Shown here: positions 1 through 32,260 of the stretch, in pieces
Position numbering within the stretch: position 1 is the first letter of the stretch
How the letters are laid out: each line of letters begins with the position of its first letter
From: Pseudolabrys sp.
GTDB lineage: Bacteria > Pseudomonadota > Alphaproteobacteria > Rhizobiales > Xanthobacteraceae
NCBI GenBank assembly: GCA_025929185.1
Contig: JAICMO010000016.1
Coordinates: forward strand, 1-32,260
Direction: 5' to 3'
DNA: 32,260 nt
Made by a program: the position numbers and the translations under genes
Notes under the pieces: generated by a model
What the model saw: the letters and a program-made list of their open reading frames with translations, nothing else
Database searches by the model: none
What the model was told of the DNA's origin: nothing

Positions 1-426
1 GAAATCGGTGCGGCCGGTGCCGCGGATCAAGAGCGTGTCGCCGGTGAACACGCGGTCGGCCATGACGAAGCTGTAGGAGTCGTCGGTGTGTCCCGGCGTG
101 TAGAGAACGTCGAGGCTCATGCCCTCGATGGTGAGCTTGTCGCCTTCCGCAAGCCGCATGGAGACGACGTCCGCTTTGGTGTTCTCGCCCATCACCGTGA
201 TGCAATGCGTGCGGTCGCGCAGCGCGCCGAGGCCGGTAATGTGATCGGCGTGCAGGTGGGTGTCGACGGCCTTGACCAATTTCAGATCGAGCTCGCGCAC
301 GAGCTGCAAATAGCGATCGACTTTTTCCAAAACGGGATCGATGATGAGCGCCTCGCCGCCGGCGCGGCTCGCAAGCAGATACGAGTAGGTGCCTGATACG
401 CTGTCGAAGAGCTGGCGGAAGATCAT
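1..426 (-). CDS. ETHE1-like MBL-fold persulfide dioxygenase (3' end outside window)
   Basis: The first 142 residues of a metallo-beta-lactamase-fold hydrolase are present; the reading frame runs off the left edge of the window. Visible metal-binding residues are the THLHADH motif (H57, H59, D61, H62), H113 in YTPGHTDDSYSF and D130 in FTGDT. The run RGTGRTDF after FTGDT is typical of the ETHE1/persulfide dioxygenase branch rather than of glyoxalase II. Known members use one iron to oxidise glutathione persulfide to sulfite and glutathione in the cytoplasm. The start at 426 was chosen because GGAGG lies five bases upstream; an in-frame ATG at 438 is less well placed. It is the last gene of a minus-strand run with a sulfurtransferase and a cysteine synthase, which fits a role in sulfane-sulfur removal. 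Family is fairly sure; exact substrate is inferred. Confidence 0.85.
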   Translation of the reverse strand, partial: MIFRQLFDSVSGTYSYLLASRAGGEALIIDPVLEKVDRYLQLVRELDLKLVKAVDTHLHADHITGLGALRDRTHCITVMGENTKADVVSMRLAEGDKLTIEGMSLDVLYTPGHTDDSYSFVMADRVFTGDTLLIRGTGRTDF

Positions 427-477
427 CGCCGCCTCCATCCGTTGGCGGGGCCATCGCCCGGTTTGCGGGCGAGAGCC

Positions 478-499
478 AAGAATAACATATATTATTCTT
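478..499. promoter_or_regulatory. AT-rich 8-bp palindrome upstream of the persulfide dioxygenase gene
   Basis: AAGAATAA (478-485) and TTATTCTT (492-499) form a perfect inverted repeat around a six-base AT centre, in otherwise GC-rich DNA. It overlaps the stop codon of the SDR gene and lies 52-73 bases upstream of the ETHE1-like start. A second perfect hairpin, TCGCCCG/CGGGCGA (454-472), lies between it and that start. ArsR-family sulfide or persulfide sensors (BigR, SqrR) are known to bind AT-rich palindromes in front of such genes. That this is an operator is inference, and no regulator gene is visible in the window. Confidence 0.4.
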
Positions 500-1229
500 C
501 GTATATCATTTTCCGCGTCATCCCGCCGTCGACAATGAAGTTCGCCCCGGTGATGAAACCGGAACGCTCGCCGTCGAGCAGGAATGCAACCATTTCGGCG
601 ATGTCTTCCGGTTTGCCGACGCGTCCGGCGGGGTGCTGCGCATGATCGGAGCGGCGCAAGGAACTGAACTTCTCGGTGGCAATCCAGCCGGGACTGATGC
701 AATTCACGCGGATATCGGGCCCGAGGCTGATCGATAGTGCATAGGTGAGGGCGACGATGCCGCCTTTGGATGCCGAATAGGACTCCGTATTCGGCTCCGA
801 CATCAGCGCGCGCGTCGAGGCGATGGTGACCATCGCGCCTTTTGCCTTGCGTAATGGCTTTTCCGCCGCGCGCGCGAGCAGCAACGTCGCGGTGAGATTG
901 ACGTCGATGACGCGATGCCATTCGGTGAGCGTCAGATTCCGAATCGGCTTGCGGATCATGATGCCCGCATTTGAGACAACCGCATCGAGCCGGCCAAATC
1001 GACCAAGCGCTGCTTTCACCGCGCGCTCGGCCGTCATTTCGTCGGCGACATCGCCCTCCAGCGAAACGGCGTCGCGACTGCGCCTGGAATAAGCCCGCGC
1101 GAGCCCGCTCTTCGGCAAGTCGACGGTACATGCCACCCAACCGTTATCGAGGAGATGCTGCGTGATCGCGCGGCCGATGCCGTGTGCAGCCCCGGTGACC
1201 AGCGCGCATCGGCGCGCGCGCCGCGCCAC
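492..1229 (-). CDS. SDR-family NAD(P)-dependent oxidoreductase
   Basis: A 245-residue classical short-chain dehydrogenase/reductase. The cofactor motif TGAAHGIG is at residues 12-19, SNAG at 86-89 and the structural Asn in DVNLTA at 111. The catalytic Ser138, Tyr151 and Lys155 (YSASK) are all present. The C-terminus GANFIVDGGMTRK is the usual SDR ending. The start is a GTG only three bases after the sulfurtransferase stop, with AAGGG nine to thirteen bases upstream, so the two genes are probably translated together. A cytosolic enzyme oxidising an alcohol or reducing a ketone is expected, but the substrate cannot be read from sequence. Its place in a cysteine/sulfur gene run may be meaningful or simply positional. 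Confidence 0.88.
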   Translation of the reverse strand: MARRARRCALVTGAAHGIGRAITQHLLDNGWVACTVDLPKSGLARAYSRRSRDAVSLEGDVADEMTAERAVKAALGRFGRLDAVVSNAGIMIRKPIRNLTLTEWHRVIDVNLTATLLLARAAEKPLRKAKGAMVTIASTRALMSEPNTESYSASKGGIVALTYALSISLGPDIRVNCISPGWIATEKFSSLRRSDHAQHPAGRVGKPEDIAEMVAFLLDGERSGFITGANFIVDGGMTRKMIYEE

Positions 1230-1232
1230 GGC

Positions 1233-2084
1233 CTAGCCCTTTTCGACGGGAAGATCGGCGCGTCCGCCCCATTCCGTCCAGGAGCCGTCGTAAATGCGCG
1301 GCATCTTCTTGCCGATGGCGTCGAGCCCCATCGCGAGCACCACGGCGCTCACGCCTGAGCCGCAACTGGCGATGATCGGCTTGTCGGTATCGACGCCGGC
1401 CTTCTTGAACGCGGCCGCAATTTTCTCCGGCGAAGCCAGTCTCCCGTTCTCGACGATCGCGGAGGAGGGCACATTCAGCGCGCCCGGCATGTGACCGGAG
1501 CGCAGGCCCTTACGCGGCTCGGGTTCCGTGCCTTTGAAGCGGCCCGCCGAGCGGGCATCGACGACCTGGACGTCGCCATTGTTCAGCGCCATTTGCACAT
1601 CGGCCACCATCGCGACCGCGCCGGTGTCCATCTCCGCTTTGAACGGGCGCGGCTCGCGTTTGGCCTCGCCGGCTTCGGTCGGACGGCCTTCTTGTTTCCA
1701 CTTCGTCAATCCGCCGTCGAGAATGAAAACGTCCTTCGCGCCGAAGATGCGAAGGGTCCACCACACGCGCGGCGCGGAAAAGAAGCCAAGCCCGTCGTAG
1801 ACGACGATGGTGTCGGTCTCTGTGATGCCGAGCGCGCCGACGGCCTGGGCGAAATCATCCGGCCCCGGCAGCATGTGCGGCAGATCGGTGGATTTATCCG
1901 CGATCGTCTCGATGTCGAAAAACACCGCGCCAGGAATGTGGGCGGTGCGATATTCGGCATGGGCATCGCGGCCTTGCGTCGGCAAATAATAAGAGCCGTC
2001 CACCACGACGATGTTGTTTTTGCCGAGATTGTCCGCGAGCCAGTCGGTCGACTTGAGCCAGCGGCTTGCAAGTTTTTCAGTCAT
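1233..2084 (-). CDS. sseA: 3-mercaptopyruvate sulfurtransferase (tandem rhodanese)
   Basis: A 283-residue protein with two rhodanese domains, roughly residues 8-135 and 160-280. The active-site loop in the second domain is CGSGVSA (Cys241), the form typical of 3-mercaptopyruvate sulfurtransferase; thiosulfate sulfurtransferases usually carry CRxGxx. WWTLRIFG and the DGGLTKW region of the first domain are also family-typical. The enzyme moves sulfur from 3-mercaptopyruvate to thiols or cyanide, giving persulfides. The start at 2084 gives the normal family N-terminus; the longer open frame to 2240 adds an Arg-rich stretch that overlaps the AlaX gene and is rejected. It sits 61 bases downstream of alaX and 3 bases upstream of the SDR gene. 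Its persulfide product would be a substrate for the ETHE1-like enzyme encoded further downstream. Confidence 0.92.
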
Positions 2085-2145
2085 CTCTTGGTCCGTCGAA
2101 ACAGGATTAATGCTCGGCGACACGCGATCGTTCCGCTGCCTTGCG

Positions 2146-2862
2146 TTACCCGAGCGCAAGCCGCACGCGACGGTTCTGCTTGCCCTTCTTCTCGATCTGC
2201 GTGACGCGCACCGCGCCGATCTCGCCGGTTGAGCGCACATGCGTGCCGCCGCAGGGCTGAAGGTCGAGGTTCGCTATTTCGATGAGCCTCACCCGGCCTG
2301 TTCCCATCGGCGGCTTGACCGACATGGTTTTCACGAGGCCCGGATTGGCCTGCAATTCTTCGTCGGTTATCCACCGGCTCGTCACCGGCGCATCCATCGC
2401 GATCATCGCCATGACTTTTTTGGTGATTTCATCCTTGTCGAGGCCCGCCTCCGGAATATCGAAATCGAGGCGGCTCTCGCCTTCGCCGACAGAGCCGCCG
2501 GTCACCGGGTAAGGCAGAACAGCGGATAGCAGATGCAGCGCGGTGTGCATGCGCATGCGGGCATAGCGTTTCTCCCAATCGATTTTGGCCGTCACGGTAT
2601 CGCCGACGCTAAGCGCAGGCGAACCGGGCGCCGGCACATGCGCGATCTCGGTCTTGGCCTGGTCGGTGTAGACGGCAATCGCGATCGGGATGCGTGTGCC
2701 TGAAGTGGTCGAAAGTTCGCCCGTATCGCCCGGTTGTCCGCCGGAGGTCGCGTAAAACACCGTGCGGTCAAGCACGATGCCGCCCGGATCCGTGACAGCA
2801 AGGACGCGCGCCTCGCATTCTTTCGAGTACGAATCGTCGCGGAAGAGGCAATCCGTCGCCAT
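2146..2862 (-). CDS. AlaX-type alanyl-tRNA editing protein
   Basis: A 238-residue stand-alone homologue of the AlaRS editing domain. An N-terminal beta-barrel ([13 protein letters not shown], residues 36-48) precedes the zinc site. The zinc ligands are His106 and His110 in HTALHLL, and Cys204 and His208 in CGGTHV. Known members hydrolyse Ser- (or Gly-) tRNA(Ala) in trans, protecting against mistranslation. The start at 2862 was chosen over a longer frame to 2919 because GAGAGG lies just upstream and the longer form would overlap the cysteine synthase coding end. The gene follows cysteine synthase by 8 bases, so cotranscription is likely. The longer AlaX forms carry an extra C-terminal domain, and this protein lacks it. 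Function is confident at family level; amino-acid preference is not determined. Confidence 0.87.
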
Positions 2863-2870
2863 CCGTCCTC

Positions 2871-3911
2871 TCAGTTCTTCTCGAACGGCGGCTTGATGTC
2901 CGATCGGCGCTCGAGCCATTCAGGCACAGGCAACTTCTTCGAGCGCAGGAATTCCGGATTGAACAGTTTCGACTGATAGCGCGTGCCGAAATCGGCGAGA
3001 ATGGTCACGACGGTGCGGCCGGGGCCGAGATCTTTGGCGAGCCGAATGGCGCCCGCGACATTGATGCCGGATGAGCCGCCGACGCAGAGACCTTCGTCCT
3101 TCATCAGGTCGAAAATAATCGGAACGGCTTCCTCGTCGGGAATGAGATAGGCCTTATCAACCTTCATCTGCTCGACAATGGCCGTTACGCGTCCCAACCC
3201 GATGCCTTCGGTGATCGAGCCGCCTTCCGTCGCCTTGGCTTCGCCGTGATCGAAATAATTGTACATCGCCGCGCCGTGCGGATCGGCGACGCCGATCACC
3301 ACATCTTTCTTTTTTTCCTTGAGATAATTCGACACGCCGGCGAGCGTGCCGCCGCTGCCGACGGCGCAAACGAAGCCGTCGATACGCCCGTTCGTATCGT
3401 CCCAGATTTCCGGCCCGGTCGACACGTAATGCGCCTTGCTGTTCGCCAGATTATTCCATTGATCCGCGAATATGACGCCGTTCTTCTCGGTGCTCCGCAG
3501 CTGCTCCGCCAATCTCCGGCCGACGTGCTGGTAGTTGTTCGGATTGCTGAACGCGACAGCAGGCACCTCAACGAGCTCGGCGCCGAATAGGCGCAGCACG
3601 TCTTTCTTTTCCTGGCTCTGCGTTTCCGGAATGACGATGATCGTGCGATAGCTGCGCGCATTCGCCACCAGCGCCAGTCCGATGCCGGTGTTACCGGCGG
3701 TCGCTTCCACGACCAGGCCGCCCGGCCGCAATTCGCCGCGATTTTCGGCCTCGAGGATCATCTGGCGTCCGGCGCGATCCTTGACCGACCCGCCGGGATT
3801 CATGAATTCGGCTTTGCCGAGAATGGTGCAGCCGGTCGCCTCGGATGCTGCCTTGAGCTTGATGAGCGGCGTGTGGCCGATCGCTTCTACGATACCGTCG
3901 CGAATTTGCAT
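2871..3911 (-). CDS. cysK: cysteine synthase (O-acetylserine sulfhydrylase family)
   Basis: A 346-residue PLP enzyme of the cysteine synthase / cystathionine beta-synthase fold. PLP would bind Lys44 in MNPGGSVKDRAG; the substrate loop TAGNTGIGLA is at 71-80 and the phosphate-binding GSGGT lies mid-protein. It is about 30 residues longer than classical CysK and has an insertion (NNYQHVGRRLAEQL) seen in a longer alphaproteobacterial/eukaryotic-like subgroup, so the sulfur donor may differ from plain sulfide. It should condense O-acetylserine with a sulfur donor to form cysteine in the cytoplasm. It is the first gene of the minus-strand run, transcribed away from the diguanylate cyclase, so its promoter must lie in 3912-4160. 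AGGG stands 11 bases before the ATG. Confidence 0.88.
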   Translation of the reverse strand: MQIRDGIVEAIGHTPLIKLKAASEATGCTILGKAEFMNPGGSVKDRAGRQMILEAENRGELRPGGLVVEATAGNTGIGLALVANARSYRTIIVIPETQSQEKKDVLRLFGAELVEVPAVAFSNPNNYQHVGRRLAEQLRSTEKNGVIFADQWNNLANSKAHYVSTGPEIWDDTNGRIDGFVCAVGSGGTLAGVSNYLKEKKKDVVIGVADPHGAAMYNYFDHGEAKATEGGSITEGIGLGRVTAIVEQMKVDKAYLIPDEEAVPIIFDLMKDEGLCVGGSSGINVAGAIRLAKDLGPGRTVVTILADFGTRYQSKLFNPEFLRSKKLPVPEWLERRSDIKPPFEKN

Positions 3912-4160
3912 GGCTTTTCGACCCTAATTGAGCGGTGAAGGGCCGACAAGGGCAGGTTTTCCCATGCTTTCGCGGCGATTTGCGAGGATTGCGTTGCGAC
4001 CTCGCGCAGGCGCCGGCAAATGTCCAAAAGATCTGGAAAGGTCCCCGAAACCATAAAGGGCATTGGGATACCAGCATTCACCAGTTGTTTGGTGCGTAGC
4101 CGATATTCGTTCGCGGGGCAGGTGGGGAAAGGCGCACGCGCAAAAATGCGCCCGTAAGCA
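3912..4160. other. divergent intergenic region between cysK and the GGDEF gene
   Basis: These 249 bases separate two divergent genes and must contain both promoters. No open frame here looks like a gene and no convincing -35/-10 pair stands out. Just before the diguanylate cyclase start, GGCGCA (4131-4136) and TGCGCC (4147-4152) can pair, with a shorter alternative GCGCA/TGCGC (4138-4151). This could mask the weak ribosome binding region of that gene, but the stems are short. Confidence 0.4.
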
Positions 4161-5399
4161 ATGAATCTCGACGTCCATACACTCTTCATGGTGACGATTT
4201 ACGTGGAGGCGCTGCTCGGGCTGCTTCTGCTGTTTGCGTGGGTGCAAAACACGGCCATTACGGCAGTGGTCTGGTGGGGCTTCGCTCATCTTTTTCGCGC
4301 CGCGTCGATCGTTTTGTTCGGCACGTACGGATCGGCGCCGGATCTGATTTCAATCGATCTCGCCAATGCACTGCTGTTCACGGCTTATGCGGTCGGCTGG
4401 ACGGGCGCGCGGGTGTTCGACGGTCGGCCGGCTGAGCCAGTATATCTCGTAACCGGCGCGGTGCTCTGGCTTCTGGTGTGCCGGTTGCCGATCCTCGCCA
4501 ATGCCATCCAAATTCGCGTTCTGATCGCTTCCGGCATCATTACCGCGTACATCTGGCTCACGGCCTACGAGTTTTGGCGCGGGCGCGGCGAAAAGCTTGT
4601 CTCGCGATGGCCGGCGATCTTCCTGCTGTTTACGCATGGCGCGCTCTTCCTGGTGCGCACGCCGTTGATTGCCGTGCTGCCGTTGCCGTCGAGCGGTCGC
4701 ATGTTCGGCAGCGTCTGGCTGACGGTGCTGAGCTTCGAGGCACTGCTCTTCACGATTTCGATCGCCTTCATTCTGCTGGCGATGGCAAAAGAGCGCACCG
4801 AATTGCGGCATCGGACCGCGGCGATGATCGATCCGCTGACCGGCATCGCGAACCGCCGCTCGTTTTTGCAGGATGCGAATGCGCTCGCAAATCGCTATGT
4901 CGCCGATCCGCGCCCGACGGCGGTGCTCGCAATTGACCTCGATCACTTCAAATCGATCAACGATCGCTTCGGTCACGCGGCGGGCGACAGAGTGCTGGAG
5001 ATTTTTGCCGACGCCGCGCGGCAGATCGTGCGCTCATCGGACTTGATCGGCCGTCTCGGCGGCGAGGAATTCGCGGCGGTTCTCTATGATGTAAGCCCGG
5101 AGAAGGCTGTCGCCGTTGCCGAGCGGATCCGGACGGCATTTGCGGACTCAACAGCTGACATCGACGGCAACCCCGTTGCAGCGACGCTCAGCATCGGCAT
5201 CGCTCACTGTGCCGGCTCGATGCTTGACTTGCAAAATCTGCTGGCGCGCGCCGACCAGGCGCTCTATTTCGCGAAAAAGAATGGGCGCGACCGTGTCGAG
5301 ATCGCCGCCTCCGCCGATCTTGTTCTGGGTCCGACAGACGATGTGCCGTTGCAGCCGGGCCTGACCGCTTCAGAAGCTGCCGCGAAATCGACAGTCTGA
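4161..5399 (+). CDS. membrane-bound GGDEF diguanylate cyclase
   Basis: A 412-residue protein. The first ~208 residues hold about six hydrophobic membrane segments (starting near residues 8, 34, 68, 96, 118 and 186). A GGDEF domain (about 220-385) follows. The domain begins with DPLTGIANRR (224-233), has the metal-binding Asp259 in AIDLDHFK, and the active-site loop is GGEEF (300-304), an accepted active variant. RSSD at 291-294, five residues before GGEEF, is the classic RxxD inhibitory site. It should therefore make c-di-GMP from two GTP at the inner membrane with product inhibition. The N-terminal membrane part has no sensor family I recognise. No clear Shine-Dalgarno is seen before the ATG. 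It is monocistronic by position. A 7-bp stem (5396-5424) covers the stop codon but has no T run, so it is a poor terminator candidate. Confidence 0.92.
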   Translation: MNLDVHTLFMVTIYVEALLGLLLLFAWVQNTAITAVVWWGFAHLFRAASIVLFGTYGSAPDLISIDLANALLFTAYAVGWTGARVFDGRPAEPVYLVTGAVLWLLVCRLPILANAIQIRVLIASGIITAYIWLTAYEFWRGRGEKLVSRWPAIFLLFTHGALFLVRTPLIAVLPLPSSGRMFGSVWLTVLSFEALLFTISIAFILLAMAKERTELRHRTAAMIDPLTGIANRRSFLQDANALANRYVADPRPTAVLAIDLDHFKSINDRFGHAAGDRVLEIFADAARQIVRSSDLIGRLGGEEFAAVLYDVSPEKAVAVAERIRTAFADSTADIDGNPVAATLSIGIAHCAGSMLDLQNLLARADQALYFAKKNGRDRVEIAASADLVLGPTDDVPLQPGLTASEAAAKSTV

Positions 5400-5480
5400 C
5401 CGCCGGTTTTCCCTTTCCGGTCAGTCGTCTTCCGCGAGTGTTTAGCGCGCGCCTCATGTGCGCCGCGGCGGCGATGCCGA

Positions 5481-5513
5481 TTGACCTCAGGCTTCGACTT
5501 GGTCCACCTTAGA
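5481..5513 (+). promoter_or_regulatory. possible promoter of the ABC transporter binding-protein gene
   Basis: TTGACC (5481-5486) matches a sigma-70-type -35 element and an AT-containing CCTTAGA lies about 19 bases downstream. The -10 match is weak and the spacing is a little long. The prediction rests mainly on position between the diguanylate cyclase and a gene with a very strong ribosome binding site. Confidence 0.22.
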
Positions 5514-5534
5514 CAGGGCGCAGAAGCGCGGCCG

Positions 5535-5562
5535 TGAATTAGTGGGACTCCAAACTAATTCA
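5535..5562 (+). promoter_or_regulatory. 9-bp perfect inverted repeat just upstream of the binding-protein gene
   Basis: TGAATTAGT (5535-5543) and ACTAATTCA (5554-5562) are exact reverse complements separated by ten bases. The repeat ends ten bases before the GGGAGG ribosome binding site (5572-5577) and 21 bases before the ATG. It may be a repressor operator for the solute importer or an mRNA hairpin in the leader. The AT-rich arms stand out from local composition. Function is inferred from position and symmetry only. Confidence 0.45.
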
Positions 5563-5583
5563 AGGACCTAAGGGAGGAACAAG

Positions 5584-6789
5584 ATGCGAATTTTACGATG
5601 GCTGGGGCTGACGGCCCTGGCGCTCGCGGTGGGCGGAACCGCACAGGCGGCGTCCGTCAAGGTCGGCGTCGTGCTGCCGTTTAGCGGCGCCAATGCGGAT
5701 CTTGGACATCAGATCGACAAGGCGTTCGATCTCTATGTGAAGCTGCACGCGAAGGACATCGCCCCGAACAAGGTCGAAATCATCAAGCGCGATGAAGGGC
5801 CGCCAACCGGCGCGGTTGCGAAGCGCGTCACCACCGAGTTGATCACCAACGACAAGGTGCAGCTGGTGACCGGATTCGTGTTTTCGCCGTCGGCGATCGC
5901 GCTCGCGCCCGTCATCACGCAGGCCAAGGTGCCGATGGTGATCGCCAATGCCGGCACGGCATGGATCACCAACCTGTCGCCTTACATCGTGCGGCTGTCC
6001 TTCAGCATGTGGGATCCCGCGTACCCGATGGGCGGCTATGCCTACAACAAGATCGGCTGTAAGACGGCGGCTGTCGCCTATACGGATTTCCCGCCCGGCA
6101 AGGATTCCATCGAGGCGTTTGAGACCGGTTACAAAAAGGCCGGCGGCAAGGTGACGCTGACGATCCCGATGGGAAGCCCGGTGCAGGTGCCGGACTTCAC
6201 GCCGTTCCTGCAACGCGTCAAGGACGCTCATCCCGATTGCCTCTACGCCTTCGTTCCGTCCGGCGCGCATGCGACCGGGATCATGAAGGCCTACGGCGAA
6301 CTCGGACTGCGCAAGGCGGGCATCAAGCTGATCGGCCCGATGGATCTCATCCCCGACAACAAGCTACAAGATATGGGCGACGCCGCGATCGGCACGATCG
6401 TGATGGGCCACTACGCGGTCGATCTCGACAGCCCCGCCAACAAAAAATTCAAGGAAGAATGGCACAAGGCCTACGGTGCCGACTCCTATCCGGACTTCAT
6501 GTCGGCGGCGGGCTGGGACACCATGCATGCGATCTTCGACACGATCAACAAATTGCACGGCAATTTGTCCGACGGCATGAAAGTGGTGGATGCGATGAAG
6601 GGATGGTCCGCAGTCGGACCGCGGGGCCCGGTGAAAATCGACCCTGCCACTCGCGACATCGTCCAGAACGAGCATGTGATGGAGGTCTACCGCAAGCCCG
6701 ACGGCAAGCTCGGCGAGCGCATTCTCGACACGGTCAAAGACGTCAAGGACGAATGCAAGGTCCTCAAGATCGGCCGCTGCGGCAAGTGA
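5584..6789 (+). CDS. ABC transporter periplasmic substrate-binding protein (LivK/PBP1 type)
   Basis: A 401-residue secreted binding protein of the type I periplasmic family used by branched-chain-amino-acid-like importers. Residues 1-22 are a signal peptide (MRILRWLGLTALALA core, cleavage near AQA|A). The mature start VKVGVVLPFSG and the later GYAYNK...TDFPPGKDSIEAF region are typical of the family. Four cysteines (in IGCKT, PDCLY, DECK and GRC) could form two disulfides in the periplasm. A strong GGGAGG lies seven bases upstream of the ATG. It is followed by a terminator and then by the permease genes, so the binding protein is probably made in excess over the membrane parts. The general fold is certain. 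The ligand is not: neighbours suggest a small organic solute rather than plain leucine. Confidence 0.9.
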   Translation: MRILRWLGLTALALAVGGTAQAASVKVGVVLPFSGANADLGHQIDKAFDLYVKLHAKDIAPNKVEIIKRDEGPPTGAVAKRVTTELITNDKVQLVTGFVFSPSAIALAPVITQAKVPMVIANAGTAWITNLSPYIVRLSFSMWDPAYPMGGYAYNKIGCKTAAVAYTDFPPGKDSIEAFETGYKKAGGKVTLTIPMGSPVQVPDFTPFLQRVKDAHPDCLYAFVPSGAHATGIMKAYGELGLRKAGIKLIGPMDLIPDNKLQDMGDAAIGTIVMGHYAVDLDSPANKKFKEEWHKAYGADSYPDFMSAAGWDTMHAIFDTINKLHGNLSDGMKVVDAMKGWSAVGPRGPVKIDPATRDIVQNEHVMEVYRKPDGKLGERILDTVKDVKDECKVLKIGRCGK

Positions 6790-6817
6790 TCGCCTGATCG
6801 CATTTGACAGTAATCGG

Positions 6818-6854
6818 CGCCGCCGCGCATAAAACACGCGGCGGCGTTTTTCTT
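6818..6854 (+). terminator. rho-independent terminator between binding protein and permease genes
   Basis: CGCCGCCGCG (6818-6827) pairs perfectly with CGCGGCGGCG (6837-6846) around a nine-base loop, and TTTTTCTT follows directly. This is a textbook intrinsic terminator. It lies inside the transporter operon, so read-through would set a lower level of the permeases and ATPases relative to the binding protein. Confidence 0.85.
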
Positions 6855-6860
6855 AACGCG

Positions 6861-6868
6861 AGGTGGGG
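6861..6868 (+). promoter_or_regulatory. ribosome binding site fixing the livH start
   Basis: AGGTGGGG lies three to ten bases upstream of the GTG at 6872. An in-frame GTG at 6863 lies inside this purine run and has no such signal upstream. The shorter start is therefore preferred. Confidence 0.55.
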
Positions 6869-6871
6869 CTC

Positions 6872-7744
6872 GTGCCGCAATACGCCAATATTGCCGTCAG
6901 CATCCTGTTCGACGGCTTGGCCTACGCCATGTTTCTGTTCATCACTTCCGTCGGCCTTTCGGTGACGATGGGGCTGATGAACTTCGTGAACCTCGCCCAC
7001 GGCGCGTTCGCGATGATCGGCGGCTATGTCGTCGTCTCACTCACGCGCTCCTACGGTGTCGGCTTTGTTCCCTCCCTGATCATCGCGGCGGTGCTGGTCG
7101 CGCTCATCAGTGTGCGCTTCGAGCGCCGTCTCTACCGGCGCTTTTACCGGGCGACCGATCTCGAGCAGGTTCTGCTGACCATCGGACTTGCCTTCATGGC
7201 GATCGCTACTTTCACCTATTTTTACGGGCCCATCCCGAAATCGGTGCCGCTGCCGGATTGGCTGCAAGGCTCGGTCAATCTCGGCTTCCGGTCTTTCCCT
7301 GCCTACCGCGTCTTTATGATCGCGGTCGGCGCCGCACTGATCGCCGTGCTTTGGTACGGGTTCGAGCGCACCAACGTCGGCGCGATGGTGCGGGCGGCGG
7401 TCGATAACCGCCGCATGGCGGAATCGATAGGCATCAATGTGGATCGGCTGTTCACGCTAACGTTCGCGCTGGGCTCCGGGCTTGCCGCGCTCGGCGGCGG
7501 ACTTGCGATTCAGTTGCTCGGATTGAATCCGAATTTTGCGCTGCTCTATCTCGTGCTGTTCCTGATCGTCGTGGCGGTCGGCGGCCTTGGCAGCCTGAAA
7601 GGAACGCTGCTGGCCGCGCTGGTGCTTGGCATCATCGATACGGGCGGGAAGTACCTGCTCGCCGATGCCGGCGGCTTCTTCATCTATGCCGTCACCGTGA
7701 TCGTGCTTCTGCTGAAGCCGGCGGGGTTCTATGGCCGCGAGTGA
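6872..7744 (+). CDS. livH: LivH-type ABC transporter permease
   Basis: A 290-residue integral membrane protein of the branched-chain-amino-acid permease family, with about eight hydrophobic segments. The signature GLMNFVNLAHGAFAMIGGY near the N-terminus is the LivH hallmark, and the stretch around VAVGGLGSLKGTLLAALVLG near the C-terminus is the usual ATPase-coupling and helix region. It should form the inner-membrane pore together with LivM. The start is GTG at 6872. The gene overlaps livM by 14 bases, so the two are translationally coupled. The symbol gives the family; the transported compound is unknown. Confidence 0.9.
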   Translation: MPQYANIAVSILFDGLAYAMFLFITSVGLSVTMGLMNFVNLAHGAFAMIGGYVVVSLTRSYGVGFVPSLIIAAVLVALISVRFERRLYRRFYRATDLEQVLLTIGLAFMAIATFTYFYGPIPKSVPLPDWLQGSVNLGFRSFPAYRVFMIAVGAALIAVLWYGFERTNVGAMVRAAVDNRRMAESIGINVDRLFTLTFALGSGLAALGGGLAIQLLGLNPNFALLYLVLFLIVVAVGGLGSLKGTLLAALVLGIIDTGGKYLLADAGGFFIYAVTVIVLLLKPAGFYGRE

Positions 7745-9014
7745 GAAAAGCCGCGAGCTTGCCGCGACCGGCGCACGCGAGCGCGCCGCCGGTTACCTGG
7801 TTGGCCGACACCGCTTCCGCCCGGCCGAAGCGTTGCCGTGGCTTTTGGCGATCGCGGCGTTTTTCCTGTTTCCCGACCGCATGACGTTCGGCAATCAAGC
7901 CCTGATCATGGTCATGTTCGCGCTCTCGCTCGACCTCATCCTCGGCTATGCCGGCATCGTCTCGCTCGGGCACGCGGCCTTCTTCGGCGTGGGCGCCTAT
8001 ACGGTCGGCCTGTTGATCGCGCGGCTCGATTGGAGCGAACCGCTGTCGAGCTTGCTTGCGGCCGCCATGCTCTCGGGACTTATCGGGTTCGTGACCGGTT
8101 GGTTCATCCTGCGCTACCGCGGCCTTACCGTCATCATGCTGACGCTCGCGACGGCGATCATGTTGCAGGAGGCCGGCAATCTGCGCTCCGACATTTCAGG
8201 AGGCTATGACGGTCTGCCGGGCCTCGTCATCTCTCCGCTGTTCGGTATTTTCGATTACGACCTCTACGGGCACGTGAATTATCTGTACGTGCTCGGCGTC
8301 CTGGCCGTGATCTTTTACATGGTGCGGCGGATAGTCTATTCGCCATTCGGACAGGCCCTAACGGGCATCCGCGAGAACGTGCGGCGCATGCATGCGATCG
8401 GCTCGCCGGTCCACCGGCGGCTGGTCACGGTTTACACGATTTCTGCTGCCATCGCTGGCGTGGCCGGCGCGCTGTTCACGCAGACGAATGCCTACGTCAC
8501 GCTGACGGTTTTCGATTTCGACAATTCCGCCAAGGTGATGGTGATGCTGATTCTCGGCGGCACCGGTCGGCTCTACGGCGCATTTATCGGCGCCGTCGTC
8601 TACATGATGCTGGAAGATCACCTGTCGAAATTGAGCCCGACCTTTTGGCAATTTGGAATCGGATTGCTGCTGATCCTGGCGGTGCTGTTTGCGCCTCGCG
8701 GCCTCCTGGGTCTGGTTGAGGAAATTAGCCGCAAGAGTTGGCGGCGCGGGCGCGCGGGTGCGGCGCGTCGCTTGATCTGGAAGGGGGAGCATTGGACCGT
8801 CTTAGCCGGCTCGGCGGTTGATGGCGCGGCGATCGGTTTCATCGTCGGGTTCGCGGCGAATTTCGGGCAGGCTCATTTGCTGTCGGAATACATTGCGAGC
8901 CTGCCGGGACGCGCATTGGCATTCACGTGCTTCGGAGCGCTGGTCGCGACCGCCATAAACGCGATCTACCTCGCATTCACTAGCCGCGCCGCTGCGGAGG
9001 ATCGCGGGTCATGA
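7731..9014 (+). CDS. livM: LivM-type ABC transporter permease with C-terminal membrane extension
   Basis: A 427-residue permease. Residues 35-330 are the LivM core: SLDLILGYAGIVSLGHAAFFGVGAY (split across 66-90) is its signature, RENVRRMHAIGSP (214-226) is the cytoplasmic coupling loop, and the core ends at APRGLLGLVEE. After this there are about 96 further residues: a basic linker (SRKSWRRGRAGAARR) and two more hydrophobic stretches (about 354-378 and 393-416). Most LivM proteins stop soon after GLLG. The frame is open throughout and ends in a 4-base ATGA overlap with livG, so the extension is real and not a misread stop. Core function is confident; the role of the extension is unknown. Confidence 0.9.
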   Translation: MAASEKSRELAATGARERAAGYLVGRHRFRPAEALPWLLAIAAFFLFPDRMTFGNQALIMVMFALSLDLILGYAGIVSLGHAAFFGVGAYTVGLLIARLDWSEPLSSLLAAAMLSGLIGFVTGWFILRYRGLTVIMLTLATAIMLQEAGNLRSDISGGYDGLPGLVISPLFGIFDYDLYGHVNYLYVLGVLAVIFYMVRRIVYSPFGQALTGIRENVRRMHAIGSPVHRRLVTVYTISAAIAGVAGALFTQTNAYVTLTVFDFDNSAKVMVMLILGGTGRLYGAFIGAVVYMMLEDHLSKLSPTFWQFGIGLLLILAVLFAPRGLLGLVEEISRKSWRRGRAGAARRLIWKGEHWTVLAGSAVDGAAIGFIVGFAANFGQAHLLSEYIASLPGRALAFTCFGALVATAINAIYLAFTSRAAAEDRGS

Positions 9015-9790
9015 CCGCCGCGGCGTTGGAGGTTCGAGGGCTGAACCGTAACTTCGGCGCGCTGAAAGTGACGCGCGATGTCGATCTGACGCTCGAGCGC
9101 GGCGCGCGGCGAGCGCTGATCGGGCCGAACGGCGCCGGCAAGACAACGCTGGTCAATCTCATTACCGGCCTACTCAATCCGTCCTCTGGAAAGGTCGTGC
9201 TCGGAGGGCAAGACATTACCGCGCTGTCGCAAGCGCAGCGGGCGCGGCGCGGCATCGCCCGCACGTTCCAGATCAATCAGTTATTCCGCGGTCTTACCGT
9301 GCTCGAAAATCTGTGCCTCGCCGTCGGCGAGCGCGACGGCCACTGCAACAATCTGTGGCGCGCGACCGGCGCCCGGCGGGTGGTTATCGATGAGGCGCTC
9401 GACTATCTTGCCGCGCTGAGGATTGTGGACGACGCGCTTAAACTCGTGCGCGAGTTGCCGTACGGGCGGCAGCGCCTGGTCGAGATCGCGATTGCCTTGG
9501 CACAAAAACCGCGTGTCTTGCTGCTGGACGAGCCGGCGGCCGGCGTGCCGTCTTCGGAAACGCATCTTATTCTCGATGTGGTGGCGAACCTCGATCCCGA
9601 TATCGCCATTCTCATCATCGAGCACGACATGGACGTCGTGTTCCGCTTCGCGCGCAAGATTACGGTGCTGGTCGCCGGCGCGATCTTCACCGAGGGCACG
9701 CCGCAGGAAATCATGGCCAACGAGCAGGTGAGGGCCGTCTATCTCGGTCAGGAAGGCCATCGCGTCGGCGGCGGAGTGCGCCATGGCTGA
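9011..9790 (+). CDS. livG: LivG-type ABC transporter ATPase
   Basis: A 259-residue nucleotide-binding subunit. Walker A is GPNGAGKT (38-45), the family signature is LPYGRQRLVEIA (149-160; the Leu-Ser of the usual LSYGxQR is replaced by Leu-Pro), Walker B is VLLLDEP (169-175) and the switch histidine is His205 in IIEHDMDVVF. Each half of the LivG/LivF dimer binds ATP at the cytoplasmic face of LivH/LivM. It overlaps livM by 4 bases and livF by 8 bases. Where LivG usually reads AAGLNP, this protein has AAGVPSSET, a mild divergence after Walker B. Confidence 0.92.
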   Translation: MTAAALEVRGLNRNFGALKVTRDVDLTLERGARRALIGPNGAGKTTLVNLITGLLNPSSGKVVLGGQDITALSQAQRARRGIARTFQINQLFRGLTVLENLCLAVGERDGHCNNLWRATGARRVVIDEALDYLAALRIVDDALKLVRELPYGRQRLVEIAIALAQKPRVLLLDEPAAGVPSSETHLILDVVANLDPDIAILIIEHDMDVVFRFARKITVLVAGAIFTEGTPQEIMANEQVRAVYLGQEGHRVGGGVRHG

Positions 9791-10496
9791 ACGCAAGAAC
9801 GTGCTGGAGCTCGACAGGGTTTTCGCCGGCTATGGAGAAACGGTCGTTCTCGAGGACATCAAACTCTCCGTCGCCGACGGCGGCACACTTTCGATTATCG
9901 GCCGCAACGGGGTGGGCAAGAGCACGCTGCTCACGACCGTCATGGGCCATACGACGCTGCACGGCGGCGTCGTGCGCCTGCACGGCCTGGATATTTCAAA
10001 GCTTCCGGTTTACCGCCGCGTTGACGCAGGCCTCGGCTATGTGCCGCAGGAGCGTGAGATTTTTCCGTCCTTGACCGTGAGGGAAAATCTCGAGATCGCG
10101 GCGCGTTCGGGGCATTGGACCTTAAAGACGGTGTTCGACCTGTTTCCTCGGCTCGCCGAACGCGCCGACAACCGCGGCAACCAGCTTTCCGGCGGCGAGC
10201 AGCAAATGCTTGCGATCGGGCGCGCGCTCATTGGAAACCCGAGCGTGCTGTTGATGGACGAGCCATCCGAGGGACTTGCGCCGGTTATCGTGGAGGAGTT
10301 GGCGCGCGCGGTAAAAAAACTTACCGAGACGGACGTTGCGCTCGTGCTCGTCGAGCAGAACACACGCCTTGCGCTCGAAATTGCGCCGCGCACTGTCGTC
10401 ATGGACCGGGGCCGCATCGTGTATGACGGGCCGAGCCAGGAGTTGCAGGACGATTCGGCCAGGCTTGAGCAGCTTATCGGTGTCGTAAAGGCCTGA
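9783..10496 (+). CDS. livF: LivF-type ABC transporter ATPase
   Basis: A 237-residue ATPase. Walker A is GRNGVGKST (40-48), the Q-loop is in YVPQEREIFPSLTVREN, the signature LSGGEQQ is at 135-141, Walker B VLLMDEP is at 155-161, and LVEQN (189-193) has Gln in place of the switch His, which is normal for LivF. It pairs with LivG to power the importer. The start overlaps the end of livG by 8 bases. It ends the transporter part of the operon; 91 bases without a gene or a clear terminator separate it from the MetE-like gene. Confidence 0.92.
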   Translation: MAERKNVLELDRVFAGYGETVVLEDIKLSVADGGTLSIIGRNGVGKSTLLTTVMGHTTLHGGVVRLHGLDISKLPVYRRVDAGLGYVPQEREIFPSLTVRENLEIAARSGHWTLKTVFDLFPRLAERADNRGNQLSGGEQQMLAIGRALIGNPSVLLMDEPSEGLAPVIVEELARAVKKLTETDVALVLVEQNTRLALEIAPRTVVMDRGRIVYDGPSQELQDDSARLEQLIGVVKA

Positions 10497-10587
10497 TGGG
10501 GCGAGCGCCCACTTGCGCAAACGCGTTGCGTTTCGCGACAAGCTCGCGCATAGCCTGGCGCAAGAATTACGCAGCGAGTAGGCCCCT

Positions 10588-11757
10588 ATGAAGCGCAGCA
10601 CCGATCGAATTCTGACGACGCATGTCGGAAGCCTGATACGTCCGCCGGCGTTGCAGGAATTTCTGCGCGCCAAGCAGGCGCGCAGGCCATATGACGAGGC
10701 CGCTTACGCAAAGTGTCTGACCGAATCGGTTGCGGGGGTCGTAAAGCGGCAGGCGCAGGCCGGCATTGACGTGGTCAGCGACGGCGAATTCGGCAAGTCG
10801 ATCAGCTGGTCGCAATACGTGCTCGAGCGGCTGAGCGGCTTCGAGCGGCGTCCGATCAAGGATGACGCGGCCAATCCTTTCAAGCGTGGCGCCGATCGCG
10901 AGCGCTTTGCCGAATTTTATGCCGAGCTTGACGCGCACGACGGCGTTGCGACCACCGCCGAATCCGTTTGCGTCGGACCGGTGAAATACACGGGGCAAGC
11001 CGAGCTTCAGCGCGACATCGAGAATTTCAACGCGGCCTTGAAGAGCGTAGCAGTCGAAGAGGCGTTTCTACCGGTTGCGGCGCCGGCAAGCGTCATTCCG
11101 GATCGCAAGAACGAATACTACAAGAACGATGACGAACTTCTCGCCGCGATCGGCGAGGCCATGCGCACCGAATACAAGATGATCGTCGATGCGGGCTTTA
11201 TCGTGCAGCTCGACGACGCGCGCAACGCGGTGACCTACGACCGCATGGTGCCGCCGGCGCGTTTCGACGATTACCGACTCTGGCTCTCGCGGCAGGTCGA
11301 GGTGATCAACCACGCCATCGCAGGCTTGCCGGCCGACCGCATCCGCTATCACGTGTGCTGGGGAAGCTGGCCGGGCCCGCACACGACCGACGTGCCGCTC
11401 AAGGACATCGTCGATCTCATTCTCAAAGTGAAAGTCGGCGCTTACGTGATCGAGGGCGCCAATCCCCGCCACGAACACGAATGGAAAGTGTGGAAGGATG
11501 CCAAACTTTCACCAGGGCAAATCTTGATCCCGGGCGTTATCAGCCACGCGACCAACGTTGTCGAGCATCCGGAACTGGTGGCGGAGCGAATTGTTCGCCT
11601 GGCGAAATTGGTCGGGCGCGAGAACGTGATCGCCGGTACCGATTGCGGGTTTGCGCAAGGGCCGTTCCATCGCCGCGTGCATCCTTCGATCATGTGGGCG
11701 AAACTGGAATCATTGGCGGTTGGCGCGCAGCTTGCGAGTACCGAACTCTGGCAATAG
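10588..11757 (+). CDS. MetE C-terminal-like cobalamin-independent methyltransferase family protein
   Basis: A 389-residue protein matching only the catalytic C-terminal half of cobalamin-independent methionine synthase. The N-terminal TTHVGSLIRP (10-19) has the conserved His12. The zinc ligands are recognisable as His255 and Cys257 (YHVCWGSWPGP), Glu289 (VIEGANPR) and Cys353 (GTDCGFAQG). SDGEFGK (64-70) is the folate/substrate loop. Such short homologues often sit in catabolic operons and need not make methionine; they are candidates for methyl transfer or demethylation from small substrates onto thiols or folate. It lies 91 bases after livF and 47 before the M24 gene in the same direction. 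No strong Shine-Dalgarno is seen. The methyl donor and acceptor are unknown. Confidence 0.85.
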   Translation: MKRSTDRILTTHVGSLIRPPALQEFLRAKQARRPYDEAAYAKCLTESVAGVVKRQAQAGIDVVSDGEFGKSISWSQYVLERLSGFERRPIKDDAANPFKRGADRERFAEFYAELDAHDGVATTAESVCVGPVKYTGQAELQRDIENFNAALKSVAVEEAFLPVAAPASVIPDRKNEYYKNDDELLAAIGEAMRTEYKMIVDAGFIVQLDDARNAVTYDRMVPPARFDDYRLWLSRQVEVINHAIAGLPADRIRYHVCWGSWPGPHTTDVPLKDIVDLILKVKVGAYVIEGANPRHEHEWKVWKDAKLSPGQILIPGVISHATNVVEHPELVAERIVRLAKLVGRENVIAGTDCGFAQGPFHRRVHPSIMWAKLESLAVGAQLASTELWQ

Positions 11758-11804
11758 CTTTGCAGGCATACGGCAACTGCCAGCCGACGACCGGGAGCCT
11801 ATCG

Positions 11805-12998
11805 ATGAACATCAGTGCCCAGCACTCCAGCGGCATCGCCGTTCCGTTCGATCGGGCGCGGCTCGATCGGCTGATGGATGACGCCGGCATCGACGTTATC
11901 GTCGCCACGTCGAAGCACAATGTTCAATATCTGCTCGGCGGCCATCGCGCGAATTTCTTCGATTACATGGATGCGACCGGCATCACGCGTTATTTGCCGG
12001 TGATGGTCTATCCGAAAGGCGCGCCGGAAAAGGCGGCCTACTTCGGGCACCGCCTCGAGAAATTCCAGCGCGAAGTCAATCCGATGTGGACGCCGGAGAC
12101 GCAAACGTCCTGCGCGGGCTCGGTCGACGCCATGCAGAAAGCGGTCGACCACACGCGCAAACACGGCATGAAGCCGAAACGCATCGCCGCCGAGTTTGCG
12201 TTTCTTCCTTACGACTCTTCGATCGTCCTGCGCGGCGCCTTTCCCGATGCCGAACTGGTCGATGCGCTGTTTGTGCTGGAGCGGCAGCGCGCGAAGAAAA
12301 CGCCCGACGAATTGAAGAAGCTGAAGTACGCGTCGGAAGCGGTTATCGATTCGATGAATGCGGTAATGGCCAATCACGGTCCGGGAGCGAGCAAGGCTGA
12401 TTTGATGGAAGCGTTGCGCCGCGAAGAAACGAACCGGGGACTGACCTTCGAATATTGCCTCATCACGGTCGGCACCAGCCTCAATCGTGCGCCATCGGAA
12501 CAGAAGTGGGAAAAGGGCGGCATCCTGTCGCTCGACTCCGGCGGCAACTTCCACGGCTACATCGGCGACGTCTGCCGCATGGCGATTCAGGGCGAGCCCG
12601 ATGCGGAACTCGAGGACTTTCTCGGCGAAATCGAAACCATCCAGCGCGCGGCGATGAAGCCGGTGCGCGTCGGCGCACTGGGACGCGAAATCTACGCGGC
12701 CGCTGAGCCCCTTTGCGCGAAATCAAAGCATCACAATCATCTCGAGTTCCTTGCGCATGGCATGGGCATGGTCAGCCACGAGGCGCCGCGGCTCACCGAG
12801 AGCGGCCCCGTGCCTTATCCGGCGACAGATGCCGACCGGCCGCTTGAGGCAGGCATGGTGATTTCGGTCGAGACTACGTTGCTGCACCCTGCGCGTGGAT
12901 TCATCAAACTCGAGGATACCGTGGTCGTCACCGAATTCGGTCACGAGGTGTACGGCGAGGGGGCTCGGGGCTGGAATCGCGGCGGCACGGCGGCGTAG
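11805..12998 (+). CDS. M24-family metallohydrolase (Xaa-Pro peptidase / creatinase fold)
   Basis: A 397-residue pita-bread-fold protein. The N-terminal creatinase-like domain covers about residues 15-160. The catalytic domain carries the full dinuclear metal set Asp244 (LSLDSGG), Asp255 (YIGD), His318 (LAHGMG), Glu356 (SVETT) and Glu370 (KLED), with His325 in SHEAP, so it should be active as a peptidase. The start at 11805 was chosen because GGGAG lies about nine bases upstream; the frame is open further 5' but overlaps the MetE-like gene. Relatives include Xaa-Pro dipeptidases, creatinase and the ectoine-hydrolysing DoeA. With an importer and a methyltransferase-like gene upstream, cleavage of an imported amide or N-methylated compound is plausible, but this is inference. 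Confidence 0.85.
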   Translation: MNISAQHSSGIAVPFDRARLDRLMDDAGIDVIVATSKHNVQYLLGGHRANFFDYMDATGITRYLPVMVYPKGAPEKAAYFGHRLEKFQREVNPMWTPETQTSCAGSVDAMQKAVDHTRKHGMKPKRIAAEFAFLPYDSSIVLRGAFPDAELVDALFVLERQRAKKTPDELKKLKYASEAVIDSMNAVMANHGPGASKADLMEALRREETNRGLTFEYCLITVGTSLNRAPSEQKWEKGGILSLDSGGNFHGYIGDVCRMAIQGEPDAELEDFLGEIETIQRAAMKPVRVGALGREIYAAAEPLCAKSKHHNHLEFLAHGMGMVSHEAPRLTESGPVPYPATDADRPLEAGMVISVETTLLHPARGFIKLEDTVVVTEFGHEVYGEGARGWNRGGTAA

Positions 12999-13003
12999 CC
13001 GCC

Positions 13004-13183
13004 TTACGCGGCCACTTTAAGCACGACTTTGCCCTGGATGTGATCGTTCTCCATGTGCCGATGCGCCCGCGCGACATCTTCGAGCGGATACGTGGCGCGG
13101 ATCAACGGCCTGACCTTTGCGTTATCGATCAAGCGCGCGATCTCCTCAAGTTGCCGCGCGCTGGGCATCGCCCTGTAATTCAT
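13004..13183 (-). pseudogene. C-terminal remnant of a zinc-type (MDR) alcohol dehydrogenase/quinone reductase
   Basis: Read on the minus strand, the bases encode MNYRAMPSARQLEEIARLID and then KVRPLI, YPLEDVARAHRHMEN and GKVVLKVAA before a TAA at 13004-13006. This is the usual last 55-60 residues of medium-chain dehydrogenases (LEEIARLIDxGKxRPxI...YPLxxxxxAHxxMExxxxxGKVVL). No upstream part of such a gene exists: the same frame reaches the pncB stop at 13244 and the sequence 13184-13243 does not read as MDR protein in any one frame. The fragment lies tail-to-tail against the M24 gene. It is best explained as the residue of a deleted gene. Confidence 0.75.
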
Positions 13184-13243
13184 GAAATTACGCGAAGGGG
13201 CCAGGTTCCGGCGCGCCGCGCAAATAGCGCGTGAGCGGGCGTG

Positions 13244-14582
13244 TTAGGAAGTGGTGGTGCGGCTTGCTTGCGCGGCGACGGCGCGGAGCGCCTTGGAGAT
13301 CGTGACCGAATAGGGGCGGCCCGTTCCAAGTCGCCGAAGCGGCTCGGGGAGCCGCTTTAGTTCGAGCGCCGCGTGCTCGCGAACGGCGTTCAGCTTTGGA
13401 GCCGGCGCGGCGCGCTTTCCTTGCTTCATCACTTGCGCGATCAAGGGACGGCCCGTTTGGCTGTCGTTCTCAAGTGACAAGATGTCGCCGCGCATAGTTC
13501 CGTCAGCCGCAAAGTCGCGCCAGACCTGCTTGCGGCCGGGCCATGTTTCCTTGCCTTCGGATAGTTTGCGTCGCGGCTTGCCCGCGTATTCCTGGAGTTT
13601 GTAGGCGCAGTCGAGCGTCGGGGCATCCTGCGAGGTGTCGAGATTGGCGCCGATGCCAAATCCGTCAACGGGTGCGCCGGACTTATGCATCGTCGCGAGC
13701 ACATCTTCGTTGATGCCGCCACTGACGAAGATCGTCACATGCTTCATGGCGCCGTCGTCCAGGATGCGGCGAACTTTCTTCGCCATCCCGATCAAATCGC
13801 CACTGTCGATCCGCACCGCTCGCAGCGTCGCGCCGATTTCCTTTAGTTTCGGCCCGAGCGCGACGACCTTCCGTGCGCCCGCTTCGGTATCGTACGTGTC
13901 GATCAGCAGCACGAGATTGTCGGGCCGCGCGCGCGAAGTTCTCGAAGGCCGCGGTTTCGCTGTCATGCACCTGTACATAGGAGTGCGCCATCGTGCCGAA
14001 GATCGGAATGCCGAACAGCTGTGCGGCCTGCACATTGGCGGCGCCGGCAAAGCCTGCGATATAGCTGGCACGCGCCGACATAAGGCCTGCTTCCGCGCCA
14101 TGCGCGGAGCGCAGGCCGAAATCGACAACGGTTTTGCCATTTGCCGTGAGCACCATGCGCGCGGCTTTCGAGGCGATCATCGTTTGCAAATGGAGAATGT
14201 TGATCAGCCGCGACTCAACCAATTGCGCCTGCGGCAATGAGGCGGTGATGCGCAGGATCGGTTCGTGTGGAAAGAAAACGGTGCCTTCCGGCATCGCGTG
14301 CACGTCGCCGGTGAAGTGAAAGCTGGCGAGATAATCCAGAAGATTTTTTCTGAAGCGGCCGGTCTTTTCTAACCACGCGATGTCTTCGGCCGAAAATCGC
14401 AAATTTTCCAGATAATCGAGCGCGGTTTCGAGGCCCGCCGCCAACAGGAATCCGCGCCGCTCCGGGAGGCGGCGGACAAAGAATTCGAAGACGGCCTCCT
14501 TGTCCTCGCCCTGATCCAGGTAGGCCTGGACCATGTTGAGCTCATAAAGATCGGTGAGCAGCGGGCTTACAGGAGGTGACAT
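13244..14582 (-). pseudogene. pncB: nicotinate phosphoribosyltransferase, interrupted by one frameshift
   Basis: Two minus-strand frames together make one NAPRTase of about 446 residues. The first (from 14582) starts SPPVSPLLTDLYELNM and runs through DFGLRSAHGAEAG to HSYVQVHDSETAAFENFA. The second continues with RPDNLVLLIDTYDTEAGA, AVRIDSGDLIGMAKKVR, IFVSGGINEDVLATM and FGIGANLDTSQDAP to the TAA at 13244. The frames meet at an alternating CG run, plus-strand 13926-13935, where loss of one CG unit would explain the shift. The enzyme joins nicotinate to PRPP in NAD salvage. In-frame starts also exist at 14591 and 14603 (GTG), none with a clear ribosome binding site. As written the gene cannot make full-length protein; a sequencing error in the CG run is an equally good explanation. 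Confidence 0.85.
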
Positions 14583-14634
14583 GGCCGGCATCCAACGCGT
14601 CACTTGGAAATCGCACTTGCCGTGCCGTGAGGTT

Positions 14635-14709
14635 TGGCTCCCCGGGCCGGATTCGAACCAGCGACCAACCGGTTAACAGCCGGTTGCTCTACCACTGAGC
14701 TACCGGGGA
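14635..14709 (-). tRNA. tRNA-Asn (anticodon GTT)
   Basis: The minus strand folds into a full cloverleaf of 75 nucleotides including an encoded CCA. The acceptor arm is TCCCCGG with CCGGGGA, and the discriminator is G. The anticodon stem is ACCGG/CCGGT around CTGTTAA, giving anticodon GTT, and the T-loop is TTCGAAT. The anticodon assigns asparagine. It lies between the tRNA-Cys gene and pncB, all on the minus strand. A weak promoter (TATACG, plus positions 14727-14732 reversed) lies about 18 bases upstream. Confidence 0.97.
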
Positions 14710-14817
14710 ATGGGTAGCGTGACGGCCGTATAACAAAGCCGTCGAGACTTTGCCACCCGGGCGCTTTGTGCGTTCGGCCGTCCGCTTTCGCTGAAGCGAC
14801 TGTAGACGCCCCGCCAA

Positions 14818-14941
14818 CGCGAAGGCCTTGCTCGCCGAAGCTTTATCGAAAGCCTAGGCACCCCTTCGTCGCTACGCGCTTCGGCGCGGCATCCTTCGCG
14901 CAAACCGGCTTGCCGAGCCGAAGCTCCAAAAGAGCGAAGGC
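14818..14941. repeat. hairpin-rich spacer between the two tRNA genes, probable dispersed palindromic repeat
   Basis: The segment holds several inverted repeats: CGCCGAAGC (14833-14841) with GCTTCGGCG (14878-14886), CCTTCGC (14893-14899) with GCGAAGG (14934-14940), and nested inside the latter a CGGCT/AGCCG stem around 14906-14920. It starts directly at the CCA end of the tRNA-Cys gene. The 'CCTTCGC...GCGAAGG' style resembles non-coding repeats I associate with Hyphomicrobiales genomes, often beside tRNA genes. Whether it acts in tRNA 3' processing or termination, or is only a repeat, cannot be told here. Confidence 0.45.
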
Positions 14942-15015
14942 TGGAGGCCACGGCCGGAATCGAACCGGCGTGCGCGGATTTGCAGTCCGCTGCGTCACCA
15001 CTCCGCCACGTGGCC
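14942..15015 (-). tRNA. tRNA-Cys (anticodon GCA)
   Basis: A full cloverleaf of 74 nucleotides including an encoded CCA is read on the minus strand. The acceptor arm is GGCCACG with CGTGGCC and the discriminator is T(U), as expected for tRNA-Cys. The anticodon loop CTGCAAA gives GCA, and the T-arm contains GGTTCGATTCC. It is the upstream one of two minus-strand tRNA genes. Confidence 0.97.
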
Positions 15016-15041
15016 ATTTTCCGCCGCCTTCGCGCGCCAAC

Positions 15042-15070
15042 GCTATATAGGAGGCGGCCGGTCACGACAA
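15042..15070 (-). promoter_or_regulatory. probable promoter of the tRNA-Cys gene
   Basis: On the minus strand TTGTCG (15070-15065) and TATAGC (15047-15042) are separated by 17 bases, a good sigma-70-type pair. The -10 lies 26 bases before the mature tRNA 5' end, leaving room for a short leader. The overlapping TATATA (15044-15049) could serve as an alternative -10. Confidence 0.45.
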
Positions 15071-15147
15071 CTCACGAGCTGTGCTTGCTTTTTTGGCGAT
15101 GTTGCCGCAGAAACGCGGGCGATCCATAATTACCGTCCCAGGAAATG

Positions 15148-15801
15148 ATGACCGATTTCGCCGCGGCGCGCCGAATGATGGTGGACGGACAGGTCCGCAC
15201 CGCCGATGTCACCGATCTGCGCGTGATTGCGGCGATGCTGGAGGTTCCGCGCGAGCGTTTCGTCCCAACCGAATACGCTGGGCTTGCCTACCTCGATATC
15301 GATCTGCCGGTCGAACCGGCCGGCGGCCGGCGGCTGCTCAAGCCGATGGTCTTGGGGAAAATGATTCAGGCTGCGGAGCTTGCACCAACCGACCGCGTGC
15401 TCGATGTCGGCTGCGCCACCGGCTATTCGGCGGCCGTGCTTGCCCGAGTCGCGGGGGAGGTGGTCGCGCTCGAACAGGATGCGGACCTGCTTCGTTTCGC
15501 GGCTGACGCACTCCGTGCCATTCCAAATGCAAAGGTTGTGTCGGGCCCGTTGAATGAAGGCTGGCCGGGGGGCGGTCCCTACGATGCGATTCTCCTCGAC
15601 GGGGCTACTGAAATTGCCCCCGAGGCTCTTCTGCGGCAATTGAACGAGTGTGGGCGGCTCCTGTGCGTGCAGGGAAGCAGCCCCGGCGCCAAGGCAACTC
15701 TCTACCGGAAAAGCCAGGGCGATATCGGGGTCCGCCCGATTTTCGATGCAAGAGCAACGACTTTGCCCGGGTTCGGCAAGGCTCCCGCGTTTGCGTTCTG
15801 A
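15148..15801 (+). CDS. PIMT-like SAM-dependent methyltransferase
   Basis: A 217-residue protein of the protein-L-isoaspartate O-methyltransferase family. The N-terminal DGQVRTADVTD and FVP region and the SAM motif I LDVGCATGYSAA (85-96) are clear, as is the acidic ALEQD motif II. Canonical Pcm has a conserved SQPYIVA-type block before the SAM site; here the same place reads LLKPMVLGKM, so repair of isoaspartyl residues is uncertain. Adjacent ATGs at 15145 and 15148 are both possible; the AGGA at about 15140 favours the second. The gene is followed by tolC and popZ in the same direction, a neighbourhood I know from other Hyphomicrobiales. A methyltransferase is sure; its substrate is not. Confidence 0.8.
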   Translation: MTDFAAARRMMVDGQVRTADVTDLRVIAAMLEVPRERFVPTEYAGLAYLDIDLPVEPAGGRRLLKPMVLGKMIQAAELAPTDRVLDVGCATGYSAAVLARVAGEVVALEQDADLLRFAADALRAIPNAKVVSGPLNEGWPGGGPYDAILLDGATEIAPEALLRQLNECGRLLCVQGSSPGAKATLYRKSQGDIGVRPIFDARATTLPGFGKAPAFAF

Positions 15802-15863
15802 CCGGGCCATCTCAACCTGTTGCCTTGTAGCCGCGGTCCTCTTTTATTGTGGGGAAGGAGATC

Positions 15864-15912
15864 ACTTAAGGTTTTAAGCTTTTTGCCCAGCCTTTATACG
15901 TTAGGGCATATA
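15864..15912 (+). promoter_or_regulatory. possible tolC promoter region with small AT-rich hairpin
   Basis: TTGCCC (15883-15888) and CATATA (15907-15912), 18 bases apart, could be the -35 and -10 of tolC. Just upstream CTTAA/TTAAG (15865-15878) forms a five-base stem followed by CTTTTTG, which might be a weak end for the methyltransferase transcript. Both readings are low confidence. Confidence 0.25.
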
Positions 15913-15957
15913 GTTTGCCGTGTTACGTCAGTATGATGCATTGCATTTCTGTTGGCT

Positions 15958-15964
15958 GAGGGGA
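15958..15964 (+). promoter_or_regulatory. ribosome binding site fixing the tolC start
   Basis: GAGGGGA lies eight bases before the ATG at 15973. An in-frame TTG at 15952 lies upstream of this signal and would add seven residues in front of the signal peptide, so it is not used. Confidence 0.6.
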
Positions 15965-15972
15965 AATCGCTG

Positions 15973-17397
15973 ATGCGAGGGGGGGGCTGGGCAGGCGTCT
16001 TTGCGATGGCTGCAACCGCAAGCGCTTTCAGTTTTTCATCTCCTGCAAGCGCCGAGACGCTCGGCTCGGCGCTGATCCAAGCCTATCAGAACAACCCTCA
16101 GCTGAATTCGCAGCGGGCCGCCGTTCGGGCGACGGACGAGGGGGTTCCTCAAGCGCTTTCGGGTTATCGGCCGCGCGTCAGCGTTACCGCATCTGCGGGT
16201 GAGCAGTCGCTTTCGTCGACAACCAAGCTGAGCGGCGCCAGCGTCGCGCCGGGCTCCGGGCCGGTCTACCTCACGCAAAGCGGCGCTGTGGGCACCTTCG
16301 GCACCGGACTCACGGCTACCCAGACGCTGTTTGACGGTTTTCAGACCGGAAACAGGACCCGGCAAGCGGAAAGCAGCGTATTCGCGGCGCGCGAGACGTT
16401 GCGCAACACCGTACAGGCGGTTTTGCTCAACGCGGTGACCGCCTACATGAACCTGCTGCGCGACAGCGCCATACTCGATTTGCAGCGGCGCAACGTTGAA
16501 GTTCTGCAAGAACAGCTGCGGCAAACGCGGGATCGCTTCAATGTCGGCGAGGTGACGCGCACCGATGTGGCGCAGGCCGAATCGAGCCTTGCGGCGGGAC
16601 GCTCACAGGTGCTGAGCGCCGAGGCAACATACAAGGCATCCGTCGCAACGTACCGCCAGATCATCGGCGTCAATCCGGGAAATCTTGCGCCCGGCATGCC
16701 GGTCGACAGGTTCTCGCCGCACTCGCTCAATCAATCGATCGCGGCCGGCACCGCTCAAAACCCGGCAGTCACGACGGCGCAGTACAACGTCGACGTGGCG
16801 GAGCTTCAGGTGAAGGTCGCCGAGGGCGCGCTTTATCCAAACGTGACATTGCAAGGCAACGTGCAGAAGAATTGGTTTCCGCCCGGCAGCCTCAACACGA
16901 TTCAAAGCTTCAGCGCTTCGCTCATCGGCCAGTTGACGGTACCGATCTATCAGGGCGGAGCGGAATATTCGGTTATTCGCCAAGCGAAGGAAACGCTCGG
17001 GCAAAGGCGAATCGACCTGGACACCGCGCGCGACACGGTGCGGCAAAACGTCGTGCAGGCGTGGGGACAGCTTGAGGCGACCAAGGCCAATATCGAGGCG
17101 ACGCAAGCACAAGTGCAGGCGGCCGAGATCGCGCTCAACGGCGTGCGCGAAGAGGCGCGCGTCGGCCAGCGCACCACGTTGGACGTTCTCAACGCGCAAC
17201 AGACGCTGGTGAACGCCCGCGTGGCGGTCGTTACCGCCCAGCACGACCGTGTCGTCGCCTCTTACACGCTGCTCGCCGCCGTGGGACGGCTTTCGCCACA
17301 GGTGCTCGGCTTGCGCGTGCCGGTTTACGATCCGCAGGTGCATTACCAGCAGGTGCGTGACAGCTGGGCCGGCGTGCGGACGCCCGACGGTCGCTGA
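15973..17397 (+). CDS. tolC: TolC-family outer membrane efflux protein
   Basis: A 474-residue outer-membrane channel subunit. Residues 1-27 are a signal peptide ending SPASA, and the mature protein starts ETLGSALIQAYQNNPQL, the usual TolC opening. Two repeats of the outer membrane efflux domain follow, each with long helical stretches (for example RFNVGEVTRTDVAQAESSL near 185 and VGQRTTLDVLNAQQTLVNAR near 400). The family forms a trimeric barrel with a periplasmic tunnel, used by RND pumps and type I secretion. The gene stands alone between a methyltransferase and popZ. No adaptor or pump is adjacent, so it is likely a shared channel; the RND pump at 27690-31949 lacks its own outer-membrane gene and is a candidate partner. 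Confidence 0.93.
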   Translation: MRGGGWAGVFAMAATASAFSFSSPASAETLGSALIQAYQNNPQLNSQRAAVRATDEGVPQALSGYRPRVSVTASAGEQSLSSTTKLSGASVAPGSGPVYLTQSGAVGTFGTGLTATQTLFDGFQTGNRTRQAESSVFAARETLRNTVQAVLLNAVTAYMNLLRDSAILDLQRRNVEVLQEQLRQTRDRFNVGEVTRTDVAQAESSLAAGRSQVLSAEATYKASVATYRQIIGVNPGNLAPGMPVDRFSPHSLNQSIAAGTAQNPAVTTAQYNVDVAELQVKVAEGALYPNVTLQGNVQKNWFPPGSLNTIQSFSASLIGQLTVPIYQGGAEYSVIRQAKETLGQRRIDLDTARDTVRQNVVQAWGQLEATKANIEATQAQVQAAEIALNGVREEARVGQRTTLDVLNAQQTLVNARVAVVTAQHDRVVASYTLLAAVGRLSPQVLGLRVPVYDPQVHYQQVRDSWAGVRTPDGR

Positions 17398-17503
17398 CGA
17401 TTCTTTCGGTTTCGCCGCCTCGTCAGCACAAACCGTGGATGACAACAATCCTAGCTGCCACAGCCGCGCCGGGCTGGCGTATAAACATTGCAAATCGGCG
17501 ATT

Positions 17504-17534
17504 CGTGTGATTCTGCCTTATCAAGGCAGGACAC
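17504..17534 (+). promoter_or_regulatory. stem-loop in the popZ leader
   Basis: CTGCCTT (17513-17519) pairs exactly with AAGGCAG (17523-17529) around a three-base loop. The flanking GTGT (from about 17505) and ACAC (17531-17534) can extend the stem across a small internal loop. It ends 23 bases before the popZ start. It has no T run and so is unlikely to be a terminator; an operator or leader structure is possible. Confidence 0.35.
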
Positions 17535-17557
17535 GGGCGTGACATGGGAACGCGTGC

Positions 17558-18196
17558 ATGAGCCAACCGGCGAAGGCAGAAGAGCCCTCAATGGAGGAAA
17601 TTCTGGCCTCCATCCGGCGAATCATTGCCGACGATGACGCCAGTAAATCGGCAAAGCCCACCGAACCGGAACCGCGGTTGCAGGCGGCGCCGCGGCCGAC
17701 GCCCGCTCCCATGCCCACGCCTCCACCGGCGCCGACGAATAATCACGATGATATCGATGCCATGCTGGCCGATCTCGATGCGCCGGCGAAAGCGGAAGCG
17801 CCTGCGAGCGGCGCCCCCGCCGATGTATTTGACTTGACGGAGTCGATGACTGCTAAAGCTCCTGCCACGAATTTTCACACAATCGACGGGCAGTCGGACG
17901 TTGTGTTTGCGGAAGGCTCGCCGCCCGAGCCTCCAGCCGCTGCAGAAGAGACGCGACCTGCGGCGCCGGCTGCGCCGGATCCGGTTCTCCTGTCCAACAG
18001 CGCGCGCGCCGCAGTGGATTCGGCGTTCAATTCGCTCGCGCACACGGTGCTGGCGCAGAACGCGCGCACGCTCGACGATCTCGTCAAGGAAATGCTGCGG
18101 CCGATGCTCAAGAGCTGGCTCGACGATAACTTGCCGGGCATGGTCGAGCGCATTGTGCGCGCCGAAATCGAGCGCGTTTCGCGCGGGCGGCCCTGA
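17558..18196 (+). CDS. popZ: PopZ-family cell-pole organising protein (DUF2497)
   Basis: A 212-residue protein with the PopZ layout. A conserved N-terminal helix EPSMEEILASIRRIIADD (9-26) is followed by a Pro/Ala/acid-rich disordered middle (about 30-140) and a conserved helical C-terminus from about 145 (ARTLDDLVKEMLRPMLKSWL, then LPGMVERIVRAEIERVSRG). In alphaproteobacteria PopZ multimerises into a polar hub that anchors the ParB-bound origin and gathers signalling proteins. The C-terminal helices drive oligomerisation and the N-terminal helix binds clients. The gene lies between tolC and valS, a place I know for popZ in this order. Its stop is two bases from the convergent MFS gene stop. 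Length is within the family's variable range. Confidence 0.92.
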   Translation: MSQPAKAEEPSMEEILASIRRIIADDDASKSAKPTEPEPRLQAAPRPTPAPMPTPPPAPTNNHDDIDAMLADLDAPAKAEAPASGAPADVFDLTESMTAKAPATNFHTIDGQSDVVFAEGSPPEPPAAAEETRPAAPAAPDPVLLSNSARAAVDSAFNSLAHTVLAQNARTLDDLVKEMLRPMLKSWLDDNLPGMVERIVRAEIERVSRGRP

Positions 18197-18198
18197 AC

Positions 18199-19401
18199 TC
18201 AAGCCGCCGCGCGGCGCCTTAATTCCGACGAGAGCCACAAGCCGATGGCGAGCAGAAGCGCGCCCGAGGCGACGAATATCGGCATTGCACCGAAACGGTC
18301 AAACGCCGCGCCGCCGACCGCGACTGCGGCCGTCTGCCCGAGATAAAGTGCTGCGGAGAAAACGGATACCGCGGTGCCACGCGCTTCCGGCGTCATTTGC
18401 GTGGCGTTGGTCTGCAATGTGTTGTGCAGCATGTAGAAGCCGAGGCCCACGGTAGTGATCGCCAGCGGTGCGAACGCGTAATGCGGCTCGAAGGCGAGCG
18501 CGGCGTAAGCGAGCGCGAGCAAAACGCCGCCGCAAGCGGCAAGCCCGGCGGCGCCCAGACGCTGGATCAGCACGTGCACCGACAGGCTGTAGATCAGTCC
18601 ACCGATCGCGAATGTGCCGACGAAGAGCCCAACCAACGCGAAGTTGACGCCGAAGCGATCATGCAGGTCGGCGCCGACATAAGTGAATGCGCCGAACATC
18701 AGGCCGCTTTCGAAAAACGCCATCACGATCACGCGACGCGCCCACCGCGAGCGAAGGACGGCTGCATAATCCGCCACAAAATGACGCGGCGGAGGTTTGG
18801 GCGCCGCGGAGGCGCGCGTGATTGGATTGCGCCAGTATTCGGTCAGCAACGCCGTCGTTGCGACCGCGAGCAGTCCGGCCAGCAAGAAGAAAACGTTGCG
18901 CCAGCCGAACAGATCGCCGAGCACGCCGCCCGCCGCTTGACCGAACAACTGCCCGAGGATCTGACCGGACAAAAAGCGTCCGATGACCTGTTGCCGCCGC
19001 TCGTAGGGGATGACGTCGCCCATGAAGGCGAGCGCGAACGGAACGATCCACCCGGTCGCAAGTCCGCTGCCGAGCCGCGCCGCCACCAGGACCGGCAACG
19101 AAGGCGCGAGGCCGCAGGCGATGACCATCAATGTCGAGCAGCCGGCGGCGATCGAGAGACACCGGTATTTGCCGAAGCGGTCGCCGATCGGTCCGATCAC
19201 GAGTTGCACCGAGCCGTGGGCGAGCAGATAGGCCGTGACTACGATCGATGCGGCGCCGACGGTGACGTGGAGATCGGCAGCGATCTGCGGCAGCAGTGAA
19301 TCGGTCACGCGCACCATCGCCTGGGCGGCGAATGCGGCGAGCGCGAGAAAGGCGATGGCCCGACCGGCGCTGCCACCCGTTGCGGCTTTGAGCGTTGACA
19401 A
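18199..19401 (-). CDS. MFS transporter (drug/solute:H+ antiporter type)
   Basis: A 400-residue protein with 12 predicted membrane helices. The loop-2/3 motif GPIGDRFGKYR (about 70-80) is the major facilitator signature, and RLGSGLATGWIVPFALAFMGD in helices 4-5 resembles the drug-efflux Bcr/CflA and YdhP/AraJ-like groups. The chosen start is a TTG at 19401 with GAGAG upstream; the first in-frame ATG is at residue 29, which would remove most of helix 1. It is transcribed divergently from valS, 57 bases away, and converges on popZ. The substrate cannot be predicted. Confidence 0.85.
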   Translation of the reverse strand: MSTLKAATGGSAGRAIAFLALAAFAAQAMVRVTDSLLPQIAADLHVTVGAASIVVTAYLLAHGSVQLVIGPIGDRFGKYRCLSIAAGCSTLMVIACGLAPSLPVLVAARLGSGLATGWIVPFALAFMGDVIPYERRQQVIGRFLSGQILGQLFGQAAGGVLGDLFGWRNVFFLLAGLLAVATTALLTEYWRNPITRASAAPKPPPRHFVADYAAVLRSRWARRVIVMAFFESGLMFGAFTYVGADLHDRFGVNFALVGLFVGTFAIGGLIYSLSVHVLIQRLGAAGLAACGGVLLALAYAALAFEPHYAFAPLAITTVGLGFYMLHNTLQTNATQMTPEARGTAVSVFSAALYLGQTAAVAVGGAAFDRFGAMPIFVASGALLLAIGLWLSSELRRRAAA

Positions 19402-19458
19402 GTTGACTCTCGGTCTTTGGCGGGCTTTCTAGCGCGTCGGCATCCAAGCAAAACTGCG

Positions 19459-22296
19459 ATGATCGACAAGACTTACCAGCCTTCCGAGGTCGAAGGCCGT
19501 ATTTACGAGACGTGGGAGCGGGCGGGCGCCTTCCGCGCCGGCCGCCCTGAACGCGCCGGCGCCGAGCCGTACTCTATCGTCATTCCCCCGCCGAACGTCA
19601 CCGGCTCGCTGCATATGGGCCATGCGCTCAACAATACGTTGCAGGATATCCTCTGCCGCTTCGAGCGCATGCGCGGGCGCGACGTGCTGTGGCAGCCCGG
19701 AACCGATCATGCCGGCATCGCGACGCAGATGGTGGTCGAGCGGCAGCTGATGGAGCGGCAGGAGCCCGGCCGCCGTGAAATGGGACGCGAGGCGTTCCTC
19801 AAGCGCGTATGGGAATGGAAGGCGGAGTCCGGCGGCACCATCGTCAAGCAGCTCAAGCGGCTCGGCGCCTCGTGCGACTGGTCGCGCGAGCGCTTCACCA
19901 TGGACGAGGGGCTCTCGCGCGCGGTGGTGAAGGTCTTCGTCGAGCTCTATCGCGCAGGGTTGATCTACAAGGACAAGCGGCTGGTCAATTGGGACCCGAA
20001 GCTGCTCACAGCCGTCTCCGATCTGGAAGTGATCCAGGTCGAGACCAAAGGTCACCTCTGGCACATCCGCTATCCGCTCGAAGGCAAGACGTTCGATCCG
20101 AACGATCCTTCGACCTTCATCGTTGTCGCGACGACGCGTCCTGAGACGATGCTGGGCGACGCGGCTGTCGCGGTGCATCCGGATGATGAGCGGTACAAGG
20201 ATTATGTGGCCGCGTTCAAGGCGGGCAAGCCCATCAACGTGATCCTGCCGCTGGTCGGCCGCAAGATTCCGATCATCGCGGATGAATATTCCGATCCGGA
20301 AAAAGGTTCGGGCGCCGTCAAGATCACGCCGGCGCACGACTTCAACGACTTCGAGGTCGGCAAACGGCATCAATTGCCGCAGATCAATATCTTTAGCGTC
20401 GAAGCTAAGTTGAATTTGAAGGACAATGATGCATTTCTCGACGGCGTTGCGGGTTCAGCCGATCTTGACGAATCGCTCGCGATGCATGGCCTCGATCGTT
20501 TCGTCGCGCGCAAGAAGATCGTCGAGCGCCTGGAGGCGAAGGGCTTGTTGGCGAAGATCGAGCCGCAAAGCCATGTGGTGCCGCACGGCGACCGCTCAAA
20601 CGTCGTGATCGAGCCCTATCTGACCGACCAGTGGTACGTGAACGCCAAGGAGCTGGCGAAGCCGGCGATCGCGCCGGTGCGCGAGGGCAAGACGAACTTC
20701 GTTCCGAAGAACTGGGAGAATACGTACTTCAACTGGATGGAAAACATCCAGCCGTGGTGCATCTCGCGCCAACTCTGGTGGGGCCACCAGATCCCGGCTT
20801 GGTACGGGCCGGATGGTACGGTGTTCGTGGCGGTGAGCGAAGCGGAGGCCCAGGCCGAGGCCGACAAGCATTACGGCAAGTCGGCGAAGCTCACGCGCGA
20901 CGAGGACGTGCTCGACACCTGGTTCTCGTCCGCCCTGTGGCCGTTCTCGACTCTCGGCTGGCCCGACAAAACGAAAGAGCTTGAGCGTTACTATCCAACC
21001 TCGGCGCTCGTTACCGGCTTCGATATCATCTTCTTCTGGGTCGCGCGCATGATGATGATGGGTCTCCACTTCATGGAGGAGATCCCGTTCAAGGACGTCT
21101 ATATCCACGCGCTGGTGCGCGATGCCTCCGGCGCCAAGATGTCGAAATCGAAGGGCAACGTCATCGATCCGTTGCGCCTGATCGACGAATACGGCGCCGA
21201 CGCGTTGCGTTTCACGCTCGCCGCGATGGCCGCGCAGGGGCGCGACATCAAGTTATCGACCCAGCGCGTCGAAGGCTACCGCAACTTCGCGACCAAGCTG
21301 TGGAACGCCGCGCGCTTTGCCGAGATGAACGCCTGCGCGACGGTGCCCGCGTTCGATCCAAATTCGGCGAAGGAAACGTTTAATCGCTGGATCGCGCACG
21401 AAACGGCCAAGGCGGTACGCGACGTCACCGACGCGATCATCGCTTACAAGTTCAACGACGCGGCCGGCGCGGCGTATCGCTTCGTCTGGAATATCTATTG
21501 CGACTGGTATCTCGAACTGGCAAAGCCGGTGCTGCTCGGCGCCGGAGGCCCGGCCAAGGAGGAAACGCGCGCCATGGTCGCGTGGGTGCGCGATGAAATC
21601 CTGAAACTGCTCCACCCGTTCATGCCGTTTGTGACGGAGGAATTGTGGGCGGTGACATCTCCTTCCGTCATTCCGGGGCGCCGAGAAGCGGCGAACCTGG
21701 AATCCACAACCACAGCAGGGAGTATGGATTCCGGGCTCGCGCCTTCGGCGCGCCCCGGAATGACAGAGAGGACGTTGCTGCTCGCGCTCGCCTCCTGGCC
21801 AACTTTCGAATTCAGCGATGACAAAGCCGAAGCCGAGATCGGCTGGGTGATCGATCTCGTCACGGCAATCCGCTCGGTGCGCGCTGAGATGAACATTACA
21901 GCGCAAATCCCGCTCGTGCTCGCCGGCGCGTCGGCGGACACGAAGGCCCGGGCCGACCGCTGGGCGGAGTTCATCAAGCGGCTCGCGCGCGTGTCGGACA
22001 TCTCAACGGCGGCAAGCGCACCGCAGGGCGCGGTGCAGCTCATCGTGCGCGGCGAGGTGGCGGCGCTGCCGCTCAAGGGCGTGATCGATCTTGCCGCCGA
22101 GCGAGCGCGGCTCGACAAGGAAATGGCCAAGGCCGAAGCCGACATCAAGCGCGTCGACGCCAAGCTTGCGAATGAAAAATTCGTCGCCAACGCGCCGGAA
22201 GAGATCGTCGAAGAAGAAAAGGAAAAACGTGAAGAGGCGCTCGGCCGCAAGGCCAAGATCGCGGAGGCGCTGGAGCGGCTCAAAGGCGCGGCCTGA
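19459..22296 (+). CDS. valS: valyl-tRNA synthetase carrying an in-frame palindromic repeat
   Basis: A 945-residue class Ia synthetase that charges tRNA-Val. HIGH-type HMGH is at 52-55 in PPPNVTGSLHMGHALNN, the editing domain occupies roughly 190-330, KMSKS is at 560-564 (SGAKMSKSKGN), and the C-terminal coiled-coil arm (RARLDKEMAKAEADIKRVDA onward) ends the protein. The start at 19459 gives the usual MIDKTYQPSEVEGRIYE. Within the anticodon-binding domain, after PFMPFVTEELWAVT, residues 737-769 are encoded entirely by a palindromic DNA repeat (21667-21764), and the normal sequence resumes at LLLALASWP. In the family this linker is usually around 15 residues, here above 40. The frame is kept and all key motifs remain, so the enzyme is probably functional. 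Confidence 0.96.
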   Translation: MIDKTYQPSEVEGRIYETWERAGAFRAGRPERAGAEPYSIVIPPPNVTGSLHMGHALNNTLQDILCRFERMRGRDVLWQPGTDHAGIATQMVVERQLMERQEPGRREMGREAFLKRVWEWKAESGGTIVKQLKRLGASCDWSRERFTMDEGLSRAVVKVFVELYRAGLIYKDKRLVNWDPKLLTAVSDLEVIQVETKGHLWHIRYPLEGKTFDPNDPSTFIVVATTRPETMLGDAAVAVHPDDERYKDYVAAFKAGKPINVILPLVGRKIPIIADEYSDPEKGSGAVKITPAHDFNDFEVGKRHQLPQINIFSVEAKLNLKDNDAFLDGVAGSADLDESLAMHGLDRFVARKKIVERLEAKGLLAKIEPQSHVVPHGDRSNVVIEPYLTDQWYVNAKELAKPAIAPVREGKTNFVPKNWENTYFNWMENIQPWCISRQLWWGHQIPAWYGPDGTVFVAVSEAEAQAEADKHYGKSAKLTRDEDVLDTWFSSALWPFSTLGWPDKTKELERYYPTSALVTGFDIIFFWVARMMMMGLHFMEEIPFKDVYIHALVRDASGAKMSKSKGNVIDPLRLIDEYGADALRFTLAAMAAQGRDIKLSTQRVEGYRNFATKLWNAARFAEMNACATVPAFDPNSAKETFNRWIAHETAKAVRDVTDAIIAYKFNDAAGAAYRFVWNIYCDWYLELAKPVLLGAGGPAKEETRAMVAWVRDEILKLLHPFMPFVTEELWAVTSPSVIPGRREAANLESTTTAGSMDSGLAPSARPGMTERTLLLALASWPTFEFSDDKAEAEIGWVIDLVTAIRSVRAEMNITAQIPLVLAGASADTKARADRWAEFIKRLARVSDISTAASAPQGAVQLIVRGEVAALPLKGVIDLAAERARLDKEMAKAEADIKRVDAKLANEKFVANAPEEIVEEEKEKREEALGRKAKIAEALERLKGAA
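21667..21764. repeat. 98-nt palindromic repeat element inserted in frame in valS
   Basis: GTCATTCCGGGGCGC (21667-21681) and GCGCCCCGGAATGAC (21750-21764) are exact reverse complements. Inside, GGAATCCA (about 21699-21706) pairs with TGGATTCC (about 21724-21731), and GCGCC/GGCGC forms a small hairpin near 21740-21750. The whole is a long nested palindrome of the GTCATTCCGGGG type that I know as a common intergenic repeat in Bradyrhizobium-like genomes. Here it is translated as 33 residues including VIPGRREAAN and MDSGLAPSARPGMT. Confidence 0.9.
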
Positions 22297-22306
22297 TTTC
22301 TGGCAT

Positions 22307-22339
22307 CCCCGGTCAGGCGCGAAGCGCCGCGAGCCGGGG
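22307..22339. repeat. GC-rich two-step hairpin after valS
   Basis: CCCCGG (22307-22312) pairs with CCGGGG (22334-22339), and inside GGCGC (22316-22320) pairs with GCGCC (22324-22328) around GAA. It starts 11 bases after the valS stop. There is no T run, so it is a poor intrinsic terminator; the CGCGAAGCGC-like core suggests a half or solo copy of a palindromic repeat related to the one inside valS. The remainder of the spacer to 22585 holds only a 25-codon open frame (22385-22462) without a ribosome binding site. Confidence 0.5.
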
Positions 22340-22585
22340 GCCGTACGCTTGACCAATTTCACAGCGATCTACGAGACCGGCACCATGAAGCAAATTGCCG
22401 GCTTTGCCACGCCGAAAGCGCCGATGGGCTTCGGCTTTGCCGCGGGCGGCAGGCACGCTTAGCTATGTTGTCATGACGCCGCCTTAGTTGTTGAATTCGA
22501 ATTGGCGAGCGGGCGGATGACGCGCCAATTTCCCACGGGCCGCGGGCTTTCGAGTTCATCGTTTCCCACAGTTGAGTATACCAGC

Positions 22586-23308
22586 ATGAAAATTTTTCTG
22601 GCGGGCGCGGGCGGCGCCATTGGGCGGCGGCTGACCCCGCTGCTGTGCAAGGCCGGCCATCAGGTTGTCGGAACCACGCGTTGGACCAATAAAGCGAACG
22701 AACTGCGTGCGCTCGGCGCGGAGGCCGCCATTGTCGACGTCTTCGATGCCGATGCGCTCACGCGCGCCGTAACGGAGGCTGCGCCGCAGGTTGTCATTCA
22801 TCAGCTTACCGATCTCGCCTTTGCGCCGAGCTCGCCACAATACGCGGAGGGCCTTGAGCGCAATTCCAAAGTGCGCATCGACGGCACGCGCAATCTGGTC
22901 GCGGCGGCAAGGGCGGTCGGCGTAAGGCGGTTGATCGCGCAGAGCATTGCGTTCGTCTACGCGCCGGGCGAGGGCGTTCGTACCGAATCCGATCCGCTCG
23001 ACCTGGGCGCGACCGGCACGCGCAAGGGCACGCTTGACGGCGTCGTCGCGCTGGAAGACGCAACGCTCGACCTTCTGGAAGGTATCGTGCTGCGCTACGG
23101 TTTTCTGTATGGCCCCGGCACCTGGTTCGAGGACGCCAAGCGCGCGAGGCCCGCGTTGCATGTCGACGCGGCGGCGCAGGCAGCGCTGCTTGCCGTCACC
23201 AGAGGCAGCCACGGCATCTACAACATCGCCGAGGATGACGGCGTGGTGTCGAGCGAGAAGGCGAAGCGCGAGCTGGGCTTCGATGCGAACTTCCGGATTT
23301 CCGAGTGA
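22586..23308 (+). CDS. NAD(P)-binding epimerase/dehydratase-like protein (extended SDR fold)
   Basis: A 240-residue Rossmann-fold protein. The cofactor motif GAGGAIG (7-13) follows the first beta strand MKIFLAG, and the DGTRNLVAAARAVGVRRLIAQS stretch is typical of atypical or extended SDRs. FVYAPGEG and LRYGFLYGPGTW match the sugar-epimerase-like family. The catalytic YxxxK pair is not present where expected (the helix reads LDGVVALEDATLDLL), so it may bind the cofactor without classic SDR chemistry, like NmrA/isoflavone-reductase-type proteins. The start at 22586 begins exactly at the first strand; upstream in-frame codons add an unrelated tail. The ribosome binding site is weak. It converges with the DNA glycosylase gene, with 22 bases between the stops. 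Confidence 0.75.
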   Translation: MKIFLAGAGGAIGRRLTPLLCKAGHQVVGTTRWTNKANELRALGAEAAIVDVFDADALTRAVTEAAPQVVIHQLTDLAFAPSSPQYAEGLERNSKVRIDGTRNLVAAARAVGVRRLIAQSIAFVYAPGEGVRTESDPLDLGATGTRKGTLDGVVALEDATLDLLEGIVLRYGFLYGPGTWFEDAKRARPALHVDAAAQAALLAVTRGSHGIYNIAEDDGVVSSEKAKRELGFDANFRISE

Positions 23309-23330
23309 GCGGTCATTCCCGAAATGGCGG

Positions 23331-23906
23331 TCACGGCCTGAACGGCTTGCTCAAAAACGGCGAACCCTTGAGGCCATAGCGCCACGGCTTCTCGACGGCC
23401 TTGCTGATGCCGATGCGAACACCGCGCACGATCTCAGGCTCGCTTTCGCGCGCGCGGATTTCGAACGGCGGGCGGTCGAGCGCGAAGCCGTTGTGCTTGC
23501 GTGTGATGCCCAGCGCCTCACAAATTTTGCCCGGCCCCGAGCAGAGTTGTCGCGCGTCGGTTACGCCGCGCCGCTTGCGCATGGTGGCGAGGCCGGCCGT
23601 TGGCGCCAGCGCGCGGAGCAGGACGGCACTGGCGCTGCCGTTTTCCTCGCATACGAAATTCAGGCACCAGTGAATGCCATAGGAGCGATAGACATAGGCA
23701 AATCCAGGCGGCCCAAACATGACACGGTTACGCTCCGTCGGGCCAACGTAGCTGTGCGCGGCCGGATCGGTGTGGTGGTAGGCCTCGAGTTCCACGATCA
23801 GGCCGCCAACGCCGTTGAACAAGAGCGTCGCTCCGATGAGATCGGGAGCGACCTCGTGCACCGAGCGGTTAAAGAAAGAGCGGGTTAGGCGGGGGGTCTT
23901 GGGCAT
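23331..23906 (-). CDS. DNA-3-methyladenine glycosylase (AAG/MPG family)
   Basis: A 191-residue monofunctional glycosylase of the alkyladenine family. The catalytic Glu41 lies in [15 protein letters not shown]; the fold markers [20 protein letters not shown] (68-82 region), [20 protein letters not shown] and the C-terminal [18 protein letters not shown] are all in place. It removes alkylated purines (3-methyladenine, hypoxanthine) by base flipping, leaving an abasic site. Exonuclease III, which can process such sites, is encoded 3 kb away, although not in one operon. A 57-codon open frame on the same strand (23869-24042) overlaps its start but resembles nothing I know. The length is normal for bacterial members. 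Confidence 0.9.
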
Positions 23907-24195
23907 TCCGAAGGTTGATGCCGGCCTTCCTCACGGCATCCAAGCCCCATTGTACGGTGCATTCGTGAAAAGGTGTGGACGGGAGTGCGTATTCGGCCTC
24001 CAGTTTTGTGTCTTTAAGGCAACACCTGTCGAAGATCGGCATCACTATGGGCTTTGCCGCCCTGAACGCCGCGATTTGGCCATACCCTTCGCCGACACAA
24101 AAATTTAAGACAAGCCGTTGGGGCGCTTGGATTTTAGTGGTTGCGTCTGTTCGGCCGCGCCGGACGCTTGCGGGGGGCTGGGGGTCGGATCGAGT
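23907..24195. other. divergent intergenic region between the DNA glycosylase gene and ilvD
   Basis: These 289 bases contain the promoters of both genes. I see no branched-chain-residue-rich leader peptide ending in an attenuator hairpin, so classical ilv attenuation is not supported. A minus-strand frame of 57 codons (23869-24042) crosses into the glycosylase gene but has no ribosome binding site and mixed codon use. Nothing else stands out. Confidence 0.4.
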
Positions 24196-25920
24196 ATGGA
24201 CGCGAAGACCAATCTGAAAGCCAGGCTCCCCAGCCGGCACGCCACTGAAGGCCCCGAGCGCGCGCCGCATCGCGCCTTTTACTATGCGATGGGGCTGACC
24301 AGCGAGCAGATCCACCAACCCTTTGTCGGCGTTGCCACCTGCTGGAACGAAGCCGCTCCCTGCAATATCGCGCTGATGCGCCAGGCCCAAGCGGCAAAGA
24401 AGGGAGTCGCAGCCGGCGGCGCCACGCCGCGCGAGTTTTGCACTATTACCGTCACCGACGGCATCGCCATGGGCCATGCCGGAATGAAAGCCTCTTTGCC
24501 TTCGCGAGAGGTGATTGCCGATAGCGTGGAACTTACTGTGCGCGGCCACGCCTACGACGCGCTGATCGGCATTGCCGGCTGCGACAAGTCGCAGCCGGGC
24601 ATGATGATGGCGATGTGCCGCCTCAACGTGCCGGCGATTTATATCTACGGCGGTTCCATCCTGCCCGGCACGTTCAAAGGCCAGCCGGTCACCATTCAGG
24701 ACGTTTACGAGGCGGTCGGCAAGCATTCGGTCGGCAAGATGTCGGACGCCGATCTCGACATTCTCGAACAGAACGCCTGTCCCTCGGCCGGCGCCTGCGG
24801 CGCGCAGTTTACGGCGAACACGATGGCGACGGTATCCGAAGCCATCGGCCTGGCGTTGCCGTACTCGGCTGGCGCCCCGGCGCCGTACGAGATCCGCGAC
24901 AAGTTCTGCATGCTCGCGGGCGAAATGATCATCGACCTGATCCGGGCGAACCTGCGCCCGCGCGATATCGTGACTCGCAAGGCGCTGGAGAACGCCGCGG
25001 CGGTGGTTGCCGCCACCGGCGGCTCGACCAATGCGGCGCTGCATCTGCCGGCCATTGCTCACGAATGCGGAATCGAATTCACGCTGTTCGATGTTGCCGA
25101 AATCTTCAAAAAGACACCTTACGTCGCGGATTTGAAACCTGGTGGCCGTTATGTGGCCAAGGATATGTTCGAAGCTGGGGGCGTGCCGCTCCTGATGAAA
25201 ACGCTGCTCGACCATGGCTTCCTCCATGGCGACTGCATGACCGTGACCGGGCGCACGATCGCCGAAAACCTCAAAAACGTGAAATGGAACCCGGACCAGG
25301 ACGTGATCCGTCCGGCCGATAAGCCGTTGCTTGCCACGGGCGGCGTGGTGGGCCTGAAAGGCAATCTCGCTCCCGACGGTGCAATCGTGAAGGTCGCTGG
25401 GATGGCCACCCTGAAATTTTCGGGGCCGGCGCGCTGCTTCGACGGCGAAGAAGCGTGCTTCGAGGCGGTGAAGAACAAAACCTACAAACACGGCGAAGTG
25501 CTGGTGATCCGCTACGAAGGGCCCAGAGGCGGCCCCGGGATGCGCGAGATGCTGTCGACGACGGCAGCGCTTTACGGCCAGGGCGTCGGCGAGAAGGTCG
25601 CCCTGATCACGGATGGCCGTTTTTCCGGCGCAACGCGCGGCTTCTGCATCGGTCATGTCGGTCCGGAGGCGGCGGTGGGCGGGCCAATCGGATTACTGCG
25701 CGACGGCGACATCATCGACATCGATGCGGAGAAGGGCACGATTAATGTCAGGCTTTCGGCCGAGGAACTCGTTAAGCGCAAGGCGCAATGGAAGCCGCGC
25801 GAGAACGAATACGGCTCCGGTTATTTATGGAAATACGCCCAGCAGGTCGGGCCGGCCGTGAACGGCGCGGTCACCCATCCCGGCGGCGCGGGTGAAAAGG
25901 CGTGTTATGCGGACACCTAA
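24196..25920 (+). CDS. ilvD: dihydroxy-acid dehydratase
   Basis: A 574-residue IlvD/Edd-family enzyme. The three cysteines of the [2Fe-2S]-type cluster are visible: Cys49 in [12 protein letters not shown], Cys129 in AGCDKSQPG and Cys201 in [14 protein letters not shown]. Lys131 of CDKS is the residue that is carbamylated for magnesium binding. [17 protein letters not shown] near the C-terminus is the substrate-binding signature. It converts dihydroxy-isovalerate and dihydroxy-methylvalerate to the keto acids of valine and isoleucine synthesis, in the cytoplasm. The start at 24196 gives [14 protein letters not shown], a normal N-terminus; a longer frame upstream is Cys/Gly-rich and rejected. 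Its 3' end overlaps the ExoR-like gene by 14 bases. Confidence 0.94.
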
Positions 25921-26707
25921 GATCGTTCTGCGCATTGCGGTGATCGGTATCGCCCTTGCGATGGGGCCTGCGCTCGCGTTTGACGGAACTCGGTCGAGCA
26001 GCGACGCTCTAACGCCCATGCAGGCTTTCCGCGCCGGCTCCGAAGCGCTGCGCAGCGGCGAGACGGCGAAGGGCCTCACCGCGCTTGAATACGCCGCCGA
26101 GAAGGGGCACGCGCTCGCGCAATGGAAGCTCGGCCGCATGTACGCCGAAGGCGATGGCGTGCCGCAGGACGACCTGCGCGCGTTCCAGTATTTCCGCAGC
26201 ATCGCCGACAGCCATGCGGAAGATAATCCGGCAACGCCGCGCGCCCGCTTCGTCGCGAACGCATTCGTTGCGCTCGGGAACTATTATCTCGACGGAATCC
26301 CGAACACCAAGATCGCGCCGGATCCTGAACGCGCGCGGCAGATGTTCGCCTATGCAGCATCGTATTTCGGCGATCCCGATGCGCAGTACCACCTGGCGCG
26401 GCTTTATCTCGACGGCATCGGCGTGCCGCGCGATCCGCGTCAGGCGGCCCGCTGGCTCGGCTTGTCGGCGCACAAGGGCCAGTGCCAGGCGCAGGCGACA
26501 CTGGGCGCGATGCTGTTCTCCGGTGACCAGGTTCCGCGCCAGGCGGCCCTCGGCTTGATGTGGCTGACGCTCGCGAAAGATAGCGCGAAACCGGATCAAG
26601 CCTGGATCGCCAAGCTCTATTCCAGCGCGTTCAAGCAAGCGACGGAGGATGAGCGCGCACTGGCGCTCGTTTATCTTGAGCGGTGGCTCAAGACCCGCCG
26701 CGAATAG
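25907..26707 (+). CDS. exoR: ExoR-like periplasmic Sel1-repeat regulator
   Basis: A 266-residue secreted repeat protein. Residues 1-24 are a signal peptide (cleavage near PALA|F); Sel1/TPR-like repeats follow, for example ALEYAAEKGHALAQWKLGRM, GDGVPQDDLRAFQYF and YHLARLYLDGIGVPRDPRQA. Repeat order, spacing and the opening after the signal peptide resemble Sinorhizobium ExoR, which sits in the periplasm and holds the ExoS/ChvI two-component sensor off, controlling exopolysaccharide and motility genes. No sensor genes are in the window. The ATG at 25907 lies 14 bases inside ilvD, with AAGG about eight bases upstream; a GTG at 25892 is a less likely start. Homology is good, but the regulatory role in this organism is inferred. 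Confidence 0.72.
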   Translation: MRTPKIVLRIAVIGIALAMGPALAFDGTRSSSDALTPMQAFRAGSEALRSGETAKGLTALEYAAEKGHALAQWKLGRMYAEGDGVPQDDLRAFQYFRSIADSHAEDNPATPRARFVANAFVALGNYYLDGIPNTKIAPDPERARQMFAYAASYFGDPDAQYHLARLYLDGIGVPRDPRQAARWLGLSAHKGQCQAQATLGAMLFSGDQVPRQAALGLMWLTLAKDSAKPDQAWIAKLYSSAFKQATEDERALALVYLERWLKTRRE

Positions 26708-26713
26708 CCGCCG

Positions 26714-27505
26714 CTACCGCGCGTCAAGCGCCAGGTCCACATAAACGGGGACGTGATCGGACGGTTTCTCCCAGCCGCGGACGTGGCGGTCGATGCCTGC
26801 GTCGATCATCCGGTCGGCCGCTTGCGGCGAGAGCAGAATGTGGTCGATGCGAATGCCGTCGTTCTTTGCCCACGCTCCGGCTTGGTAATCCCAGAAACTG
26901 TAGAGATCGGCATCGCCGCTCGCCGCGCGAATGGCATCAATCAAGCCGAGATTGCACAGCGCGCGGAAGCGCTCGCGCGTCGGCGGCAGATAAAGAGCAT
27001 CGTTGACCCAAGCCTTCGGATTGCGGGCATCCGCCGGCATCGGGATCACGTTGTAATCGCCGCAGAGCAGCAATGGCTCCTCCAGCTTCAATCGTTCACG
27101 TGAGAACGAAAAAAGCCGGTCCATCCATCTGAGTTTATAGGTATATTTTTCGGTAGTGGCCGGATTGCCGTTCGGCAAATAGAGGCTCACCACCCTGACG
27201 ACGCCGTCTCTGAGGGAGATTTGCGCTTCGAGGAAACGTGCCTGAATATCCTCGCTGTCGCCGATTAGGCCGGGCGCTACTTCGTCGAACGGGAGTTTTG
27301 ACAGCAAGGCGACCCCGTTGAACGCCTTTTGGCCGTGAACGGCAACGTTATAGCCGAGGCTTTCGAAAGCATCGCGCGGAAAGTCAGCGTCGACGCACTT
27401 GATTTCCTGCAAGCAAACAATCTCCGGCCTGCGCTCGGCGAGCCACGCAAGAATGTTGTCGAGACGCTGCTTGACCGAATTAACGTTCCAGGTCGCGATC
27501 CGCAT
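26714..27505 (-). CDS. xthA: exodeoxyribonuclease III
   Basis: A 263-residue AP endonuclease/exonuclease of the EEP superfamily. Visible active-site residues are Asn7 (TWNVNS), Glu34 (LQEIKC), the LYLPNG block (108-113), Asp150 and Asn152 in CGDYNVIP, Asp221 in RIDHILLS and the terminal SDHVPV (249-254) with Asp250 and His251. It cuts at abasic sites and digests one strand of duplex DNA from the 3' end, acting after glycosylases in base excision repair. It converges with the ExoR-like gene (6 bases between stops) and diverges from the RND adaptor gene. Length and start are normal for the family. Confidence 0.94.
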   Translation of the reverse strand: MRIATWNVNSVKQRLDNILAWLAERRPEIVCLQEIKCVDADFPRDAFESLGYNVAVHGQKAFNGVALLSKLPFDEVAPGLIGDSEDIQARFLEAQISLRDGVVRVVSLYLPNGNPATTEKYTYKLRWMDRLFSFSRERLKLEEPLLLCGDYNVIPMPADARNPKAWVNDALYLPPTRERFRALCNLGLIDAIRAASGDADLYSFWDYQAGAWAKNDGIRIDHILLSPQAADRMIDAGIDRHVRGWEKPSDHVPVYVDLALDAR

Positions 27506-27689
27506 TATGATTCCCGGGGCTTTGAATAACCCCGTCTTTCGCGTGTTTATCAGCCACCGCAGGGATATGCACCCGGCGGCGTTTATATGCTAGAACGGTG
27601 GGCCACGCGGCCCGATTATGTTGAAACGCAGCCACTTCCGCTGAGAAGGGGTGCCCGGCAGGGCCTCAACAACCGGGCCGACATTACCG

Positions 27690-28823
27690 ATGAAAAACCG
27701 AAAATGGCTCTTTGGGGTGGCCGCGCTTGCCCTGATCGGTGCTGTCGTGCTCGTCCGCGGCCTGTGGAGCTCAGGTGACGCCTCCGCGCGCGCGCAGCGG
27801 CAAAACGCTCGCGTGGTGACCGTCGATATCGCGACGGCGCAACGAAAGCAGGTTCCCATCAAGCTCGACGCGCTCGGAACGGTGACCCCGATCGCCAGCG
27901 TGGCGCTCAAGGCGCGTGTCGATACCAACATCATCGGCGTTCACTTCCGCGACGGCGCGCATGTCGAGAAAGGCGAACTGCTCTTCACGCTCGATGGGCG
28001 CGCCATCGAGGCGCAGATTGCCCAAACGGAAGGGATGATCGCGCGCGACAAGGCGCAACTCGCGGGCGCCGAGCGCGACGTAAAGCGCTACACCGATCTG
28101 GTCGCGAAGGGCGCGACGCCGGTCGTCAATCTCGACAATGCCAAAACGCAGGCCGATGTCTTCACCGCCGCGATCAAGGCGGACGAGGGACTGCTCGAAA
28201 ACCTCAAGGTCCAACTGAGCTACTGCCAAGTGACGGCGCCGATTTCCGGCCGCATTAGCGCCGCCGCCGTAAAGGTCGGCAATTTCGTGCGCCAAGCGGA
28301 CACGACGCCGATGGCCGTCATCAACCAGATGGCGCCGGTCTACGTCACCTTTACCGTGCCGCAGAAAAACCTTCCCGACATTCGTCACGCGCTCGCTGCG
28401 GAAACGGCCAGCATCGAGGCGATCGTGCCCGGCGAGGAAAAGCGCGCCGCCGGGCAAGTCACCATGATCGAGAACACGGTCGATCCGGCGACGGGAATGG
28501 CGACGGTCCGCGCCACCATGCCCAACGAAGATGAAATCCTGTGGCCGGGCACGCTCGTGAACACCCAGTTGACGTTGCGCGAAGAAGAAGCGGTTGTGGT
28601 TCCCACGGCCGCCGTGCAGGTCAGTCAGACCGGCAACTTCGTGTTTGTGGTCAAAAATGACGTTGCGCACGTCCAGCCAGTCAAGGCCGAGCGCATGGTC
28701 GAGCAATATACCATCATCAGCTCGGGGCTCTCCGGCGGAGAAACAGTCGTGACCGACGGACAGCTATTGCTGTCGAACGGGACGCACGTGAAGACGCGCG
28801 AAGCGAAAGCGGCCGGCAGCTAA
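27690..28823 (+). CDS. RND efflux periplasmic adaptor subunit (MdtA/AcrA type)
   Basis: A 377-residue membrane fusion protein. An N-terminal anchor (about 7-24) has no lipobox cysteine, so it is held by a membrane helix. The two lipoyl half-motifs flank a helical hairpin: the first around residues 72-102 (DGAHVEKGELLFTLDGR), the hairpin about 104-178, and the second at LSYCQVTAPISGRISAAAV (176-194). Beta-barrel and membrane-proximal domains follow (VYVTFTVPQKNLPDI, ENTVDPATGMATVRA). It should bridge the inner-membrane pump to an outer-membrane channel. The start at 27690 was preferred over an upstream GTG (27651) that would add a non-signal N-terminus. The permease gene begins 3 bases after its stop. 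Confidence 0.92.
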   Translation: MKNRKWLFGVAALALIGAVVLVRGLWSSGDASARAQRQNARVVTVDIATAQRKQVPIKLDALGTVTPIASVALKARVDTNIIGVHFRDGAHVEKGELLFTLDGRAIEAQIAQTEGMIARDKAQLAGAERDVKRYTDLVAKGATPVVNLDNAKTQADVFTAAIKADEGLLENLKVQLSYCQVTAPISGRISAAAVKVGNFVRQADTTPMAVINQMAPVYVTFTVPQKNLPDIRHALAAETASIEAIVPGEEKRAAGQVTMIENTVDPATGMATVRATMPNEDEILWPGTLVNTQLTLREEEAVVVPTAAVQVSQTGNFVFVVKNDVAHVQPVKAERMVEQYTIISSGLSGGETVVTDGQLLLSNGTHVKTREAKAAGS

Positions 28824-28826
28824 GCC

Positions 28827-31800
28827 ATGAACATTTCAGAGACCTGTATCCGCAGGCCGGTTCTGACGACGCTGATGACGGCGTCGTTGATCGTATTTGG
28901 CGCGTTCGCTTACCGGCTGCTGCCGGTCGCGGCGTTACCGGCGGTCGATTTTCCGACCATCCAGATCACGGCCCAATTGCCGGGCGCAAGCCCCGAAACG
29001 ATGGCATCGTCGGTTGCTTCTCCGATTGAACGCCAGCTTTCGACCATTGCCGGCATTTCGTCGATGAATTCGTCATCCGCGCTCGGCCAATCGCAAATCA
29101 CGATCCAGTTCGACCTCGGCCGCAATATCGATGGCGCTGCGCTCGATGTGCAGACGGCCCTTGCCACCGCCGCGCGCCGGCTGCCGGTCGAAATGACAAC
29201 GCCGCCGTATTTCCGCAAGGTCAACCCCGGCGACTTCCCGGTGCTTTATCTGAGCCTGCGATCGGACACTATTCCGCTGTCGACGGTCGACGATTACGCC
29301 GAAACCGTGCTCGCGCCGCAAATATCGCAGATGCCCGGCATTGCGCAGGTGCTGGTGTATGGCGCGCAGAAATTCGCCGTACGCGTACAGGTCAATCCGG
29401 TTGAAGCCGCGGCGCGCAATATCGCGCTGTCCGATGTCGGCGCGGTGGTAGCGAAAGCCAACTCCAGCACGCCGGTCGGTACGCTGACCGGCAAAGACCG
29501 CAATGTGACTCTGCTGGCTACAGGCGCGATCGAGCACGCCGCCGACTACCGCGACGTCGTCGTCGCCTACCGCAACGGCGCGCCGGTCAAGCTCAACCAG
29601 ATCGCCCGCGTGATCGACAGCGTCGAGAACGACCAGGTCGCCACCTGGTTCAACGACGCCCGCGCCATCGTGCTGGCGATCCAGCGCCAGCCGGACGCCA
29701 ACACTGTGCAGGTGGTGGATCAGGTACGCGCGGCGCTGCCGGTCATGCGCGCGCAGGTCCCGCCCTCGATCCAGATGCAGCCGCTGTTCGACCGCTCGAT
29801 TTCGATCCGGGCGGCGGTGTCCAATGTGCAGGAAACACTCGCCATCGCGATCTGCCTTGTGGTCATGGTGATCTTTCTGTTCCTGCGCAAGGTTTCGGCC
29901 ACGATCATTCCGGCGCTTGCGGTTCCGGTGTCGCTGATCGGGACCTGCGCGGCGATGTACGCGTTCGGCTTCTCCATCAACAACATGACCCTGCTGGCGC
30001 TGACGTTATCGGTCGGGTTCGTCGTCGACGACGCGATCGTGATGCTCGAGAACATCGTGCGCCACATCGAGGGCGGCATGCGGCCGTTCGAGGCGGCCTT
30101 GAAGGGGTCGCGCGAGATCGGCTTCACGATCATTTCGATTACCTTCTCGCTGATTGCGGTGTTTATCCCCGTCCTCCTGATGGGCGGCATGGTCGGCCGC
30201 GTTTTCCGCGAATTTGCCGTGTCGATTTCGGTCGCGATCGTCGTCTCGGGTTTCGTGTCGCTGACCCTGACGCCGATGCTTTGCGCGCGTGTGCTGAAGG
30301 GCTATCACGGCGAAGAGAAGCAGAATTTCGTGTTGCGCGCCTTCGAGCGGTTTTTTGAATTCCTGCTCAGGTCTTACGAGTTCACCCTCGACAAAGTGCT
30401 GAAATTCAAATCGATCATGCTGGTCGTCACGATCGCAACCATCGCCGGCACGAGTTACCTCTATGTTGTGGTGCCGAAAGGTTTCTTTCCGATCGAAGAT
30501 ACCGGTTACGTGCTTGCCATTACCGAGGCGAACACGGACATCGGCTTCGACGCGATGGCCGAGCGCCAGCGCAAGGTGGCTGACATCATTCGCGCCGATC
30601 CGGCGGTGGATTACGTCAATTCGACCGTCGGCGCGGGCGGGCCGAATTCGCTATCGAATAACGGTCGCATGCTTGTGGCGCTCAAGCCGCAGGATCAGCG
30701 CGACAAGCTGAACGTCATTCTGGCGCGCCTGCGCAAGGAGGCGAACGTCGTCACCGGCATGGCTGCCTTTTTCCAGCCGATCCAGAACATCAATCTGGGT
30801 GGTAAGCTGGCCAAGAGCCAGTATCAATACACACTCCAGTCGAACGACACCGCGACGCTTTATCGCCTTGCGCCGGAGTTGCGCGACCGCATCGCGAAAA
30901 TCCCCGGTCTGCTGGACGTGACGACCGACCTTTACATCAAGAACCCGCAGATCAGCGTGATCGTCGATCGCGAGAAGGCGGCCGTCTATGGGGTCAGCGT
31001 CGATCAGGTTCGCCAGGAGCTCTACAACGCCTTCGGCACGCGGCAGGTCGCCACCATCTATACGCCGGCCAACGACTATCAGGTCATTTTGGAGACCTTG
31101 CCGGGCTACCGTGCCAGCCCCAATGACCTCAATCGCATCTATCTCAAGACGACCAACGGCACGACGGTTCCGCTGTCCGCGGTGACGCGCTTTGCGCCTT
31201 CCGTGGGGCCGCTGCAAGTGAATCACCAAGGGCAACAGCCGGCGGTGACGATCTCGTTCAACCTCGCGCCCGGCTTTTCGCTCGGCCAAGCGGTCGATGC
31301 GATTACCAAGCTCGAGCGCGAAGAAGGCTTGCCTGCGACGATCACCACCGGCTTCCAGGGGACGGCGCAGGTCTTCCAGGATTCGTTGCGCGGGCAGGGC
31401 ATTCTGATCCTGGCGGCAATCTTTGCAGCCTACGTCGTGCTCGGCATTCTGTATGAAAGTTTCATCCATCCGATCACCATCATTTCCGGCCTGCCGTCGG
31501 CAGGCATCGGTGCCATCCTGACGCTGATGCTGTTCAAGATGGATCTGTCGGTGATCGCGATGATCGGCATCGTGATGCTGGTCGGCATCGTGAAGAAGAA
31601 CGCGATCATGATGATCGATTTCGCGATCGAGCGGCGGCGCGTCGGGCTCTCAGCTGAAGCGGCGATCCGCGAGGCCGCGCTGCTTCGCTTCCGTCCGATC
31701 ATGATGACGACGTTCGCGGCGATCTTCGGCTCGCTGCCGATTGCGCTCGGCACGGGCGCCGGCGCCGAGTTGCGGCAGCCGCTCGGTGTTGCGGTGGTCG

Positions 31801-31949
31801 GCGGCTTGTGCCTGTCGCAATTGCTGACGCTTTACATCACGCCGGTTATTTATCTCTATCTCGACCGCTTCGACCGCATGCTCAAGCGCCGGCTCGAGCC
31901 GCAGCTCGAAGAAGTTGCGGATGTACCGGCGGCAGTCGCTGCGGAGTGA
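28827..31949 (+). CDS. RND multidrug efflux permease (MdtB/MdtC type)
   Basis: A 1040-residue inner-membrane proton antiporter of the HAE-1 family. It starts NISETCIRRPVLTTLM, the cytoplasmic helix followed by TM1, and has 12 membrane helices with two large periplasmic loops. Proton-relay residues are Asp401 and Asp402 in GFVVDDAIVMLEN and Lys923/924 in VGIVKKNAIMMIDFA. The sequence is closer to the MdtB/MdtC and related heavy-duty pumps than to AcrB (RQVATIYTPANDYQVI, IQNINLGGKLAKSQYQYTL). Only one permease gene is present, so it probably works as a homotrimer. No outer-membrane gene or local regulator is encoded beside it; TolC from 15973-17397 is a candidate partner. Substrates are unknown. 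Confidence 0.94.
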   Translation: MNISETCIRRPVLTTLMTASLIVFGAFAYRLLPVAALPAVDFPTIQITAQLPGASPETMASSVASPIERQLSTIAGISSMNSSSALGQSQITIQFDLGRNIDGAALDVQTALATAARRLPVEMTTPPYFRKVNPGDFPVLYLSLRSDTIPLSTVDDYAETVLAPQISQMPGIAQVLVYGAQKFAVRVQVNPVEAAARNIALSDVGAVVAKANSSTPVGTLTGKDRNVTLLATGAIEHAADYRDVVVAYRNGAPVKLNQIARVIDSVENDQVATWFNDARAIVLAIQRQPDANTVQVVDQVRAALPVMRAQVPPSIQMQPLFDRSISIRAAVSNVQETLAIAICLVVMVIFLFLRKVSATIIPALAVPVSLIGTCAAMYAFGFSINNMTLLALTLSVGFVVDDAIVMLENIVRHIEGGMRPFEAALKGSREIGFTIISITFSLIAVFIPVLLMGGMVGRVFREFAVSISVAIVVSGFVSLTLTPMLCARVLKGYHGEEKQNFVLRAFERFFEFLLRSYEFTLDKVLKFKSIMLVVTIATIAGTSYLYVVVPKGFFPIEDTGYVLAITEANTDIGFDAMAERQRKVADIIRADPAVDYVNSTVGAGGPNSLSNNGRMLVALKPQDQRDKLNVILARLRKEANVVTGMAAFFQPIQNINLGGKLAKSQYQYTLQSNDTATLYRLAPELRDRIAKIPGLLDVTTDLYIKNPQISVIVDREKAAVYGVSVDQVRQELYNAFGTRQVATIYTPANDYQVILETLPGYRASPNDLNRIYLKTTNGTTVPLSAVTRFAPSVGPLQVNHQGQQPAVTISFNLAPGFSLGQAVDAITKLEREEGLPATITTGFQGTAQVFQDSLRGQGILILAAIFAAYVVLGILYESFIHPITIISGLPSAGIGAILTLMLFKMDLSVIAMIGIVMLVGIVKKNAIMMIDFAIERRRVGLSAEAAIREAALLRFRPIMMTTFAAIFGSLPIALGTGAGAELRQPLGVAVVGGLCLSQLLTLYITPVIYLYLDRFDRMLKRRLEPQLEEVADVPAAVAAE

Positions 31950-31955
31950 CGTACC

Positions 31956-32093
31956 GTCATGCGCGGGCTTGACCCGCCTGCGGGCCGAAGCATTTGTTGA
32001 TGAGCTTCGTTCCGAACCCCTTCGGCGGGCGAAGGCCCGCGCATCCATTCTTTTCGAAAAATGCTGGATTGCCGGGTCAAGCCCGGCAATGAC
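31956..32093. repeat. 138-nt palindromic repeat of the CGGGCTTGACCCG type
   Basis: The left arm (31956-31976) and the reverse complement of the right arm (32073-32093) agree at 18 of 21 bases; the shared core is CGGGCTTGACCCG with GTCAT at the outer end. Inside, GCGGGCC (31980-31986) pairs with GGCCCGC (32034-32040). It fills the gap between the stop of the RND permease and the stop of the ErpA-like gene, which converge. I know this core from intergenic repeats of Bradyrhizobium-like genomes; that it is mobile or functional is not shown here. Confidence 0.75.
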
Positions 32094-32099
32094 ACAAAA

Positions 32100-32260
32100 C
32101 TACAGCGCGAAGCTGGTGCCGCAGCCGCAGGTGGCGGTCGCGTTCGGGTTCTTGACCTTGAACGAGGCGCCGATCAGGTCCTCGACGAAATCGATCTCCG
32201 AGCCGGCCATGAAGCCGATCGATACCGGATCGATGAGGACCGTCGCGCCGTCGCGGGCAA
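32100..32260 (-). CDS. erpA: ErpA/IscA-family iron-sulfur cluster insertion protein (5' end outside window)
   Basis: The last 53 residues of an A-type iron-sulfur carrier are present, ending at a TAG (32100-32102). The visible part includes ATVLIDPVSIGFMAGSEIDF, VKNPNATATCGCGTSF and the terminal AL. The CGCG pair near the C-terminus holds two of the three cluster-binding cysteines; the third lies upstream, outside the window. Such proteins receive a cluster and pass it to apo-enzymes in the cytoplasm; IlvD, encoded nearby, is the kind of client they serve. ErpA and IscA cannot be told apart from this fragment; I chose ErpA because that is the A-type protein I associate with xthA-linked loci in this order. 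Confidence 0.85.
   Translation of the reverse strand, partial: ARDGATVLIDPVSIGFMAGSEIDFVEDLIGASFKVKNPNATATCGCGTSFAL

Follow-up and report, generated by a model that had tools for sequence, protein, structure and literature searches.

The valS gene and its palindromic element

The window, the whole stretch of 32,260 nucleotides from Pseudolabrys sp. that was analysed, contained the gene for valyl-tRNA synthetase (ValRS), valS, which carried a 98-nt palindromic element within its coding sequence. The features were located as follows.

19459..22296, + strand: valS, valyl-tRNA synthetase, 945 aa, ATG start (ORF; tRNA-synt_1, Anticodon_1 and Val_tRNA-synt_C domains; TIGR00422)
19612..19623, + strand: catalytic motif HMGH (HIGH-type), residues 52–55, intact (read from the translation)
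21136..21150, + strand: catalytic motif KMSKS, residues 560–564, intact (read from the translation)
21658..21666, + strand: pyrimidine tract directly 5′ of the element (flank comparison across copies)
21667..21764, + strand: 98-nt palindromic element, read in frame as residues 737–769, peptide VIPGRREAANLESTTTAGSMDSGLAPSARPGMT (repeat search, folding, translation)
21666..21706, + strand: left REP unit with CGTC tag, 8-bp stem ATTCCGGG/CCTGGAAT, 18-nt loop and CCA tail (REP pattern match)
21707..21724, no strand: spacer of 18 nt between the two REP units (repeat and REP pattern searches)
21725..21765, − strand: right REP unit, head-to-head with the left, with TGTC tag, stem ATTCCGGG/CCCGGAAT, 18-nt loop and CCA tail (REP pattern match)
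21765..21772, + strand: mirrored purine tract directly 3′ of the element (fold and flank comparison)

The block in valS consists of two CGTC-tagged REP units arranged head-to-head as a dimer. Its ends, GTCATTCCGGGGCGC and GCGCCCCGGAATGAC, showed perfect pairing over 15 bp, and the stem of the left unit held one G-U type position. An inverted-repeat search placed the arms at 21664–21706 and 21725–21767, with 81% complementarity and 18 nt between them. As RNA, the element folded at −73.5, compared with −42.2 ± 3.6 in 200 shuffles (z −8.6). As DNA, the z value was −6.9, and the fold was matched by 0 of 200 shuffles for RNA and 0 of 200 for DNA. Rfam at the gathering threshold returned no family for the element and only two tRNAs in the window. 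With the ATG at 19459 as codon 1, position 21667 opens codon 737 and position 21764 falls within codon 769. The sequence-only reading had described a nested palindrome translated as residues 737–769, and its coordinates, frame and numbering were exact.

The element is located in a short loop, preceded by the final helix of the anticodon-binding helical bundle and followed by the conserved LLALxxWP segment. AlphaFold2 predicted a normal ValRS for the valS product, with residues 737–769 as the only segment with pLDDT below 50. These residues presumably form a disordered loop on an otherwise normal enzyme, in agreement with the earlier proposal that the repeat entered an essential gene without destroying it, probably as a loop. 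The 33-residue peptide is probably translated and the extra loop is likely to be neutral.

An insertion in a conserved gene is often a sign of decay. Nevertheless, it is extremely improbable that valS is degenerating into a pseudogene with the insert as a harmless scar. In a TIGR00422 (valS) profile search of the assembly (about 90% complete), the window gene was the sole place over the cut-off (1063 bits), all 945 codons were open and the catalytic motifs were intact. Downstream of the insert, an excess of changes at third positions indicated that purifying selection acts on this part of the gene. Palindromes are hard to assemble and the assembly is fragmented into 281 contigs, but a repeat copy misjoined into valS by assembly or binning is just as improbable. 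The element was found mid-contig, in the valS reading frame and flanked by valS domains, and two further assemblies, one of them consisting of just 2 contigs, showed the same arrangement.

Copies elsewhere in the genome

A genome search with the element, in which 40 of 139 candidates were scored, gave at least 86 matches on the two strands together. With at most one mismatch allowed, the end motif GTCATTCCGGGGC occurred 174 times, compared with one occurrence of the reversed control pattern; a full copy has two ends. Collection of the copies gave 89 distinct places in the assembly, 75 of them with a length of at least 85 nt. The total is a lower bound, as the collection was aimed at places whose motif matched. 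The DNA was therefore not unique. Gene evidence on both sides was obtained for 2 of the 89 places, plus one partial case, which bears out the earlier view that this repeat class is normally intergenic. In 36 of the 49 element-spanning ORFs scanned with Pfam, no family was matched, so a few further in-gene copies are possible.

The REP pattern was found as two strict units in 43 of the 89 places and as one unit in 36, while 10 showed neither. Matched unit tags were TGTC (61), CGTC (39), AGTC (12) and GGTC (10), so that 22 of 122 units had a first tag base other than T or C. Pyrimidine-rich 5′ flanks were common to the genomic copies and mirrored at the opposite end. For 56 copies and both flanks, the pyrimidine fraction at −1 to −9 was 0.58–0.81, compared with about 0.44 further out. 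No obvious target-site duplication was seen by eye in the flanks of the 62 listed copies, which were pyrimidine/purine mirrored. The hairpins of coding copies were equal in strength to those of other copies, giving no sign of selection against the mRNA hairpin.

A Y1 transposase (PF01797) was absent from the assembly in a profile search. The same family was absent from 7 of 10 other genomes, comprising carriers and relatives, and present in three; G018, which is 99% complete, also lacked it. Among five Y1 loci examined, one had an element about 500 nt away and none was directly flanked by one. RAYT mobilisation was rejected as a general explanation because of these absences, and a past role is possible. 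The repeat is presumably moved by an enzyme.

Inserts in the same valS loop of relatives

Palindromes were present in the loop of 5 of the 102 valS genes examined. The other 97, close relatives included, had no palindromic insert, as the sequence-only reading had anticipated for sister species, and no conserved block without palindromic DNA was found. Full-length Bradyrhizobium-like matches that could be read as such a block carried an unrelated insert after LLALxPW, at a different site. Two of four matches in a scan of the genome collection, L190 (Nocardioides) and L193 (Rhodocyclaceae), were not valS and were attributed to chance.

Two other genomes, G018 and G092, one of which belongs to another genus, carried the same repeat at exactly this valS codon. 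Two more genomes, G005 and G002, had a different palindrome in this loop, and these two were rejected as one clade. The data demand at least three separate insertions into the valS loop.

The three CGTC-type copies (G000, G018 and G092) were at exactly the same codon and had similar pyrimidine flanks on the 5′ side, xTCTyCnTCC, which could reflect one old insertion or a directed target. It is possible, if rather doubtful, that a single ancestral or transferred insertion was lost between these genomes and that gene conversion kept the copies similar. Besides the common codon and 10-nt flank, the quick valS tree offers some support. It scattered the three carriers, but forcing them into one clade was not rejected (AU test, p 0.52), and constraining G000 and G092 together improved it by 21.9 log units. 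In addition, G003, which grouped with G000 (SH-aLRT 90 in the quick tree, 90/85 in the careful tree), has the sequence ASAAVPGGASA at the insert site, a possible deletion remnant. In the careful 40-row tree, however, the three carriers were separated, with G092 joining the insert-free G100 at 97/92, apart from the other two, and 0 of 200 bootstrap trees united them. One carrier clade made this tree 28.6 log units worse and was again not rejected (AU p 0.25). The elements of G000 and G092 were 90% identical while their flanks were 60–82% identical, and the G018 copy differed in length and resembled other genomic copies more closely than it did the valS copy of G000. A single origin also cannot account for the other palindrome in G005 and G002. 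Since one clade was left unrejected in both AU tests, separate CGTC-type insertions were not regarded as proven; the three probably arose separately.

That a valS segment was recently transferred from one carrier to another was not supported, as identity showed no consistent rise near the insert. Over the 10 codons upstream, identity was 0.82 for G000/G092 (0.78 overall) and 0.88 for G018/G092 (0.77 overall), and downstream of the insert it was below the overall value for carrier pairs.

In-frame inserts in ileS and reading phase

A second in-frame copy was located in ileS of the same genome. The earlier picture of one unusual event was therefore too narrow, the valS loop having been struck at least three times. 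Palindromic inserts were found in the ileS loop of 19 of 81 genes examined, a sample that was not random. The hairpin z value was −3.0 or below in 18 of the 19 and −2.1 in L222. This value alone was rejected as the mark of an insert because the ordinary 26-residue ileS loops of L219 and L293 scored −4.5 and −3.3; length and visible hairpins were needed in addition. Non-CGTC inserts made up 14 of the 19, with one motif recurring in seven loci, two of which are the same gene. One loop of ileS has thus taken up palindromic repeats recurrently.

The reading phase of the valS and ileS copies, GTC-ATT-CCG, was used in 8 of 9 in-gene copies, although other phases were open at least as often across 114 copy-orientations. 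It is stop-free and encodes a nearly uncharged peptide rich in Pro, Gly, Ser and Ala, so the copy could be read through and the fold not lost. Another phase contains TGA. The copy in thiC is in a phase other than that of valS. The query that first brought up the ileS cases was itself in the GTC-ATT-CCG phase. A phase-blind ileS search gave cases in 5 of 391 genomes, 5 of 5 in this phase by reading, some of them perhaps non-independent. Because of the query bias and this possible non-independence, the preference was taken as suggestive of selection and rejected as proof.

The insert might be kept for a function, with the mRNA hairpin slowing the ribosome ahead of the C-terminal domain or the added loop altering the binding of tRNA or a partner. 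Recurrence in both ValRS and IleRS, the phase preference, the phase-blind cases and the hairpin strength retained in coding copies would fit such a role. It is nonetheless quite unlikely: most relatives lack the insert, different palindromes and peptides at the same site leave no conserved peptide sequence, and the insert is predicted to form a disordered region. The low charge of the favoured phase, together with the TGA in another, also accounts for the phase preference, from which the thiC copy departs.

Relation to known repeat systems

In the available part of Di Nocera 2013 (PMC3733652), CGTC REPs are described with a CGTC, TGTC or CCTC tag, a stem of 8–9 bp starting with AT, a loop of 4–5 nt and an unpaired CCA tail. 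They are abundant in Alphaproteobacteria, including Bradyrhizobium, and have no dedicated transposase. The valS element shares the CGTC/TGTC tags, AT-starting 8-bp stems, CCA tails and head-to-head dimer with the REPs described there, as well as many dispersed copies, mostly without gene evidence, and the lack of a flanking RAYT. Its structured 18-nt loops differ from the usual 4–5 nt, and loops of differing length are described for Bradyrhizobium CGTC-1 (PMC3733652). Occasional intragenic copies, including those in tRNA synthetases of X. oryzae, E. lithoralis and S. alaskensis, are already published in this part of the source, and the valS case is a clear further example. Intragenic copies are reported there mostly at different sites, with one same-site case in recB of two Xanthomonas, whereas the valS and ileS loops were repeatedly struck across genera.

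The superfamily also includes Rickettsia RPE-4 and RPE-6 according to the same text (PMC3733652), which made the earlier comparison with Rickettsia apt; the link to these two rests on that classification. In the available portion of PMC3767692, RPE-7 of R. japonica is placed in frame in isoleucyl-tRNA synthetase and PheT, and different RPE groups occur at one locus of orthologues, for which hot spots are raised as one possibility. For RPE-4, RPE-6 and RPE-7, its authors favour a common origin over hot spots. As far as described there, these are likewise palindromes of similar length, in frame in essential proteins and with an ATGAC motif (PMC3767692). The valS element differs in its host, Pseudolabrys and not Rickettsia, and in that 2–3 of the 89 collected copies had gene evidence. 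valS was not among the RPE-bearing genes in the portion of Table 1 of PMC3767692 that was available.

The Br-REP2 consensus of Bradyrhizobium japonicum USDA 110, as given in the accessible part of PMC5082802, agrees with the right-hand unit in GATTCCGGG ... GCCCCGGAATGA, but its loop sequence is unlike that of the valS element. Br-REP2 and Br-REP1 are described there as part of a larger Bradyrhizobiaceae repeat and are reported as intergenic and in 3′-UTRs only, whereas the valS element is in coding sequence. RAYT-mobilised GTAG REPs are also small, palindromic, non-autonomous dispersed repeats; they carry GTAG tags, in contrast to the CGTC/TGTC tags of the valS element, whose own assembly lacks a Y1 transposase. 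In the open-access literature that was searched, neither a description of the ValRS case nor a report of repeats converging on these valS and ileS loops was found.

Origin of the inserts and significance

Very probably, the element is a REP dimer with some 90 or more genomic copies that is tolerated in the valS loop, and the same loops have been recolonised. A CGTC-tagged dimer would insert into the short valS loop, the ribosome would read through the stop-free GTC-ATT-CCG phase, and the enzyme would gain a disordered loop of 33 residues with its fold kept. Insertions elsewhere in genes would presumably be purged by selection. Recolonisation of the valS loop and of one ileS loop by various palindromes would then follow because only disordered, length-tolerant loops keep REPs. 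A more far-reaching idea, which we consider unlikely, is that the loops of ValRS and IleRS (class Ia) are preferred landing sites for several palindrome families in Xanthobacteraceae-type bacteria. Insertion would be directed or favoured (pyrimidine-tract target, single preferred phase) and not merely tolerated, perhaps tuning synthetase production or activity via a translated hairpin or a disordered loop.

The genomes provide a natural allele set: close relatives have the same essential enzyme, some with a translated repeat in one loop and some lacking it, and the repeats are of two kinds of palindrome. This set makes testable by what route REPs and RPEs move when no transposase is known for them, whether their location is determined by target choice or by survival alone, and whether new protein loops arise from them. 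The case also extends the Rickettsia story to other Alphaproteobacteria.

Position and structure of the palindrome in valS

The window corresponds to contig C207 in an assembly of 3.63 Mb (genome G000; 281 contigs, 90% complete). Re-reading of the coordinates and the open reading frame showed that the sequence-only reading had placed the palindrome exactly, in position as well as in frame. The observation holds up: its description is correct, and so is most of its interpretation.

Features of the valS region
19459 to 22296, plus strand: valS open reading frame, from ATG (19459) to stop (22296)
21667 to 21764: nested palindrome with perfect 15-bp ends, first base opening valS codon 737
Unit 1 of the palindrome: CGTC-ATTCCGGG-18 nt-CCTGGAAT-CCA
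Unit 2 of the palindrome, inverted: TGTC-ATTCCGGG-18 nt-CCCGGAAT-CCA

The palindrome folded far better than shuffled sequence, with z values of -8.6 as RNA and -6.9 as DNA. A GC-rich hairpin just 3' of the valS stop (22305 to 22345) was not more stable than its shuffles (z -1.0), and its first bases were found nowhere else among the fetched loci.

Dispersed copies and affiliation with CGTC-tagged REPs

The element is a dispersed repeat. Searching G000 with it yielded 86 matches, with both strands counted and 40 of 139 candidates scored. The end motif, present twice per full copy, occurred 174 times and its reversed control once. The loci around the matches were collected and merged into 89 distinct places, 75 of them at least 85 nt long. 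Typical copies started with GTCATTCC and finished with GGAATGAC. Immediately outside the element lay a pyrimidine-rich tract mirrored at both ends, with pyrimidine fractions of 0.58-0.81 over nine positions and about 0.44 further out (56 copies).

The valS copy comprised two head-to-head units with 18 nt between them, and its layout is that defined for CGTC-tagged REPs by Di Nocera et al. (PMC3733652). They describe mostly head-to-head dimers in which TGTC or CCTC frequently replaces CGTC, and assign RPE-4 and RPE-6 of Rickettsia to the same superfamily. The strict unit pattern was matched by both units at 43 of the 89 places, by one unit at 36 and by neither at 10; the base preceding GTC in the matched units was T in 61 cases, C in 39, A in 12 and G in 10. 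The 18-nt loops of the valS element exceeded the CGTC REP standard, a deviation that the same paper gives for Bradyrhizobium CGTC-1. The right unit resembled Br-REP2 of B. japonicum as presented in PMC5082802.

No Y1 transposase was found in the G000 assembly or in genome G018 (99% complete). Three of ten other genomes contained one, none directly flanked by the element. This agrees with the account in PMC3733652 that no dedicated transposase for CGTC REPs was found. Genome G111 held a Y1-type transposase gene (L339) about 500 nt distant from a repeat copy that did not directly flank it.

Copies within genes

Fifty-two open frames from 39 of the 89 places spanned an element flanked on either side by 30 residues or more. 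Pfam domains were searched in 49 of them; the three left out were antisense to valS or ileS. A match was obtained for 13 frames; the other 36 had none and may include further in-gene copies. At seven of the 89 places, no more than 150 nt separated the place from a fetched end. Two of the 13 had gene evidence to either side of the element, namely valS, in which Anticodon_1 spans the element, and ileS. In thiC (L280, G000:C198:1-1300, minus strand, element at 134-238) the element followed the ThiC-associated domain in frame, and an apparent second palindrome (HLPLQGGGRPAPPAGWGS) extended from there to the contig end; since the radical-SAM part was absent from the assembly, thiC was counted as a partial case. 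In the remaining 10 frames the element preceded the domain, consistent with a repeat located upstream of a gene. The earlier statement that this repeat class is normally intergenic thus held, with in-gene copies rare among the 89 places (two plus one partial, counting Pfam-matched frames only). Another copy (L265, G000:C111:7000-9200, 992-1110) lay no more than about 10 nt from the leuS 3' end, which makes leuS a third class Ia synthetase gene of G000 with an element, here adjoining the gene end.

The valS loop in relatives

The loop was read in 102 distinct valS genes, sampled non-randomly from close and distant relatives. In 89 of these genes the TEELW-to-LLAL stretch was 8-13 residues long, and five loops carried palindromic inserts. 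The same repeat occupied the identical codon in the window, G018 and G092, the latter from another genus than the window and with the loop peptide of WHTM01000066 (Hyphomicrobiales bacterium Dino_bin37). G005 and G002 held a different palindrome; its core motif was also present in the ileS genes of three genomes and once in G000. Scanning for the exact element junction in a collection described as one genome per species (84,980 species) returned G018, G092 and two chance matches, with records of G000 itself possibly excluded.

Other length variation was also noted. In G003, which grouped with G000, valS (L033) had a short ASAAVPGGASA at the insert site, possibly what is left of a deleted element. 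Bradyrhizobium-like genomes (L085-L110) showed another insertion, some 25-30 residues long, after LLALxPW, close to the repeat site but not at it. A second variable region, at about residues 450-480 of the ValRS from the window, contained long dissimilar inserts in many relatives (L061-L071, L079).

On a quick ValRS tree (all 83 rows), three changes were needed for the CGTC-type inserts, two for the other palindrome and five for both together. A clade of G005 and G002 was rejected (p-AU 0.0009) and G002 was placed among close relatives without insert; therefore, the valS loop was entered at least three times in all. For the three CGTC-type carriers, a careful 40-row tree grouped G092 with G100, which lacks the insert (97/92), away from G000 and G018; none of 200 bootstrap trees united the three. 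As one clade they were not rejected by the AU test on the quick tree (p 0.52) or on the careful tree (p 0.25, 28.6 log units lower), and a constrained search joining G000 and G092 gave a better tree than the quick one. The elements of G000 and G092 were 90% identical, compared with 75-82% upstream and 60-74% downstream for the valS flanks within 100 codons, and the G018 element, a 107-nt subtype, resembled other genomic copies more closely than it did the G000 valS copy. These identities favour separate insertions or gene conversion; the common codon and the similar 10-nt flank point to one origin.

A second synthetase, ileS

G000 ileS also carried an in-frame copy, TPQWFIAMDKPIH[VIPGRAEGANPESITPALRSVDSGSAAARRPGMT]SGEDTLRHRAL. 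The loop was read in 81 distinct genes (82 loci, one gene twice). Of these, 30 were the top-ranked matches to a query that carried the insert, 11 were additional full-length matches and 40 were picked from lower ranks. Palindromic inserts were present in 19 of the 81, a fraction that overstates the family-wide rate because none of the 40 lower-ranked genes had a loop above 26 residues. Five inserts, from two genera, were the valS-type repeat (G000, G005, G339, G111 and G136), and a phase-blind DNA pattern recovered the same five among 391 genomes. The other 14 were of other hairpin-forming kinds and may be dispersed repeats in their own genomes. Translated palindromic inserts of several kinds followed TPQWFIAMD in many genomes (L194-L223, L292), for example PPPCGEGSGVG...PHPNPLPQAGEG and SPLPLGEVGARS...PHPTPAGSTSPQRGEV. 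Insert positions within the loop varied, which supports repeated hits.

Reading phase and hairpin strength

Eight of nine in-gene copies were read in the VIPG phase (GTC-ATT-CCG), and the thiC copy in another. Among 114 copy-orientations of other copies, this phase was open in 51 and the other two in 70 and 61. For the valS copy, the net charge was 0 to +1 in the VIPG phase and +2 to +5 in the other two, one of which also ends in TGA. The preference fits a filter for harmless peptides, although the way in which the ileS cases originally came to light weakens this interpretation. The folding of coding copies (-0.68 to -0.83 per base) was as strong as that of 65 other copies (mean -0.65, sd 0.095), so the hairpin itself seems to be tolerated, or the insertions are recent.

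Relation to known intragenic repeats

PMC3733652 lists intragenic REPs, among them some in tRNA synthetases of X. oryzae, E. lithoralis and S. alaskensis, and PMC3767692 describes RPE-7 in IleRS and PheT of R. japonica. The window case is therefore another example of a known phenomenon. PMC3767692 also reports loci occupied by different RPE groups and names insertion hot spots as one possibility, with common origin favoured. The open-access literature searched yielded neither a ValRS case nor a description of different palindromes that converge on the valS and ileS loops. The strongest new content is the recurrence, in which more than one kind of palindromic repeat entered the loop of an essential enzyme. 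Tolerance of a presumably disordered loop is the best explanation; directed targeting is possible, as is a functional benefit.
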